A stretch of 64,000 bases of DNA from Candidatus Poribacteria bacterium. GTDB taxonomy: Bacteria; Poribacteria; WGA-4E; JAJDTR01. Made by a program: the position numbers and the translations under genes. This document shows, one piece after another, positions 1 to 64,000 of this stretch. The stretch is taken from NCBI GenBank assembly GCA_028820655.1, contig JAPPIK010000056.1, positions 27,880 through 91,879 of the forward strand. Reading direction: 5' to 3'. Below the pieces are notes generated by a model that saw only the letters and a list, made by a program, of their open reading frames with translations, was not told the origin of the DNA and searched no databases. Within the stretch, counting starts at the first letter, position 1, and each line of letters starts with the position of its first letter.

Positions 1-95
1 CAGCAAGCGAGTGGATAGCGAGCGCGGTAGCGATCCAGCAAGCGAGTGGATAGCGAGCGCGGTAGCGATCCAGCAAGCGAGTGGATAGCGGGCGC
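1..95. repeat. 35-bp direct tandem repeat, about 2.7 copies
   Basis: Copies start at 1, 36 and 71, each beginning CAGCAAGCGAGTGGATAGCG. The first two are identical over 35 bp and the third diverges after about 20 bp. There are no spacers, so it is not a CRISPR array. The core AAGCGAGTGGATAGCGAG recurs at about 2669, 2841, 13160 and 47169. The array probably continues to the left of the window. Confidence 0.9.
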
Positions 96-125
96 CGCAA
101 ATCGGATTTCACCACCAAACTGTCT

Positions 126-151
126 GTAGGAGCGATCTCCAGGTCGCGATC
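126..151. repeat. Dispersed GTAGGAGCGATCTCC repeat, copy 1
   Basis: This short element reads GTAGGAGCGATCTCC followed by a GGTCGCGATC arm that can pair with it. Related copies lie at 54525-54549 and 58912-58936. All three are intergenic, as expected of a REP-like mobile palindrome. Confidence 0.75.
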
Positions 152-233
152 TTCTTACTTGTATTAAATACTTACCGACAGAACCACAAAATTAATTTTG
201 GCAATAGCATAAACTATAAAGGAGGAAAGAAGA

Positions 234-434
234 ATGGAAACCAAGGTCTACAGCAACGATGTAGAAAAAGCGCTAAAAGTGTTTAAGCGCCAGCTTCAGA
301 AGGAAGGACTTTTCAGAGAGATCAGGCGGCGAAAGTTTTACGAAAAGCCCTCGGAGAAAAAGAAACGAAAGCAGAGAGAAGCAAAACAGAAGCGAGCGAA
401 AGCGCGTAAGTTTAGCAGGCGGATGGACAATTGA
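234..434 (+). CDS. rpsU: Small ribosomal subunit protein bS21
   Basis: This 66-residue, very basic protein belongs to the S21 family of the 30S subunit, which helps position mRNA at initiation. The N-terminal part, with [37 protein letters not shown], follows the family pattern, and the tail is rich in Lys, Arg and Ala. A strong ribosome binding site, AAAGGAGG, lies 8 bases before the ATG. It is the first gene in the window and is separated from the next gene by only 21 bases, so the two may share a transcript. Confidence 0.95.
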
Positions 435-455
435 TCAGCCTTCTATAATCGTGGT

Positions 456-1562
456 ATGCCAACAGTGGACTCGGACGCAATAATTATCGGAGCGGGTGTT
501 ATCGGCTGCGCTATCGCCTACAATCTGGGCAAAGCCGGTGTAAAATCATTGGTGATCGATAAAGCCGGTGGCGTCGGTCGAGAGGCGTCGTGGGCGGGCG
601 CGGGCGTTCTGACATCGCACGCATCGACGCGGGAACCCTACCCGGAACTGTGTCGAGCTAGTCTCGCGCTTTTTCCATCGCTGGCGGACGAACTGAAGGC
701 ACGTACACAGATTGACATTGAATTCATCCGATCGGGTACGCTTTCGCTGTTTTTCGATGAGGAAGAGAAGGCTGGCGTAATCGGGTTGGCGGAGCGGCGA
801 ATCGACCGCGGCTTCTCGGCGGAGGTGTTGACACCGGAACAGGTATGGGAGATAGAACCCGCTGTATCGAAATCTGTGGTAGGCGGCGTCCGATTTCCCG
901 AGGATGCTCAAGTTCGTAACCCGAAACTCGTCAGGGCGCTAGCGAAAGGAGCGGCGCTGCTGGGTACGCAGTTTGTGCTCGGTAATCCTGTTGACGGCTT
1001 CCTGCGCGAAAAGGACAGAATTTCCGGTGTCAAGGTAAACGGGGAACTCCTCCACGCCGACACGATAGTCATCGCCGCAGGCTGCTGGTCTGGCGCTCTC
1101 GTGGGAAAACTTGGAGTTCACCTTCCCATTCAGCCGTCGCGCGGTCAAATTGTGCTCGTGGATTGCATGCCGCTAGTGTTAACGCACACAATCGACGGTC
1201 TCGGGGTCTACGTTGTTCCCCGATCCGATGGAAAGATTTTGATAGGTGCCACGGTAGAGTTCGTAGGATACGACAAGCGAACAACGTTGGTAGGCGTACA
1301 ACAAATGATTGAGGCGGGCACGATGTTGATTCCCGAACTTGCGGGAATGACTTTTGCGCAGGCGTGGGCGGGACTGCGGCCCCACATTGCAAACGGCCCA
1401 AGTCTCGGAAGGCTGCCCGGTTTGGAAAACGTCATCATTGCTTCCGGGCATTTCAAGAACGGCATCTTGCTGGCGCCAATTACCGGCGCTCTCATCAGTG
1501 AACTCATCACAACCGGCACGCCATCCCTATCGCTCGAACCCTTCAGTCCCTCAATGAACTAA
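456..1562 (+). CDS. thiO: FAD-dependent glycine oxidase (ThiO-like)
   Basis: This is a 368-residue DAO-family flavoprotein, the usual ThiO length. ThiO oxidises glycine to the imine used for the thiazole part of thiamine; other DAO-family amine oxidases look similar. The FAD Rossmann motif GAGVIG is at residues 12-17, followed by the acidic end of strand 2 (VIDKAGG). The C-terminal GLRPHIANGPSLGRLPG and ASGHFKNGILLAP segments match the ThiO signature closely. No other thiamine gene is nearby, so the pathway role rests on family resemblance. It lies 21 bases after rpsU and is convergent with the dioxygenase gene. Confidence 0.85.
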   Translation: MPTVDSDAIIIGAGVIGCAIAYNLGKAGVKSLVIDKAGGVGREASWAGAGVLTSHASTREPYPELCRASLALFPSLADELKARTQIDIEFIRSGTLSLFFDEEEKAGVIGLAERRIDRGFSAEVLTPEQVWEIEPAVSKSVVGGVRFPEDAQVRNPKLVRALAKGAALLGTQFVLGNPVDGFLREKDRISGVKVNGELLHADTIVIAAGCWSGALVGKLGVHLPIQPSRGQIVLVDCMPLVLTHTIDGLGVYVVPRSDGKILIGATVEFVGYDKRTTLVGVQQMIEAGTMLIPELAGMTFAQAWAGLRPHIANGPSLGRLPGLENVIIASGHFKNGILLAPITGALISELITTGTPSLSLEPFSPSMN

Positions 1563-1605
1563 TGCCCCATCTACTCATTCTCACCATCCTGCTCCGCCAT
1601 TTTAT

Positions 1606-2400
1606 CTACTCGCCCAGTCGGCTTGGTAAATTCGGCGGCGGCATTCCAACCGCGCTCTTGCCGTCAATCAGGACGGGCTCGGCTCCGCCCCACAGTTTTT
1701 TTCCATCCTCCGTGAGAAGCGGCTCGCCGGAGTATTGCGCTATGTACGCTCGGCGAAGGTGCGGCGTGCGATTTGCGCTGCTAGAATGGAAATTGACACT
1801 TGTAAACACGGCGATGCTCCCAGCTGGAGCGACAACGGGCACACCCTTTTTCTCGCCGAAGTATCCCACAAGGTCATTGCTCCCCTCCTCGCGGATATGC
1901 CTTACCCACGATCGAATGCCAATGTGGGAATACGGCATGACGTAGACGGTCCCGTTTTCCTCCGACACGTCATCTAGCGCGCACCAACATGTCAGATACG
2001 GTTTGTGGTCGGGATATGCAACATATCCCGAATCTTGATGCCAACTGAACTTCATGCCTTCGGATGCCCCCTTGACCACATACTGCTCCCAAAACAGATA
2101 AGCGTTGTCTCCGAGCGTGGCGCGGCAAATATCAGCCATCAGATCGCTAAAAAGGAAATCTCGTAATTTAGGTTGTTCGAGGTAGCAGTTGGAAGCAAAA
2201 TAACGCTTATTTCGATGACTTAGCCCCATTACATCGGTACCATGCTCATCCATCCGAGCCTCCACGAGGTCGATGAAATGCTGGCACTCGCCTCGAAGCA
2301 GGTCAAGCAAATACTCGGGGATGGCATTTTCGAGAATGAAGTAACCGTCGTCTATATATTGTTGTTTGTATTCCTCGCTAATCTCAATAGCTGTATTCAT
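1606..2400 (-). CDS. Phytanoyl-CoA dioxygenase (PhyH) family protein
   Basis: Fe(II)/2-oxoglutarate-dependent oxygenase of about 264 residues. The iron ligands are visible as the HxD pair in WHQDSGY (H121 and D123 from the chosen start) and the distal His in SVNFHSS (about H205), followed by the Arg-rich segment HLRRAY that would hold 2-oxoglutarate. The substrate cannot be told from sequence; the family hydroxylates lipids, amino-acid derivatives and natural products. I chose the ATG at 2400 (MNTAIEISEEYK); an in-frame ATG at 2442 would add 14 polar residues and has no ribosome binding site. PhyH genes are unusually frequent in Poribacteria-like genomes. Confidence 0.85.
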   Translation of the reverse strand: MNTAIEISEEYKQQYIDDGYFILENAIPEYLLDLLRGECQHFIDLVEARMDEHGTDVMGLSHRNKRYFASNCYLEQPKLRDFLFSDLMADICRATLGDNAYLFWEQYVVKGASEGMKFSWHQDSGYVAYPDHKPYLTCWCALDDVSEENGTVYVMPYSHIGIRSWVRHIREEGSNDLVGYFGEKKGVPVVAPAGSIAVFTSVNFHSSSANRTPHLRRAYIAQYSGEPLLTEDGKKLWGGAEPVLIDGKSAVGMPPPNLPSRLGE

Positions 2401-2639
2401 GAAATCGCTTCGCCTCTTCTGTTTGCTGTCCTCTGAACGCATGACATCTACCGTCGGCCTGCCGATTGGTTACGGCCCGCCGCTTCAAATCATGCTATCA
2501 CACAATGCGATGGCTGTCCATTGCAAAGAGCGTTTTCACTAGGCAACCGCGTACTGCGCTTATCGAATCAAGGCGGTATTCATGCACCAAATTCGCAGAG
2601 CGTGGTCACCTGACTGGATAGGGAGACATAACGATGTAG

Positions 2640-2656
2640 GGTGCGCACTGCGCACC
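2640..2656. repeat. REP-like palindrome GGTGCGC / GCGCACC
   Basis: Two perfect 7-bp arms are separated by ACT and preceded by GTAG. A second copy with loop CCC is at 2959-2975. Such short hairpins recur in intergenic regions across the window. Confidence 0.75.
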
Positions 2657-2708
2657 AACCTTTTGTAGGATCAAACGAGCAAATGGCGAGTGCGATAGCA
2701 AATCTTCC

Positions 2709-2834
2709 GCGCACCAGCATTTTGGTCTTTTTTACAGCAAGGCGCGATCAACCGATACCATTCCGATAAACCAATCTACTCACCGCGGCGCAGTGCAATG
2801 TCAATATAAACGAGCGGTCCTCGACTATGCACTC
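2709..2834. repeat. Diverged ~125-bp duplicated unit, copy 1
   Basis: The unit begins GCGCACCAGC, includes CCATTCCGATAAACCAATCT and ends near CGACTATGCACTC. It aligns almost base for base with 2969-3088. Both copies follow GTAGGGTGCGC-type palindromes, so the unit and palindrome may have been duplicated together. Confidence 0.8.
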
Positions 2835-2958
2835 CGGAGGATCAAACGAGTGGATAACGAGTGTGATAGTAGATCCTGTGCCATGTGAATCACACGGTGC
2901 GCTTGAGATCCCCTTCCAGCCGCGATTCCCGAATATCAACCGATCGATTGGAATGTAG

Positions 2959-2975
2959 GGTGCGCCCCGCGCACC
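2959..2975. repeat. REP-like palindrome GGTGCGC / GCGCACC, second copy
   Basis: Perfect 7-bp arms around a CCC loop, preceded by GTAG. It marks the left edge of the second copy of the 120-bp duplicated unit. Confidence 0.75.
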
Positions 2976-3088
2976 AGCCTTTTGGTCTTTTTTACTGCAA
3001 GGCGCGATTGACCGGTACCATTCCGATAAACCAATCTCCGCTCTGCAGTGCAATGTCAATAGAAACGGGGGCCCTCGACTACGCACTC
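2969..3088. repeat. Diverged ~120-bp duplicated unit, copy 2
   Basis: Matches 2709-2834 with scattered substitutions and a few small gaps, sharing CCATTCCGATAAACCAATCT and the terminal CGACTACGCACTC. Neither copy holds a credible gene. Confidence 0.8.
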
Positions 3089-3101
3089 AAGTGGAGTCCT
3101 T

Positions 3102-3130
3102 AGGTTGGGTTGCCCAATGTGAAACCCAAC
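3102..3130. repeat. GTTGGGTT...AACCCAAC hairpin repeat
   Basis: An inverted repeat with 8-bp arms GTTGGGTT and AACCCAAC around a short loop. Another copy is at 11986-12014, also intergenic. Confidence 0.7.
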
Positions 3131-3401
3131 TAAACCGAAACCGTGAAACGGACGAACCGTGCGATAGTCATGCGCCATGTGTATCGCAGAAGTGCACGCC
3201 CCGAATTCCATGGAACCCCAGTAGGTTGGTATGCGTGATTACCGAATAGGGACGCGACCTATCAGTTGCTTCCTAGTCCGCGCGCCCGCACCATACTTGC
3301 AAACCATTTCCACCACGCAGGATTCCACCCACTCTTCCCATATATAGTGTCCATCACTCCCAAACACACGATATAAGAGCAGCAAGATATAGATGAACTC
3401 G

Positions 3402-3431
3402 TTGACAAACGCAGCCATTGCGTGTTATACT
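3402..3431 (+). promoter_or_regulatory. Consensus sigma70-type promoter
   Basis: TTGACA (3402-3407), an 18-base spacer, then TATACT (3426-3431). Transcription would start near 3438. No credible protein gene starts downstream; the first strong structure is the terminator at 3551-3583, which suggests a small RNA. Confidence 0.7.
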
Positions 3432-3437
3432 ACAAGC

Positions 3438-3583
3438 AACAGGCACGCCCGTAACTGAATGCAATCCTTTAAGCCGTTTCCGTGGCTTGGTGCTCAACGC
3501 CTACGCTTCCTAACAGGTCTTGAGAAGGGTATTCGTATCAGAAAGAAAAAAGCCCAAGCGGCCACATATCCACTTGGGCTTTT
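3438..3583 (+). ncRNA. Candidate small RNA of about 145 nt
   Basis: The unit is defined by the consensus promoter just upstream and a terminator at its 3' end. Inside it, AAGCC/GGCTT arms around an 8-base loop form a small hairpin, and no long reading frame fits between promoter and terminator. I do not recognise 6S, SRP, tmRNA or RNase P RNA features. It lies about 480 bp before the possible defence genes, which may or may not be relevant. Existence as an RNA is inferred only from the signals. Confidence 0.4.
3551..3583 (+). terminator. Rho-independent terminator of the candidate small RNA
   Basis: AGCCCAAG and CTTGGGCT form an 8-bp stem around a 14-base loop and are followed by TTTT. A run of A residues precedes the stem, so it could work in both directions. 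Confidence 0.8.
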
Positions 3584-3699
3584 AATGATGCAACATCGCG
3601 TTGGCGCGCGATGCCACCGTACAATAACAGTTACTATAAATGGCATTATACCATATCCTAATCTCTGAGATCAAGGTCTCTGGAAAATTTTTACACATT

Positions 3700-3744
3700 A
3701 GGCACTAGTCCGAGGCAAGTTTCGCCTGACTAGTGCCTTTTTTT
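3700..3744 (+). terminator. Strong rho-independent terminator
   Basis: AGGCACTAGTC pairs perfectly with GACTAGTGCCT (11 bp), an inner AGGC/GCCT stem extends it, and seven T residues follow. It is the second terminator within 170 bp and no gene lies between them, so it either backs up the first or ends a separate short transcript. Confidence 0.85.
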
Positions 3745-4064
3745 GTCGAATCAAGGCATCGAGTACATCGCTAGCAAGGTCTAAATCTCTTGACGCTCCA
3801 TGGTGTGCGCCCGATGCTTTTTTTTGTTTGCATCTATGGTTACGGAACTGTACAGGAAAATGAAAATCCAACGAGCCGAGACTCTAAAACCCTGTTAATG
3901 ACAAAGTGAATCCCGCTTCTAGCTTTCTCAAACCAGGTCAGTTAAGTAATTCGCGTTTACAGCCCGAGGCCGTGATGACGTTCGTTTCTGAAACGCAAGA
4001 TTCGATGTCGCTGGGAATCGACACACACAGTTCTATGACATAGCACGTCGAAAGGAAACTACCG

Positions 4065-4565
4065 TTGAATACCCTTATAGACAAGATCTCCTCCTACAAC
4101 CTTTTCAACTATCTCCTGCCCGGTATCCTATTCGTGGCACTCGGTGAAAAACTGACTTCATTTTCACTTATGCCGCCAAATCTGATAACCGCTTTGTTTC
4201 TGTATTATTTTATTGGATTAATCATCAGCCGTATTGGCTCGCTGACTGTTGAGCCAATATTGAAAACGTCCAAGATTCTTCAGTTTGCGTCCCGCAAGGA
4301 TTTTGTGAAGGCTTCAGAGTCAGACCCAAAAATTGAGATCCTTTCCGAACAGAACAACATGTATCGCACACTCTGTTCAATGTCCATCATTCTAATTGTC
4401 CTAGTAGTATATGACCAAATTAAACCGAATGTACCGTGGGGCACGCATGTAAACGGCATCGTTTTTTTGGTCGCCCTAACTGTACTGTTTGTGTTCTCCT
4501 ATAGGAAACAAACACGTTACATCTCCGAGCGCGTAGCAATTGCCCAAGGTAACCAGACGGAGTAG
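4065..4565 (+). CDS. Small four-helix membrane protein, unknown function
   Basis: I do not recognise this 166-residue protein. It has two hydrophobic stretches near the N-terminus (YLLPGILFVALG and NLITALFLYYFIGLIIS), a polar middle of about 50 residues (SRKDFVKASESDPKIEILSEQNN), then two more hydrophobic helices and a charged tail. The start is TTG, supported by the ribosome binding site AAAGGAA 7 bases upstream. The stop is three bases before the ATG of the metallo-hydrolase gene, so the two are almost certainly co-transcribed and may act together at the membrane. The neighbouring restriction enzyme suggests a defence role, but this is inference. Confidence 0.7.
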   Translation: MNTLIDKISSYNLFNYLLPGILFVALGEKLTSFSLMPPNLITALFLYYFIGLIISRIGSLTVEPILKTSKILQFASRKDFVKASESDPKIEILSEQNNMYRTLCSMSIILIVLVVYDQIKPNVPWGTHVNGIVFLVALTVLFVFSYRKQTRYISERVAIAQGNQTE

Positions 4566-4568
4566 ACA

Positions 4569-5654
4569 ATGTACGATTTTTTCGAGCTTGATTTTCTTAA
4601 CATTGAGTCAAAACAAAGTGGCGATGCCATAGCGCTTAGGTATTCAAGCCACGGCGATAATCGAATCCATGTTATTGATGGCGGATTCCAAGACACTGGT
4701 GAAAAAATTCTCGAGCACATCAATACGTACTATGATACATCCCGCACGATCGACGCTGTAATAGTCACCCATGCCGATGGTGACCACACAGGTGGCCTCG
4801 CTAAAATCCTCGAAAATTTTCATGTCTCAGAGCTCTGGATGCTGCGGCCATGGCATTATGCTGGACAACTATTACCACGTTTTCCGCGTTGGTCCAATCT
4901 AAGCAACTTGGTTAAGGAATTGAAGGATGCCTTTAGGAATATTGCTGACCTAGAAGAGATCGCAAATAGAAAGAACATACCCATTTATGAGCCGTTTCAG
5001 GGCGTAAGTATCGGTGAGTTTACTGTTCTCTCACCCACAAAGGAGATGTATCTTGATCTGGTAGTTGAGTCGGATAAAACTCCCGACGGGACTTGGGACC
5101 GTAGACAGTCTTTCTTAGGGGGACGACCTCCTTCCTTTAAGCACCTACGTCGTTCCGAAAGTTCGGAGTGGGGTAAGGAAATATTCTCCCCCGAGGAAAC
5201 GAGTCCTGACAATGAGATGAGTGTGGTCCAATTTGCAGACCTGTGCGAAAATCGGATATTGCTGACTGGAGATGCCGGTCGTCGCGCGCTTGTGGAGGCC
5301 GCACTTTATGCCATCCGCGGTGGACTAACTCTACCAGGCGTTGATTGGTTTCAGGTACCGCACCACGGCTCTCGACGAAACGTATCAGCGAAAATTCTGG
5401 ACTGTTGGCTGGGCGAAATAACACCTCCGGACCCCACTCAAGAGCGAGCAAAAAGGGGTAATGCCATAATAAGTGCATCAAAGGAAGACGATGATCATCC
5501 TCGAAACGCCGTCATACGTGCGTGTATTCACCGAGGCGCACGGGTGTATTCAAATGAAGATACCAATTTTCTCGCCTTTTCTCAGAATGCTCCTCCGCGA
5601 AATTGGTCCGCGGCCAATCCCCTTTTTTATCCCAACGAACAAGAAACAAATTGA
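4569..5654 (+). CDS. Metallo-beta-lactamase-fold hydrolase, ComEC/Rec2-like
   Basis: A 361-residue MBL-fold protein. The metal-binding HxDxDH motif is THADGDHTGG (H68, D70, D72, H73), a further ligand lies in LLTGDAG near residue 233, and VPHHGSRRN near residue 264 matches the HHGS seen in the ComEC/Rec2 nuclease branch. The last 60 residues are polar. There are no membrane helices, unlike full ComEC. The paired upstream membrane protein could anchor it. The ComEC-like branch cleaves nucleic acids or phosphodiesters, so nuclease activity is plausible but not shown by sequence alone. Its place beside a restriction enzyme fits a two- or three-gene anti-mobile-element cassette. Confidence 0.8.
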   Translation: MYDFFELDFLNIESKQSGDAIALRYSSHGDNRIHVIDGGFQDTGEKILEHINTYYDTSRTIDAVIVTHADGDHTGGLAKILENFHVSELWMLRPWHYAGQLLPRFPRWSNLSNLVKELKDAFRNIADLEEIANRKNIPIYEPFQGVSIGEFTVLSPTKEMYLDLVVESDKTPDGTWDRRQSFLGGRPPSFKHLRRSESSEWGKEIFSPEETSPDNEMSVVQFADLCENRILLTGDAGRRALVEAALYAIRGGLTLPGVDWFQVPHHGSRRNVSAKILDCWLGEITPPDPTQERAKRGNAIISASKEDDDHPRNAVIRACIHRGARVYSNEDTNFLAFSQNAPPRNWSAANPLFYPNEQETN

Positions 5655-5937
5655 ACCACTCAAGAATCCGAGGCGTCAGTGCAATCCTTCGGCGTGTAAA
5701 ACCTTTCGCCTCAGAAGTGTTCCAACATGGTTCGTGTCATTCAATTCACTTCTATTCCACCGCAAGTCTGCCGCCCTGTTTGCACCATGAAATTGGCGTT
5801 TTGCCCGATGTGTGAACAAGCCTATATTCGCACTGCACCACGTCATTCGCCCTTGACCAGTGGTTTGGTTATTCGTCCAATGCACCGCGTCAATGACAGC
5901 CCCTCTACTATTGCAATCAATACAAAAAAAGCCCACC

Positions 5938-6759
5938 GTGACTGAAAAATCAAAAAAGATCGAACCCGACAACGGACTGCGGCAGTTCCTTAGGCACGCC
6001 CTTGCGCCAGTTAGCAGTGCTGCTGGGTCTGCTGTTGGCTTAGGTTTGGGGGCAATTGCATTCCCGGGTGCCGAAGCGATCGGACAGGTACTCGGTTCTT
6101 CCGTTGGCCCCGTGCTAACCGGACTTGGACAGGATATCTGGGAGCGGTACCTGAGCCCTAGCGAAAAACAGCGCCTAGGTACCGTGCTCGGGGTGATGGT
6201 TACGGAAATTCACCGACGACTTGAAAACGGAGAATCCCTCCGCGATGATGGCTTCTTTGATAAGAAACTGGGCGATAGATCCGATGCGGAAGAAGTTGCA
6301 GAGAGCGTGTTATTAAAGGTACGAAATGAGCCCGAAGAAAAGAAAATCCCCTACATGGGATTTTTAGGAGCAAGCACCGCTTTTGATCCGGAAGTCGGCG
6401 TCCTAATGGCACATCAACTTACGAAAGCCGCCGAAGGCCTTACTTACCGACAATTCTGTATATTAAAACTTTGCGTCGACAAGGAAAAATACCAATTGCG
6501 CGACCAACACTATAGGGATCCGACGATATCCGATCGAAGCCTTTATCCAATTCTTCACGAATGTCACCATCTCTATCACAGCGGTCTGATTTATCACAAG
6601 GGATCTTTAGCCTTTGGCGGTAGTCAGGTATTCGTACCTACAGATCTAACCCCAAGAGATATGATTCTCAACGGGTTAGGTGTAGATCTTTACCATCTCA
6701 TGAGACTTTGCTTGATACCAGATGCCGAAATAGCCCCAATCGCCGAGCAATTGAAGTAA
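5938..6759 (+). CDS. Unknown protein with glycine-rich hydrophobic N-terminal segment
   Basis: Not recognised. The N-terminal third has a glycine/alanine-rich stretch (AGSAVGLGLGAIAFPGAEAI) like a glycine zipper or membrane-inserting hairpin. A helical, charged domain follows (LSPSEKQRLGTVLGVMVTEI, GESLRDDGFFDKKLGDRSDAEEVAESVL) and then LTYRQFCILKLCV. The C-terminal third looks globular. The start is uncertain: GTG at 5938 fits the onset of conserved-looking sequence, ATG at 5893 and GTG at 5860 are alternatives, and none has a clear ribosome binding site. It lies about 280 bases after the MBL gene in the same direction and converges on the restriction module. A membrane-acting abortive-infection effector is one possibility, purely inferred. 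Confidence 0.6.
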   Translation: MTEKSKKIEPDNGLRQFLRHALAPVSSAAGSAVGLGLGAIAFPGAEAIGQVLGSSVGPVLTGLGQDIWERYLSPSEKQRLGTVLGVMVTEIHRRLENGESLRDDGFFDKKLGDRSDAEEVAESVLLKVRNEPEEKKIPYMGFLGASTAFDPEVGVLMAHQLTKAAEGLTYRQFCILKLCVDKEKYQLRDQHYRDPTISDRSLYPILHECHHLYHSGLIYHKGSLAFGGSQVFVPTDLTPRDMILNGLGVDLYHLMRLCLIPDAEIAPIAEQLK

Positions 6760-6818
6760 AACCCGGTCAAACTCGTCCTCATTCTATTAGACTATTAGAA
6801 ACTCAGCAGGAGTGTTCT

Positions 6819-7016
6819 CTAGTTGTCCTCAAGTTTCTCCTCGTCTTTGCGTTTCCGTTCTTCTACCATTTCACAAAACCGCGCCCACTTCTCGGCCTTC
6901 CGTCGCTTCTCAATTTCCTGCAGTCGACGTGCTTCCCGTTTGTCTGCCCTTTCCATCTGACGTGCCCACTTTGCGGTTCCATCAAAAAAGTTGCGTGGCC
7001 TTCTTCGCCTCGCCAT
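6819..7016 (-). CDS. Small highly charged coiled-coil-like protein
   Basis: A 65-residue protein made almost wholly of Arg, Lys, Glu and Ala (MARRRRPRNFFDGTAKWARQ, then repeated KREARRLQEIEKRRKAEKW). It is probably one long helix. The ribosome binding site AAGGAGG lies 7 bases before the ATG, which strongly supports translation despite the small size. It follows the type ISP gene by 50 bases on the same strand, so it may be the last gene of that operon. Function unknown; nucleic-acid binding would suit the composition. Confidence 0.6.
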   Translation of the reverse strand: MARRRRPRNFFDGTAKWARQMERADKREARRLQEIEKRRKAEKWARFCEMVEERKRKDEEKLEDN

Positions 7017-7066
7017 TTGGTCCCTCCTTGGTTTAAACTTGAACTCCGCACACTAATCCCCTCGTA

Positions 7067-10000
7067 TTACCTTTCAACCGCGCCGGTCACATCGCTCGGC
7101 AGCCCCTCAATAATCCTCGTCGACTCCACACTCACATACACAATGCGCTCAATCGCTGTAACCAAGTCTCGCGGATCCTCAAACCACCCGTTCGGGTCAT
7201 TGATAATCCCGCTTGCCCCATCGCGCGTAATCCTGTAATTGTCTATAAACCACTCAAGGGGCGTTCTCCCATTGACAACGTACCGGTGTGACTCCTCCGG
7301 AATGCCGGACAGACTCACATGCTCGTTAATGATGAGCGTCGTTTTCTCATCGTCCGCGAACCGCATAGCCCTTTCCGTCAATTGAAAATGGCTCGACTGC
7401 GATTCATGTTCATGTGCGAAGATCACCTCTAGCGGATGCCTCTCGCAGTTTTCGTAGTTGACGTGGAGATCGCCAAGCGCCTTCCCTGCCTCCGAGAAGG
7501 CGAAAAAATCGGGGGCGAAAGGGATGCGCGCTAGTTCTCGCGGAAAGTTGGTGGCGAATTCTTCTCGATAGGTTGGCGCGTGCAATATACCGTAAACATA
7601 ATCGAAAATTGAATCCTTTGTGATTGCGCCGTCATTATAATGGCTGCAAAATGCTTGCAGCGTGGCGTCCGCAATGTTATCTATAAGGTCCCACCTATCT
7701 TGAATCGTTTCAAGAGTAGGCGTAGAGTCTCTAGTGTTAGCTGAACTAGGGTATCGATACCGCGAAAAACATTGCCCTTTTGAGATAAATTCTAAATCCG
7801 GCATCGTGTCGGTCATCAAGGCGGAAAACGGCTTCGCCGATGCCTTACCAGTTACGCAGATTAGACGATTCTGAATCGTATCATCTGGAAACATCTCATC
7901 CATGTTGTATTTTGAAATAGCGAACGTGGGGTCAGCGTAGCAATATACGGGAATGAAGGGCCGGAACAGAACCTTCCGAACATGCCCCTCATCAAACGTA
8001 GTTTTCTTTTTCCTTGTTAATTTCGACTTAAGATTGGTTACCCACGTAATATTCGATGAGTGGCGACGTGCGGCCTCGTCTGCCGTGAGTTCAGGGTTTT
8101 CCTCCAACTCGGCGATCGCAGCGAGGTAGTCCTTCGTCATGTTCCAGGCATTCTTGGCACAATCAGCGGACGCGAAGTTATAGATGTATAGATTTTTGGT
8201 TGCTTGCCATCCTAATGAATAAAGCGTAAATATCGTGTCGTCTGTTCTTCCTCTCCGAGCATCGTCTGAACCTAACGGATAAAACTGAGCGAATGCGTCA
8301 TTGCGCTGTTCAATCCAATCGTAATGTCGATTTGGAGTTATTTCCTGCCAATCACTGACCCCTGAGATTGCCAGTGCTTCATCTAATGCATCTAGCTTCT
8401 CATCGCGACTCAAATAGTCGCCTATGTCTCGGTAGTGAATTCTGCAGTCCGCTTGCGGTGTATTCGGGTTTTTGACTAAAATCGTGATAGCGACAGGTGC
8501 CCTCGATCCCGAACCGAATACTTTGCCGCCCTCTCGACGCGAGCGTTCTCCCTGAGTCCGCTGATTCCCTCGCAGATGCAGCACATGGATGGAACTGAAT
8601 TCTTCAGCTAAACATGCCCTTATTCCCGCGTCAGCGTTCGCCTCGATCCATGATCCGTTGGTAACAAACGCGACGACTCCGCTTTCTTTAATCCTGTCCG
8701 ATGCCCAACGTATTGCCATTTTGTACGTGTTATACCGGTGTCTTTCTCCTCCGGCCGAATATCGTGCGGAATAGGTTTCCTCAATGCGGTTTTTTAGAGC
8801 AGGATAATCCACGTTGGGGTTGTTATCTTCCGATCGTTGTTGGCCCGCCGACCATGGCGGATTGCCGACGATGACCTCAATCGGTTGTTCCTGTTGACGC
8901 TCAGCGCGCGCGTTGTTGTCCGGCATCCACTCTTTCGGGAAGAGCGTCGGATCCTCTCCCTTCTTGTTCAAATTGAAGGTATCCGTCAATACAATACCGT
9001 CGAACGGTTCATAGTCACTCTCATCTCCCTGCCGTCCGCGGTACGCTTCCTCGATATTTACTGCCGCGATATAGTAGGCGAGCAGCACAATCTCGTTCGC
9101 GTGCAGCTCCTCGCGGTATTTTCGCTCAAGATCAGCGTCCCTGATAAGATCGGACTGGATCAGCCTTGAGAGGAATACCCCGGCACCAGCAAACGGATCA
9201 AGCACGTGCACCCCTTCGTCGCTCAGACTTCTCCCAAACTCCTCACGCAATATCTCATCGGCGCTGTGCAAGATGAAGTCTACTACCTCAACCGGCGTAT
9301 ACACGATTCCCAGCCGTTCCGCATCCTTCTTCAACGCTGTGGCGAAGAACTTCTCGTAAAGTTCCAACAACACTGTTTGACGTCCTTCGCTGTTATCAAT
9401 CCCCTGGGCGCGCGTTCGCACACTTTCATAGAACCCCTCCAAGTCCCGCGTTTCATCCTCGAGCCCGAACTCCCAAAATTCCGTTCGCAAGTGATCCAAT
9501 GCGATTGCCACCGGATTGCCCGATGCGAAGTCGTAACCTTCGAACATCGCCTCGAACACTGGGCGCGTCAAGATGTGCTGCGCCATCATCTCAATCGCAT
9601 CTTCCCGTGTGATGGAATCGTTTATGGTATTCTTCAGTTCCGCGTGGAAATTGTCAAAATATTCGCCTAACGCCTCGTTGATTGGATTGTCGAGAAGGTT
9701 GTTGATTCGCACGGCCACCCGCTGGAATATATCCGCCACGTCCTTTGCCCAACTTTCCCAGTATTTCCGGTCACCGCATTTCTCTACGATCTTTGCAAAA
9801 ATGTCTTGGGGTGGAATATCAACAGGGCCAAATGGAATCCACTGTTGCGATTCTTGTTCATCACCGTCTCCATCCCCGTCAATGAGGATAATTCGGTCGG
9901 TAGGTTTGTTGTTAAGGTCGATTTTGTTGATTTCGGCGTCGAGTCTGTCATCGTGGGAACGTAGCGCGCGTAACACACTCCACACCGAGGCGAAACGTTC

Positions 10001-11881
10001 ATTGTTGTCCAGAGCCTTTGCGGGGTCTGTACCGGGCGGGATAGCAACTGGCAGTATGATATAGCCGTAGTCCTTGTCGTCCGCTTTTCGCATCACCCTC
10101 CCCACCGCTTGGACAATGTCAACGTGCGAGTTCCTCGGCGTCATGAACATCACCGCGTCGAGTGCGGGTACGTCAATCCCCTCGGAAAGACAGCGCGCAT
10201 TCGAGAGAATTCGGCAGGCGTCGTTGCTGTCGCCTTTCAACCACTCAATCTTATTTTTTCGATCGAACGCGTTGTGCTGTCCGTCAACATGCTGCGTTTC
10301 GCACTGAAAATTCACCGGGCGTTGATTTTCAGGTAGGTATGCCATGGCGCTCTCAATAACTTCATTCCAATGATCCACTAGGCGCTTTGAGTTGCGGATG
10401 GTGTTGTTGAATGCAATGACACGTGTGAGAGGTTTGACCGTGTCGTCAATACTCAACTTACCTTCCGGGTTTTGTAGCGTTCGCCAACATCCGACGAACT
10501 TCGTAGCGTCGGTAATGTTTATCTCGCTCCCGCCAGCCCCGATATATCCCTGCAGCGCCGCGTCCGAATTTGGCTCATACATGGTGAAGATTGCCACTTT
10601 GTAGTCCGACAGTATGCGCTCCTCGACAGCTTTTGAAAAGGGTAGGCGGTGGAATTCGGGACCGTACATCCCCGGGTCGTCCATTGAGAACACTTCAATG
10701 TCGTGATGCGCGGCTTTCACTTTTGCGCCTTCGGTATAGATTCGTGGCGTTGCGGTCATGTAGAGCCGTTTTTCTGCACGGATGCGTTCGCTATCGTGTA
10801 TCAGCACAAATGGCGAGGTCTCTGCATCGTCTTCAGACTGCTCGATTCCGGTGGTCTTGTGTGCTTCGTCGCAAAAAACAATGTCAAACGGCGGTGCGCC
10901 TTGATCCTGCGCGTTTTCGACCAGACGTAGCGAATGATACGTGCAAAAAACCACCGTCATCCCCTCCGCATCTGTTTCCTGCAACGCCTCCGAAATCTTC
11001 AATGGCTCCGTTGTAACCGGAATCTCAAGTTCCTGAATCGGTACGTCCTCCGTGTTCCTTCCTGCACTCTCATCCGAGCAGATGCCAATATACCTATGCT
11101 TTACGCCCTGTTGCTCCGCCCATTCACGCATCGTTTGGGAAAACAAGCCGATAGATGGCACCAGATAAAGCACACGTCCACCGGTACTCGCAATCTCCTC
11201 CGCGATTCTTAGGGCGGTAAATGTCTTGCCAGTGCCGCACGCCATAATGAGCTTGCCTCGGTCAGATGCTTTGAAGCCGTTGATAACATCATGAATCGCT
11301 TCTTCTTGATAAGGCCTCGGGCTGAACCGCTGCTGTCGATAGTCGAGTTGCTCTGGCTGCTCCTGCCGCAGATCGGGCCAATCAATCGGGCGGCTGTTAA
11401 GATGACCAAAGCCAATCACCTGAAAATCCGGACCCAAAGGCTCGATAGTGCGGCGTACGTTGGCGCCCAACTCACCCCCAGTATGCACCAGAATCCGCTT
11501 TCTGAAATCGTCGCTTGCCGACGCCGCGATGAACGAATCAATGTCGGGCTTTGACACCCGTCTTTCGAGTGCATAGCACTTGCACTGAATCGCGCAATAC
11601 TCGCCGGAACTCTCCTGTGCCACCAAATCTATCCCGATATCGGTGGCATCAAAATCTGCACGTCCTGCCGCCCACTCTCCCCAGAGCCAGACGTCGCTAA
11701 ACCGTTCTTTGTAAAGCGGATCGACGCTGAAATATTGTTTTATCAGACGTTCAAATTCATTGCCGACGCGATATTGGGATGAGGCTTCCTCGCGTATGTA
11801 ATCAATGACGCCCCGTAATCCGGTTTGCGGTTGCCCGCCTTCCGTCTGAATATCCAAGTAGAATTGTTCAGTTTCTGGCAT
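7067..11881 (-). CDS. Type ISP restriction-modification enzyme (single-chain)
   Basis: One 1604-residue chain with the order expected of the LlaGI-like type ISP family. An Mrr-like nuclease domain has D81/D85 and Q99-C-K101 (DIGID and AIQCK). A superfamily 2 translocase follows, with Walker A ACGTGKT near 214-220, DEAH at 338-341, a TATPR motif and a QAVGRVMRK motif near 594. Then come an adenine methyltransferase with motif I DPFAGAGVF near 895-905 and motif IV NPPW near 1008-1011, and a target-recognition region. Family members methylate one strand of their site and cleave after translocation from head-to-head sites. All key catalytic residues are present, so it looks active. No separate specificity or methylase gene is needed or seen. 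Confidence 0.93.
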   Translation of the reverse strand: MPETEQFYLDIQTEGGQPQTGLRGVIDYIREEASSQYRVGNEFERLIKQYFSVDPLYKERFSDVWLWGEWAAGRADFDATDIGIDLVAQESSGEYCAIQCKCYALERRVSKPDIDSFIAASASDDFRKRILVHTGGELGANVRRTIEPLGPDFQVIGFGHLNSRPIDWPDLRQEQPEQLDYRQQRFSPRPYQEEAIHDVINGFKASDRGKLIMACGTGKTFTALRIAEEIASTGGRVLYLVPSIGLFSQTMREWAEQQGVKHRYIGICSDESAGRNTEDVPIQELEIPVTTEPLKISEALQETDAEGMTVVFCTYHSLRLVENAQDQGAPPFDIVFCDEAHKTTGIEQSEDDAETSPFVLIHDSERIRAEKRLYMTATPRIYTEGAKVKAAHHDIEVFSMDDPGMYGPEFHRLPFSKAVEERILSDYKVAIFTMYEPNSDAALQGYIGAGGSEINITDATKFVGCWRTLQNPEGKLSIDDTVKPLTRVIAFNNTIRNSKRLVDHWNEVIESAMAYLPENQRPVNFQCETQHVDGQHNAFDRKNKIEWLKGDSNDACRILSNARCLSEGIDVPALDAVMFMTPRNSHVDIVQAVGRVMRKADDKDYGYIILPVAIPPGTDPAKALDNNERFASVWSVLRALRSHDDRLDAEINKIDLNNKPTDRIILIDGDGDGDEQESQQWIPFGPVDIPPQDIFAKIVEKCGDRKYWESWAKDVADIFQRVAVRINNLLDNPINEALGEYFDNFHAELKNTINDSITREDAIEMMAQHILTRPVFEAMFEGYDFASGNPVAIALDHLRTEFWEFGLEDETRDLEGFYESVRTRAQGIDNSEGRQTVLLELYEKFFATALKKDAERLGIVYTPVEVVDFILHSADEILREEFGRSLSDEGVHVLDPFAGAGVFLSRLIQSDLIRDADLERKYREELHANEIVLLAYYIAAVNIEEAYRGRQGDESDYEPFDGIVLTDTFNLNKKGEDPTLFPKEWMPDNNARAERQQEQPIEVIVGNPPWSAGQQRSEDNNPNVDYPALKNRIEETYSARYSAGGERHRYNTYKMAIRWASDRIKESGVVAFVTNGSWIEANADAGIRACLAEEFSSIHVLHLRGNQRTQGERSRREGGKVFGSGSRAPVAITILVKNPNTPQADCRIHYRDIGDYLSRDEKLDALDEALAISGVSDWQEITPNRHYDWIEQRNDAFAQFYPLGSDDARRGRTDDTIFTLYSLGWQATKNLYIYNFASADCAKNAWNMTKDYLAAIAELEENPELTADEAARRHSSNITWVTNLKSKLTRKKKTTFDEGHVRKVLFRPFIPVYCYADPTFAISKYNMDEMFPDDTIQNRLICVTGKASAKPFSALMTDTMPDLEFISKGQCFSRYRYPSSANTRDSTPTLETIQDRWDLIDNIADATLQAFCSHYNDGAITKDSIFDYVYGILHAPTYREEFATNFPRELARIPFAPDFFAFSEAGKALGDLHVNYENCERHPLEVIFAHEHESQSSHFQLTERAMRFADDEKTTLIINEHVSLSGIPEESHRYVVNGRTPLEWFIDNYRITRDGASGIINDPNGWFEDPRDLVTAIERIVYVSVESTRIIEGLPSDVTGAVER

Positions 11882-11985
11882 GTCGTTTTCTCTCGCAGAT
11901 TAAATTCTTCCCGTGATTCAATACTCAAAGTTCTGCCAACTCAATCCTCTCACGAATTGCCGGTGCTGTCAAGCCGAAGATTCAT

Positions 11986-12014
11986 AGGTTGGGTTAAGCG
12001 CCGTGAAACCCAAC
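11986..12014. repeat. GTTGGGTT...AACCCAAC hairpin repeat, second copy
   Basis: Same 8-bp arms as at 3102-3130 with a different loop, lying about 100 bases upstream of the restriction enzyme gene. Confidence 0.7.
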
Positions 12015-12244
12015 TCTTCTCTCCCGGCCAATGCATACTCAATCCTAGGAGAATACCATTAGGCGAATCCCAATCCGTGAAATCCTTTAATCCGTATAAT
12101 CCGTGATTCAGACAATCCCCACAGCACCACCAACCAAAAAACCGCACATGCCCTCCCAACCCTGCCTCCGCGCCTCGCCCCTAATCCTGCCAATCCAAAA
12201 ATCACATAAATCATAGTTCAGACAATCCCCACACCCAGCCACCC

Positions 12245-12370
12245 CATGAACCCCCTGCCACGTCTTCACCCCTTCCTCCCTTCCAACCTTCCTCTCTTCC
12301 CGTTTCCCCGTCTTCTCCCCTTTCCCCTCCTCCCTACTCTCCACTCCCCACTCATCACTCTTCACTGCCT
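12245..12370. repeat. Polypyrimidine tract
   Basis: Over about 125 bases the + strand is nearly all C and T, with many CTTCC, CCCC and CTCC runs. It is low-complexity and probably non-coding. Confidence 0.7.
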
Positions 12371-12800
12371 CACCCAATGTTTTGAAAAATTTCCAACCAT
12401 TGAAAAATCCGCCCAAACATGCTACACTTACCCCCGACAGCACCCGGCGCTTAACCAAATTTCGCAACCAAGACAAGCCCATTAGTGGAAGTCTGTGAAA
12501 CCCGGTGGCTTGTGGTCAGTGGTTAGTGCTCAGTAACACCAAGAAAGTATTTGGTTTTTACTGGTCACTAGCCACTGGTCACTGGCAACTGTTTTTTCTG
12601 ACACCGCTGACGGGCTTTTTTTCGTCCATCGCCCGCTGGTGGGCTATGTATCGCTAATTACAGCCATTATAAGAGGCCAAACGGACAATCAGGCCGATCC
12701 CGTGAATCACATAAATCACAGTTCAGACAATGTAAGTTGCCAATCCCTTTCGCGTACCATCTGCTCCCAAAAACCTACTTATATCCTTAAGCAATAAAAC

Positions 12801-13175
12801 ATGTGCAAAACGAACAAAGAATTCAACATCTCCTTTGATGACCACAAAGAAGCAATCCGCCGCCGGATCTACGGCGCTTGGGGGACCTCCCGAATTGTCG
12901 ATTCCTGGATGGAAAAATTTCCGCAGTGGGCGCATCTTGGTCGCAAGCAATTTCGTGACGCTACGCGCGTCTCCAATCCATGCTCTAACACATTCTCAAA
13001 TGAGTGGCGCCAAAAATACCAGCGCACATTAGCGCACAAACGTGAGGAACGCCGCACCCGCCTCGAAGCCGCTCCTGGCAAGGCTTCAAGCGCGATTTCG
13101 CACCTCGCGGAACTTGTGCGCTCAAATATTGACTGCGATAGAGTTCCCATAGAAATCCATCAAGCGAGTGGATAG
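12801..13175 (+). CDS. Hypothetical 124-residue protein, doubtful
   Basis: Not recognised. The predicted product is hydrophilic, with a charged helical middle (EWRQKYQRTLAHKREERRTR) and no hydrophobic segment. There is no ribosome binding site before the ATG. Its last codons and stop (QASG then TAG) are supplied by the dispersed AAGCGAGTGGATAG repeat, which suggests that the end of the frame was set by repeat insertion or that the frame is fortuitous. Confidence 0.3.
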   Translation: MCKTNKEFNISFDDHKEAIRRRIYGAWGTSRIVDSWMEKFPQWAHLGRKQFRDATRVSNPCSNTFSNEWRQKYQRTLAHKREERRTRLEAAPGKASSAISHLAELVRSNIDCDRVPIEIHQASG

Positions 13176-13197
13176 CGAGCGCGATAGAGTTCCCATT
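13135..13197. repeat. Dispersed AAGCGAGTGGATAGCGAG repeat with flanking direct repeat
   Basis: The core repeat at 13162-13187 is bounded by two copies of GCGATAGAGTTCCCAT (13135-13150 and 13181-13196). This resembles a partial tandem duplication of a repeat unit. Confidence 0.7.
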
Positions 13198-13301
13198 CAT
13201 TGTTCCTTATACGATTTCAGGGTTTTCACTGATACACAATCTGAACCACCGCCAATTCACGTCCCTTGAAGTGCTGGAGGAAAACGAGCACAAAATACGT
13301 G

Positions 13302-13330
13302 TTGACCGTCTGCCGAAAAATTGCTACCAT
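13302..13330 (+). promoter_or_regulatory. Probable promoter of the formate dehydrogenase operon
   Basis: TTGACC (13302-13307), a 17-base spacer, then TACCAT (13325-13330), about 88 bases before the start codon of the flavoprotein subunit. It is an imperfect sigma70-type site with ideal spacing. Confidence 0.45.
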
Positions 13331-13417
13331 TTAGCGACATCGATTGACCTTGGAATCCCGTTCTACGAACGCGTAACGTAGAGATTATCTGTCTCCTATT
13401 CGCTCAAAAACTACTCG

Positions 13418-15094
13418 ATGGCAACCCCGACTAACCAGGAACTAATAGACGAATGGCGTGAGGAACCGGCGCCTCTACTCCCTCTGCTCCATGCATTCCA
13501 CGATCGAGACGGGTTTCTCACGGAAGACGCCCTACGGGACGTGGCCGTCGGGTTAAGGATCCCTCTGGCGGACCTGTTTGGTACCGTCACCTTCTATCAT
13601 CATTTCTCCCGTGAACCTCCGGGACAGAGTGCTCCGAGGGTATGCACGGGTCCCGTATGTTGTCTAACCGGTGGACTAGAAATCCTTGAGGCGCTAAAGG
13701 ACAAAGGTGCAACGTCGATGCCGTGTGCCGGGCGGTGTGACGATGTTGTGCCTGTTCTTCGTGGGGGCTCCGTGTTGACCGGCACGAACGCGGAATCGAT
13801 AGCGCCAAAACCCTCTCCACTGCCGCCGCCAAATCCCGGCGGCATTGAGGAATGCGTCTTCGCCTCTATTCGAGAGCCCGGCAGATCCACTTTAGAAGGA
13901 TACCGGCGAACCGGGGGGTACGAAGGATTAACTCGCGCAGTAAACGAGATGAACCCAACTGGAGTCGTTGAACTCGTTGTGGATAGCGAGTTGGCTGGAC
14001 GCGGGGGCGCCGGTTTTCCCACCGGACTAAAATGGAAGTCGGTAGCGGAAGCGCCCGGCGAACCAAAGACGATTGTCTGTAACGCGGACGAAGGGGAACC
14101 CGGATGTTTCAAAGACCGCGCAATTTTAGATTACGACCCGCATGCGGTTATCGAAGGTATGACGTTGGCTGCATACGCAACCGGCGCGGAGCGCGGATTC
14201 ATCTATCTTCGATACGAATATCCTGAAACTTTCGACACCCTTGCACGCGCAATCACTGAAGCGAAAGAATCTGGATTCGTTGGCGACGGTATTCTCGAAA
14301 CCGACTTTCACTTTCAAATCCACATTCGGCGCGGCGCCGGGGCATACATCTGTGGGGAAGAAGGTTCGCTACTGAACAGTCTTGAGGGCAAACACCCGTT
14401 CCCAAGGAATCGCCCGCCCTATCCGGTGACGCATGGATTTGAGAACCTCCCGACAGCCGTCAATAATGTTGAGACACTCGTGTCCGTGCCGCAAATCCTT
14501 CGACACGGCGCGGAGTGGTATCGCGGGCTTGGGCTGATTGGCCACGCCGGCACGAAAGTAATCAGTCTGTCGGGCGACATTCAGAAGCCGGGCAACTACG
14601 AGGTACCGTTTGGACTGCCGCTCAAAACACTGCTGTATGACTGGGCGGGCGGCGCACAAAAGGGTCGCTCTATTCAGGCGGTCACTATGGCGGGACTGTC
14701 GGGCGGATTCCTTTCCGGAAATGACCTGGAAGTTACGCTAGATGAACCGAGTGTGAAGGCGAAGGGTTCAATGCTGGGCGCCGCCGGAATTATCGTGTTC
14801 GATGATAGTCGAGAAATTTTGAGCGTGGCGCACAATGCCATGGAATTCTTCGCCGAAGAATCGTGCGGAAAATGTTTCCCATGCCGGATTGGAACGCAAC
14901 GCCTCACTGAACGTTTGGCGGGAGATGCTGATCCTAAGGATTTGGAGGAATGGCGCAGGGAAGTAAGTGATATTAGCGAATCGATGAAAGCCACTAGTGC
15001 CTGCGGCCTCGGAATGGCTGCTCCACTGATTGCCGACAGCGTGATGCGGTACTTCCCGAGGCAGGTTGAGCGGCACGTTGAAGGCAATACGTGA
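13418..15094 (+). CDS. NAD-linked formate dehydrogenase beta subunit (NuoE-NuoF fusion)
   Basis: A 558-residue fusion of two complex-I-like modules. Residues 1 to about 150 are a NuoE-type 2Fe-2S domain with the four cysteines in CTGPVC and CAGRC. The rest is NuoF-type: FMN/NAD-binding RGGAGFPTGLKW, GAGAYICGEE, and the 4Fe-4S ligands in ESCGKCFPCRIGTQ plus the later SACGLG. It would take electrons from the alpha subunit and reduce NAD+. The start has no clear ribosome binding site. The alpha subunit gene starts about 50-70 bases after its stop. A hydrogenase diaphorase is the alternative, but the partner contains a molybdopterin formate dehydrogenase domain. Confidence 0.88.
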   Translation: MATPTNQELIDEWREEPAPLLPLLHAFHDRDGFLTEDALRDVAVGLRIPLADLFGTVTFYHHFSREPPGQSAPRVCTGPVCCLTGGLEILEALKDKGATSMPCAGRCDDVVPVLRGGSVLTGTNAESIAPKPSPLPPPNPGGIEECVFASIREPGRSTLEGYRRTGGYEGLTRAVNEMNPTGVVELVVDSELAGRGGAGFPTGLKWKSVAEAPGEPKTIVCNADEGEPGCFKDRAILDYDPHAVIEGMTLAAYATGAERGFIYLRYEYPETFDTLARAITEAKESGFVGDGILETDFHFQIHIRRGAGAYICGEEGSLLNSLEGKHPFPRNRPPYPVTHGFENLPTAVNNVETLVSVPQILRHGAEWYRGLGLIGHAGTKVISLSGDIQKPGNYEVPFGLPLKTLLYDWAGGAQKGRSIQAVTMAGLSGGFLSGNDLEVTLDEPSVKAKGSMLGAAGIIVFDDSREILSVAHNAMEFFAEESCGKCFPCRIGTQRLTERLAGDADPKDLEEWRREVSDISESMKATSACGLGMAAPLIADSVMRYFPRQVERHVEGNT

Positions 15095-15164
15095 TCCACC
15101 TTTCAGGGATTACGATGAGAAATGTGTCACCAAATCGCACCGGATGAAAACCGTGAGAAAACAA

Positions 15165-17897
15165 ATGGCTAAACAACCACCTGAATCTTCGAATGAAGGA
15201 AAAAAACAAAATACCATCACGCTTGACGGAGAAACAGTGAGTTTCTTGGACGGCGAGACAATTTACGAGGTCGCAACCCGCAATCGCAAGAATATCCCTA
15301 CGCTATGCTACGATTCGCGTCTTGACGCCTTCGGAGGGTGTAGACTCTGTGTCGTTGAACTTGAAGGGTCGCGCAATCCCGTTGCATCATGTACAACGAA
15401 GGCGACACCTGGCATGGCTGTCCGATCGGCGACGGAGAAAATCGAGAAATACCGAAAAACACTGCTTGAAATGGTTGTGTCTGAAAACCCTGATGTTGAG
15501 GTAGATCCGCTGCGAGGCTACGCTTCTCAAGAACTCTCGGCGCTCGCCGATCGTTACGCGGCAGGGAATGGCCGTTTCAGAGGGAAACAATCCGGTAAGA
15601 GTAATCTGGATGATACCAATCCGTTTATCCTGCGCGATTACGATCTCTGTATCTCCTGTTACCGCTGCGTGCGTGTGTGCGCCGAACAGGAGGGAGACTA
15701 TGCGATTAGCGTCATGAACAGGGGGTTTCATACACAGATTACCACGGAGTTCAACGGACTGCTGAAGGAGTCTGCCTGTACCTTCTGCGGGCAGTGCGTG
15801 CAGACATGCCCAACGGGGGCGCTCGGCGACAAGAAGGCTATGCGAGCGGTTGACCTGCCCGGAGAGATTGACAAGACTCGTACTATCTGCCCTTACTGCG
15901 GCGTGGGATGCTCGGTCGATGTACTTACCAAGAACGAGAAAATCGTTGGCATCCAGCCAGCCATGGACGGTCCGGCGAACAAAGGAGCGCTTTGCGTAAA
16001 AGGGCAATTCGCGTTCGACTTTGTTCAGCATTCGGATCGACTGACGGCGCCCCTCGTCCGCGGACGAGACGGGAAGCTGCACGAGGCGGAGTGGGATGAA
16101 GCGCTTGACCGCGCCGCCGAAGGTTTTCGAAGAGCCCGAACGAAGTACGGACGTGAAAGCGTCTATGGGGTTGCTTCCGGCCGCGCGCCGAGCGAAGCGG
16201 CTTACATGATGCAAAAGTTCATTCGCGCCGGTTTTGGAACGAATTATATTGATAACTGCAGCCGTGCCTGACACGCGCCAACGGTTGCCGGTCTGGCAGC
16301 CACAATCGGACGAGGCGCAATGTCGAACCCGCTCGTTGATATGCAGAAACCGGACGTAATTTTCTGCATCGGAACGAATATGACCGAATGCCATCCGGTT
16401 GCAGCCACGGGCATAAAGAAGGCCGTGGCACGCGGTGCAAAACTCATCGTGGCGGATCCCCGGCGAATCACACTCGCCGAGATGGCAGACCTCTATCTTC
16501 CGCTGCGAGTGGGTTCGGACTCCGCACTGCTGCTCGCCATGGCGCACGTAATCGCACGCGAAGGATTGATGGATGACGAATTTATCCGCAACCGAACGGT
16601 TCAATTCGATGACTTCTTTGAGCACATTACACAGTTCACGCCCGAGTGGGCGGAGAAGATCACGAGTGTGCCGGCAAAGGACATTGAGACCGCAGCGATA
16701 TGGTACGGTGAGGCGGACAAAGGGGCAATCTACTATACGCTCGGCATTACCGAACACATCTGCGGTGTTGAAAACGTACAATGTCTCTGCAATCTCGCGC
16801 TGATGACCGGCAACGTCGGACGAGAAGGCACCGGCATTAACCCGATGCGCGGTCAAAACAACATTCAGGGTGCTGGCGACAGCGGTGCTCTTCCCAACAA
16901 CTATCCCGGATTCCAAGCGGTAACCGATATTGCAAATCAAGAGAAATTCAGATCGCTATACGGCACGACAATCGATCTTGAAAAGGGTATAACCAAAGTA
17001 ACGGCGCTCGACCTGTGCGGCGATCAGATTCGGGCAATGCTAATCGACGGAGAGAACACCCTCCTGTCCGACCCGAATCGGGAACATTGCGAGCATGCAC
17101 TGCGCAGTCTTGATCATCTCGTAGTAATCGATATCTTCCTGACCGAAACCGCGCAACTTGCCGATGTCGTCCTGCCGGCCACCGCTTGGGCGGAGACCGA
17201 CGGGGTGCAGACGAACACCGAACGGAGAGTGCAGCGGATGCGCGAGGCGGTGCCGCCGCAGGGACAGGCAAAACCCGATTGGTGGGCCATCTGCCAGATC
17301 GCCAATCGTCTTGGGTTCAGCGGATTCGACTTTGAATCGCCCAAGGATATCTTCAACGAACTATGTCGTGTTTCCCCGATTTACGCGGGACTTGATTGGG
17401 AACGAATTGGTGCAGGCGAATACCAATGGCCCGTCCCCCATGACGACCACCCCGGCACACCGGTTTTGCACGAAGGCGAGTTCATCAATGGACGCGGGAT
17501 CTTTTCGATCGTAGACTACCGCGATCCGGCGGAAACAATCAGCGACGAATTTCCGGTTTGGTTAACCACGGGTCGCAGGCTTGCGTCTTACCACACGCGC
17601 ACGCAAACGGGCCGCGCGCAAGGCATTGATTATCTGCTATCGGAGGAGGTGCTTGAAGTACACCCCGCCGATGCATCAGAATGGGGGCTCATGGATGGCG
17701 ATTGGTGCACAATGTCCAGTCGGCGCGGTTCGGTTAAGATACGGGTAAAGAGTACAAACCGCTCGCCGCGCGGCACCGTTTTCGCCAGTTTCAGCTTCAG
17801 CGATGTACCGGTCAATATCTTGACGGGCTCCGGCTACGATCCGATTACGCACACCGCCGAACTCAAGGTTTGCCCCGTGCAGATTGAACCGCTATAA
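15165..17897 (+). CDS. fdhA: Selenocysteine-containing formate dehydrogenase alpha subunit
   Basis: One frame of 910 residues once the UGA at 16269-16271 is read as selenocysteine (residue 369). The N-terminus has a NuoG-like 2Fe-2S domain (CYDSRLDAFGGCRLC). Then come 4Fe-4S clusters CISCYRCVRVC and CTFCGQCVQTCPTG, and the molybdopterin-domain cluster CPYCGVGC...GALCVKGQ. The active-site segment reads CSRA-Sec-HAPTVAGLA, where other formate dehydrogenases have Cys or Sec. The C-terminal half contains the cofactor-binding domains, ending in the usual LTTGRRLASYHTRTQTGR and C-terminal barrel. The start is chosen at ATG 15165 (weak GAG upstream); ATG 15144 and TTG 15066 are alternatives. It oxidises formate to CO2, passing electrons to the NuoEF-like subunit upstream. 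FdhD is encoded at 56602-57456. Confidence 0.93.
16269..16271 (+). other. UGA selenocysteine codon in fdhA
   Basis: TGA lies exactly at the catalytic Cys/Sec position (CSRA-U-HAPT). The frame stays open for a further 541 codons with clear formate dehydrogenase homology, and the SECIS hairpin follows immediately. Confidence 0.93.
16272..16304 (+). promoter_or_regulatory. Bacterial SECIS element of fdhA
   Basis: Arms GGTTGCC (16283-16289) and GGCAGCC (16295-16301) form a 7-bp stem around the loop GGTCT. The loop begins 18 bases after UGA. From memory of the E. coli fdhF SECIS, both the GGUCU loop and the 18-base spacing are the same, so a SelB of the E. coli type should recognise it. Confidence 0.88.
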
Positions 17898-18067
17898 CAT
17901 AGGACTGTTTTATTCGGGTCACGTAAATGTGAAACGCTCATAGCTTTTTCCCGCTCGGATTGGATTGCCAAATCCAAGCCTTGACCGGTGAGATCATCAA
18001 TCCGTGAGAGCGGAACGATATGTAAACCGTATCATTGACAAATACACCATAGGACTGGTTTACGATT

Positions 18068-19444
18068 ATGAACACCGGCCCCAAGGCGTCAACTACCGTC
18101 GCATCGATTGCCGCCATTCCAATTATCTTCATCTGTGTGGCGGCATTGGCTACCGAGCCACTGGGCGTGCATTGGCCAGGTTTCCGCGGGTCGGGTGGTA
18201 GCGGCGTCGCCGAGAAATTCTCAACTCCAACGTCTTGGAACGTCGAGGGTTCCGAGAATATAAAGTGGATGTCGTTGATTGCTGGTCTAGGGCATTCCAG
18301 CCCGGTGATTTGGGATGACCGAATTTACATAACCACAGCAATCAGTGGAGAGAAAGATTCCCCGCTGAAAGTCGGGTTGTACGGCGATGTTGAGCCGGTA
18401 GATGACGAGAGCGTACATGAATGGCGCGTTTACTGCCTCGACAAGAACACGGGAGAGATTCTATGGAAACAAACCGCTCACCGCGGCGTGCCTAAGATAA
18501 AGCGCCACCCCAAAGCGACTCACGCCAACTGTACCCCGGCGACAGATGGTAAATTCCTTGTCGCCTTTTTCGGTTCCGAAGGTCTGTTCTGTTACAACAT
18601 GGATGGGACGCCGCTTTGGAAACGTGACTTGGGTACGCTTGACTCCGGGTTCTTCTACTTGCCGGAAGCGCAATGGGGTTTCGCCAGTTCACCCGTGATC
18701 CATCAGAACACGGTAATTGTCCAATGCGACGTTCAGAAGAATTCATTTATCGCTGCATTCAAAATTGAAGATGGGGAATCAATTTGGAAAGTGCCGCGCG
18801 ACGAAGTGCCGACGTGGTCCACTCCGGCGATCCACGAATCAGAAGGGAAAACCCAGGTTGTCGTAAATGGCTACAAACATATCGGTGGATATGATTTTGA
18901 AACCGGTCACGAGCTATGGAAACTTGGCGGAGGCGGCGATATACCGGTACCGACGCCCGTCTTCAAAGACAACGTGGCTTTCATTACCAATGCGCATGGA
19001 CGTATGTCGCCCATCTATGCGATCTCTCTTGATGCAAGAGGAGATATATCGCCGGGAAAAAACCGTAATGCCGGTAACAATATCGTTTGGAGTTATGACC
19101 GGGGCGGTGCCTACATGCAGACTCCCATAGTTTACGGCGACTATCTTTATAGCTGCCGGGATAACGGTGTTTTGTCGTGCTACAAGACAGATACGGGCGA
19201 ACGCATTTATGAAAAACGGTTGGGTCGTGGTGCTACCGGCTTTACGGCATCACCGGTTGCCGCTGACGGCAAAATCTACTTTACGAGCGAAGTTGGGGAT
19301 GTATACGTCATTAAGGCGGGACCGGAATTCAATGTTCTCGCCACTAATCCTATGGGGGACATCTGTATGGCAACCCCCGCAATATCCGAAGGGACGCTAT
19401 TCTTCCGCACGCGAAATCATCTAATTGCCGTATCCGAGAACTGA
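18068..19444 (+). CDS. Secreted PQQ-like beta-propeller protein (BamB-like repeats)
   Basis: A 458-residue protein starting with a signal peptide (IAAIPIIFICVAALA). The body is a propeller with repeated tryptophan-docking motifs: GEILWKQ, GTPLWKRD, GESIWKV, GHELWKLGG and NIVWSYD. These fit the PQQ repeat family. Catalytic or pyrroloquinoline-binding residues of true quinoprotein dehydrogenases are not evident, so a binding or scaffold role in the periplasm is more likely. No ribosome binding site precedes the ATG. It is followed after 34 bases by the M16C peptidase gene, and the two may form an operon. Confidence 0.8.
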   Translation: MNTGPKASTTVASIAAIPIIFICVAALATEPLGVHWPGFRGSGGSGVAEKFSTPTSWNVEGSENIKWMSLIAGLGHSSPVIWDDRIYITTAISGEKDSPLKVGLYGDVEPVDDESVHEWRVYCLDKNTGEILWKQTAHRGVPKIKRHPKATHANCTPATDGKFLVAFFGSEGLFCYNMDGTPLWKRDLGTLDSGFFYLPEAQWGFASSPVIHQNTVIVQCDVQKNSFIAAFKIEDGESIWKVPRDEVPTWSTPAIHESEGKTQVVVNGYKHIGGYDFETGHELWKLGGGGDIPVPTPVFKDNVAFITNAHGRMSPIYAISLDARGDISPGKNRNAGNNIVWSYDRGGAYMQTPIVYGDYLYSCRDNGVLSCYKTDTGERIYEKRLGRGATGFTASPVAADGKIYFTSEVGDVYVIKAGPEFNVLATNPMGDICMATPAISEGTLFFRTRNHLIAVSEN

Positions 19445-19478
19445 AGAAAAAGTTGAATTCAACTAGAAGGAGATTTGA

Positions 19479-22448
19479 ATGCCCGAAACTCCGGTAGTTA
19501 CAATGCAAGTCGGCGAGCGTATTGACGAATTTGAGGTTAAAGCGATTACACCACTCGACGAGTTGCGCGCCGTAGCATATCAGATTGAACACGATCCAAG
19601 TGGTGCGAGACTGATGCATCTTCACGCCGACGATGCCGAGAATCTCTTTTCCATCAGTTTCCCCACGCCGCCGACGGATGACACGGGAGTACCGCACATC
19701 CTTGAACACAGCGTGCTCGCCGGTTCGCGAAAATATCCGGTCAAAGAACCGTTCTTTGAGATGATCAAGATGAGCATGGCGACGTTTATCAATGCCATGA
19801 CCGGTTGGGATTGTACCTATTACCCCGTCGCAAGCAATGTAAAACAGGATTTGTTCAACCTCGCCGAAGTGTATTTTGACGCGGTTTTTCATCCGTTGCT
19901 GACCGAACAGACCTTCAAACGTGAAGGTCATCATCTTGCTCCGGCGGATCCGGAAAATCCAACCGGCGATCTGACAGTCAGCGGAATTGTCTACAATGAG
20001 ATGAAAGGAGCGTTCTCGGATCCCGAATCACTGATGTACCGCTCAGTGACGCGAGGACTGCTTCCAGACACAATTTATAGCAATGAGTCCGGCGGAGATC
20101 CGATCGCAATACCAGATCTGACCTACTCCGCGTTGAAGGACTTCCACAACGTCTTTTATCACCCCAGCAACGGTTATTTCTTCTTCTACGGAAACATTCC
20201 GACGACTGAATATTTGGGGTTCCTAACTGATAGACTCAAGGGGTTTAATCGACAATCCCCGGAGGTGAATATCACTCGCCAGCCGCGCTGGAAAGAACCC
20301 CGATCCCTGATCGACACCTATCCGGTGGCTGATGATGAACCGCTGACGGAAAAAACATACCTGATGCTTCAGTGGTTGGCAGGCGACGCAACCGATCCCG
20401 AAGATGCGGTGTTGATGCACATTTTGAGCCTGATCTTGCTGGGTAATGAAGCAGCGCCGCTGAAAAAGGCAATCATCGAATCAAAACTGGGAGCGGACCT
20501 AATCTATTCCGGCGCCGGGTCGGTAGGACTGGAAAGCAATTTTCGCGTTGGGTTGAAAGGCAGCGAACCGGATCGTGTGGATGCCTTCGCAAACTTGGTG
20601 ACCGATACGCTCTCCGAAGTCGCGAATAATGAGATTGAAGACGAGTTGGTTGAAGCCGCATTCCAACAGTCGGCTTACCATTTTCTCGAAATCGGATCCA
20701 TGTTTCCCTTGGAGATGCTAGATCGGGTAATCTCAACTTGGATCTACGGCACGAGTCCGCTGACATTCTTGCCTATGGCAGAGCATCTATCAGCCTGCAA
20801 ACGCAAATATGAATCTGAGCCGTCTCTTTTCAATCGACTCATTCGGGAAAGGCTGCTGGAAAATCCACATAAATTGACTGCGATCGTGAAGCCGGATCGG
20901 GAATTGCAGGGGCGTATTGATACCGAGTTTGCCGAACGCATGGCAAAAGTTCGATCAAAATTCTCGGTTGCCGAAGTGGAGCAGATAGCGGCGGATGCTG
21001 AGGAACTGGACCGGCTCAATAGCGAGCCGAACCCTCCCGAAGCACTGGCAAAACTCCCGCAGCTCAAAGTCACAGATCTTCCCAACCGTCTAACACACAT
21101 TCCGACGACAATTGAAAACGTGCACGGTGTCGACCTGCTTCACAACGACGTATTCGCAAACGGCATCAACTATCTTATTCTGAATTTCAACCTACACGGG
21201 TTACCTGTGCATCTCTGGAAATACTTGCCGCGCTATGCGGAGGCAATCCGCAAGTTGGGGGCCGCGGGGATGGGCTACGAGCAGATGGCGCGGCGTGTGG
21301 CAGCTTCTACGGGCGGGGTCGGTTGTTCCCCCGGATTTGGAACGCATTCATCCAACGCAAATCAGTCCTTGCGGCATATGCGCTTTCAACTCAAGGCGCT
21401 TGACGATCAGATTACGCCGGCGTTAGGCGTGCTGCACGATCTACTTTTCAGCCTAGACCCGAGGGACTCGGAGCGATTACGCGACGTGCTTGTCCAAAGC
21501 CGGGCCAGATACCGCACAGACATGGTGCACAATGGTTCCAGCACCGCTATGAATCACGCCGCGCGCGGTCTAACTCCTGAAAGCTATCTGAACGAGCAGG
21601 TTTCCGGATTGCCGCAGCTTTCGCTGAGCGAGGAGTTGAACGCTCAGTTTGATGTACAAGGCGGCGACTTGATGGATAAGATCGAGGAGATACGAGATTT
21701 TCTGCTGGTAAGTGGGCGGGTAACCGCTAGTTTCACGGGCTCGGATTCTGCCTTCAAGACAGTTTCCGGGACATTGTCCGACTGGGTGGGTAATATGCGA
21801 GACGAGACCATAGCGGAGACCTCAACCGGATTCACTCCCTTTGAAACTCCGCCGCGTGAGGGATTGGCCGGACCGATCCAAGTTGCACACTGCGCCCAAG
21901 TAATTCCCGCACCGCACGCATCACACCCGGATCAAACACTGTTGACACTAGGCGCCCACATGGTCCGCCTTGACTACATTATGAACGAAATCCGGTTTAA
22001 GGGCAACGCCTACGGTGCTTGGTTCACGTACAGTCCGCTTGGTCGAACGCTATATCTCGGTTCATACAGCGATCCCCATATCAGCCGAACATTACAAGTC
22101 TTTGAAGGCGTGACCGACTTTGTTCGCGGAACTCAATGGACCCAAACGGACATTGACCGCGCAATCATTGCCACGGCGAAGAACGATGAGCAGCCGATAC
22201 GGCCGAACGAAGCGACAAGTGATGCGCTACATCGTCATCTCACGGGTCAAACGCCTGAAAAACGGGAAGAGCGCTACGCGCGCCTAAAGACCGGTACTCC
22301 CCAATCGGTCAAACGGGCGCTAATGGAACTGCTTGAGTCCAATATGAGTCGGGGTGCGGTGTGCGTCGTATCTAGCCGCGAGAAACTGGAGACTGCGAAC
22401 CAAGAAATATCAGATAATCCGTTATCAATCGAAGACATCTTACAGTAG
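19479..22448 (+). CDS. M16C metallopeptidase (presequence-protease/PreP family)
   Basis: A 989-residue insulinase-superfamily peptidase, the usual length of PreP/Cym1 enzymes, with four M16 domains in one chain. The inverted zinc motif is HILEH (H73, E76, H77), and the distal glutamate is in IVYNEMKGAF near residue 174. Such enzymes degrade small unfolded peptides in a closed chamber. No signal peptide is seen, so it is probably cytoplasmic. The ribosome binding site AAGGAG lies 8 bases before the ATG. Its 3' end faces the rhodanese gene on the other strand. Confidence 0.92.
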   Translation: MPETPVVTMQVGERIDEFEVKAITPLDELRAVAYQIEHDPSGARLMHLHADDAENLFSISFPTPPTDDTGVPHILEHSVLAGSRKYPVKEPFFEMIKMSMATFINAMTGWDCTYYPVASNVKQDLFNLAEVYFDAVFHPLLTEQTFKREGHHLAPADPENPTGDLTVSGIVYNEMKGAFSDPESLMYRSVTRGLLPDTIYSNESGGDPIAIPDLTYSALKDFHNVFYHPSNGYFFFYGNIPTTEYLGFLTDRLKGFNRQSPEVNITRQPRWKEPRSLIDTYPVADDEPLTEKTYLMLQWLAGDATDPEDAVLMHILSLILLGNEAAPLKKAIIESKLGADLIYSGAGSVGLESNFRVGLKGSEPDRVDAFANLVTDTLSEVANNEIEDELVEAAFQQSAYHFLEIGSMFPLEMLDRVISTWIYGTSPLTFLPMAEHLSACKRKYESEPSLFNRLIRERLLENPHKLTAIVKPDRELQGRIDTEFAERMAKVRSKFSVAEVEQIAADAEELDRLNSEPNPPEALAKLPQLKVTDLPNRLTHIPTTIENVHGVDLLHNDVFANGINYLILNFNLHGLPVHLWKYLPRYAEAIRKLGAAGMGYEQMARRVAASTGGVGCSPGFGTHSSNANQSLRHMRFQLKALDDQITPALGVLHDLLFSLDPRDSERLRDVLVQSRARYRTDMVHNGSSTAMNHAARGLTPESYLNEQVSGLPQLSLSEELNAQFDVQGGDLMDKIEEIRDFLLVSGRVTASFTGSDSAFKTVSGTLSDWVGNMRDETIAETSTGFTPFETPPREGLAGPIQVAHCAQVIPAPHASHPDQTLLTLGAHMVRLDYIMNEIRFKGNAYGAWFTYSPLGRTLYLGSYSDPHISRTLQVFEGVTDFVRGTQWTQTDIDRAIIATAKNDEQPIRPNEATSDALHRHLTGQTPEKREERYARLKTGTPQSVKRALMELLESNMSRGAVCVVSSREKLETANQEISDNPLSIEDILQ

Positions 22449-22600
22449 TCCGGTAGTCGTGCGATAGTAGTGCAAGCCATGTAGTCCGGATTCTACTGGA
22501 CGATTAAGCGAGCGCATAAGGTGAATTATAGTAATCCCGGACAGAAAGCCGTTTAAACACGACCCGTGTGCGGGTGTGCTGCGCCACACGCCCGTAGCAC

Positions 22601-23437
22601 CTACGCGCTCGGAATTTCGATCGGCAAATCCAGCCGATCCCCCCACTCTTTCCACGACCCCAGATAGTTGCTGACCTTTGGATACCCTAGGAGTCGCAAT
22701 GCCAGATAGGCGTTGGAAGAGCGGTAGCCGCCCTGTCAGTAACACATTACGCGTTTTTCGGGCGTTATCCCCGCGGATTGATACAGTTCACGGAGCTGAA
22801 CTGCAGGCTTGAACGCCCCAGAATCATCCAGATTATTACGCCACTCGATGTGGATAGACCCGGGAATCGCTCCCCCGCGGGCGGAGCGGGCAACTCGCCC
22901 ATAGTGTTCGTCGTCGGTGCGCGTATCAAGGACGACGAAGTCAGCGTCTCCGAGCAGTTCTTGGATTGAATCCGCGTCCAAATGCGTATGAGGTTTTGTG
23001 TTCTCCGGAAAGGCGTCAACCTCCGGAGGTTCATCTGCTTGGGTGCTCACGCGTCCGCCCGCTGCGACGTACGCGTTGAACCCGCCATCCAATACATGAA
23101 CACCCTCGTGCCCCAAGTATTCGCAGAACCAAAATCCTCTAGCCGAACAGATCCCTGAAACGTCTTCATACCAAATAATGGTCTTGTTGGGATCAACTCC
23201 GCGTTGGCGCAGGAGGTAAGCGATTGTCCACATGAACGCCTTGAACGGCCTTTCACTCGTGTCATTCAGGCTGAGCGAATACAGATCCAAGTGTATCGCG
23301 CCGGGAATGTGGCCAGCGGCGTACTCGTGCGTTGGCCGCGTATCTACGATGCAAATCGATTCGTCGCCTAGTCTGTCAATTTGTGTCTTGGGTGAGATCA
23401 GCAGTTGGGGGTTGGCGTATCCTTTGTACTCGTCCAT
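22601..23437 (-). CDS. Two-domain rhodanese with in-frame UGA at the catalytic cysteine (probable selenoprotein)
   Basis: A thiosulfate/3-mercaptopyruvate sulfurtransferase of the SseA type. If it ended at the UGA at 22736-22738 it would be 233 residues and lose its active site. Read through as Sec234 the frame continues to a TAG at 22601-22603, giving 278 residues, the normal family length. The junction reads KRVMCY[21 protein letters not shown], then [18 protein letters not shown], matching the catalytic loop (YCxxGxRSS) and the C-terminal SWxEWG segment of SseA proteins. The N-terminal domain is the inactive partner ([18 protein letters not shown]). The ribosome binding site GGAGG lies 5 bases from the ATG. 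It follows serS by 45 bases in the same direction. Confidence 0.78.
22736..22738 (-). other. Predicted UGA selenocysteine codon in rhodanese
   Basis: The codon replaces exactly the catalytic Cys of the active-site loop, and homology resumes in frame right after it. A stem with arms AGGGCGG and CCGCTCT and a 3-base loop begins two bases downstream, but it lacks the GGUCU-type loop and lies closer to UGA than in fdhA, so the SECIS is unproven. Confidence 0.65.
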
Positions 23438-23482
23438 TCAATCCTCCGGAATGCATTAAACCTGAACAAATCGGGAACAACC

Positions 23483-24793
23483 TCATTCTGACGCACTAGT
23501 CGAGGAAATCCGGTCGATGCCTCCCACGTACGGCTTAAGTACCTCGGGTATCCGTACCGTTCCATCCTCCTGTTGATAATTCTCAAGAATCGCGATTACC
23601 AATCGAGGCAATGCCGTGCCGGACGCGTTTAGCGTGTGAACGAACTCGGTTTTCGCGTGCGATTGACGACGAAAACGGATGTTCGCACGGCGAGCTTGGA
23701 AGGATTCGAAGTTGCTGCACGAGGAAATCTCCAGATTGTATTTCCGATCTACAGGGCCCCATAGTTCAAGATCGTAACATTTCGCTGCGGCGAACGACAA
23801 TTCGACAGAACAGTGTTGAATGACTCGGTAGGGGAGACCTAGCGCTTGTAATACATCCTCGGCATCGCGCAGCAAGGCTTCATGTTCATCATATGAATCT
23901 TCGGGAAGTGTAAACTTTACCATTTCCACTTTGTCGAATTGATGAAGGCGCTGCAACCCGCGTGTCTCCCGTCCATAGGATCCGGCCTCTCGCCGGAAAC
24001 ACGGAGTGTAAGCGACGAAATAGATCGGTAGATCTTCGGCGTCCAAAATCTCTTCGGCGAATATATTGGTGACCGGTACCTCCGCGGTCGGAATGAGAAA
24101 GAGATCGCTGTCTTCATTCTCCTCGTCCCGGTCGCAGCGATACATGTCTTCTTCGAATTTCGGTAGCTGGCCGGTCCCGGTCATTGTTCTACGATTGGCG
24201 AGAAACGGCGGGGAGATTTCGGTATAACCGTGTTTGGACACGTGCAGATCAATCATAAAATTAATCAATCCTCGCTCAAGCCTAGCGCCAAGCCCCTTAA
24301 ACAGTATGAAGTTGCTTCCGGCGATTTTTGTGCCTCGTCCGAAATCTACAATATCCAATTCTTCCGCAAGTTCCCAATGTGGTCTCGGTTCAAAGTCGAA
24401 GGTTCTCGGAGTACCCCATCGCTTAACTTCTATGTTGTCTTCCTCGCTAACTCCAACTGGAGTACTTTCATCGGGCAGGTTCGGTATCGTCAGCAACATC
24501 TCGTCAATCTGTTGCCGAAATATATTTGATTGCTTGTTCAAGCTCTTGATTTCTTGAGAGAGTTGTTTCATCTCCAAGATTTGCTCGGAGGCGTCCTGCT
24601 TGTTCATCTTGAGTTGCGCGATACCTTTTGAGATGGTATTCTGATGATGTCTGGCATTTTCTACGCCGGTGACGGCGTCGCGCCATCGACTATCCATCTC
24701 AAGGAGCTGATCCAAAGGCGCGGCCATTCTCCTTTGTTCGAGCATAGTTCGTATAGCATCAGGGTTCCGGCGAATGAACTTTAGGTCCAACAC
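23483..24793 (-). CDS. serS: Seryl-tRNA synthetase
   Basis: A 436-residue class II synthetase that attaches serine to tRNA-Ser and, in Sec-using bacteria, to tRNA-Sec. The N-terminal half has the long coiled-coil arm. Motif 2 is in [27 protein letters not shown], and the C-terminal [22 protein letters not shown] holds motif 3. The start is GTG with GGAGG 9 bases upstream. It lies downstream of the tRNA-Val/tRNA-Asp pair but is separated from it by a terminator, and directly upstream of the Sec-type rhodanese. Confidence 0.97.
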
Positions 24794-24850
24794 GAGGGCA
24801 TCCTCCGTACTAAGACTATCGTCATGGAAACAAAAAAAGGTATAGATAAC

Positions 24851-24892
24851 AAAAAACCACAGACTGTTTGACGACCAAACAACCTGTGGTTT
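24851..24892 (-). terminator. Rho-independent terminator after the tRNA genes
   Basis: On the - strand, AAACCACAG and CTGTGGTTT pair around a loop that itself holds a GTTTG/CAAAC stem, followed by a run of T. It sits between tRNA-Asp and serS. Confidence 0.85.
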
Positions 24893-24907
24893 ATGTGAGT
24901 TATAAGC

Positions 24908-24986
24908 TGGCGGACCCGACGGGATTTGAACCCGCGATCTTCTGCGTGACAGGCAGATGTGTTAAGCCAGGCTACACTACGGGTCC
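24908..24986 (-). tRNA. tRNA-Asp (GTC)
   Basis: Acceptor arms GGACCCG and CGGGTCC pair perfectly, with discriminator G and an encoded CCA at 24908-24910. The anticodon loop CTGTCAC gives anticodon GTC, and the T arm CGCGGGTTCAAATCCCG is canonical. Confidence 0.96.
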
Positions 24987-25011
24987 GATATAATGGCGTT
25001 TGTATGTTGAT

Positions 25012-25088
25012 TGGTAGGCGGGACAGGGCTTGAACCTGTGACCTACGGCTTGTAAGGCCGTCGCTCTGGCCAACTGAGCTACCCGCCC
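25012..25088 (-). tRNA. tRNA-Val (TAC)
   Basis: Acceptor arm GGGCGGG pairs with CCCGCCT (one G-U pair), with discriminator A and encoded CCA at 25012-25014. The anticodon stem ACGGC/GCCGT encloses loop CTTACAA, anticodon TAC. The D arm GCTCAGTTGGCCAGAGC and T arm ACAGGTTCAAGCCCTGT are canonical. Confidence 0.96.
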
Positions 25089-25114
25089 GGACCCACGACT
25101 TCATAAGCCTGTAA

Positions 25115-25143
25115 AGTATATAGCAACATCTCCCTTTTGTCAA
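25115..25143 (-). promoter_or_regulatory. Consensus promoter of the tRNA operon
   Basis: Reading the - strand: TTGACA, a 17-base spacer, then TATACT, about 26 bases before the first base of tRNA-Val. It is a near-perfect sigma70-type promoter. Confidence 0.85.
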
Positions 25144-25339
25144 GAGAAATTTCCACGGATTACTATGAAGACTGGCTTTCGGAGAGACTGCCAAATGACC
25201 GCACCTGTACCATTCCATTCCGACAATCTGTCCGCCATCGGGCGTATTTGACAAGAGTAAACGTGGTTGGTCTCAAAGAAACGCGATACTATTCCGCGTT
25301 AACCTTCGCGAAAAGCTTCAACGCCGTTGGATATTCAAA

Positions 25340-25368
25340 TTGACACCTACTCCGGATGCTGCTATCTT
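25340..25368 (+). promoter_or_regulatory. Promoter of the TPR lipoprotein gene
   Basis: TTGACA (25340-25345), 17 bases, TATCTT (25363-25368), placed 22 bases before the start codon with the AGGAGG ribosome binding site in between. The leader would be very short. Confidence 0.6.
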
Positions 25369-25390
25369 ATGTGGTTAAGAGGAGGATTTC

Positions 25391-25750
25391 GTGAGATTGA
25401 TGAAGGCTTCCGCGTTCCTGTGCTGCGTTTTACTCTACGCTGGCTGCGGGCAGTTTCACCAATCCAACGAAAGCACCTACCAATTGGTTGGTACACACCG
25501 AAATCCATATTTTGAGCGTGGCAACCTCCATATTGAAAAGAAGGAGTACGATAAGGCGATAGAGCAGTACAAACAAGCGCTGCAGCTGGATCCGGATTCC
25601 GCAATTATCCATGCTGCTATGGGATGGGCATACTACAATATGGGTATGTTAGATGCCGCAATACTAAAAGCTGAAGAGGTGAATCGTCTCAACCCGAATG
25701 ACCCGGAGGTCCGAAAGATCCTAGAACTGTTGCATCAGCAGCGAAGATGA
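25391..25750 (+). CDS. Small TPR-containing lipoprotein
   Basis: A 119-residue protein with a lipoprotein signal peptide (ASAFLCCVLLYAGC; lipobox LYAGC) and two tetratricopeptide repeats: NPYFERGNLHIEKKEYDKAI and SAIIHAAMGWAYYNMGMLDA. It would be anchored to the envelope and act in protein-protein contact. The GTG start is supported by AGGAGG 5 bases away and a consensus promoter. Its end nearly touches the convergent nucleoside hydrolase gene. Confidence 0.85.
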   Translation: MRLMKASAFLCCVLLYAGCGQFHQSNESTYQLVGTHRNPYFERGNLHIEKKEYDKAIEQYKQALQLDPDSAIIHAAMGWAYYNMGMLDAAILKAEEVNRLNPNDPEVRKILELLHQQRR

Positions 25751-25758
25751 AAAATCTA

Positions 25759-26652
25759 TCATACCTTCGTTAAAGTACGAAGAAAATAGTCCATGAACCG
25801 CTCTGCATCGACATCAATACATACTGAAGTGTTTGGATGCCCATCTATTGGGACGGTTAATCCTTGCACATGATCAGCGCTAGTTTCAACGGTGATTCGC
25901 AACTCCTCCGTTTCACATAAGGTCGAATCGACAATTAACGCGACCGCCAGGGGGTCATGAAGCATCGGCCGCGGTTGGGGAGTCTCGCCACCCCACAGGT
26001 GGATTAACTCGAAGCAGATTTCGTTGATTGGGCGCTGCACAGCACCGATGGCTTTCACCTGATCGTATGTCATACGACATTTGGTCGTGACATCAAGCCC
26101 CACCATTGTGATCTTCGCTCCGGAGCCAAACACAATTCTAGCAGCTTCTGGATCGCAGAGCACATTCCACTCCGGCTTCATTCGGTCTATCGCGCCACCC
26201 ATCAGGCAAATCCTTGCCTTTTGCGCTAGCTGAGGTTCTACGAGGAGTGCTGCCGCGATATTCGTGAGTGGTCCTACGGGAACGAGGGTTATATCACCTT
26301 GTCCCGACATAATGGTATCAATAATGAAGTCAACGGCGCGTATTGGACGCGGTTGGATGGATGGCTTTCGGCGAGTTAGAATCTCCATCTGTCGCGGTTG
26401 ATGGTCCTCCGCAACTTGCTCCCAATCCGGTATGGCCTGCAGCACGGTCTGGCCAATTCCGACATGAACTGGAATGTCTGTCTCTCCTAACGCCTCTAAC
26501 ACGCAGCACGTAAGGTCTGCACGTTTCTCTGTATTTTTAAAGACGGTTGTCACACCAACTAACTCAATTCGTGGCTCCAAGACGGCAAGCGTCAATGCAA
26601 GCGCATCGTCTATGTCGTCACCAATATCGGTATCAAATATTATTTTTTCCAT
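25759..26652 (-). CDS. Inosine/uridine-preferring nucleoside hydrolase
   Basis: A 297-residue member of the IunH family that splits ribonucleosides into base and ribose. The calcium-binding signature DTDIGDDIDDALAL sits at residues 7-20, and later segments (LTNIAAAL, MLHDPLAVAL) match the family, with the active-site aspartate in HDPLA. The ribosome binding site GGAGGTG lies 5 bases before the ATG. No signal peptide is seen. The exact nucleoside preference cannot be read from sequence. Confidence 0.92.
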   Translation of the reverse strand: MEKIIFDTDIGDDIDDALALTLAVLEPRIELVGVTTVFKNTEKRADLTCCVLEALGETDIPVHVGIGQTVLQAIPDWEQVAEDHQPRQMEILTRRKPSIQPRPIRAVDFIIDTIMSGQGDITLVPVGPLTNIAAALLVEPQLAQKARICLMGGAIDRMKPEWNVLCDPEAARIVFGSGAKITMVGLDVTTKCRMTYDQVKAIGAVQRPINEICFELIHLWGGETPQPRPMLHDPLAVALIVDSTLCETEELRITVETSADHVQGLTVPIDGHPNTSVCIDVDAERFMDYFLRTLTKV

Positions 26653-26779
26653 AACTACACCTCCGGCGCCTAAGTCTACATTTTGTTAGAAATATTTTAC
26701 CAGAAGTTGACGAACCAGTCTAGTTCCTAATCGTTCTAAGTTCCCGCGCTAGCATTCCATTAAGGAGTAATCGGACAGA

Positions 26780-27952
26780 ATGTTATCACCGACAGAGCTA
26801 TCGAAAACCCTTGCTAGAACACCACTCTTCGAAGGTGCGCCGGAAGATGTATTGAGTACGATGGGTAACAGAATGCAGATGCTCCGGCTCTCGGAAGGCG
26901 ACATACTCTTCAATGAAGGCGACCTGGCAGACGGGCTTTACCTTGTTGTGAAAGGAAGAGTCTCCATTTGGTCTGGTGCGGTTGAAATACGCGAGAGAAT
27001 TGAAGGCGAATATGTTGGCGAACTGGCTTTGATCGATGATTCGCCACACAGTGCCACGGTCCGCGCAAAAACTGACGCTACACTCTTAAAACTTCACCGT
27101 GGCGACTTTCATCAGGTATTGTCAACGTCGCCGCAAGTTGCGACTGGCTTACTTCGGATATTGGGACAGAAGATCAAACAGGATACGGTATACCAAATTG
27201 CCGCCGTGCGGCAGCAGGAGCAACACGAGTATGACCTTAAACGTGCCCATGAAATTCAAACAACCATGCTTCCGACCGGCAATTTTTCGCTGGATTGGAT
27301 GCATCTGACCGGAAAAAGCCAACCTGCGGCCCAAGTTGGCGGAGACTACTACGATTATTGCCAATTGCCGGATGGTCGCGTGAGCGTTGCGATTGGTGAC
27401 GTGGCGGGACACGGTTTCTATTCCGGTTTGCTCGTAGCCCTCGTGAGCAGCGGGTTTGATTTTCAGATGGAAATCGATCCGTCGCCATCCTCGGTTCTTA
27501 CTGCGCTCAATAAGATCGTGCGCAACTATCGACACATGCGCATGTTGATGACTTTTTCATATCTCATAATCAACCATTCTGATCGCACCCTCACGTTCGC
27601 TAACGCAGGTCACCCTCACCCCTATCTCTACCGGGCGAAAGAGCGGAGGTGGAACGTGTTAAAATCAGATAATCTACCCCCGCTAGGAACACGATTGAAG
27701 TTTCAACCCGAACCACAACACATTAGCTGGCAGTCTGGAGACCGGCTCTTTCTTTATTCGGATGGTCTGACAGAGGAGCGAGGCACTGGGGAAGAAGAAT
27801 ATGGCACTGATGCATTGGAACGTTTTCTCGATAATTATGCGCTCCAATCTCCGCACACAATGATTACTGCTCTGGACGCGGAGTTAGCCGAATTCCGCGG
27901 GGACAATCCACTTCAGGACGATCTCACCGTCGTTATTATACACTTACTTTGA
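26780..27952 (+). CDS. cNMP-binding domain fused to PP2C/SpoIIE phosphatase (RsbU-like)
   Basis: A 390-residue regulator. Residues 1 to about 125 are a cyclic-nucleotide-binding barrel (LFNEGDLADGLYLVVKGRVSI, GELALIDDSPHSATVRA). After a helical linker comes a SpoIIE-type phosphatase with the metal-binding aspartates in GGDYYDYC, GDVAGHG, YSDGLTEER and DDLTVVI. Such proteins dephosphorylate anti-sigma-factor antagonists in partner-switching systems or act in cNMP signalling. No kinase or antagonist gene is adjacent, so its partners are encoded elsewhere. Confidence 0.9.
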   Translation: MLSPTELSKTLARTPLFEGAPEDVLSTMGNRMQMLRLSEGDILFNEGDLADGLYLVVKGRVSIWSGAVEIRERIEGEYVGELALIDDSPHSATVRAKTDATLLKLHRGDFHQVLSTSPQVATGLLRILGQKIKQDTVYQIAAVRQQEQHEYDLKRAHEIQTTMLPTGNFSLDWMHLTGKSQPAAQVGGDYYDYCQLPDGRVSVAIGDVAGHGFYSGLLVALVSSGFDFQMEIDPSPSSVLTALNKIVRNYRHMRMLMTFSYLIINHSDRTLTFANAGHPHPYLYRAKERRWNVLKSDNLPPLGTRLKFQPEPQHISWQSGDRLFLYSDGLTEERGTGEEEYGTDALERFLDNYALQSPHTMITALDAELAEFRGDNPLQDDLTVVIIHLL

Positions 27953-28041
27953 TAGTCCGGTCATATCCGAAACATTCGAATTCCGCGGCGGGTTCCCTTT
28001 CTTTGCTACACCAACCAGACGGAATTAACGTGAGTTGATCC

Positions 28042-31000
28042 TTGCATCTATTTTACGGCTTAAACCCATCGTCACAATTTAGGCGAGTTTGTGTTTCAGT
28101 GGTGATGTTACTACTGTTGCCGTCTTCATCCTCGGCGGATGGGAGTAACCTTCTGACGTTAGAGCAACTGTCGGACGTTACACCGGGCGAACTTCTGATC
28201 CGAGTTTCGCGCGAAGGCGAGGCCGAACTTAAACGATTACATGAAAGATCGGCAATTCGCGCATTCCATTCCCAAATGAGGGTTCAGTCTATTTCCCGTG
28301 TCTTTCCATATGTCGCAAATCCGACTGCAAATCCGAACCTCGAACGCATTTATCTCCTGCGCTTTTCGACTTCCTCCAATCTCGATTCCCTAAAGGCCGC
28401 GTATTCGTCACAGCCCTTGATAGAGGCGGTTGAGTTTAACTATTTACGCCAAACCCTCGCCTCCGAAATCGTTCCGAATGATCCTCAATTCGAAGAACAG
28501 TGGAATCTCCCGCTTATCAACATGCCTCGCGCATGGGCTATTGAGAAAGGTAGTTCAGACGTGATAATCGCGATCGTCGATGGAGGCATCGACTATACCC
28601 ATCAAGATCTTGCAACGAAGATCTGGCGTAACACCGGTGAAATTCCCGATAACGATATAGATGACGATCACAACGGATACATTGATGACATTCGAGGCTG
28701 GGACTTTACGGACGCCCCAAATGTTCCAGCCGAAGGCGATTCGGTGGTCGGCGACAACGATCCAATTGATGAGTCGGGCCACGGAACTCATGTGGCGGGG
28801 ATTGCCGCGGCGGATGTAGACAACAGACTTGGAGTTGCGGGAGTAGCGTGGAATTGCAACTTGATGCCACTTCGGGCGGGCGCATCTAACGGGGCCGGCA
28901 CCAATCTGCAGGACGACGACTCTGCAGCGGCAATTGTCTATGCCGTGGACAATGGCGCAAGGATTATCAACATGAGTTGGGGCAGCCCTCGGAATTCGTT
29001 TTTGATTCGTGATGCGATAGATTACGCTTACGCGGCAGGAGCTCTTTTGGTCGCCGCGGCCGGTAATGAACGGATGCAGGATACAATTTATCCAGCTGGC
29101 TATCGCAAAGTAATCGCTGTTGCGGCTACCGAACAAAATAAACAGAGATTTTATCAATCCAACTTTGGTGCGTCAATCGATGTAGGCGCTCCCGGTAACG
29201 TCATTTTAAGCACTCATATCGGCAACCGCTATCGTCGGCTGACAGGAACTTCCATGGCAGCGCCGCATGTATCCGGAGTTGCAGCTTTAGTTTTGTCAAA
29301 ACGGTCTAACCTATCGCATGACGAAGCGCGGCAGATAATACTATCTAACGTAGACTCAATCGTTGAAAGCCCGGAGCTTGTAGATGCCGGAAATCTAAAC
29401 GCGGCGAAGGCCCTGATGGCGAGTGGTTCCATGCAGGCACGGATTATAACAACTGAAACCGGGGATGGCGGATCAAATACAATTGAAATTTTCGGAACTG
29501 TCGGTGGATTCAGATTTGATACATGGCAGCTGATGTACGGAGAATCAACAACGCCCACAATGTGGACCGGAATCAATCTGCCGTCTCCTAGGCAAAAGAC
29601 AGATGAAAGGCTACTCATTTGGAATATCGCGGAAGTGCCTGAGGGGATTTACACGGTTCGTCTTGAAGCCGTGGCGAAGAACGGCGCGATTTCCCGTGAC
29701 GAGGTCGTTTTGTCTGTAGACCGAACCCCGCCTGTAGTGCGCGGTGTGAAGGCGCGTGAACAACTGTCAGTGGGGCAGTTCGTCGTATCCTTTTCGTGGT
29801 CAACGGATGACTTTACTGCTGACACATTAAATTACCGCCTCCAAAAGACACTTTCGCCGTTTTCTACTGTTAATGAATCTGCAGTCGGCAAAGAACATTC
29901 ATTTTCACTGTCCTTGAACCCAGGCCGGTATGACTACTATGTGCGCGCACGAAATGCGGCAGGACTCGAAACGATAGACGACAATCGAGGACGATATTAT
30001 CAATTGAATGTCAAGGGCCTCCCGATTTCTCCGCACGGTTTTGTCGGAGAATCCACCGGAATTTCACCCATGCACCTAGGAAGCGTTGACGCAGACTTTG
30101 ATCGGGATGGGTTGCTTGAAGTCGTAGGGCTTCCGTTGATGGACGATCTCGCTTCAGGAATCGAAATCCTTGAGCGTACCCTTTCCGGCAGTTATGAACT
30201 TAAGCATACAAGCACCTTCCCATTTAAACCATGGGCAATTGATGACACGGACGGAGATGGATTGTTGGAAATCTTGGGAAGCACCGCAGATAGCATCTTT
30301 CTTATCGAATGTATAACGCGCACCGGTTATCCGGAACGGAAGATTTGGGAATCGCCGTTCCTCTCTTCCGGACAAATCGCCGATATTGACGGGGATGGGC
30401 GTAAAGAAATCGTCGGAGCGGATAACAATAACGGGGCAATTCTTATTTACGAAAATCAAGGTAATGACATTTTCGAAGAAATTCTCAGTCTTGAAAGTGA
30501 GACTGATGGAGCCAACGCTTTCGGTGAACAGGTCGCTATCGGAGATTTTGACGGAGATGGAAGAACAGAATTACTGGCAGGGGATAGCGAAGGGGAACTA
30601 CTTCTATATGAGGCTATCGGAGACAATCAATTAACACTGACGTGGCAGTGGCAGATTGATGGATTGGATGCTCATCAATACGCTATAGGGGACCTAGACG
30701 GCGATGGGATTTTGGATTTTGTCGTCGGTAGCCGGAAGATTGAGAAACACCTCCCGTCATTGCATGCTCGATGGGAATTCACCCTGTTTACTACCATGGG
30801 AGACAATCGCTATGCCCCAATGTGGTCGCAAGAGATCACTCCATATCGACTGAGAGGGAACAGCCTCGCTGTTGAGGACCTTGACGGCGATCGACGTGAT
30901 GATCTCGTAGTCCTTACATACCCAAGCGTTCATGTTTTTCAACAGATGGAAAAGACTCTTTCGCCAACATGGCATCACGAAGTGTGGAACACGCCGCGCC

Positions 31001-32022
31001 TTCTCCTTGCCGATCTAGATGAGGATGGTTTTGAAGAGGTATTCCTAAACAGTCGGGACAATTTGCTTTCTTTTGAGAATGTGCTCGGGGTCAACACGAA
31101 GGTCATCCCCAATATCCAACCATGGAATCTAGTCGCAGCGCCCTTAAGGGAGAACTTAGTTCAGTTGACGTGGCAAACCCCAACCGACGTGAGTCGTTTT
31201 AATGTATACCGAGCAATAAATTCCAACCAAGAAAAGGGGCTATTACCCTCGCCACCCATGGTTGAATTTGAAGAAATCGCGAAGAATCTCGATACACCAA
31301 GATTTCTTGACCGAAGGCTGAACAAAAATACGACCTATTGGTACGCTGTGTCATCGGTAAGTGAAGATGGAATCGAGTCGGATTGGACAACTCCGGTGCC
31401 GGTGACTCCAAGAACTCCGCCAAGGGTGCTAGACGCGGAACATCTGGGAGAAAATCGGGTTGCCATAACATTTGACAGACCGATGGGACGGGAAATAGGG
31501 AACGAAAAACGGTACCTCCTGCGCAAACCGGATCACATTTCCGGCGTGACTCCACAGTCAGCCATCCGTGGTCGAATGGGGAAACGCGTGATTCTCAGCT
31601 TTCGACAGGACGATTTGATCTCCGATAACATTTACGAGATTACTGTGTCGGAAGTTCAGGATACCGATCACAATCCGATAGACCCTCGCGCGGCAGTTGT
31701 ATTGGTAAGAATATTACCCTCAACCAATCCCGTGGATTTTGATGATTTTACCCACCTGAGAGTTTTTCCAAATCCCGTCCGGCCGAGCGAGTTTCATAAA
31801 GGTGCTGTTACGTTTGATGGGCTCCCAAGCGACACCGCGATAAACATCTATGAACCGAGCGGCACACTCTTAGAAAGATTAACCGTAGGATCTACCGACA
31901 GAGGCCGAAAGGAGTGGCTGCTACTGAGCAACGGCACATCGGAAGTGGCGAGTGGCGTTTACATCTACTTGCTGGAGTTTGGAAACTTGAAAAAGATTGG
32001 TAGAATTGCTGTCGTTAGGTGA
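28042..32022 (+). CDS. Large secreted subtilisin-like (S8) protease with FG-GAP repeats and type IX-like tail
   Basis: A 1326-residue protein. A signal peptide (VCVSVVMLLLLPSSSSA) and prodomain precede an S8 catalytic domain with D180 (IAIVDGGID), H247 (GHGTHVAG) and S404 (GTSMAAPHVSG). Then come a beta-sandwich domain, an FG-GAP/VCBS propeller (repeated DxDxDG segments such as DTDGDGLLEI and DFDGDGRTEL, about residues 680-1010), fibronectin-like domains, and a C-terminal FPNPV...DTAINIYEPSGTLL...ASGVYIYLLE module like the type IX secretion sorting domain. The start is taken as TTG at 28042 because it gives a full signal peptide; the ribosome binding site is weak. It probably acts at the cell surface or outside the cell. 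Confidence 0.88.
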   Translation: MHLFYGLNPSSQFRRVCVSVVMLLLLPSSSSADGSNLLTLEQLSDVTPGELLIRVSREGEAELKRLHERSAIRAFHSQMRVQSISRVFPYVANPTANPNLERIYLLRFSTSSNLDSLKAAYSSQPLIEAVEFNYLRQTLASEIVPNDPQFEEQWNLPLINMPRAWAIEKGSSDVIIAIVDGGIDYTHQDLATKIWRNTGEIPDNDIDDDHNGYIDDIRGWDFTDAPNVPAEGDSVVGDNDPIDESGHGTHVAGIAAADVDNRLGVAGVAWNCNLMPLRAGASNGAGTNLQDDDSAAAIVYAVDNGARIINMSWGSPRNSFLIRDAIDYAYAAGALLVAAAGNERMQDTIYPAGYRKVIAVAATEQNKQRFYQSNFGASIDVGAPGNVILSTHIGNRYRRLTGTSMAAPHVSGVAALVLSKRSNLSHDEARQIILSNVDSIVESPELVDAGNLNAAKALMASGSMQARIITTETGDGGSNTIEIFGTVGGFRFDTWQLMYGESTTPTMWTGINLPSPRQKTDERLLIWNIAEVPEGIYTVRLEAVAKNGAISRDEVVLSVDRTPPVVRGVKAREQLSVGQFVVSFSWSTDDFTADTLNYRLQKTLSPFSTVNESAVGKEHSFSLSLNPGRYDYYVRARNAAGLETIDDNRGRYYQLNVKGLPISPHGFVGESTGISPMHLGSVDADFDRDGLLEVVGLPLMDDLASGIEILERTLSGSYELKHTSTFPFKPWAIDDTDGDGLLEILGSTADSIFLIECITRTGYPERKIWESPFLSSGQIADIDGDGRKEIVGADNNNGAILIYENQGNDIFEEILSLESETDGANAFGEQVAIGDFDGDGRTELLAGDSEGELLLYEAIGDNQLTLTWQWQIDGLDAHQYAIGDLDGDGILDFVVGSRKIEKHLPSLHARWEFTLFTTMGDNRYAPMWSQEITPYRLRGNSLAVEDLDGDRRDDLVVLTYPSVHVFQQMEKTLSPTWHHEVWNTPRLLLADLDEDGFEEVFLNSRDNLLSFENVLGVNTKVIPNIQPWNLVAAPLRENLVQLTWQTPTDVSRFNVYRAINSNQEKGLLPSPPMVEFEEIAKNLDTPRFLDRRLNKNTTYWYAVSSVSEDGIESDWTTPVPVTPRTPPRVLDAEHLGENRVAITFDRPMGREIGNEKRYLLRKPDHISGVTPQSAIRGRMGKRVILSFRQDDLISDNIYEITVSEVQDTDHNPIDPRAAVVLVRILPSTNPVDFDDFTHLRVFPNPVRPSEFHKGAVTFDGLPSDTAINIYEPSGTLLERLTVGSTDRGRKEWLLLSNGTSEVASGVYIYLLEFGNLKKIGRIAVVR

Positions 32023-32218
32023 AAGATGGCGGGAAGATGAACAGTCTTGATGCGGTTCGCCGATGCCTTTGATCCGGTAATGAATAGTGGTGCTCGGCAC
32101 AGATATCAAATCCACACCGAGCACACAGAGTAGACCTCAACAACGCCGAAGAACAACCCCTGCAAGTTTGCTCAACCGCAGCGATTGTCCAAGGGAAGTT
32201 GGAAGCCCGATTGACAGT

Positions 32219-34837
32219 TTAGAACCTGTATCCGACTTTGGAGTACCAGTATGCGCCGTTGAATCCAAAAGGGCTGAACTGACCGTATGTGTTGCCAATA
32301 CCGGTGTCGGTTTGAGCAGCGTCACGCCAGACAGCTCCTGGATTCTCGTCAGGATAGGTGTTGAGGAGGTTTTGAACTCCGATGGTTAGCGTCAAACCGG
32401 ATGAGCCGGTGTAAGTCGTCTCAAGGTCGAATAGCACCTTTCCGGTGTACGTTTCGCCGTCTTCGGAATCGAACCAATCACCGAAATAACTGACTCTGCC
32501 GAGCGCGCTCCACCGATCGATGATTGACTGCGTAACTGTGAGACTCCCTCGCTGTTTCGGGAGGTTCTCTTCCAATTCTTTAATCCGCAGTTCGTCTAAC
32601 GTTATCGGATTGAAGTCGGTCACGGTGGTCTGTGTTCGGTTAAAAATACCGGTGAGGTTGCCATCGAAGAATGGCACCGTAAGCACAACATCGACACCTT
32701 GGGTTGTAGTATCGAAGTCGTTGGTGAAGAATCGGAACTCTTGCAGGTTAGCGGCGCTAGTTACACCTGCTTTAAGCAACTCATCCTTCTGCTCGGCGGT
32801 CAGCTCAAAGTCTTGTGATAGCGCCAACCGATCCTTCATACGAATATCAAAGAGGTCCACCGTCAGGTTGATGCTGCGTACCGAGAAGGCAATCCCGCCG
32901 GTAAAGTTCTTTGATGTTTCGGGTTCAAGGGCCTTGCCACCCACCAACTCAGCTGCTCGGTTGGTTGAAGGGATGGTACCGTTATTCACCAAGTCATTCT
33001 TTTCAAAATTGAACTCAGTGGTCACGTTGAACGTGTTTTGTTGCCCTGGAGTTGGTGCCCGAAATCCGGTACTATAACTGCCGCGGAATTTCAGATCCAT
33101 CTCGTCATTAGATATCATACCTGCGTCGGAAAGGAAATCTTTGATGCCGATGTTGGTTGCCACTTTGTAGTTCACAGTGCTCCCAAAATCCTCGAAGTCC
33201 TCACCTCGCACGGCGAGACCAAGCAGCAAATGTTCAAGCGGTCTGAGTTCGCTTTCCAGATAGGCCCCGATATTGGTACGGCTCCAAGTGCCTGCGGCAA
33301 TCTGGCTGAATCCCGAGAACCCGTTGGAGGCGGCGCTGAAGCCTTGACCAGCCAAGGGACCGATTTGATAGGATTCTCGCTGTCCCTCTACGACCTCGAA
33401 CCCCTCGTTTCGATATTCCAGCCCGGATGCCAAAAATATCATGTCGCTGAGGGAGTGCGACACATCGAAGTTAAGGTTGTAATCGGTTTGGATGTAGTCT
33501 CCGGGATCAAATTCTGTCGGAGTATCTGGCCCCAGAGAAGCATTCACGGTGTTAAAGATAAAGAAATCGGCGTGATGGCGTCCGAAATAGGCGCTCACGT
33601 CCCAGTCGAGCGGCGATTCGAGTGCGTCTTCCAGAGCTACGCCCTTGACCCCGGCGAGTACGGAGCTATCAATCGTCTCGGCTCCGAACCTTGGCGTGAA
33701 ACCGCCCGGAAACATTTCCTGAAAAGTAAACAGGTTGGGATCTCTGAACACTTTCGCCAACTCGTCTTGGTCGGGTACGTGGTTTGTGATCGGTATGTTC
33801 GGATAATCCGCGCCCGTCAAATCGCCAACCAGCAACGTCTTGCCCCCGTCGGTGCTAAACACTCCGCTCCGAGTATTGGGATTTCGGAAATAGAACCCGC
33901 CCTCAACCCGTTTGCTGGCATAGTTTGCGTGCCCGTAGAAATCTACGGAATCCGTGAGAGTGCTTCCGTAATTAGCGAAGAACTTCATGTCCCCTTCGAC
34001 GATCGGTTGGCCCCAAATTTGAGCCGGGTCTCTCACGTTAAGATTCCCAGCGTCTACCAGGTTGTTTGCGTCGCCCCGCTGTATCGAGCGAATGGTAGGA
34101 TCTGCGCCGCCATATTCCAGACTGAGGCTCGTCCAGGTATCCGCGTTTCCCAAACCGATATTTCCGGCGACAGCAAATTGGCGCCCATCTCCGTCTTGGT
34201 AAATACCGGGTTTGAATTCAAACGCCCCACCCTCATGGTTGTCCTTCAACTGGAAATTCATCACACCTGCGATTGCGTCTGAACCGTATTGTGCAGATGC
34301 GCCATCCCGGAGAACCTCCACCTGCTTTAGAGCAATCGCCGGAATTGCCGAAAGATCGGGGCCTTGCGCCCCGTCAGCCAAGCCATTACCCAACCAGTGG
34401 ATCACGGCGGCTCGATGGCGCCGCTTGTTGTTGACAAGCACCAGTGTGTGGTCGGGAGCGAGTCCTCGGAGATTCGCGGGACGAACGACCGTTCCCGCAT
34501 CACTAATCGGCTGTGTGTTGACATTGTACGATGGCACAATGTTTCTCAGCAGGTCTTGTAAATCTGTGACACCTTGCTTGACAAACTCATCGCCGCCCAG
34601 CACGTCAATTGGCACCGCCGAATCAATTATCGAGCGTCGTTTGGCGCGTGTACCAATGGTTACCACGCCCTCAAGCTCAACGACTTCGCCTTCCATGGAC
34701 TCCATTGACTCCTCGGATTCCATCTCAGCCGTTTCTTCTTGGGCTTCCTGTGCGACAACCGTTGATAGAACGAACAGCATTGCAACAATACTAATCGTCA
34801 GAACTTTTGCAAGCTTCGAAAATGCCCTCAATTTCAT
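32219..34837 (-). CDS. TonB-dependent outer-membrane receptor
   Basis: An 872-residue receptor. The N-terminus has a signal peptide (ISIVAMLFVLSTVVA), an acidic stretch and a TonB-box-like segment, then a plug domain (VPIDVLGGDEFVKQG, NLRGLAPDHTLVLVNNKRRH, EVLRDGASAQYGSDAIAGV), then a 22-strand barrel ending in an aromatic residue (GYRF). It would import a large nutrient across the outer membrane using TonB energy; the ligand is unknown. The ATG at 34837 has AAAGGA 8 bases upstream; an in-frame TTG two codons earlier is less likely. It is a close paralogue of the next receptor and probably arose by tandem duplication. Confidence 0.93.
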   Translation of the reverse strand: MKLRAFSKLAKVLTISIVAMLFVLSTVVAQEAQEETAEMESEESMESMEGEVVELEGVVTIGTRAKRRSIIDSAVPIDVLGGDEFVKQGVTDLQDLLRNIVPSYNVNTQPISDAGTVVRPANLRGLAPDHTLVLVNNKRRHRAAVIHWLGNGLADGAQGPDLSAIPAIALKQVEVLRDGASAQYGSDAIAGVMNFQLKDNHEGGAFEFKPGIYQDGDGRQFAVAGNIGLGNADTWTSLSLEYGGADPTIRSIQRGDANNLVDAGNLNVRDPAQIWGQPIVEGDMKFFANYGSTLTDSVDFYGHANYASKRVEGGFYFRNPNTRSGVFSTDGGKTLLVGDLTGADYPNIPITNHVPDQDELAKVFRDPNLFTFQEMFPGGFTPRFGAETIDSSVLAGVKGVALEDALESPLDWDVSAYFGRHHADFFIFNTVNASLGPDTPTEFDPGDYIQTDYNLNFDVSHSLSDMIFLASGLEYRNEGFEVVEGQRESYQIGPLAGQGFSAASNGFSGFSQIAAGTWSRTNIGAYLESELRPLEHLLLGLAVRGEDFEDFGSTVNYKVATNIGIKDFLSDAGMISNDEMDLKFRGSYSTGFRAPTPGQQNTFNVTTEFNFEKNDLVNNGTIPSTNRAAELVGGKALEPETSKNFTGGIAFSVRSINLTVDLFDIRMKDRLALSQDFELTAEQKDELLKAGVTSAANLQEFRFFTNDFDTTTQGVDVVLTVPFFDGNLTGIFNRTQTTVTDFNPITLDELRIKELEENLPKQRGSLTVTQSIIDRWSALGRVSYFGDWFDSEDGETYTGKVLFDLETTYTGSSGLTLTIGVQNLLNTYPDENPGAVWRDAAQTDTGIGNTYGQFSPFGFNGAYWYSKVGYRF

Positions 34838-34843
34838 GCTCAA

Positions 34844-35180
34844 ATCCTTTCGTAATATTTAACGTAAACTCACTTTCAAACGTGAAAGATTGGAACCAAC
34901 TGTTTATTGTTTATGACTAGGCTCTGTTGAGACTCCGATGAGCCAGATGAGAATAGAACCGGAGTGGAGTAATTCGCCAAAACCAAGAGCCACTTTTCCA
35001 ATTCAAATCTCAAGCCGTGTCAATCCGATGAGTTGTTGAAGCGAATCTTCAGTTTTTGGCACAACGTGACGCGCGAAACGAGAAGACCGCAACCGCATTT
35101 TCGGCACCATGTTTCCGCGACGATTGGCTGCACTAGACCGTGATTCATAGCATGGGAGTTTTTGACCCCTCTTGGGAATC
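34844..35180. other. Spacer between the paralogous receptors
   Basis: About 340 bases with no credible gene, terminator or RNA. It carries the upstream region of the first receptor, with its ribosome binding site, but I cannot identify a promoter. Confidence 0.5.
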
Positions 35181-37781
35181 TCAGAAGTTGTAGTTGTATT
35201 TGGCGTACCAAAACGCGCCGCCAAATCCGTACGGACTGTATTCGCCGAAAGGTCTTCCGACGATTTTAGCAGTGAAGTCTTCAATATCAGGATCCGACGA
35301 AGTGACACTATCAGGTTCGACATTCAGCACGTTCTGAACGCCAATCGTGATTGACATGCTATCGTCGACCAAGTAATTGGTTTCAAGATCAACTAGGTAT
35401 GCGCCACCATAGGTTTGCGCACCTACGGCGTTTTCATACCAGGGACCATAATAATTGACGCGACCCAACACTCCAAAATTGGTGATGATGGATTGGGTCA
35501 CGGTCAGATTTCCCCGGTGTCGGGGAATTCCCTCCTCCAATAGCTTGACACGCACCTCGTTCAGAATATCTGGATTATAGTCGGTTACGTCAGTTGCCGT
35601 GTAGTTATAAGCCAGACTTAATGCACCGTTCGCCAAGGGAGCCGTAATTACCAAATCAACCCCTTGGGTACTCGTTTCAAATTCGTTGGTGAAGAATCGG
35701 TACTCTTGCAGATTTGAGGCACTCGTGATGCCTTCCGAGACCAACTGCTGGATCTGCTCCTCCGAAACGTCCTCACCGCGATTGAAGTCTCTTGAGGGTG
35801 CCAACCGGTCTTCCACCTTGACGCTGAAATAGTCAACTGTAAGACTAGCCAACCTGTGACTCAGAACGGTTCCAACACTGAAGTTTTTTGATTTCTCCGG
35901 TTCAAGCGCCTTCCCGCCAACCAGGCTTGCGGCTTGATGTGTAGACGGGATTGTCCCTTTATTGACCAATGTGTTATTCTCACCAAATTCGGTAGTGACG
36001 TTGAACGCGTTTTGCTGTCCCGGAGTCGGCGCTCTGAATCCCGTACTATAACTTCCTCGGACCCTTAAGTTAGCGATGGACTCTATCGATAGATATTCTT
36101 CCAAAGAGTCCGTAACTCCATAGTTCGTTGCAACTTTGTAGTTAAGTGTACTTCCGAAATCATCGAAGTTCTCCCCGCGCACCGCGGCGCCAACTAACCA
36201 AAAGTCGAGGGGGCGCAACTCCGTTTCCAAATAGCCCGCAACATTAGAACGGCTCCACTCTCCTTCGGCGATGTCGCTGAATCCGGGAAATCCGTTGGAT
36301 CCGGAGCTAAAGCCTTGGCTAGCCAAAGGACCAATCTTCCACGATTCAATCTGTCCCTGTACAATTTCGAAGGTCTCTGTTCGATATTCGAGCCCTGAGG
36401 CAAGGGATACCATGTCGTGCAACGGGTAGGTCAAATCAAGGTTAATGTTGGTGTCGGATTGAATATAGTCTCCCGGATCGAATTGGGTAGGAGTGTCAGG
36501 ACCGAGAGATGCGTTGACCGTGTTCCTGATGAAGAAATCGGAGGAATGCTGGCCGTAGGAGGCGCTCCAATCCCATCCTAGTTTCTCCAGAACCGTGCCT
36601 CTAAGACCGAAGAGCAGAGAAGCGTCTCGTGTATTTGCACCGAAGCGGGGCGTGAATCCACCGGGAAAGAGTTCTTGAAATGTGAAGAGATTTGGGTCAC
36701 TGACGACTTGCTGAAAAGCGGCAGGATCGGGAACATTATCGGTAATCTTAACCACGGGGACGTCGCCCGTCCCAGCCAATCGCCCAATAAGCAACGTTTC
36801 CCCATCATCGTTACTGAATACCGCACCCCGAGTATTCGGATTTCGGAAGTAGAACCCTCCCTCGACCTCTTTTTGTGCATAGTTCGCGTGACCATAGAAC
36901 TCGATTTCATCCGCTACATCCGCTCCGTAATTGGCAAACAGTTTGATATCATTTCTAATTATGGGGTGTCCCCACGGCTGGGCGGGGTCGGCGACATCCT
37001 CATTTCCTGCAGCGATAAGTGCGGTGGCATCATCCCGCTGCACCGATCGATCGGTCTCGTCGGCGTTGCCGTATTCCAAACTGAGATTCGTCCACAAATC
37101 TTCTCTCCCCAAGCCGATGTTGCCGGCAATGGAATACGATAGACCATCGCCCGCTTGGAAAATGCCGGGTTTAATTTGCAACGATCCGCCCTTGTAGCTG
37201 TCCTTAAGTTGTAAGTTCATTACGCCGGCGATAGCGTCCGAACCGTACTGCGCCGATGCACCATCCCGTAGCACTTCTGCTTGTTTCAACGCGATAGTCG
37301 GAATAGGCGAAAGATCCGCACCTTGGGCACCGTCCGATAATCCATTTCCAAGCCACGTTATCACTGATGCGCGGTGGCGCCGCTTTCCGTTAACAAGGAG
37401 TAGCGTGTGATCAGGCGCCAAACCTCTCAAATTTGCCGGCCTCACCACGGTCGCTGCGTCCGCGATCGGCTGAGCATTGACATTATATGATGGGACTACG
37501 TTTCGCATAAGGTCCGGCAAATCAGCCCCGCCTTGCTTGACAAATTCATCGGCACCAAGAATATCTATAGGCACCGCGGAATCTTCCACAGACCGTGCTT
37601 GAAGACGAGAACCGATGATAGCGAGACCTTCAATCTCAATCACCTCTTTGGTGCCATGCTCTGCGGATTCCGCATTCATCTCTGAGGCGGGCTCTTGTGC
37701 CACCGCAATAGACGTAAGGAGAAAAACACAAAGATAAATGACCACAAATGCCCTCGGTATTGGATTATGGTAGCTTTTCAT
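35181..37781 (-). CDS. TonB-dependent outer-membrane receptor (paralogue)
   Basis: An 866-residue receptor with signal peptide (VVIYLCVFLLTSIAVA), a plug domain nearly identical in key segments to the neighbouring receptor (NVNAQPIADAATVVRPANLR, HTLLLVNGKRRHRAS), and a barrel ending in YNYNF. The two proteins keep the same length, order and many motifs through the barrel (SYSTGFRAPTPGQQN), but the extracellular loops differ, suggesting different ligands. No ribosome binding site is clear before the ATG. No TonB-ExbBD genes are nearby. Confidence 0.93.
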   Translation of the reverse strand: MKSYHNPIPRAFVVIYLCVFLLTSIAVAQEPASEMNAESAEHGTKEVIEIEGLAIIGSRLQARSVEDSAVPIDILGADEFVKQGGADLPDLMRNVVPSYNVNAQPIADAATVVRPANLRGLAPDHTLLLVNGKRRHRASVITWLGNGLSDGAQGADLSPIPTIALKQAEVLRDGASAQYGSDAIAGVMNLQLKDSYKGGSLQIKPGIFQAGDGLSYSIAGNIGLGREDLWTNLSLEYGNADETDRSVQRDDATALIAAGNEDVADPAQPWGHPIIRNDIKLFANYGADVADEIEFYGHANYAQKEVEGGFYFRNPNTRGAVFSNDDGETLLIGRLAGTGDVPVVKITDNVPDPAAFQQVVSDPNLFTFQELFPGGFTPRFGANTRDASLLFGLRGTVLEKLGWDWSASYGQHSSDFFIRNTVNASLGPDTPTQFDPGDYIQSDTNINLDLTYPLHDMVSLASGLEYRTETFEIVQGQIESWKIGPLASQGFSSGSNGFPGFSDIAEGEWSRSNVAGYLETELRPLDFWLVGAAVRGENFDDFGSTLNYKVATNYGVTDSLEEYLSIESIANLRVRGSYSTGFRAPTPGQQNAFNVTTEFGENNTLVNKGTIPSTHQAASLVGGKALEPEKSKNFSVGTVLSHRLASLTVDYFSVKVEDRLAPSRDFNRGEDVSEEQIQQLVSEGITSASNLQEYRFFTNEFETSTQGVDLVITAPLANGALSLAYNYTATDVTDYNPDILNEVRVKLLEEGIPRHRGNLTVTQSIITNFGVLGRVNYYGPWYENAVGAQTYGGAYLVDLETNYLVDDSMSITIGVQNVLNVEPDSVTSSDPDIEDFTAKIVGRPFGEYSPYGFGGAFWYAKYNYNF

Positions 37782-38605
37782 GTTGAATGCCGGGGCGTCC
37801 TCAAACCTAGTGAATTTGGACTGTGGACGCTTCTAATTCCGCTAGTTCAATGAACCCGCATTTAAACTCAATTCGAGTTGAATCGACACACAACGGGTTA
37901 TCGCCGTTCTTGTGAATCAATCAAATAAGACGACGCTCCGCAGAATCCGCGAAAGATTCTAAATAAAAAACATTTCTCTGTCAAGAAAATAATTACCTGA
38001 GTGCTAATTATTTGGGCATAATTCAAAAATTCATACAATATCTGGACTGTGAGGGTGTCAGGACAAACAAGTCGGTGGCCAACCGATTTTACCATGATTT
38101 CGGCAAATAGGATATCATTACTCATTTTGGCACAATACGTAAGAACATCATCGGACATTGAGACCTGCTTAATGTCTTTCAACCCCGGCTCCGGTCCCTA
38201 ACGAACTGACATAATCTCCGGTAGGTCTGAACGAACTGCGGTTCCGACGTACTCGGAACAAAGCAGTTCACAGATTTTGCATGATAAAAGAATTGACATT
38301 TTGATTGGCAGAAGATGGAAGGATTCGAAATACCATATGTTAGGTTGAAACGACTTGGGACGGTGATGGGACGAAACACAAGAAAATATGGTAGTCTTGC
38401 GTGTGCTGAATTGCCCGGTGGGCGGCTGAAATGACCTCGAATCGTTCAATTATAAATTGTAGGGAGTTTCGAAAATGTACACCCTAGGAAGTCTCTCGGG
38501 AATCAGGATGAGTCATATAGTCGATTAAAGTTTCTTAAGTCATTTGCTTTATCATGTCACGTGCCGGCATGTGAGGATGATGAAAGTCGGGAGGCAACCG
38601 GAGGG
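37782..38605. other. 0.8-kb gene-free region
   Basis: AT-rich upstream region of the second TonB receptor. Short frames exist on the - strand but lack ribosome binding sites and recognisable composition. I see no repeat family or RNA gene here. Confidence 0.5.
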
Positions 38606-39682
38606 TCAAAACGTCCCCGAGATCGAAATTCGTTGGGAATTACCGATGTCGTGAGCGTTGAAAGCATAATCCGCAAACATTGTCGCTTCCCCCATGCGAA
38701 GGCGTAAACCGGCACCTAACGCTAATTTCTCAGCCTCCGTGCCTACCCGAAAAGCAACGATATTGAGCAGCCAGTATTCCGCTCCGAAGCGGAAGAGTGA
38801 TCCGTTTGATCCACTTCCTGGATCGAGATCCGCGTGATTCATCTGCGTGTCAGCACCAATCGTTATGCTTCCGATCGCGGGCAGCACGCGATGATACGAA
38901 GCACCGAACCTGAGCCTAGGACTACGTGTAAAAGTCGGTTCCGCATTGGTGTCCCAACGAACTTGAGTACCGGTCGCATCTTCCAACATCGCACCAAACC
39001 GAATGCCAACGAATGGGCCAGCTATAGCACCGATATCGAGACCGTTTCCAGTTCCCACATTTTCAAAGATTGACTGTTTCAGGAGTTTATAGTTCGCGCC
39101 AATAAAGAGTTTTGCACTGACCTTCCGCGCATAAGAAATCAGTAAAGCATTGTCCGTATTGCTGAAATAGCCCGTTACGGTTGGCGGTTCAAAATATTGG
39201 CCGTCATTCTCGCTCTTGCCGGGTACTCCATCTAATTCAAGGAAATCATCGTCAAGGCCGTTTCCGTTGGTGTCGGTGAACGTAGTAAAAGGAATATCGT
39301 CGACGCCTAGCCGGATCCAACTAATTCCGACGCTTCCGATTCCGCCGAATTGATGCACATAGTTGACAAAGTTATATTCTACGATGCCTTTGTTGAGAAT
39401 GCCGCCATCCATCGCACCGAAGGAGTCTGAATACATGATTGAGAACGCGTGCTTTTCTACACTCGCCAACCCCGCCGGATTCCAGTAGGCTGCAGTCGCG
39501 TCATCTGCAATCGATACAAATGCTCCTCCCATCCCCAACGCTCTGGCACCAACACCGTGACTTAGGAATTCGGCGGTATGGCTGCCATCGTCAGCGGTCG
39601 CAATATTCAACACCGCAGCAAGACCCATTGTTAACGTAAACGCATGAATGAAGGCGCGTTTGCAAGTTTTCATCATACACAT
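38606..39682 (-). CDS. PorV/PorQ-like outer-membrane beta-barrel protein
   Basis: About 358 residues. A signal peptide (FIHAFTLTMGLAAVLNIATA) is followed by the family hallmark GVGARALGMGGAFVSIADDATAAYWNPAGLA, seen in the UPF0164/PorV-PorQ group, then a beta-rich barrel ending in SISGTF with a terminal Phe. In type IX systems PorV shuttles cargo at the outer membrane. Its presence fits the type IX-like tail on the subtilase, but other group members have no known secretion role. The start is ambiguous; ATG 39682 gives the best signal peptide and ATG 39757 would add 25 residues. Confidence 0.8.
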   Translation of the reverse strand: MCMMKTCKRAFIHAFTLTMGLAAVLNIATADDGSHTAEFLSHGVGARALGMGGAFVSIADDATAAYWNPAGLASVEKHAFSIMYSDSFGAMDGGILNKGIVEYNFVNYVHQFGGIGSVGISWIRLGVDDIPFTTFTDTNGNGLDDDFLELDGVPGKSENDGQYFEPPTVTGYFSNTDNALLISYARKVSAKLFIGANYKLLKQSIFENVGTGNGLDIGAIAGPFVGIRFGAMLEDATGTQVRWDTNAEPTFTRSPRLRFGASYHRVLPAIGSITIGADTQMNHADLDPGSGSNGSLFRFGAEYWLLNIVAFRVGTEAEKLALGAGLRLRMGEATMFADYAFNAHDIGNSQRISISGTF

Positions 39683-39830
39683 AGAATTTGTCCAGACCGC
39701 CTTACAATAATGTATATGTCGCCAAAGGCAGAAGAATACTTCAATGTCTTTGTGCAAGATGCGGAGTGTCCTTCGAGCTGAAAAATAAACTGCATGGAGG
39801 AAGGAAAATCTTTCCCTTTTAGTGACACGT

Positions 39831-41306
39831 CTAAGAAAGGTTCAACACGGTATGCTCGGATTGGCATGGTCCGAGCGTCGTACCATAAAAGACCTCAGCT
39901 TCAAGTCCCCATGCCAATTTGTACGCAGCAAGGACTTGGATTAACCCGCTAGCGATGTTTCCATGACAGAGTACGGCAACCGTCCCGCCGCCGCCGCCAG
40001 ACGTGATTCGAGCGCCATAGAAGCCTCCCTGGATCCCAATCTTGCGCACGGAATTTACAATCTGCTCTATTTGAGGCGATCCCAGCCCCACGCGGTATCG
40101 ACAGCTCCAGTGCGAGGCGTACATAAGTTTACCCGCGAGTTTTAAGTGAGTTTTCACATTATCTGCATCGGCGGCGGCATCTTTAATGCTTTGGAAAAAC
40201 TTCCTCACTCGAGCGTGTTCATAAATTGGATGTTCAACACGACTGCGAATAGAATATGTTTTTTCGGGATTGACTTCTGTCGCCGAATCCACCGTTCCGC
40301 CGTATTGATCGAGAAAATGCCGCCCCTTCATCCGAGCGGGCAAGTAGCTTCGGTATCTCCGACGAAACTCGGGCACGGTTAGATTGCACAAACGATTATC
40401 CCGTAGTTTTTCGCAATCTGATTCTCTTTTGAGAATTGTTAACCCCATGAATACGGCGGTGCGAGCATCAATATAAGCGGCATTTGACGGCCGCTTTACT
40501 TTGCTGTGAATACCTATGACTCTCGTCCTGAAGGGAAGGGGCACGGCTTCAATAACCGGATCGGATTGACAGTGGATAGAAAGGATTGTCCCTTGCTCTC
40601 CAGACGCCGAGGTAATTTGATCCATCGGACCACACGGCATTCCAACAACTCTGTTCTCAACGATTTGGCCAACTCGCGCGATCTCTTTCGCGTCCATTCC
40701 CAATTCATAAACGGCGTTGGTTGCTGCCAGCGTCGCTACTTCAATCGCGGCGGCTGAAGCGATTCCAGCACCCATCGGGATATTGCTCTTGATCGCAACA
40801 GTAGCGCCATGCGGCAGGTGCTGAATCTTGCCTTCCTTCAGTAGAACAAAAAAGCCTCCGAGTACATGGGCTGCCCAAGATGTCTTCGAATTTCGTGTGA
40901 AGAGTTGTCGAATCTGTTTATACGATTTGAGATGCCCGCGTTCATAGAAGTCATCCACGGAAATCCGCAATCCCAGCAATGACGTGCATTGATTTCCGAG
41001 GCTCAGTGCGCCGAGTTGCCTGTCTTTCCGTATTTGACAACCAACAACTGCTCCGCGTTCAAGCGTCAATGCAGCGACATTTGCACCACAGTAGTCGGCA
41101 ATCCCGCCCATGACATCCAGCCGCGCAGGCGCTCTAGTAATGACAACTTTCCCGCTCCTCTCAAAACCGGATTCGCCAAACAGTTGATCGTCTTGAAACC
41201 GCAGCATCGACTCGAATTCGAGAATCTCATGCGGTTTGATTTCGGGGCCAAAAATGTGTTCAATTTTGATGGGTTGGCCGCCCTTTAGGAGATCCTCCGT
41301 ACTCAT
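39831..41306 (-). CDS. GHMP sugar kinase (L-arabinokinase/galactokinase-like)
   Basis: A 491-residue GHMP kinase. Residues 58-72 read RAPARLDVMGGIADY, the galactokinase-type N-terminal signature with DVMGGIADY as in plant L-arabinokinases. The phosphate-binding loop IPMGAGIASAAAIE is at 176-189, CGPMDQITSASG follows, and the C-terminal GARITSGGGGGTVAVL is the third GHMP motif. It should phosphorylate a sugar at C1 with ATP. Arabinose or a related sugar is suggested by the signature, but galactose is not excluded. GAGGTG lies 9 bases before the ATG. Confidence 0.82.
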   Translation of the reverse strand: MSTEDLLKGGQPIKIEHIFGPEIKPHEILEFESMLRFQDDQLFGESGFERSGKVVITRAPARLDVMGGIADYCGANVAALTLERGAVVGCQIRKDRQLGALSLGNQCTSLLGLRISVDDFYERGHLKSYKQIRQLFTRNSKTSWAAHVLGGFFVLLKEGKIQHLPHGATVAIKSNIPMGAGIASAAAIEVATLAATNAVYELGMDAKEIARVGQIVENRVVGMPCGPMDQITSASGEQGTILSIHCQSDPVIEAVPLPFRTRVIGIHSKVKRPSNAAYIDARTAVFMGLTILKRESDCEKLRDNRLCNLTVPEFRRRYRSYLPARMKGRHFLDQYGGTVDSATEVNPEKTYSIRSRVEHPIYEHARVRKFFQSIKDAAADADNVKTHLKLAGKLMYASHWSCRYRVGLGSPQIEQIVNSVRKIGIQGGFYGARITSGGGGGTVAVLCHGNIASGLIQVLAAYKLAWGLEAEVFYGTTLGPCQSEHTVLNLS

Positions 41307-41400
41307 GTCGATTCACACCTCATGCACCCCAAAAGCAAGCGTCAGGATTGTCGCGAGAGGCCGCGCGAATTCATGTTTCAACTTTTACCCCTCACTGCCA

Positions 41401-43005
41401 CTACGGGGGAACCACTGTGACGTTTTCACCATCTGTCAAGGCATGCTGTCCCGCAACTACTACGTTGTCTCCTTCAACCACACCTTGGGTTACCTCAACA
41501 TCACTTCCCTGCGTTAGCCCAATTTCAATTGTCCGCCGCCGGCCCAATCCGTCGGTAACCACGAACACGCTCGGTAGGCCACGATTTGCATCTTCAAGCA
41601 CCGAGGAACGCGGAATCAGAACCGCATTTTCATGGACCTCGACAGGAATGGTCGCTCGGGCAAACATACCCGGCTTCAATTTCAAGCCCGGATTTGCAAT
41701 CCGAATCTCAATCTTTGCGGTACGGCTTGACGGGTCGAGCGTGGGACCAATAAGGGAGATCTCGCCCGTTACGGGATTTTCCAAAGCGTCGAGCCGAATA
41801 GATGCATGCCTCCGTGGGTTCAATTTGCCGAGATCCGATTCAATGACGCTGAAAACGGCTTTGACGGAATCCATCTCGACGATTTCAATAAGTGGCGCCG
41901 TTGGCAGCGCCATACCACCCACATCTAGATGCCGTTTTGCCACAATGCCCGAAATCGGGGCAACGATTGTTGCGTCGGCTAATCTTTCTCGCGCGAGGCT
42001 TGATGCGGCTTCCGCTTGCTTCATGGCTGCCTCCGCCATGAGAATCTCCGCCTCCCAACTTCTGGCATTCTCCAGATCCTTGGCTGCCGACAGATTGGCT
42101 TCTGACTTCTTAACGTGCGCTTCAGCCAGGGTAATGTCTTTTTCCCAAGTGCGCGTCGTGATTTGGGCACGGGCAACCTTAAGCGCGGCTTCAGCTTGGC
42201 GCACCAGTGCTTCCAAAGATTGAACGTCCTCAGCACGGGCGCCATTCTCGATTATCCTAATCTGCTCCGAAGCAATATCGCGCTGCGCTTTAGCCACGTC
42301 CAACTGTGTCTGTGATGCTTCGAGGGACTGTGTGCTGATTGCTCCGTCCGTGAAGAGTTTTTGCATTCGTTCATAGTTGCTCTGCGCATTTTCAAAGTTT
42401 GCGACGGCCTGATGGAGTGTGGCTTGTGCTTGTTTACGATCTTCCTCTCTAGCCCCACGTTTTATCTTTTCCAGGTTTGCCTGCAGTGATGTCAATCCGG
42501 CTTCCGCCCCTTCAATCTGCGAAACAGCTCGGGTCTCCGCCAAATCCATGACCTGTTGAAGAGCGGCCTTCGCCGAAGAAACATCGGCCTCCGCAACGTC
42601 AATCTTGACCTTGATGCGCCCCTCCGCGAGCTGTTTCACTTGCTCATAGTTCACTTGAGCAGATTGAAACGCTGCGTCCGCTTGAGTAAGTTGAAGTTCA
42701 AGGTCATCGTGATCGATGACAGCCATCGTGTCGCCACTCTTCACGCGACTACCTTCGTCCACGTACATTTCAACAAGCCTACCGGGAACTTCGGGAAAAA
42801 CCGTTACTCTCGAATTTGGGACAATTGTGCCCGATAATTCCAACACGGACTCAATGGTTGCCAGCCGTGCTTGGACCACCTCAACAGGTTTTAATGCCAC
42901 AGAAGCGGAGACGTCAGCCGGGTCAGGCTGTTGTTTGGTTACAACTCTCAAGAGAATAATGCCTACAATAACTATAGCAATAATAGCGAAAATCGACTTC
43001 TTCAA
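41401..43005 (-). CDS. HlyD/RND-type periplasmic adaptor with long coiled coil
   Basis: A 534-residue membrane-fusion protein. One N-terminal membrane anchor (IFAIIAIVIVGIILL) precedes a lipoyl half-domain (SGTIVPNSRVTVFPEVPGRL...VDEGSRVKSGDTMAVID). A very long Ala/Glu/Gln-rich helical hairpin runs from about residue 105 to 350. The second lipoyl half follows (ADATIVAPISGIVAKRHLDVGG), then beta-barrel and membrane-proximal domains. It would link an inner-membrane pump to an outer-membrane channel, but no pump gene is adjacent; a MacB-type permease lies about 9 kb away. The start is TTG. The hairpin is clearly longer than in typical RND adaptors. Confidence 0.85.
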   Translation of the reverse strand: MKKSIFAIIAIVIVGIILLRVVTKQQPDPADVSASVALKPVEVVQARLATIESVLELSGTIVPNSRVTVFPEVPGRLVEMYVDEGSRVKSGDTMAVIDHDDLELQLTQADAAFQSAQVNYEQVKQLAEGRIKVKIDVAEADVSSAKAALQQVMDLAETRAVSQIEGAEAGLTSLQANLEKIKRGAREEDRKQAQATLHQAVANFENAQSNYERMQKLFTDGAISTQSLEASQTQLDVAKAQRDIASEQIRIIENGARAEDVQSLEALVRQAEAALKVARAQITTRTWEKDITLAEAHVKKSEANLSAAKDLENARSWEAEILMAEAAMKQAEAASSLARERLADATIVAPISGIVAKRHLDVGGMALPTAPLIEIVEMDSVKAVFSVIESDLGKLNPRRHASIRLDALENPVTGEISLIGPTLDPSSRTAKIEIRIANPGLKLKPGMFARATIPVEVHENAVLIPRSSVLEDANRGLPSVFVVTDGLGRRRTIEIGLTQGSDVEVTQGVVEGDNVVVAGQHALTDGENVTVVPP

Positions 43006-43158
43006 TGCAAGGTCACCCCGATCTATGTTCAGAAATTTATCACGTAAGTATATGAGCTAGATTCAAATCCAATACGGTATGCCCTGCGGCCTATCGAAAA
43101 ATAGAGCATGGTTGTATTGTTCCCCCAAAGACGCGTGGATTAATTCATCCGAACGCAA

Positions 43159-44574
43159 CTAGCACTCCCCGGATTCTCGAGCAAGCGATCCCATCGGATC
43201 CCAAGCCGGCAGTACTATCGGCTCCTCCTCAAGTGCGCAACGCAACTCGGCGGGTAGAAATTTTTTGCGTGCAGCAATCTCAAACATGTATTCGTCGAAC
43301 CAGTTGTCGTTCATGAGGTAGAATCCCTTCCTGCCGCTGTCTTCTCCCCAACTATTCTCGACGCGCCAGCGCCGCGGAGTTTCTTCATCATCTTCTCCCA
43401 CGACATCCACGCCCGTGAACAACATGGCATGGGTCATGGCCGTTTGATGATATTGGAGTCGGTCCGACTTGTCGAGGGTTAGAGGTGTATCGTAAATTGA
43501 CTCATAATCGTAGAGTTTGGAATCCCATAGCCCCAGATCAGAGTGCATCATTTTCCCAACGTCGCAACCCATCCAGACGGGTTCACCCTCCATAATAGTC
43601 TTCATGGCAACTTGCTTCATTAAGTCGATACCAACGTTTAGGTATTTGACTATAGCGCCACCCTCAACGTTACCAAGGCACTCAACCGTAAACGTCCTCC
43701 CGATTGGACTAGTTGGGCGAGGATCGTGGACGAGACATACATAGTCGTCGATAGGCACGGTGATGTACTTCTCCGCGAACCGTTGAGGCGTCATAATGCC
43801 ATCGCTGTGAAACTTTCTGTCAGCGTCGTTCCATTGCCAGTCAAATTCGGTAGGCGGATTCCCAAGATGAATTGCCAGGATGCGGTACACTGTTGCAATG
43901 ATTTCGTCCTTTGCATCTTGTAACTCATCAAGCCTTGCGCCATTAGAAGCTATGTCACGGAGTGCCTTGGCACCCTCGCGTAATTTGTGTGTCAAAACAG
44001 CGTTCATCTTCGGCGAGTTTGAGGAACTCTCAGTCTCGGGCATGTAAGCTTTGGGGACGAGACCGTGTTTCTTGATCAGGTTGACGAACATGTTCCATTG
44101 TCCCCCATCATCAAGCGGTCGCTCAAGCAAACATGCTACCGAGCGTTCGTCCACGGGACGCTCGGCCCTCTCTATAATACGTTGTAGGAAATAGTTTGCC
44201 CGTTCAAGTTTGTCCCAAAAGAAGATATAGTTTTGGCTGAATTCGAATTCTTTGAGGTTCATCTTCTTCATTGCACCCACCCGAAGAAGATTCAACCCCG
44301 CGAACATCCAACATCTACCGGTCTTCTTTTGATTGGTGACGCTCCAATCGTCCAGCACCTGACTGAAAGTGAAATCACTGTTTGCGACAACGCGACGATT
44401 CAGCGCGACATCGTCGACGGTAACTTTGCAGACAGCGTTTTGCACAATCCGGTACGTGGAGTTGCTTTCGAAATCCTTACGTAAGTTTGCAATTTGATGC
44501 AGTGACAACTCACCGTCGGGAGGCATAGCATATGAAGTTAGTGGATCATCCGATGACGCAGGAACAGATTCCAT
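43159..44574 (-). CDS. pepC: Aminopeptidase C / bleomycin-hydrolase family (C1B) peptidase
   Basis: A 471-residue papain-like peptidase. The catalytic Cys is C88 in NQKKTGRCWMFAGLN, the His is in MTHAMLFTGVDVVG near residue 382, and the Asn is in RVENSWGEDSGRKG near 406. These match the PepC/bleomycin hydrolase family, which forms hexameric barrels and trims residues from peptide N-termini. No signal peptide is seen, so it is cytoplasmic. TAGGAG lies about 8 bases before the ATG. Confidence 0.93.
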   Translation of the reverse strand: MESVPASSDDPLTSYAMPPDGELSLHQIANLRKDFESNSTYRIVQNAVCKVTVDDVALNRRVVANSDFTFSQVLDDWSVTNQKKTGRCWMFAGLNLLRVGAMKKMNLKEFEFSQNYIFFWDKLERANYFLQRIIERAERPVDERSVACLLERPLDDGGQWNMFVNLIKKHGLVPKAYMPETESSSNSPKMNAVLTHKLREGAKALRDIASNGARLDELQDAKDEIIATVYRILAIHLGNPPTEFDWQWNDADRKFHSDGIMTPQRFAEKYITVPIDDYVCLVHDPRPTSPIGRTFTVECLGNVEGGAIVKYLNVGIDLMKQVAMKTIMEGEPVWMGCDVGKMMHSDLGLWDSKLYDYESIYDTPLTLDKSDRLQYHQTAMTHAMLFTGVDVVGEDDEETPRRWRVENSWGEDSGRKGFYLMNDNWFDEYMFEIAARKKFLPAELRCALEEEPIVLPAWDPMGSLARESGEC

Positions 44575-44839
44575 TCGAGAACTCCTATCTTTGACTCAAC
44601 CTTAAACTAACGATATAGTATCAAGAACAGTATTGTCGCAAACTCGATTGAGGGAGAAGGAGGTTCAAACCGCACGAAGAAAGGACCAACTTAAGTAAAC
44701 CGTTCGGCTGGCTGCTCGGAAATCGCAATTCAGCATGTTGCCATGATTTGCCCCGAACATGGTGTGGCTGGGGTCGACATTTATCTCCGGCACGAAAACG
44801 GGAAAATCCTTTGCTACCGTTCACGAATGGGTTTTTTGC

Positions 44840-46750
44840 TCAGTATTTTAGAATAACGCTAGATTCTCCAACCGCCCAGATTGTACCGTTTGGCGACCGA
44901 GTTATATGAAATAAACTGTTGTCATTTGGGGTCTGCTGAGGCAACCATGTCACTCCACCATCTTTGGTGTGGAGAATTGTACCCTTTTCGCCCACGACCC
45001 ATCCTTCCGTCCCGCCAACAAACAGTATGCTGTTGAAAGTCACGGTTGTCGATGTGGTTTGCTCTGTCCAGATTTCACCTCCATCGTGTGTAACCAGAAC
45101 GGTCCCCTCGTCACCGCAAATCCAACCTTGGAGCGAATCCACGAAGTACACATCCGTTAACTGACTTGAGCCGCCATCTTGTCCAATCCAAGTGAGTCCA
45201 CCGTCAGTGGTTTTGAGCACTTTGCCGCCTTGCCCGACAATCCATCCTATCTGATTGTCAACGAAATATACGCTCATGAGAATTCGCATATCGAAATCAT
45301 GTTCCATTCCGAGGCTTTGTCCGTGCCAAGTTGCGCCTCCGTCACTGGTTTGGACAACCTTACTGTTAAGCCCTACCGCCCATCCGTCGTTAGCAGTTGG
45401 GAAATGCACGTCGTAATGGCCGCCCGCCAATTTCCAATCGAAAATAGTGCCCGCTCGGAGTCGTTCGGTTTCGCCGCCTTCCAGTCTTGCGCTATATAGG
45501 TTCGCCCATGTATTACCGCCATCCAAACTCTCAATAAGCACTCCGTTGTCGCCGACAGCGTATCCTTTCTGTTCATTTAAGAACTGGACGGCCTCCAAAT
45601 TGAAGGGTACTCCCGAATCGTGAACAGCCCAAGAATTACCGCCGTCGCTGGTCTGAAGGACCATGCCTGATCCACCGACTGCCCAGCCGTGGGTATCGGT
45701 AATAAAATGAACCGCATTTAAATTGCTGCTATTGGAAACAACCGTCCAATTTTCCCCGCCATTGGTACTATGCAATATCGTTGCGGCATCTCCAACAATC
45801 CACGCCTCCGTGGGACTAACTTGGAAGACACCGTTTAGTCTCTGGAAAACGGGTCTTGGTTCAAGCGGCGCCCAAGTGGTACCACCATCCATTGTGCGAA
45901 GAATCACTCCAAATTCCGCAGCCGCAAGTCCCTGATTGGAATCGATGAAATGAATATCCCATATAGGCTCGGGCATGCCGTTGGAATGAGGAACGTTGCT
46001 AGTCTGGGTTATCCATGTATTTCCGCCATCGGCGGTGTGGACCAATGCGCCATTTCCGCCGCACGCCCATCCTTCTTGGTCACTGAGAATGAAGAGAGAA
46101 TCAAGAGGAGACGCGGTGCCGCTCTTTTGGTGCACCCAAGTTTGCCCTCCGTCGGACGTATGTACGAGCGTACCGGCACCGCCGGCTACCCAACCCACTT
46201 GTTGATTGACGAAATGAACTCCCTCAATGACGTTGTTGGTTTCTGTTCTTCGATCTGTATTCTGTCGCGTCCAAGTCGTCCCACCATCGGAAGTATGTAT
46301 GATAACGCCCCCATCTCCTCCTGCCCACCCAAACTGTGAGTCCACAAAAGAGACACTAGACAACGCCGCACGGGTGCCGCTATTTAGTTTCATCCATGTT
46401 GCCCCACCATCCACGGTTTTCAGGATAGTCCCCTCTTCGCCCACGACCCATCCCACTTGGGGATTCATGAATCGGACTTTTTTGAGATCTTTCTTGAACG
46501 GCAGCGGATGGCTGGGTTGACTGTTCCAAGTCTTTCCACCGTCGGTTGTGTTTAGAATCGTAGACGCGGCACCGACTATCCAGCCACGTTGAGCATTGAC
46601 AAAGTAGATGTCATAAAATGCCTCTTTCCATTTCGACTGGCGAATTGATGTCCATGTATTTTCGGAGGCAGTGGCGCTGAAGGTGAAAATAAGTAGCATT
46701 GCCAACACATACGACAGAAGCTTTCCAGCGGACGATTTGTAATTGATCAT
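44840..46750 (-). CDS. Secreted Ycf48/BNR-type beta-propeller protein, 13 repeats
   Basis: A 636-residue protein with a signal peptide (LSYVLAMLLIFTFSATA). The rest is thirteen full repeats of about 45 residues, each ending in a motif like GTILHTKDGGVTW with a preceding GWVVG segment, plus a closing half repeat (GESSVILKY). These are Ycf48/HCF136-type repeats. In phototrophs Ycf48 helps assemble photosystem II, but no photosynthesis gene is present here, so an envelope binding or assembly role is more likely. CAGGAGA lies 11 bases before the ATG. Confidence 0.85.
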   Translation of the reverse strand: MINYKSSAGKLLSYVLAMLLIFTFSATASENTWTSIRQSKWKEAFYDIYFVNAQRGWIVGAASTILNTTDGGKTWNSQPSHPLPFKKDLKKVRFMNPQVGWVVGEEGTILKTVDGGATWMKLNSGTRAALSSVSFVDSQFGWAGGDGGVIIHTSDGGTTWTRQNTDRRTETNNVIEGVHFVNQQVGWVAGGAGTLVHTSDGGQTWVHQKSGTASPLDSLFILSDQEGWACGGNGALVHTADGGNTWITQTSNVPHSNGMPEPIWDIHFIDSNQGLAAAEFGVILRTMDGGTTWAPLEPRPVFQRLNGVFQVSPTEAWIVGDAATILHSTNGGENWTVVSNSSNLNAVHFITDTHGWAVGGSGMVLQTSDGGNSWAVHDSGVPFNLEAVQFLNEQKGYAVGDNGVLIESLDGGNTWANLYSARLEGGETERLRAGTIFDWKLAGGHYDVHFPTANDGWAVGLNSKVVQTSDGGATWHGQSLGMEHDFDMRILMSVYFVDNQIGWIVGQGGKVLKTTDGGLTWIGQDGGSSQLTDVYFVDSLQGWICGDEGTVLVTHDGGEIWTEQTTSTTVTFNSILFVGGTEGWVVGEKGTILHTKDGGVTWLPQQTPNDNSLFHITRSPNGTIWAVGESSVILKY

Positions 46751-47168
46751 GATTTCTAGTGTCTCCTGATTTATTTAATGCTAATTCAATCTCTTAGGTC
46801 GTTAGGATGTCTTTATCCCTTGATGCTGTTGGAACGTGGATATTATACAACGCCCCTTTTTTTACCGTCAAGCGCATTTGCGTGCGGCATGAGCTCGATT
46901 CCTTTACACCGGAATGGCTGTCTTGGTTCGTTGCATTTTTCAAACCGCGACGTTTCAACGTTACGATTACCCGACATACACATCATCGAAATTACAATGT
47001 CCTTCGGTGAGACAATCAGAACTGTGGGAGAAAAACTATAACAGCTCGAACAGTAATTCTTATCTTCCGCATTATCTAGCTCATACAAGTTTAATTTCTC
47101 ATGTGGCCGTATCGCGCACCATTATTGACAGAAATGAGCCCATTTGAAAAGTACATTTGTAGGGTAAT

Positions 47169-47195
47169 CAAGCGAGTGGATAGCGAGTGCGGTAG
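47169..47195. repeat. Dispersed AAGCGAGTGGATAGCGAG repeat
   Basis: One copy of the repeat family of the left edge of the window, here followed by TGCGGTAG and flanked by ATC and AAATCC as in other copies. Confidence 0.75.
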
Positions 47196-47372
47196 AAATC
47201 CAATAGAGATCCCACAGGTACATAACAGACAACAAGGAAAGCGCGAAAAACCTTCCCACGAATGACTAAAAATGGCTTTGCTACCGATTATTCAAACAGG
47301 TTCTGATCTCGATTTTGTACAAAAGTAAAACGGTTGGGCTGTACGAAAAGCCGTACGACACCAAACCCGTAG

Positions 47373-47393
47373 GCGGGGCATCTTGCCCCGCCG
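47373..47393. repeat. Perfect palindrome with 9-bp arms GGCGGGGCA
   Basis: GGCGGGGCA and its exact reverse complement enclose a TCT loop. It is preceded by GTA and followed by GTTATGG. No T run follows, so it is a REP-like element rather than a terminator. Confidence 0.8.
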
Positions 47394-47850
47394 TTATGGT
47401 ACGAAACCACCAGCGACTTTTTCACACGTCAACCCATAAGACTAGATGGGTAAAATCTCACTTGCTTTTTTCTAGCGTTTGATTGACACCATCTGTTATA
47501 CGGCTTAAATTTACAAAGTCGAGCTGATACTGATGATGGAAGGGCAAAATCGGTCAATCAATCGGACTCGGGTTAGTATCTCGGTGATTTTTAGTCGTTC
47601 GTGGAGATGCCCCCAAGATCTAGTATGCGATAATTCGCGATTACACAAGTCTATTATGCGGACGATGATCAATAATGCGGATGATAAGTCAATTAGGTTC
47701 TAAATAGACAAAATAATAAAAATGCCGTCAGCGATCAATTTGGAATCTTGTAAATAACGTGAATCTGGGCCTCCTTCCACTATTCCTCGAATCTAGAGAC
47801 CTGTGTGCGTGCTGCCTACCTGACTCTTTCCAAGGATTCTCTAAGGATGT

Positions 47851-50211
47851 TCATTCCGGAGTCGGAGATCGAAACTCATTCGAAACGGTACGCACCGACT
47901 TTATCACCACAATAATTGGAATGGCCAGAATGACTCCCCAGAAACCGAGTACAACGGCGCCGACAATCACACCAAACATTATGAGCAGTGGATCCACGTC
48001 AACTGCACTTCCCATAACCTTCGGCGAAATTAACGAGTTATCCAGTGCCTGAATCCCGGCGATCGCTCCGAGCACAACAGCAATGCGAACCAAGAACTCG
48101 ACCAACTCAAAGTTACCCGCAGCCAGTCCCATCAACATTGAGAGCAAGGCAAACGCGCCGCCAATGTAGGGTCCAAAAGTAGGAATCGCATTGCATATTC
48201 CCGCGAGTATTCCAACAACCAAAGCAAACGGTACTCCGACAATCGAATACACCACAACCGAGATTATGCTGATGACACATACCACGGTGACTTGCCCCTT
48301 CAGAAACGACTGCAAGTTTCGGTCAATCTCGGCCATATAGCGTCTAGCAATTGGTCGATTGTGTTCCGGGAAGAGTTTGATGAAACTCCTGATGTAGTTC
48401 ACGAGCGATTGTCCCGCATAGACGAAGACCATAAGAGTCAGAAATAACGTCGCTAAAAAGCCTCCGAATCCTAGCGCGAATGTTGGCAAACCGAAGACAA
48501 ATTTGCCCAGATATTGACTAGCCGCTTGAGCCAATGTCGGGAGTTTCGTTTTAAGGTATCGCTTCAACTCGGCGACCATGCCTGAGATCAGGCCCGTGTC
48601 ACTTACCATGGGAAGATTCTCAAGCGTGTTAAAAATACCCTTATTGGCATTCACGATCAACTCCCACTCAGTTTCTCCGAATGCCCGGTAATGAATAGTC
48701 TCTCGATTACCAGCGAAGAGTCCCCCACGCGCATCCGCAAAGAGCAGCGAGATTGGCGGATGCAGCCGGAACGACTGATTGATGTCCTTGTACCACCGAT
48801 TCTTTCGGGCATCCCAGCCGTAAATTCCATTGGAAGTTCCGGCATAAAGCCTACCGCCGCTAGAAATGGCAAGAGTAAGAATGGTCGACGGCACCTCGAT
48901 AGACCGTGAATCAAGTCGGAGCCATTGCGGTGTTTCAAGGTTGTCCGCATAATACACCCCCTTGTCTGTAGCGGCGTAGGTTCGTGCATTATCATTGGGA
49001 TCGAATATAATGCTTCGAATAGCTTGTCCCGAAAGACCGGCGAATTCCCATGTAGATCCATCATCTTTACTCGTGAATATTCCTTGATCTGTTCCGACAT
49101 GGGTACGAGAAAAACTCGCGTCGCTTGTTGCTATTGACAGAACGGACTTCCCTGCAAACAGGTCTTCTTCAACGAGTTGCCAACCATGAAGCATCTTGTC
49201 CGGTGTGGACGGTCGAATGTAACCGTACAGACCCGCCGGCGTTCCAACTATAATTTGATATTCGGCGAAGGGGACCGTAGAGATTGATTGAATAGACTGG
49301 CCTATAAGGAATCCATCGGTGATATCGGTCAGCCCGAGTCCGTTCCCGTCAAACCGATACAGCCCGTGTTCTGTCCCAACATAGAGCGTATCGGGAATGA
49401 TCGAAAGACGATCCTTCGTCTTCTGTATCGCGTACATGCTTCTATTCGCCGCATCTGCTATTAGCCATCTGTTGAGTTTTATCTCTCCGGACACTTGAAT
49501 TTCACTAGAGAGAGGAATCCCGTGATCTTGAAAGATTCGATGCAATTCTAACGGGAAGTTTCCTTGATTTAGCTGCGCTTCAATCGTGGCGGCATCGATT
49601 AACGGCGTGTTTCCCACTACAATTGGTTGATTCTCAACTGCATTGAGCTCATTGCCCATGGCGAACGGCAGTATGGACTGGTGATAAAACCGAACCAGCC
49701 CTTTAGTCATGTCCTGGGCTTGCCTCCCGATCTGCGGGACGGTGTAAAAAAACAGCAGTGTAAAAATACCAAGAATGAATACGGTCAACAACCCACGCGC
49801 GAGAGGCCGCGGGAGTTGCAGTCGTTTGCCCTTGGGCAGCGGAATATCTTGTATGGCATCAAGAAGGAATCGCATATAATACGCAATCCCGAATCCGAGC
49901 AGGAAGGGCATCAAGACGCTCAAAAGGTTCTTGAATACCCAGATGGCAATCATCAGGATGTGTAGATCGACCACACTCTTGACATCAATGAGCGGTCTTA
50001 TTCGGAGAAGAAGGACAATGAGTATGACCGCAACCACCGGATGCAGCAGCAAGATGCCCTCTCCGTCTGCGGTTGCCGCATCCGTGCCCTTGTAATACGC
50101 ATACGCAATCCAACACGCGACAAACACAAGAGAGATAATCGCGATGAGTGCGCTGCCGGTTAGCGATTGACCAAGAGTCGGTTGTGGCGTAGGGTTAGTT
50201 TTATCGCCCAT
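47851..50211 (-). CDS. AI-2E family permease with a beta-propeller inserted in the middle
   Basis: A 786-residue protein, over twice the usual 350 or so for PerM/TqsA permeases. Residues 1 to about 165 carry the N-terminal membrane helices, including the family segment LLSVLMPFLLGFGIAYYM. Residues about 270-515 are an insert with at least six repeats of the type LYVGTEHGLYRFDG, IVGTPAGLYGYI, HVGTDQGIFTSKDDGSTW, YAATDKGVYYAD, LYAGTSNGIYGWD and LFAGNRETIHYR, i.e. a propeller. The C-terminal half returns to the permease (GQVTVVCVISIISVVVYSIV, CNAIPTFGPYIGG, DNSLISPKVMG). The insert occupies the loop that is normally a short extramembrane domain. The function may be substrate sensing or partner docking; the substrate is unknown. 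Confidence 0.88.
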   Translation of the reverse strand: MGDKTNPTPQPTLGQSLTGSALIAIISLVFVACWIAYAYYKGTDAATADGEGILLLHPVVAVILIVLLLRIRPLIDVKSVVDLHILMIAIWVFKNLLSVLMPFLLGFGIAYYMRFLLDAIQDIPLPKGKRLQLPRPLARGLLTVFILGIFTLLFFYTVPQIGRQAQDMTKGLVRFYHQSILPFAMGNELNAVENQPIVVGNTPLIDAATIEAQLNQGNFPLELHRIFQDHGIPLSSEIQVSGEIKLNRWLIADAANRSMYAIQKTKDRLSIIPDTLYVGTEHGLYRFDGNGLGLTDITDGFLIGQSIQSISTVPFAEYQIIVGTPAGLYGYIRPSTPDKMLHGWQLVEEDLFAGKSVLSIATSDASFSRTHVGTDQGIFTSKDDGSTWEFAGLSGQAIRSIIFDPNDNARTYAATDKGVYYADNLETPQWLRLDSRSIEVPSTILTLAISSGGRLYAGTSNGIYGWDARKNRWYKDINQSFRLHPPISLLFADARGGLFAGNRETIHYRAFGETEWELIVNANKGIFNTLENLPMVSDTGLISGMVAELKRYLKTKLPTLAQAASQYLGKFVFGLPTFALGFGGFLATLFLTLMVFVYAGQSLVNYIRSFIKLFPEHNRPIARRYMAEIDRNLQSFLKGQVTVVCVISIISVVVYSIVGVPFALVVGILAGICNAIPTFGPYIGGAFALLSMLMGLAAGNFELVEFLVRIAVVLGAIAGIQALDNSLISPKVMGSAVDVDPLLIMFGVIVGAVVLGFWGVILAIPIIVVIKSVRTVSNEFRSPTPE

Positions 50212-50471
50212 TCGGTCGGATCAAGGTTTGGCTTGATGATGCAATCGAACGTTTAGAGGGTTTGATCGTTCGCAACGAATCTGTAATAATATCTGTCCAC
50301 AGAATTCTTTCCATCAACGGATTTATGCGACCACCGCGTTTGAGGGTAGGTGTGCTTTCAGGGGCTCTATACTGATAACGGCAATGCGTTTAATTGAGGC
50401 GTTCCATGATTTTCAGAACAAGATATCGGAAAACAAACAAGGTGAGAAACATGCCTCGGCGACAATACAGT

Positions 50472-51308
50472 TTAGCCTTGTTCTTTCAATTTCGTCTGTA
50501 ACCTATCAATGTACCGACTCGCCGTTGAAAAGATCATGTCTAGCGTAGCGATATCACGCGTCTCTAACCGTGTCCGTGAGAATACGCGTCTCAACGATCT
50601 CAGATACGTCTCCCAATCATGATTATACGGTGTGACGCCTACCGATTTCAATAGATCGGTGATTCGGCCATAGAACGCTTCTATCTGATTCACTTCGGCG
50701 TACTCGTATTCTTCGGTCGGCATCTCTGTTACGCTTGCGAGGAAGATTTCATAGGCTAGGATTTGCACCGCCTGTGCCAGGTTCAGCGAAGGATTTTTTG
50801 TCGCCATCGGAACGCTCGCCGTTAGCTGGCACATACTAATTTGGCGGCTAGATAACCCGAAGTCCTCCCGACCAAAAAGCACGGCAACCTTCTGGCTTTG
50901 CGATATGGAGGCGATTTGTTGTGCGGCTTTCCTCGCCGGAACACTTGGGGCCAACCTCTCGCCCCGTTTTCGGTGAGTGGTACCAACGAGAAACTGAATA
51001 CCCTCCAAGGCTTCTTCCAGCAAATCCACTACCTGGCAATTCTCGATGACATCGGTTGCGCCGTGTGCCATATACCATGCAGGTTTGGCTTCGCGAAACG
51101 GTACCGGATTGACAAGGTAAAGCTTCGACAACCCCATCCCCTTCATCGCGCGCGCGACGGATCCGATATTTCCCGGTTCACGAGGTTCAAAGAGAATCAC
51201 CCGAATTTCCTCGAGGTTGCCGGGGACATCAACCTGAATCGCTCGAAAACCGTTAAGATTATCGTCAGTGGGTATCTTCTGAGTTCCTATTTTGAGGTCG
51301 TTTGTCAT
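50472..51308 (-). CDS. trmJ: SPOUT tRNA/rRNA methyltransferase, TrmJ-like
   Basis: A 278-residue SpoU-type 2'-O-methyltransferase. After about 35 extra N-terminal residues come IRVILFEPREPGNIGSVARAMKGMG (motif 1 with the conserved N and R), VAVLFGREDFGLSSRQISMC (motif 2) and MATKNPSLNLAQAVQILAYE (motif 3), which form the trefoil knot. The C-terminal helical extension is typical of TrmJ, which methylates position 32 of tRNAs. A group-1 SpoU enzyme acting on another tRNA is possible. No clear ribosome binding site was seen. Confidence 0.88.
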   Translation of the reverse strand: MTNDLKIGTQKIPTDDNLNGFRAIQVDVPGNLEEIRVILFEPREPGNIGSVARAMKGMGLSKLYLVNPVPFREAKPAWYMAHGATDVIENCQVVDLLEEALEGIQFLVGTTHRKRGERLAPSVPARKAAQQIASISQSQKVAVLFGREDFGLSSRQISMCQLTASVPMATKNPSLNLAQAVQILAYEIFLASVTEMPTEEYEYAEVNQIEAFYGRITDLLKSVGVTPYNHDWETYLRSLRRVFSRTRLETRDIATLDMIFSTASRYIDRLQTKLKEQG

Positions 51309-51588
51309 GCTGCGCCATTCTTGGCGGTGCTCAAGATGGCCATAGCATACATGCTATATCTAAGGTTTGTCAAGCGTGAAACCGGATGAATGCTTTGACA
51401 TGCTAATTCCCCCATAGTAAGATTGAGTAGTGAAAACTGAAAGTCAGCACGGCTTCCAGACGTGATTCTTAATATACGGTTCAAGTACGAATGCGCCTTT
51501 TTTTAAACCTCCCGACGGTCAAATATAACGCGCAGATTGGTGAATCTTGCGCAGTCTGACCGTATGCCGAGGGATTGAGCGAAGAAAG

Positions 51589-52833
51589 ATGCAAGTTATA
51601 CAGAGTTTTGGCATTGGGTTGTCTGCCCTAAGACGAAATAAGCTTCGATCATTGTTGACGATGCTTGGAATCATCATCGGGATCGCTTCAGTCGTTGGTA
51701 TGGTCTCGGTTGGCGGCGGTGCAGAATCTTTGGTGTTAGCAGAGTTCGAACGAATCGGCGGAGCGACCACGATAGTCTGCGTTCGCCCAAAATGGGTAGA
51801 ACAGGCAGACGGTACTTGGGCGGAAAATAAGCACCCCGAGCATATTGAATACGAAGATGTCGAATCCATATTGGCTGCATGTCCGTCCGTGAGAGCGGTC
51901 TCGGCAGACATTGACACCATGGGGAAGCGCGCTTCACACGGAAACAGGAGCAAGGAACTGCGTTTTGAGGGGGTGACCTCCATGTATCAAGAAGTCCATA
52001 ACTGGTACGTTCAGTCCGGACGGTTCCTGCGTCAGGGCGATCTTGACCGGAAAGACACCGTTTGTGTGATTGGTTCGCAGGTGCAAAAAGACCTGTTTGG
52101 CAAGATTGATCCCATCGGTGAAGAAGTGAAACTGGGAACCCACAGGTTTGCCGTGGTCGGTGTGATGGAGGAAAAAGGAAACCGAATGGCGACCGAAGGA
52201 TGGGATGAGCGAATCATCATTCCATTCACCACGATGGAGACCTACTTTATCGGTAAAAAGAAACCGGGGATTGAACTCTTTATTCAGGCGGTAAGTTTTG
52301 ACAAGGTGAATCGAGCGTTGGCGGAGGTCAAGATTGCTCTGCGGCGACTGCATGGATCCGAGGAGTTCTTTGAATTCTTCACGGCAAAGGAGATATTGAG
52401 GCAGGTTGGAAACGTGAGTCGAATCCTTCAAGCGCTTCTTGGAGGAGTTGCCAGTATCGCACTGTTTGTAGGAGGCATCGGGATAATGAACATTATGTTG
52501 GTCTCGGTTACCGAGCGTACAAGCGAGATAGGGTTGCGGAAAGCGGTCGGTGCACGAAAGATGGATATTTTGCAACAGTTCTTGATTGAAGCAATTGTTC
52601 TTAGCGTTTCGGGCGGTCTTATAGGCATTTTCATTGGAGGAGGTATCGGATTCGGCGCAGCATGGGCAATTACTACATTTTTGATCAAAGAGGCCGCTTG
52701 GATAGCGTCGGTATCCGTTCAGGCAGTCGGTTTAGCGTTCAGCGTCGCAGTTGCAATCGGGCTTATCTTTGGAGTTTATCCGGCATACAAGGCAGCGAGA
52801 TTGACGCCCACGGAGGCGTTACGGCATGAATAG
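51589..52833 (+). CDS. MacB/FtsX-type ABC transporter permease
   Basis: A 414-residue permease with the usual layout. An N-terminal helix follows LGLSALRRNKLRS-like sequence (GIGLSALRRNKLRSLLTMLG), then a large MacB-type periplasmic domain to about residue 280, then three C-terminal helices with VTERTSEIGLRKAVGARKMDI and YPAYKAARLTPTEALRHE. It should work with a MacB-type ATPase and a HlyD-type adaptor in tripartite export. Neither is adjacent; the adaptor at 41401-43005 is one candidate partner. ATG 51589 is preferred over an upstream TTG at 51547. Confidence 0.9.
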   Translation: MQVIQSFGIGLSALRRNKLRSLLTMLGIIIGIASVVGMVSVGGGAESLVLAEFERIGGATTIVCVRPKWVEQADGTWAENKHPEHIEYEDVESILAACPSVRAVSADIDTMGKRASHGNRSKELRFEGVTSMYQEVHNWYVQSGRFLRQGDLDRKDTVCVIGSQVQKDLFGKIDPIGEEVKLGTHRFAVVGVMEEKGNRMATEGWDERIIIPFTTMETYFIGKKKPGIELFIQAVSFDKVNRALAEVKIALRRLHGSEEFFEFFTAKEILRQVGNVSRILQALLGGVASIALFVGGIGIMNIMLVSVTERTSEIGLRKAVGARKMDILQQFLIEAIVLSVSGGLIGIFIGGGIGFGAAWAITTFLIKEAAWIASVSVQAVGLAFSVAVAIGLIFGVYPAYKAARLTPTEALRHE

Positions 52834-53248
52834 CGAGTCCGGATTGTAGGCGGCGGTTTCTGGCTCGAAAAGAGGGGTCGTCTCTTTTCGTAAGATGTAC
52901 AATCTTGATCGGCTGCCACCGAAGTTAAAACGGTGGGCAGTGCCCACCCTACCATGCCACAGCCGGGTGGAACGGATATGCGTCCTGAAGGGAATGATCT
53001 TGATTTTCCATGCTATCCGGGATATACTTCACCCCGCAATTATCCGTCATATCATTTGGAAAAGTTGTCGACTCGCACCAACACCGGCAACCCGTAACAT
53101 GCGGCGATTTCGACACATTATTAAGTACGCAGCGGGTTGAATTATATGCGAATGAAACGGCGATCGATTGGCATCGTTGATGCAATATACAGCACGTACT
53201 CCAATCACGAATAGGTGAAAACCATTGAGATTCTAAGGAGAATCACCG
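52834..53248. other. Gene-free region before murA
   Basis: About 415 bases with a GGTGGGC palindrome at 52932-52948 and a ribosome binding site for murA (TAAGGAG, near 53234). No credible gene. Confidence 0.5.
52932..52948. repeat. REP-like palindrome GGTGGGC / GCCCACC
   Basis: Perfect 7-bp arms around an AGT loop, followed by CTACC. A second copy with loop GAT is at 62385-62401. Confidence 0.75.
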
Positions 53249-54514
53249 ATGGATAAGCTAGTTATCAACGGCGGAAAGCGGCTTGAAGGCACGGTGTCGG
53301 TCAGCGGCTCTAAAAACGCAACGCTGCCAATTGCGGTTGCGGCATCAATTTTGGGAGATGGAGCCAGCGTAATCAAAAACGTCCCGGATCTCAGAGATGT
53401 TGAAACCCTGCGTTCCGTTCTAGAAGTATTAGGGGCAACAACAAAGTTCAAAGATTCGACCCTCCACATTGCGCCGAGAAACGAAATTGCATATGAAGCA
53501 CCTTACGATTTGGTGCGGAAGATGCGCGCCTCGATCTATGTGTTAGGGCCTCTCCTCGCTCGACTGGGTCGAGCGAAAGTCTCCTTCCCGGGAGGGTGCG
53601 CTATTGGTCCTCGACCAATCGATCTCCATATTAAGGGATTAGAGCAGCTTGGAGCGCAGATTGAAATAAAAGGAGGCTACATTAACGCCCAGACCAATCG
53701 ATTGGTAGGGACGGACATGGATCTTAGCGGGGTTCACGGTCCAAGTGTTGGTGCGACCGCGAACGTGATGATGGCGGCAACCTTGGCAGAGGGAACAACG
53801 CGCATTCGGAATGCGGCACGCGAACCACACATTTCCGATCTGGCTAATTTCTTGACCGCCATGGGAGCCGAGATTGAGGGAATCGGGGCCTCTGTGCTGA
53901 AAATACATGGTGTGAAACAGTTGCGCGGAACGGAATACAGCATTGTCCCGGATGACATTGAAACGGGCACATTCATGGTGGCGGGAGCGATTACCGGCGG
54001 AGATGTGTTTGTAAGAAATGCTCTGCAGGCGAACCTTGAGGCCGTTTCGGCGACATTGTCCGAGGTCGGTGTTCAGCTTGATTGGAAAGAGAACGGTGTT
54101 CGCGTGACAACCCCGCGCGAACTTAGAGCCATAGAGCTAAATACTGAACCGTTTCCGGGGTTTCCAACCGATATGCAAGCTCAAATGACAGGTCTCCTCA
54201 GTCTCGTGTCAGGCACGAGCGTTATAAACGAAGCTATCCACACCGATCGGTTTATGCACGTAGCGGAGCTGAATCGTATGGGGGCGGATATTCGGGTGAG
54301 CGGAAATCGCGCGACGGTGCGCGGAGTGCCCAAACTCAGCGGTGCCCCCATCATGGCGTCCGACCTTCGAGCAGGCGCCGTTTTGGTACTTGCCGGCATG
54401 GCGGCTGAAGGCGAGACCGTTGTATCTCGCGTATATCATATCGATCGCGGGTACGAAAGGATCGAAGAGAAACTAACCGGTATCGGCGCAGATATTGTGA
54501 GGGTAGACGAATAA
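53249..54514 (+). CDS. murA: UDP-N-acetylglucosamine 1-carboxyvinyltransferase
   Basis: A 421-residue enzyme of the EPSP-synthase fold, first committed step of peptidoglycan synthesis: it adds enolpyruvate to UDP-GlcNAc. The N-terminal GGKRLEGTVSVSGSKNATLP matches the family, and the catalytic-loop Cys is present in SFPGGCAIGPRPID, so fosfomycin should be able to bind. The late Arg-rich segment (HTDRFMHVAELNRMGADI) is conserved. It shows that this organism makes peptidoglycan. AAGGAG lies about 10 bases before the ATG. Confidence 0.97.
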   Translation: MDKLVINGGKRLEGTVSVSGSKNATLPIAVAASILGDGASVIKNVPDLRDVETLRSVLEVLGATTKFKDSTLHIAPRNEIAYEAPYDLVRKMRASIYVLGPLLARLGRAKVSFPGGCAIGPRPIDLHIKGLEQLGAQIEIKGGYINAQTNRLVGTDMDLSGVHGPSVGATANVMMAATLAEGTTRIRNAAREPHISDLANFLTAMGAEIEGIGASVLKIHGVKQLRGTEYSIVPDDIETGTFMVAGAITGGDVFVRNALQANLEAVSATLSEVGVQLDWKENGVRVTTPRELRAIELNTEPFPGFPTDMQAQMTGLLSLVSGTSVINEAIHTDRFMHVAELNRMGADIRVSGNRATVRGVPKLSGAPIMASDLRAGAVLVLAGMAAEGETVVSRVYHIDRGYERIEEKLTGIGADIVRVDE

Positions 54515-54524
54515 CCCGCATTAG

Positions 54525-54549
54525 GTAGAGCGATCTCCGAATCGCGACC
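54525..54549. repeat. Dispersed GCGATCTCCGAATCGC repeat, copy 2
   Basis: GTAGAGCGATCTCCGA followed by ATCGCGAC. GCGAT and ATCGC form a 5-bp stem. It lies in the 92-base gap between murA and hisD. Confidence 0.75.
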
Positions 54550-54606
54550 TCCTGCCGCGGCGTTGCGCCCTATAGATGTACATGACCTGAATACATAGAG
54601 GTTCAG

Positions 54607-55911
54607 ATGATAAGGATTCTTGAGTCCGATTCCCAGGAAGCAAAAGATTTCCTTGAAAAACTGCGAAATCGAGGACTGCTCCAGGACGACACCGTCTTAC
54701 GAACTGTAAATCGTATTCTGGAAGATGTGCGGAAAAACGGGGATAAATCGGTCGTTAAATACACTCGTAAGTTTGACGCCCCGCGAATCGCCATCAAGGA
54801 ACTGCGCGTAACTGAACGGGAACTCAACAAGGCGTATTCGCAGGTTGATTCGGATTACCTTGATGCGATAAATCATGCGCGTACGAAGATTGAACAGTTC
54901 CATCAGAAGCAGTTGCGGAATTCATGGATAACAGCAGAAGAGGATGGCGTACTCCTAGGTCATCTTATCCGTCCGCTGGAGCGCGTAGGTGTGTGCGTGC
55001 CCGCCGCAAGCCAGTTATTGGTTTCATCGCTAATTATGAATGTGGTTCCTCCCAAGGTTGCGGGGGTGAAGGAAATTGCAGCGTGCATTGCCCCTGGACC
55101 GGATCGAAAGATTGATCCGCATATGCTTGTTACCGCGGGAGAGTGTGATATTCACGAGATATACAAGTGCGGCGGCGCGCAAGCGGTCGGGGCGATGGCA
55201 TACGGTACGGATTCGATTCGGAAAGTCGACAAGATCGTGGGACCCGGCAATCTATACGTGCAGCTGGCCAAGAAGGCGGTTTACGGCACCGTGGACCTAG
55301 ACAAATTGGCTGGACCGAGCGAAGTGTTGGTAATCGCCGATGATTCCGCCGATCCTGCCTACGTTGCCGCGGATCTCATTTCACAAGCCGAGCATAGCGA
55401 AGATTGTTCTGCGATCTTGGTCACTACGTCTAGGGGCTTAGCCGAGCAGGTGAGGTCGGAGATTGAGTTGCAAGCGACGAATTTGGCGCGGCAGGCTGAA
55501 ATCACCGGCGCCTTCGGCAACTACGGCGTGGCATTTGTCGTTGATGATTTGAATGAGGCTGTAGCGCTTGCCAACGAAATCGCTCCGGAGCACGTGGAAC
55601 TGGAGGTAGAAGAACCGCTTGAGTGGATTGGTGCCATTCGCAACGCGGGCGCCATTATGGTCGGTCCGTACACGCCAGAGTCTGTAGGGGACTATATTGC
55701 GGGACCGAACCACATTCTGCCGACCGGGGGCGCTGCACGATATGCCTCTCCGCTGAGTGTGGACGATTTTCTAAAGAAGACGAGTGTCATCTCTTATACA
55801 AGGGCAGCCTTGAAGAAAGTTACACCATCGGTCGTAAAACTGGCACAGATCGAGGGACTGGACGGCCATGCGGCGGCGATGGAGGCACGTTTTGAGGATG
55901 ACCGAGATTAA
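54607..55911 (+). CDS. hisD: Histidinol dehydrogenase
   Basis: A 434-residue enzyme that performs the last two oxidations of histidine synthesis with NAD+. Family motifs seen are VGVCVPAASQLLVSSLIMNV, AQAVGAMAYGTDSIRKVDKI, GPGNLYVQLAKKAVYG and LAGPSEVLVIADD. The zinc- and base-binding QAEHSEDCSAILVT and GPNHILPTGGAARYASPLSV are also present. No other his gene is next to it, so the pathway genes are scattered. It follows murA after the repeat element. Confidence 0.97.
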   Translation: MIRILESDSQEAKDFLEKLRNRGLLQDDTVLRTVNRILEDVRKNGDKSVVKYTRKFDAPRIAIKELRVTERELNKAYSQVDSDYLDAINHARTKIEQFHQKQLRNSWITAEEDGVLLGHLIRPLERVGVCVPAASQLLVSSLIMNVVPPKVAGVKEIAACIAPGPDRKIDPHMLVTAGECDIHEIYKCGGAQAVGAMAYGTDSIRKVDKIVGPGNLYVQLAKKAVYGTVDLDKLAGPSEVLVIADDSADPAYVAADLISQAEHSEDCSAILVTTSRGLAEQVRSEIELQATNLARQAEITGAFGNYGVAFVVDDLNEAVALANEIAPEHVELEVEEPLEWIGAIRNAGAIMVGPYTPESVGDYIAGPNHILPTGGAARYASPLSVDDFLKKTSVISYTRAALKKVTPSVVKLAQIEGLDGHAAAMEARFEDDRD

Positions 55912-56175
55912 GACCTGCCCATAAGTGCGCCGACATATCCTATCTACTAGTGCGAATCACATGGTCCGCGCCGTAGCAATTGCCCGATATCGGGGAGATT
56001 TATCAGCCGTAACGCCGCAGTTTCGGGCAACTTTCCGGTTCTACTCCTTTATTTTGCTTTACAGGCATCGAAGAACTCCAATCTGCGTGTTACTGATTGG
56101 ATCGAGACCTACCGGATCAATCCGCTTCCGTTTCGTCAATCAATCTCTGTGGTTCGATTAAAGGAGTTCAACAAC

Positions 56176-56553
56176 GTGGAGATTCGCGGCGTAGACTTCG
56201 TGGTACATTATGTTCCAAACCTGGAGGAGGCGGTTTCATTCTACCGAGATACGCTTGGGCTGAAGTTGGAGTTGCACAATCCCGATTGGAATTGGGCGGA
56301 ATTCTCACTGCCTCCAATAACATTGGTGTTGTTCGGCACCTATCCCGGGGCGCCGCTAACGAACGGCAAAGGCGGTACGGGACTCGCCTTGGCTGTAGAC
56401 GATATTGACGACGCTGTTCAAGAATTGAGTAGGAACGGCGTGGATGTCGAATGGGGACCTAACGAACTGTCTACCTGTCAGGTAGCGATGATCACCGACC
56501 CCGGAGGAAATCCGATTTTCCTCCACAAGCGCAAAGATGGAAGTTGGGGTTAG
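56176..56553 (+). CDS. VOC/glyoxalase-fold protein
   Basis: About 125 residues, with the beta-alpha-beta-beta-beta repeats of the vicinal oxygen chelate fold (VVHYVPNLEEAVSFYRDTLGL and ALAVDDIDDAVQELSRNGVDV, ending MITDPGGNPIFLHKR). The metal-ligand Glu/His pattern is partly visible, but substrate and reaction cannot be told. The GTG at 56176 follows AAAGGAG by 9 bases; an earlier in-frame GTG at 56149 has no ribosome binding site. It is followed closely by fdhD. Confidence 0.82.
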   Translation: MEIRGVDFVVHYVPNLEEAVSFYRDTLGLKLELHNPDWNWAEFSLPPITLVLFGTYPGAPLTNGKGGTGLALAVDDIDDAVQELSRNGVDVEWGPNELSTCQVAMITDPGGNPIFLHKRKDGSWG

Positions 56554-56601
56554 TCCGGCTTATCCAGGATCTCGCGCTATAACAAGGTGCGCGACAAATC
56601 T

Positions 56602-57456
56602 ATGGCGTTGCAACAACCTACACTCAAACGGAAGGTAGCACGTTGGCAGGAATGCCGTTCGACGTTTGTTGAAGACGAGTTGGTTGTCGAAGAACCGATT
56701 GAAATCCGTGTTGGCGACCAGAGTCTGATTGTTGTGATGCGCACGCCCGGACAGGATTTTGAACTCGCCGCCGGTTTCCTTTACACCGAGGGTATTATCA
56801 ACTCCGTTCACGACATTGGAACGATTGCATACTGTGAGGATGTGGAACAGGCTGACCTACAAAACATCATTAATGTGAATCTCACGAACGGTTGGGATGC
56901 CGATTCGGAAGACGGTTGGCAGCGTAACTTTCATGCCAATGCGAGTTGCGGATTGTGCGGCAAGATGACGATTGAATCCGTGCGGCAGGCGGTTCCACCG
57001 ATTGAATCTCAACTTCGAATTAGCCCAGAGATTGTCTATATGCTGAACGATTTGCTTCGGTCCGCGCAATTTGTTTTTGAGGCAACGGGAGGATTACACG
57101 CTGCGGGACTATTCACCGCGGGCGGGGACCTGCTAATCACCCGGGAAGATATCGGGAGACACAATGCCGTGGACAAGGTAATCGGACAGGCGTTGCTCGC
57201 CGATATGTTCCCCCTAGACAATCACGTTTTGATGGTAAGTGGTAGAGCCAGTTTTGAGATTGTTCAAAAAGCCCTATTTGCGCGCATTCCGGTGGTAGTG
57301 GCGGTGTCCGCCGGATCAACGCTTGCAGTCGATCTTGCCCAGGAAAGCGGCATGGCGCTCATCGGTTTTACGCGCGGCAATCGCATGACCGTGTACACTT
57401 GCCCGGAACGTATTCAACAGTCCGAAACCAAGAATGGCAACAACCTTGTAGCTTGA
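56602..57456 (+). CDS. fdhD: Formate dehydrogenase sulfurtransferase FdhD
   Basis: About 284 residues. FdhD moves sulfur from IscS to the molybdenum cofactor of formate dehydrogenase and is needed for its activity. The two working cysteines are in ASCGLCGKMTIES, and the family segments FELAAGFLYTEGII, GGLHAAGLFT, REDIGRHNAVDKVIGQAL and VSGRASFEIVQKAL are clear. The ATG at 56602 is preferred to GTG 56587. Its only visible client here is the Sec-containing FdhA some 39 kb upstream, so maturation and structural genes are unlinked. Confidence 0.95.
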   Translation: MALQQPTLKRKVARWQECRSTFVEDELVVEEPIEIRVGDQSLIVVMRTPGQDFELAAGFLYTEGIINSVHDIGTIAYCEDVEQADLQNIINVNLTNGWDADSEDGWQRNFHANASCGLCGKMTIESVRQAVPPIESQLRISPEIVYMLNDLLRSAQFVFEATGGLHAAGLFTAGGDLLITREDIGRHNAVDKVIGQALLADMFPLDNHVLMVSGRASFEIVQKALFARIPVVVAVSAGSTLAVDLAQESGMALIGFTRGNRMTVYTCPERIQQSETKNGNNLVA

Positions 57457-57496
57457 AGATTTAAGCACCCGCACAATCGAAAAGGAGACAGATTGA

Positions 57497-57787
57497 ATGA
57501 TCGCGTCCATTTTAGGTGGTATACAAACATTGGTAAATTTACTCTTTCTTGTTGTTGTTCTGGGAACAGTCTTACTTTCGTGGTGGCTCTCGGTGAAATA
57601 TCGACAACGCCACGCCGAATTCCCGTGGTCCAAAGCGTGCATAATCTTGGCTGTTGAAATTCTGGTCTGGATCGGTTTCAATATTTTCTGGAGTTTCTTC
57701 GTGCACAATTGGTGGATTGTCGTTATTGCGGTCGTCATCATTCTCGTGATTGTTACCAAATCACGAAAGAAAAACGACATTATTTGA
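57497..57787 (+). CDS. Small membrane protein, unknown function
   Basis: A 96-residue protein with three hydrophobic helices (LVNLLFLVVVLGTVLLSWWL, CIILAVEILVWIGFNIFW, WWIVVIAVVIILVIV) and a basic C-terminus (KSRKKNDII). The strong ribosome binding site AAAGGAGA lies 9 bases before the ATG, which supports it as a real gene. It begins 40 bases after fdhD and may share its transcript. No family was recognised. Confidence 0.7.
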   Translation: MIASILGGIQTLVNLLFLVVVLGTVLLSWWLSVKYRQRHAEFPWSKACIILAVEILVWIGFNIFWSFFVHNWWIVVIAVVIILVIVTKSRKKNDII

Positions 57788-58225
57788 GTTGGTTTCCGGG
57801 ACCCATTGACATTATCGCCAGACGACCGAGGGAGCGTGATAGCATCGATCGATAACCAGATCGGTCAAAGCAGTTCGGTTTGCGAAAAGTCAAGGTTAGG
57901 CGAGTAAATCCCCGCCGCCTTGAGATTTTAATGGTAGACCTGCTAACGCGTACGCTATTAGGATCTTTGTCGGGATTTTCTATCGGGATCTGCTATCACA
58001 CTCGTTATTCCCTGGTTTTATCAGTCATTATTCAATCCCTTGAAGGGTCCCTATCGCGCTCCTATTCGGTCGCTTGATTCATTCGTTCGGTTGATCTCAG
58101 TTGATACCATCTCGTTCCGTCCTTCCTTTTTTCCCATCTAAAAACCTGTTTTTCGTTTCCTTGTGAACTTTCGTCTATTCCGTGGTGTCATCCACAGTGG
58201 AAACCCGACGAAAGGATCCTCCTCA
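57788..58225. other. Gene-free region before the sigma factor
   Basis: About 440 bases. Between 57945 and 58085 there are degenerate inverted copies of the GAGTGGATAG-type repeat (for example CTGCTATCACACTCGTTATT and TATCGCGCTCCTATTC). A GAACTT...CGTCTA pair at about 58167 is too closely spaced to be a typical ECF promoter. No gene seen. Confidence 0.5.
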
Positions 58226-58831
58226 ATGCAATCTGATCGGGAACTCATTGAGCAGATTCGCGAGCGCAATGCCCCTGCGTTTGAAGTACTTTTTGAGCGA
58301 TACCGGCATCTGCTCCGCAAGCACCTCATGCACATTGTCCGAGAGGAAAGGGCTGCCGAAGACTTGGTCCAGGAGGTTTTCCTTCGAGTCTGGACGAGTG
58401 CGGCACAGTGGGATGGGCGCGGCGAATTGAGGTCGTGGCTTTACCGCATTGCGACCAATCTCGCTCTTAATCATCTTCGAACAGTGCATCGACGCCGGCA
58501 ACAGCCGCTTGAAGTTCCCGACGAGCCTTATGATGACGAAGATGGCACTTCTACGCAGATGCCGGCATGGTTAATAGATAGCACATCACCAGAACCACAG
58601 ACCGTGCTTGAACAAATCGAACAGCGCGAATTTCTCTGGGAACTTGTAGATGGTTTGCCCGATGGGAAACGAGAGGTGCTTCACCTCGTCTACGGCGCAG
58701 AGATGGACATCCGGCAGGCTGCTGATGAACTCGGTGTTCCGATAGGCACAGTCAAATCGCGTTTGCACTATACACTGAAACGTCTTGCGCGCGAATGTAA
58801 GGAACTTGGCATTAACTGGAATGAGTGGTGA
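58226..58831 (+). CDS. ECF-type RNA polymerase sigma factor
   Basis: About 201 residues with both core regions. Region 2 spans ERNAPAFEVLFERYRHLLRK to EDLVQEVFLRVWTSAAQWDG and LRSWLYRIATNLALNHLR. Region 4 has the helix-turn-helix KREVLHLVYGAEMDIRQAADELGVPIGTVKSRLHYTLKRL. The linker is acidic (PDEPYDDEDGTS). The ATG at 58226 follows AAAGGA by about 10 bases; an upstream ATG at 58163 lacks one. No anti-sigma gene is adjacent. The next gene, 249 bases on and in the same direction, encodes the fused RNA polymerase-like protein, so it may be its dedicated initiation factor (inference). Confidence 0.93.
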   Translation: MQSDRELIEQIRERNAPAFEVLFERYRHLLRKHLMHIVREERAAEDLVQEVFLRVWTSAAQWDGRGELRSWLYRIATNLALNHLRTVHRRRQQPLEVPDEPYDDEDGTSTQMPAWLIDSTSPEPQTVLEQIEQREFLWELVDGLPDGKREVLHLVYGAEMDIRQAADELGVPIGTVKSRLHYTLKRLARECKELGINWNEW

Positions 58832-58911
58832 GGACAGGTCCGGACTGGCTATGGCGTCAAGAACCTATACTCAGCATCGGTTAATTTTGCGCAATTGTGC
58901 GTCGAAGGTTT

Positions 58912-58936
58912 GTAGGAGCGATCTCCGAATCGCGAC
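58912..58936. repeat. Dispersed GTAGGAGCGATCTCC repeat, copy 3
   Basis: GTAGGAGCGATCTCCGAATC followed by GCGAC, a near copy of the elements at 126 and 54525. It lies between the sigma factor and the RNA polymerase-like gene and could affect mRNA processing or be a neutral insertion. Confidence 0.8.
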
Positions 58937-59080
58937 GGTCGGGAATCGGTGGGAACTCCTCCTACCACCTGCACAACTCACGCTGCATTTCTTGACTCTT
59001 AAAAAACGCAACTTTTAACAGCGTAGAGTATAAAACGAGTCTCTAGTTTTTGAATCCTGAATTTAGAGAAGGAGATAAGA

Positions 59081-62000
59081 ATGCCCCGCAATATCACCGC
59101 TTTTTGGCACAAAGAATCGTTTAACCGATTCATCAACAATCAGCTACCAGAACTTCTCGCCGCACGTATGCCGCTGGCTGGCTATCACGTTGAATCAACA
59201 GGTACGTATACGTGCCGCATTGAGATTGCCTTTGGATTCAGTTCGGGCAACCTGGAAGAATCGTATACCGACATTCCGCAACCGGATGATGACGGGGTAT
59301 TCAATATCGATGGCAAGGATCGAATTGTCCTGCCAATCGCACAAGACGAAGATTTAGCCGCCGCCGAGATAAAATGTGTCGGCGAACAGCTACACGATTT
59401 CATAGCGGAACGCCTAGGAAGCGCTCCCTCCGATTTTTCATGGGATTCCTCGATCGTCAAATCTTGGTTTTCACTTCGCACGTGGGTTCGCGAATTCTTC
59501 GCGAGTCGACTATACTTCCCGCGCATCCAGAGTTTCAACTGGCTTGATCGGCACACCAATCTTCGCCGAATCCGCCTTGAATGGCGAGATCAGGTTATGA
59601 ATTCGAGTTATTTCGGTCGCGTATGTCCGTATGAAACACCTGAGGGACCAAGTGTTGGTCAGATTTTGAGCATCTCAGTTGGAGCAGAGATTCGCGATGG
59701 CAAACTAATCGTCGTCGATGATCGACCGGAAGCAGGGCTAGGACTCAGCGCTTCGCTTGTGCCGTTTATCGAACACAACGACCCCAACCATCAGCAAATG
59801 GGTGTAGGCATGCAACGTCAATTCTACGTTCCACCCGACCCTGAACCCGCACTTGTTCAGACCGAGGATAGTTTTGATGCCGATGGGTTTTGGTGTGGTC
59901 GGAATGTGTTGACAACCTTTGTACCGTGGGGAGTTGACACGTTCGAAGATGCAATCCTGATTAGCGAATCGTGTGCGACTCGCTTTGATTACCCCCATCC
60001 TGTTGAACCCGGTGATACATTTGCGAACCGTCACGGCTCTAAGGGCTGTATTTCCCGCATTGTGCCGGACGATGAGATGCCGCATCTTACCGATGGAACT
60101 CCGGTTGAAATGGTTTACAACTCGTTTAGCGTGCAGACACGGATGACTGTTGGACAGTTAAGAGAAGCAATCATGAGCCGCATCGCGAAAGTGGAAGGAG
60201 AGCCAATAATCGTACCCTCTTTCGGTGCCCCGGGTATTGAGGAGATACGCGATCGTCTGAAACGTGCCGGGCTGCCCGAAAATGGCATGGAATACCTAAC
60301 ACTCGGCAAGGTTGGCAAAAAACTGGAGCGTCCTAGCACGGTTGGCTGGGTGTACTGGGGATGTACGCGCCACATTGCGCGAGAGAAGATTAAGCCCGCT
60401 CGTGAAGGACTGACTTACGGTCAGGGGTTAACTAACGGCGAATTTAGTGTTCTCCGCAATCTTGCTGTTTTCAAAAACCTTTATGAACGTTACCATACGT
60501 GCTCAACAGACTGGGAGAATATAAACACGCTTGCGGATCGGGTTGCCCGCGGCGAAGTTGAACAAGATGTCTGTTATGCCCCGCGTTTTGTCAATCTGAT
60601 GAAGCGGCTCGCCCTCGCCGGGATTCGCACGGAATTTGAAGATTCGGTTAAATCAGGGTTGGCGGATGGAGATAGGGTCGATCTGACCATAAAATTCCGT
60701 TTTGAGGCGCCCGACGGTGAATCGCTCAAACTCGCTCGCCCGATTCCCCATCCTTGGCTGCGCCAACATACGCTCAATGAGGTTGGCGTCCCTACAGATG
60801 AGGATTTCTCCGGCGACGCCTCCGTTCGGCGCGAATACAGCAACGCATGGTGGATGCCAAAACCAAAAATTCGCGACGTGAGTACCAGCCTTTCTACTGC
60901 CTACGAAAACCTGGCAACCGTCAATCGTCGAGCGAATCGAATGCTTGCCAACAATGCCCCTGAAAGTCTCATTTGTCAGACGCTCAATCAGCTAGAAACG
61001 TGCGTTCGAGAATATTTTGACGCACTTATTACGCCTCGCCATCTCGCTTTCAACACGCGGTCGGTTTTTAGCGGACGGGGGGTGATTGTCCCGGATAGTA
61101 GCTTACAGCACGATCGGATCGGGATTCCGGAGGAGATGGCATGGAAACTCTTCGAGCCGATGGTTACACGAGAGATTCAGGAAGCCGAAGCGGTCCGCAA
61201 ACGAACCAAAGACGCATCACAAGCGCTTGATTCTGTCATAAACCGCTCATGCGTGATTCTGTACCGCGCCCCGGCTATAACGCCAACCCAATTTCTCGCG
61301 TTCCGACCGGTACGGCGCCGGGACAATGCCATCCATATCCCGCCCATTGTCTGTAGACCTATGAATGCAGATTTTGACGGGGATCAAGCCGCAGTTTTTC
61401 TGCCGATTACCGAGGCCGCACAAACCGAGGCGCGGGAGAAACTTACCCTCGCTGCGCATCTTGAACGCGATCCGGGAGCGCTGGACTCCCTACTTCCTAT
61501 ATTTTCGTCTACACGCGGGCTTCGTCCAAGATTCGATCGTGACCCCGGATTGCTTGAAACTCTTATACCGGCACTGGATCCGATGTGGGGGCTTGCAAAT
61601 CTGAGCCTGACCGCAGGGGGACGCGCGGAAATCTCAAGGCTAACGGGTATTGACGTGGACGCACCGGAAGGATTTATTACGCGAAATACGCTCGGATGGG
61701 CGCTGCAAATCATCTTGGAACGTGACGGCGCCGCGAAAACGCTCCGTACCATTCAGGAATTAATGAAGCGCGGGTTTGAAATAGCAAAGGAATCAGGGGC
61801 GTCAATTAGTCCATTCATCGGTGAAAGTTTAGAAAGAGAGCCTTTGCCTCCAGATCGCGATGAAGCCGCGTGGGAGGCATACACCGAGGAGATGAACGAA
61901 CAACTCGCAACACGAAACGATTTCAGTGACAATGATGTGGGGCCACAGTTGCTCGCGGTAAGGAGCCTTGCACAGGGCAGACTCGAAACATTCTCCCAGA

Positions 62001-62368
62001 TGGTTGTGCGATGGAACAATACGAACCACGGCCTCCCGATTCCGCCCAATGTCCGACGAAGTTATCGGGACGGGCTGAGACCGGAGGATCTCCGTGCTGT
62101 CGCGCACTGCCACTGGGAAGCCATCGTCAGAGTTCATCGTGAACTGGCAGAACTTGGACGCAGTATGAAGCGCGATAACCCTATCGGAGATCAAGCCTCG
62201 GTACTTGGTCGGGCAATGCAAGCCGATCGTCCCGGAATCGTGTTTGCGCGCGCAGCGGCAACAGGGACAGTAGAACCGCTTACAGATATTGACAGCCGGA
62301 TGTTCGTAGGGTTGCCAGCGATTGACAGCCATGAGAATGTGGGCAAGAATGGAATTGATAAACCGTAG
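59081..62368 (+). CDS. Single-chain minimal RNA polymerase: fused RpoB-like and RpoC-like parts
   Basis: 1095 residues. The first half has RpoB hallmarks in order: GRVCPYETPEGPSVG (179-193), GRNVLTTFVPW and FEDAILISES (273-297), PGDTFANRHGSKGCISRI (310-327), EMPHLTDGTPVEMVYN and TRMTVGQ, then LTNGEFSVLRNLAVF (450-464), equivalent to the RpoB C-terminal GGxRxGEME segment. The second half has RpoC hallmarks: AYENLATVNRRANRMLANNA to REYFDALI (607-650, the coiled coil), RSVFSGRGVIVPDSS, GIPEEMAWKLFEP, RAP and NADFDGDQ (762-769) with all three metal aspartates. A bridge-helix-like region is near 994-1030. E. coli RpoB plus RpoC total about 2750 residues. The flap between FEDAILISES and RHGSKG is reduced to about 14 residues, most of the beta N-terminal half is gone, and no zinc site is visible. 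AGAAGGAGA lies 7 bases before the ATG. It probably makes RNA from DNA. Confidence 0.9.
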   Translation: MPRNITAFWHKESFNRFINNQLPELLAARMPLAGYHVESTGTYTCRIEIAFGFSSGNLEESYTDIPQPDDDGVFNIDGKDRIVLPIAQDEDLAAAEIKCVGEQLHDFIAERLGSAPSDFSWDSSIVKSWFSLRTWVREFFASRLYFPRIQSFNWLDRHTNLRRIRLEWRDQVMNSSYFGRVCPYETPEGPSVGQILSISVGAEIRDGKLIVVDDRPEAGLGLSASLVPFIEHNDPNHQQMGVGMQRQFYVPPDPEPALVQTEDSFDADGFWCGRNVLTTFVPWGVDTFEDAILISESCATRFDYPHPVEPGDTFANRHGSKGCISRIVPDDEMPHLTDGTPVEMVYNSFSVQTRMTVGQLREAIMSRIAKVEGEPIIVPSFGAPGIEEIRDRLKRAGLPENGMEYLTLGKVGKKLERPSTVGWVYWGCTRHIAREKIKPAREGLTYGQGLTNGEFSVLRNLAVFKNLYERYHTCSTDWENINTLADRVARGEVEQDVCYAPRFVNLMKRLALAGIRTEFEDSVKSGLADGDRVDLTIKFRFEAPDGESLKLARPIPHPWLRQHTLNEVGVPTDEDFSGDASVRREYSNAWWMPKPKIRDVSTSLSTAYENLATVNRRANRMLANNAPESLICQTLNQLETCVREYFDALITPRHLAFNTRSVFSGRGVIVPDSSLQHDRIGIPEEMAWKLFEPMVTREIQEAEAVRKRTKDASQALDSVINRSCVILYRAPAITPTQFLAFRPVRRRDNAIHIPPIVCRPMNADFDGDQAAVFLPITEAAQTEAREKLTLAAHLERDPGALDSLLPIFSSTRGLRPRFDRDPGLLETLIPALDPMWGLANLSLTAGGRAEISRLTGIDVDAPEGFITRNTLGWALQIILERDGAAKTLRTIQELMKRGFEIAKESGASISPFIGESLEREPLPPDRDEAAWEAYTEEMNEQLATRNDFSDNDVGPQLLAVRSLAQGRLETFSQMVVRWNNTNHGLPIPPNVRRSYRDGLRPEDLRAVAHCHWEAIVRVHRELAELGRSMKRDNPIGDQASVLGRAMQADRPGIVFARAAATGTVEPLTDIDSRMFVGLPAIDSHENVGKNGIDKP

Positions 62369-62384
62369 ATGGCTTTCTTCGGAT

Positions 62385-62401
62385 GGTGGGCGATGCCCAC
62401 C
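62385..62401. repeat. REP-like palindrome GGTGGGC / GCCCACC, second copy
   Basis: Perfect 7-bp arms around a GAT loop, followed by CTACAG. It lies 17 bases after the stop of the RNA polymerase-like gene. Confidence 0.75.
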
Positions 62402-62508
62402 CTACAGAAATTGCAAAACCTCGAAATTGCGCCCATTAAATTGTGATTAGAACATACGGACGCATTTAGGAAACACCGGGCTTCCGCGATTCCCGCCGAC
62501 TCGAAGCC

Positions 62509-62537
62509 TTGACAGCATAATCGCCTTCGGTTAGAAT
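62509..62537 (+). promoter_or_regulatory. Promoter of the MFS transporter gene
   Basis: TTGACA (62509-62514), a 17-base spacer, TAGAAT (62532-62537), giving a leader of about 95 bases. A good sigma70-type site, which shows that ordinary housekeeping promoters lie next to the unusual polymerase gene. Confidence 0.75.
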
Positions 62538-62638
62538 GCCACAAGCCGTTTCACAATTCTTCTCAGAACCCGAGGTGATTTTCAATCAAGGAGACGCCCC
62601 AAACCGGGAACACATCGCTTCCACACCAAGCTAGAAGA

Positions 62639-63790
62639 ATGACGATTTGGGCATTCTATGTGGCGATGTTTTTGTATTGGGGTGCGCTCTATGTCTACTC
62701 GCCCATATTGTCAGTGTATGCCGTATCGCTGGGTGCTTCATTCACAATAGTGGGCGTCATTGTGGGCGCATACGGTTTCGTTCAAATGCTCCTGCGAATC
62801 CCGGTCGGCATTTGGTCGGACCGTCTCGGGTGGCGGCTGCCCTTTCTATATGCCGGTCACTTCTTCAATTTGGTTGGGTGCCTCGGTCTTGCTTTTGCGC
62901 CAAACGCGTGGTGGTTAGTCATAGCCCGCGGAGTGTTCGGAATCAGTGCGTCGACTTGGGTCGGGTTCACGGTACTGTACGCAAGTTACTTTCCGCCGAA
63001 TGAAACGCCCAAGGCGATGGGGGTTGTCAGCGCCATCAATGGCATATCACTCACGATTTTTATCGGTTTAGGCGGTCAGATTGCAGAAATCTGGGGAATG
63101 CATTCCACATTTTACGTCGGCGCCGTCTTGGCAGTTTTAGGCATTGTTACAACAGTACCGGTTGGTGAACAGCGCGTGCCCTGGAAATCTGCCACTGTTC
63201 GGCAGATCCGGTCGGTCATGACGCATCCGATAGTGATTACAACGGCGCTGATTTCCGCTCTGAATCAGTATGTCATTTGGGCAACGACATTCGGATTTAT
63301 CCCGTTGTATGCGGATGCTCTGGGTGCGAGCAAATCGGCACTCGGGGTCATCGGCGTGATTGCCCTCCTGCCCTACACTCTAGCGTCGCTGGTCAATCAT
63401 CGCATTGCCGGTCGATTAGGCGAAAATCGATCACTTTTCGTAGGCATTCTTGTTATGGCGATGACGGCGTTTGCCGTGCCTCTTATCACCAACCTACCAC
63501 TTCTGGCAATTTCTCAAGGCATCAGCGGGATTGGACGGGGTATGACGTACCCGCTGCTGATGGGATTGAGTATCCGACATATACCGGATCAGGAGCGGGC
63601 AACGGCGATGGGAGTTTTTCAAGCGACGTATGCCATCGGGATGTTCTTGGGTCCGATGACGTGCGGCGCTCTGGCGGATGTTTTTGGTCTTACCGGCGCG
63701 TTCGTGGTTGCGGGAGTAATCTCTACGGTTGCCGCGTTCATCGCATTGATTCTGCTTAAGCCTCCAGCCAGCGAAGCCATGAACACGTGA
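62639..63790 (+). CDS. Major facilitator superfamily transporter
   Basis: A 383-residue protein with about 12 hydrophobic helices in two halves. The MFS loop 2-3 signature is visible as RIPVGIWSDRLGWRLPFLYAG, and the second half repeats it in degenerate form (NHRIAGRLGENRSLFVG). The family moves small solutes or drugs by proton exchange; substrate unknown. It has its own promoter and is therefore probably not part of the polymerase operon. Confidence 0.9.
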   Translation: MTIWAFYVAMFLYWGALYVYSPILSVYAVSLGASFTIVGVIVGAYGFVQMLLRIPVGIWSDRLGWRLPFLYAGHFFNLVGCLGLAFAPNAWWLVIARGVFGISASTWVGFTVLYASYFPPNETPKAMGVVSAINGISLTIFIGLGGQIAEIWGMHSTFYVGAVLAVLGIVTTVPVGEQRVPWKSATVRQIRSVMTHPIVITTALISALNQYVIWATTFGFIPLYADALGASKSALGVIGVIALLPYTLASLVNHRIAGRLGENRSLFVGILVMAMTAFAVPLITNLPLLAISQGISGIGRGMTYPLLMGLSIRHIPDQERATAMGVFQATYAIGMFLGPMTCGALADVFGLTGAFVVAGVISTVAAFIALILLKPPASEAMNT

Positions 63791-63863
63791 TTTACCCCCA
63801 ATCCCTTCGTTCAAGCCACCTCACATCGTGCTCATCCAATCCTGACTGGTAAGGATTTTCAAG

Positions 63864-63892
63864 TTGACACTGATTACCCCGCGTGGCATAAT
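63864..63892 (+). promoter_or_regulatory. Consensus promoter near the right edge
   Basis: TTGACA (63864-63869), a 17-base spacer and CATAAT (63887-63892). It points out of the window, so the transcript it drives starts in the last 100 bases and continues beyond. Confidence 0.7.
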
Positions 63893-64000
63893 TGCCCCCG
63901 GTCCGAAGTAGTGGGCGGCGCGCGATTCAAGGGTTAAATTCACTGGTAATTCGGCATTTTTTCCACTTAAAAACCGGTTCTTAAATGCACGGAAAAAGTG

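Follow-up and report, generated by a model that had tools for sequence, protein, structure and literature searches.

Predicted selenocysteine rhodanese of Poribacteria with a proposed fold-back SECIS in its coding sequence

How could selenocysteine (Sec) be inserted at the catalytic codon of an enzyme when the canonical insertion signal is missing after the UGA? The question is raised by a rhodanese gene of Candidatus Poribacteria, bacteria that are mostly sponge symbionts. The gene lies in the window, by which we mean the whole stretch of 64,000 nucleotides that was analysed. A sequence-only reading of this DNA had predicted a selenocysteine sulfurtransferase whose catalytic cysteine codon is UGA. 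The locus comprises the following features.

22601..23437, minus strand: tandem-domain rhodanese gene, a predicted selenoprotein gene of 278 codons with Sec at codon 234
22736..22738, minus strand: UGA (Sec) codon at the catalytic Cys position, codon 234; nucleotide index 0 corresponds to 22738
23483..24793, minus strand: seryl-tRNA synthetase gene directly upstream, adjacent only in some families

The rhodanese frame starts with the ATG at 23437, preceded by CGGAGGATTGA as a plausible ribosome-binding site, and ends with a TAG at 22601-22603 on the minus strand. The coordinates and frame of the sequence-only reading stand, and the strand, which it left unstated, is minus (23437-22601). The sole in-frame stop is the TGA at 22738-22736, in the context CYUQGGYRSS. 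Past it, the same frame continues to the TAG after 278 residues. The frame as a whole has two Pfam Rhodanese (PF00581) stretches (2.2e-37, 128 bits), in keeping with the SseA-type rhodanese homology that had been claimed. The claim that UGA occupies the catalytic codon is likewise borne out, as residue 234 aligns in phmmer with the Cys of HCQTHHRS in Azotobacter vinelandii RhdA (1e0c). In the AlphaFold model (mean pLDDT 91.6), residue 234 directly follows strand 229-233 and precedes helix 238-249, where rhodaneses have their active loop, and the model superposes on solved tandem rhodaneses with TM-scores of about 0.8. RhdA and the Thermus rhodanese (1uar) share the fold, the two domains and the active-site position with the Poribacteria protein at about 30% identity, but have Cys where the latter has Sec. 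The model for the E. coli-type 3-mercaptopyruvate sulfurtransferase, NF008557, scored 103 bits against a curated cut-off of 250 bits. The seryl-tRNA synthetase gene adjoins the rhodanese gene in families f1, f2 (in part) and f3 (G023); in f4 another conserved gene takes the upstream place, so the adjacency carries no evidential weight and a functional link between the two genes was rejected.

The conservation of the UGA argues that it is neither chance nor error. Across the 85 genomes of the phylum that were searched, 71 Poribacteria orthologues were found, of which 67 carry exactly one TGA, and an additional contig-edge copy in G018, found by the RNA model, brings those with TGA to 68. Among 70 distinct coding sequences, the catalytic codon is TGA in 66 and TGC or TGT in four, giving the TGA/Cys pairing that had been proposed as a check. 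Of the four Cys orthologues, three are in family f3; the fourth, from a distant member of the class, serves as the outgroup. Since TGA occurs at one codon in 66 distinct orthologues, several of them from single-contig chromosomes, it is not explained by chance or sequencing error. All close homologues of the rhodanese belong to Candidatus Poribacteria, and a plasmid search returned distant homologues only.

Under the standard code the frame ends at the UGA, and the list of open reading frames accordingly gives a protein of 233 aa. The gene might thus encode a 233-residue fragment that lacks the catalytic residue, or it might be decaying. This is extremely improbable given that the TGA has become fixed in tens of genomes, that dN/dS after the TGA is 0-0.31 in ten pairs, indicating purifying selection, and that the synonymous sites after it are constrained, synonymous variation being low just after the UGA and low again near the C-terminus. 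Reading of the UGA as Trp or Cys, through a reassigned code or a suppressor tRNA, would also keep the frame open. We regard such reading as scarcely credible: some orthologues, indeed several, themselves terminate with TGA, which indicates that UGA remains a stop codon in these organisms, the genome holds tRNA-Sec and selB, and the genes in which an interrupting TGA was seen are members of known selenoprotein families.

The Sec machinery of the genome is consistent with decoding of the UGA as Sec. The tRNA-Sec scores above the Rfam cut-off and is adjoined by selB and selA, SelA being named from its sequence beside selB rather than by a family-model score. The genome also encodes selD, itself with one in-frame TGA. 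The prediction had been made to depend on selA, selB, selC and selD, and selA, selB, tRNA-Sec and selD are all found. Of the 85 genomes of the phylum, 76 have a selB that exceeds the cut-off; completeness is 73-83% for the four genomes that have a TGA rhodanese but lack a full selB. Among the three f3 genomes with Cys, two retain selB and tRNA-Sec, so the Cys form does not simply reflect loss of the machinery. The window itself contains a positive control.

15066..17897 (start provisional), plus strand: fdhA selenoprotein gene, UGA at 16269-16271
16283..16301, plus strand: canonical SECIS of fdhA, GGUUGCC-GGUCU-GGCAGCC, loop 18 nt after the UGA

The earlier supposition that this genome makes Sec, drawn from fdhA, agrees with this arrangement of UGA and canonical SECIS. 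Against Rfam SECIS_3 the fdhA element scores 49 bits, short of the gathering score of 63. The standard code splits fdhA into two open reading frames. Further TGA-interrupted genes are present elsewhere in the genome. Five AhpC/TSA-like genes, two on contig C5 and one each at C4:329891-330259, C56:155225-155599 and C15:371079-371462, have one in-frame TGA apiece, in the contexts GGUTTE, GGUTAE, GVFUPFC, GAWUPFC and GTWUPNS. A second rhodanese (L008:1672-1680, contig C36) has two in-frame TGA codons, FYUSUPAEATSAR, and resembles the NF041203 rhodanese-related selenoprotein; we refer to it as the UxU rhodanese.

Taken together, the aligned TGA, the Sec machinery, the 66 orthologues with TGA and the downstream purifying selection lead us to conclude, from sequence comparison, that the Poribacteria rhodanese is very probably a real selenoprotein. 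The prediction of a selenocysteine rhodanese is upheld by the TGA/Cys pair, the machinery and the conserved remainder of the frame.

How the UGA would be recoded is less conventional. The consensus model of the bacterial SECIS places a small loop, with a G near its start, 16-37 nt after the UGA; the published criteria are a loop of 3-9 nt on a stem of 4-16 bp, a G in the first two loop positions and a free energy of -7.5 kcal/mol or lower (PMC13188914). Hairpins that agree with the loop, stem and spacing rules follow the UGA of fdhA, of the UxU rhodanese and of four of the five AhpC/TSA-like genes. In the last five the distance is 21 nt: the UxU rhodanese has a CGGGC loop 21 nt after its second UGA, and the four AhpC/TSA-like genes have a G-loop hairpin at that position, while the fifth (L154) has its best score at 13 nt. 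In the rhodanese gene of the window, no qualifying hairpin is present 16-37 nt after the UGA, and no helix whose loop starts with G is widely conserved at that distance among the rhodanese Sec genes. A weak and inconstant candidate with the loop GUUGCG, seen in 28 of 66 sequences and absent at that spacing from the window, was rejected. An Rfam scan of the rhodanese UGA region gave no match, in comparison with the SECIS_3 match of fdhA.

We scanned every pair of columns between -60 and +132 nt in the 66 Sec sequences without bias, numbering nucleotides from the U of the UGA as 0. The two longest conserved helices of the scan, H1 and H2, both lie after the UGA.

22717..22724, minus strand: 5' strand of H1, nt 14-21, CCGCUCUU
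22643..22650, minus strand: 3' strand of H1, nt 88-95, AAGAGUGG
22643..22724, minus strand: arm of 82 nt (nt 14-95) that H1 closes, predicted to form one long stem and proposed to be looped out
22619..22639, minus strand: distal SECIS-like hairpin H2, nt 99-119, GAUCGGC-UGGAUUU-GCCGAUC
22626..22632, minus strand: apical loop of H2, UGGAUYU, with almost invariant third codon positions (CTG, GAT)

H1 is a long-range helix of 8 bp (nt 14-21 with 88-95), paired in 66 of 66 sequences, and the stretch inside it folds into one long stem whose conservation is weaker. H2 begins after a 3-nt linker from H1 and consists of 7 bp (nt 99-105 with 113-119), paired in 99.6%; its loop reads UGGAUYU in 65 of 66 sequences and UGGACUU in one, with GGA invariant. 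H2 thus has a 7-nt loop on a 7-bp stem, a G within the first two loop positions, and a free energy within the published limit in 65 of 66 sequences, with a mean of -12.3 kcal/mol. Its spacing lies outside the 16-37 nt range: the loop is 103 nt from the UGA in sequence, a distance that shrinks to 21 nt (11 + 10) only with the H1 arm looped out.

Three lines of evidence bear on the reality of this fold. First, the base pairs are maintained through substitution. Pair 17/92 of H1 is C-G in 49 sequences, U-A in 13, U-G in four and never C-A, and pair 101/117 of H2 is C-G in 57 and U-A in nine. Over both helices, 99.8% of cells are paired, as against 38-54% when the strands are slid, and 22 cells show double changes versus 4.6 when shuffled, in a pair count whose control (b) favours a structure derived from the same sequences; the double changes are limited to two pairs and to few events on the tree, with eight single changes at 17/92 and two at 101/117. 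Second, synonymous nulls rarely give such helices. When synonymous codons were relabelled per column, keeping the tree pattern, none of 300 trials yielded two helices of this length, and three yielded one helix of 8 or more. Nine near-invariant codons were found among 129 conserved columns, seven of them inside H1 or H2. On the other side, H1 is in part a consequence of the conserved residues YRSS and KEW. Third, the pair H1 and H2 is confined to Sec genes among the genes tested. H1 also occurs in one Cys gene (L142), in which H2 is absent, and high-scoring matches of the covariance model occur only in Poribacteria that have the Sec gene.

Folding of single sequences agrees with this picture. 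In the Sec sequences the mean probability is 0.88 for H1 and 0.92 for H2, rising to 0.94 and 0.99 when the first 14 nt are occupied, as a model of a ribosome with the UGA in its A site; under this occlusion H1 exceeds 0.5 in 66 of 66. A longer context gives 0.79 for H1 and 0.95 for H2. The three f3 Cys genes have probabilities of 0.00 for both helices in the unoccluded fold, and the synonymous null, folded after removal of nt 0-13, has 0.09 and 0.04, against 0.94 and 0.99 for the Sec genes under the same treatment. The predicted mRNA fold with H1 and H2 after the UGA is strongly supported.

The SECIS might instead be a hairpin next to the UGA (nt 4-10 with 14-20), or a different short element of non-canonical form, with H1 and H2 serving pausing or mRNA stability. 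Consensus folding does pick the proximal hairpin, whose pairs hold in 97.8% of cells, and the codons beside the UGA are unusually invariant. The hairpin nevertheless shows no covariation and has a mean probability of 0.03 in single-sequence folding, although it competes there with H1 for nt 14-20. Moreover, its loop starts 8 nt after the UGA, within the stretch covered by a ribosome with the UGA in its A site. In view of the absent covariation and the low probability, we rejected the proximal hairpin as the likely SECIS. As no G-start-loop helix is widely conserved at 16-37 nt either, we judge this alternative as a whole to be rather improbable.

The agreement of H2 in loop, stem and energy, together with a spacing of 21 nt once the arm is removed, equal to that of the four AhpC/TSA-like genes and the UxU rhodanese, leads us to propose a fold-back SECIS. 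A SECIS displaced from the UGA, in which a long-range helix closes off 82 nt of coding sequence as a looped-out arm and presents a distal SelB-binding hairpin at normal effective spacing, is the likely arrangement. We infer that H2 would be the SelB-binding SECIS and that H1 would shorten its effective distance. After the UGA, the mRNA would comprise an 11-nt spacer, the 82-nt arm closed by H1, the 3-nt linker and the GGA-loop hairpin H2. By looping out the arm, H1 would bring H2 to an effective 21 nt from the UGA, just outside the mRNA entry of the ribosome, and SelB with tRNA-Sec would insert selenocysteine at the UGA. A tandem rhodanese with catalytic Sec234, an arm-looping H1 and a SelB-binding H2 is very probably the best joint explanation of the comparative data. 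Judged by the modelled fold, H1 and H2 look like a new SECIS architecture. We know of no bacterial SECIS that works 103 nt from its UGA. In the usual bacterial SECIS (E. coli fdhF; here fdhA and the AhpC/TSA-like genes), the loop lies 16-37 nt from the UGA, in contrast to the 103 nt of the rhodanese, with the 82-nt helical arm in between.

On the tree, the Poribacteria Sec sequences form one group with 94/94 support, beside the Cys forms, and three changes between Cys and Sec are needed when homologues from other lineages are included. Sec is also found in G221 and G358 (family f147) and in G131 (f57), with a GGC loop 17 nt after the UGA. The Sec rhodaneses L133, L135 and L136 of other lineages are homologous tandem rhodaneses and have their UGA at the same codon; they have a normal SECIS, with a GGC loop 17 nt after the UGA and no H1/H2, whereas the Poribacteria gene has H1/H2. 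These Sec rhodaneses of other lineages imply separate gains or losses of Sec on the tree. The strongest covariance-model match outside the Poribacteria Sec genes is a Cys rhodanese from another lineage (L137, G181:C52), 58% identical, in which H1 is as in the Sec genes and one pair of H2 is broken. Its RNA may be left over from a Sec ancestor, as a fossil SECIS after a change from Sec to Cys, or from gene transfer.

From the family to which the enzyme belongs, its main role is most likely to carry sulfane sulfur on selenium and pass it to a thiol. The selenolate would attack a sulfane-sulfur donor such as thiosulfate, hold the sulfur as a selenosulfide and hand it to a thiol acceptor. The Sec enzyme could instead act mainly as a selenium carrier (a perselenide donor to SelD) or as a peroxide or disulfide reductase, which we consider possible but doubtful. 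A TST-type rhodanese binds selenium 1:1 in vitro, according to a study of Azotobacter RhdA as cited in PMC9369223, and RhdA is one of the closest solved relatives of the rhodanese. A Cys two residues before Sec, which would suit a redox role, is common; it is Ser in one genus and is present in the Cys forms too, so it is no special redox partner. None of the neighbouring genes whose identity was checked is a selenium gene.

The protein kind is already known, SseA-type Sec rhodaneses having been predicted since 2005, and the RNA arrangement is the new part. A rhodanese-related sulfurtransferase selenoprotein of COG2897/SseA was predicted from the Sargasso Sea (Zhang and Gladyshev 2005, PMC1088965), with three sequences and a predicted ordinary bacterial SECIS, and again in GOS data (PMC2398784); these proteins are now listed as 'form 4, UxxG' (PMC13188914). 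The remark that metagenome surveys had suggested Sec rhodaneses is thus correct. By family and motif, the Poribacteria protein is likened to form 4, with the same Sec/Cys pairing and with UxxG present as UQGG. It differs from the Sargasso form in being fixed across most of an order and in its displaced fold-back element. Our literature search, with many subscription papers outside its reach, returned nothing on Poribacteria selenoproteins and no account of a bacterial SECIS far from its UGA.

If the proposed element is real, the 16-37 nt rule for the bacterial SECIS would change, searches restricted to that interval would overlook such genes, and a coding sequence could hold a split recoding signal. 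For the family, a little-studied group of selenoproteins now reaches most of an order whose bacteria are mainly sponge-associated, and selenium appears able to take over a sulfur-transfer active site stably.
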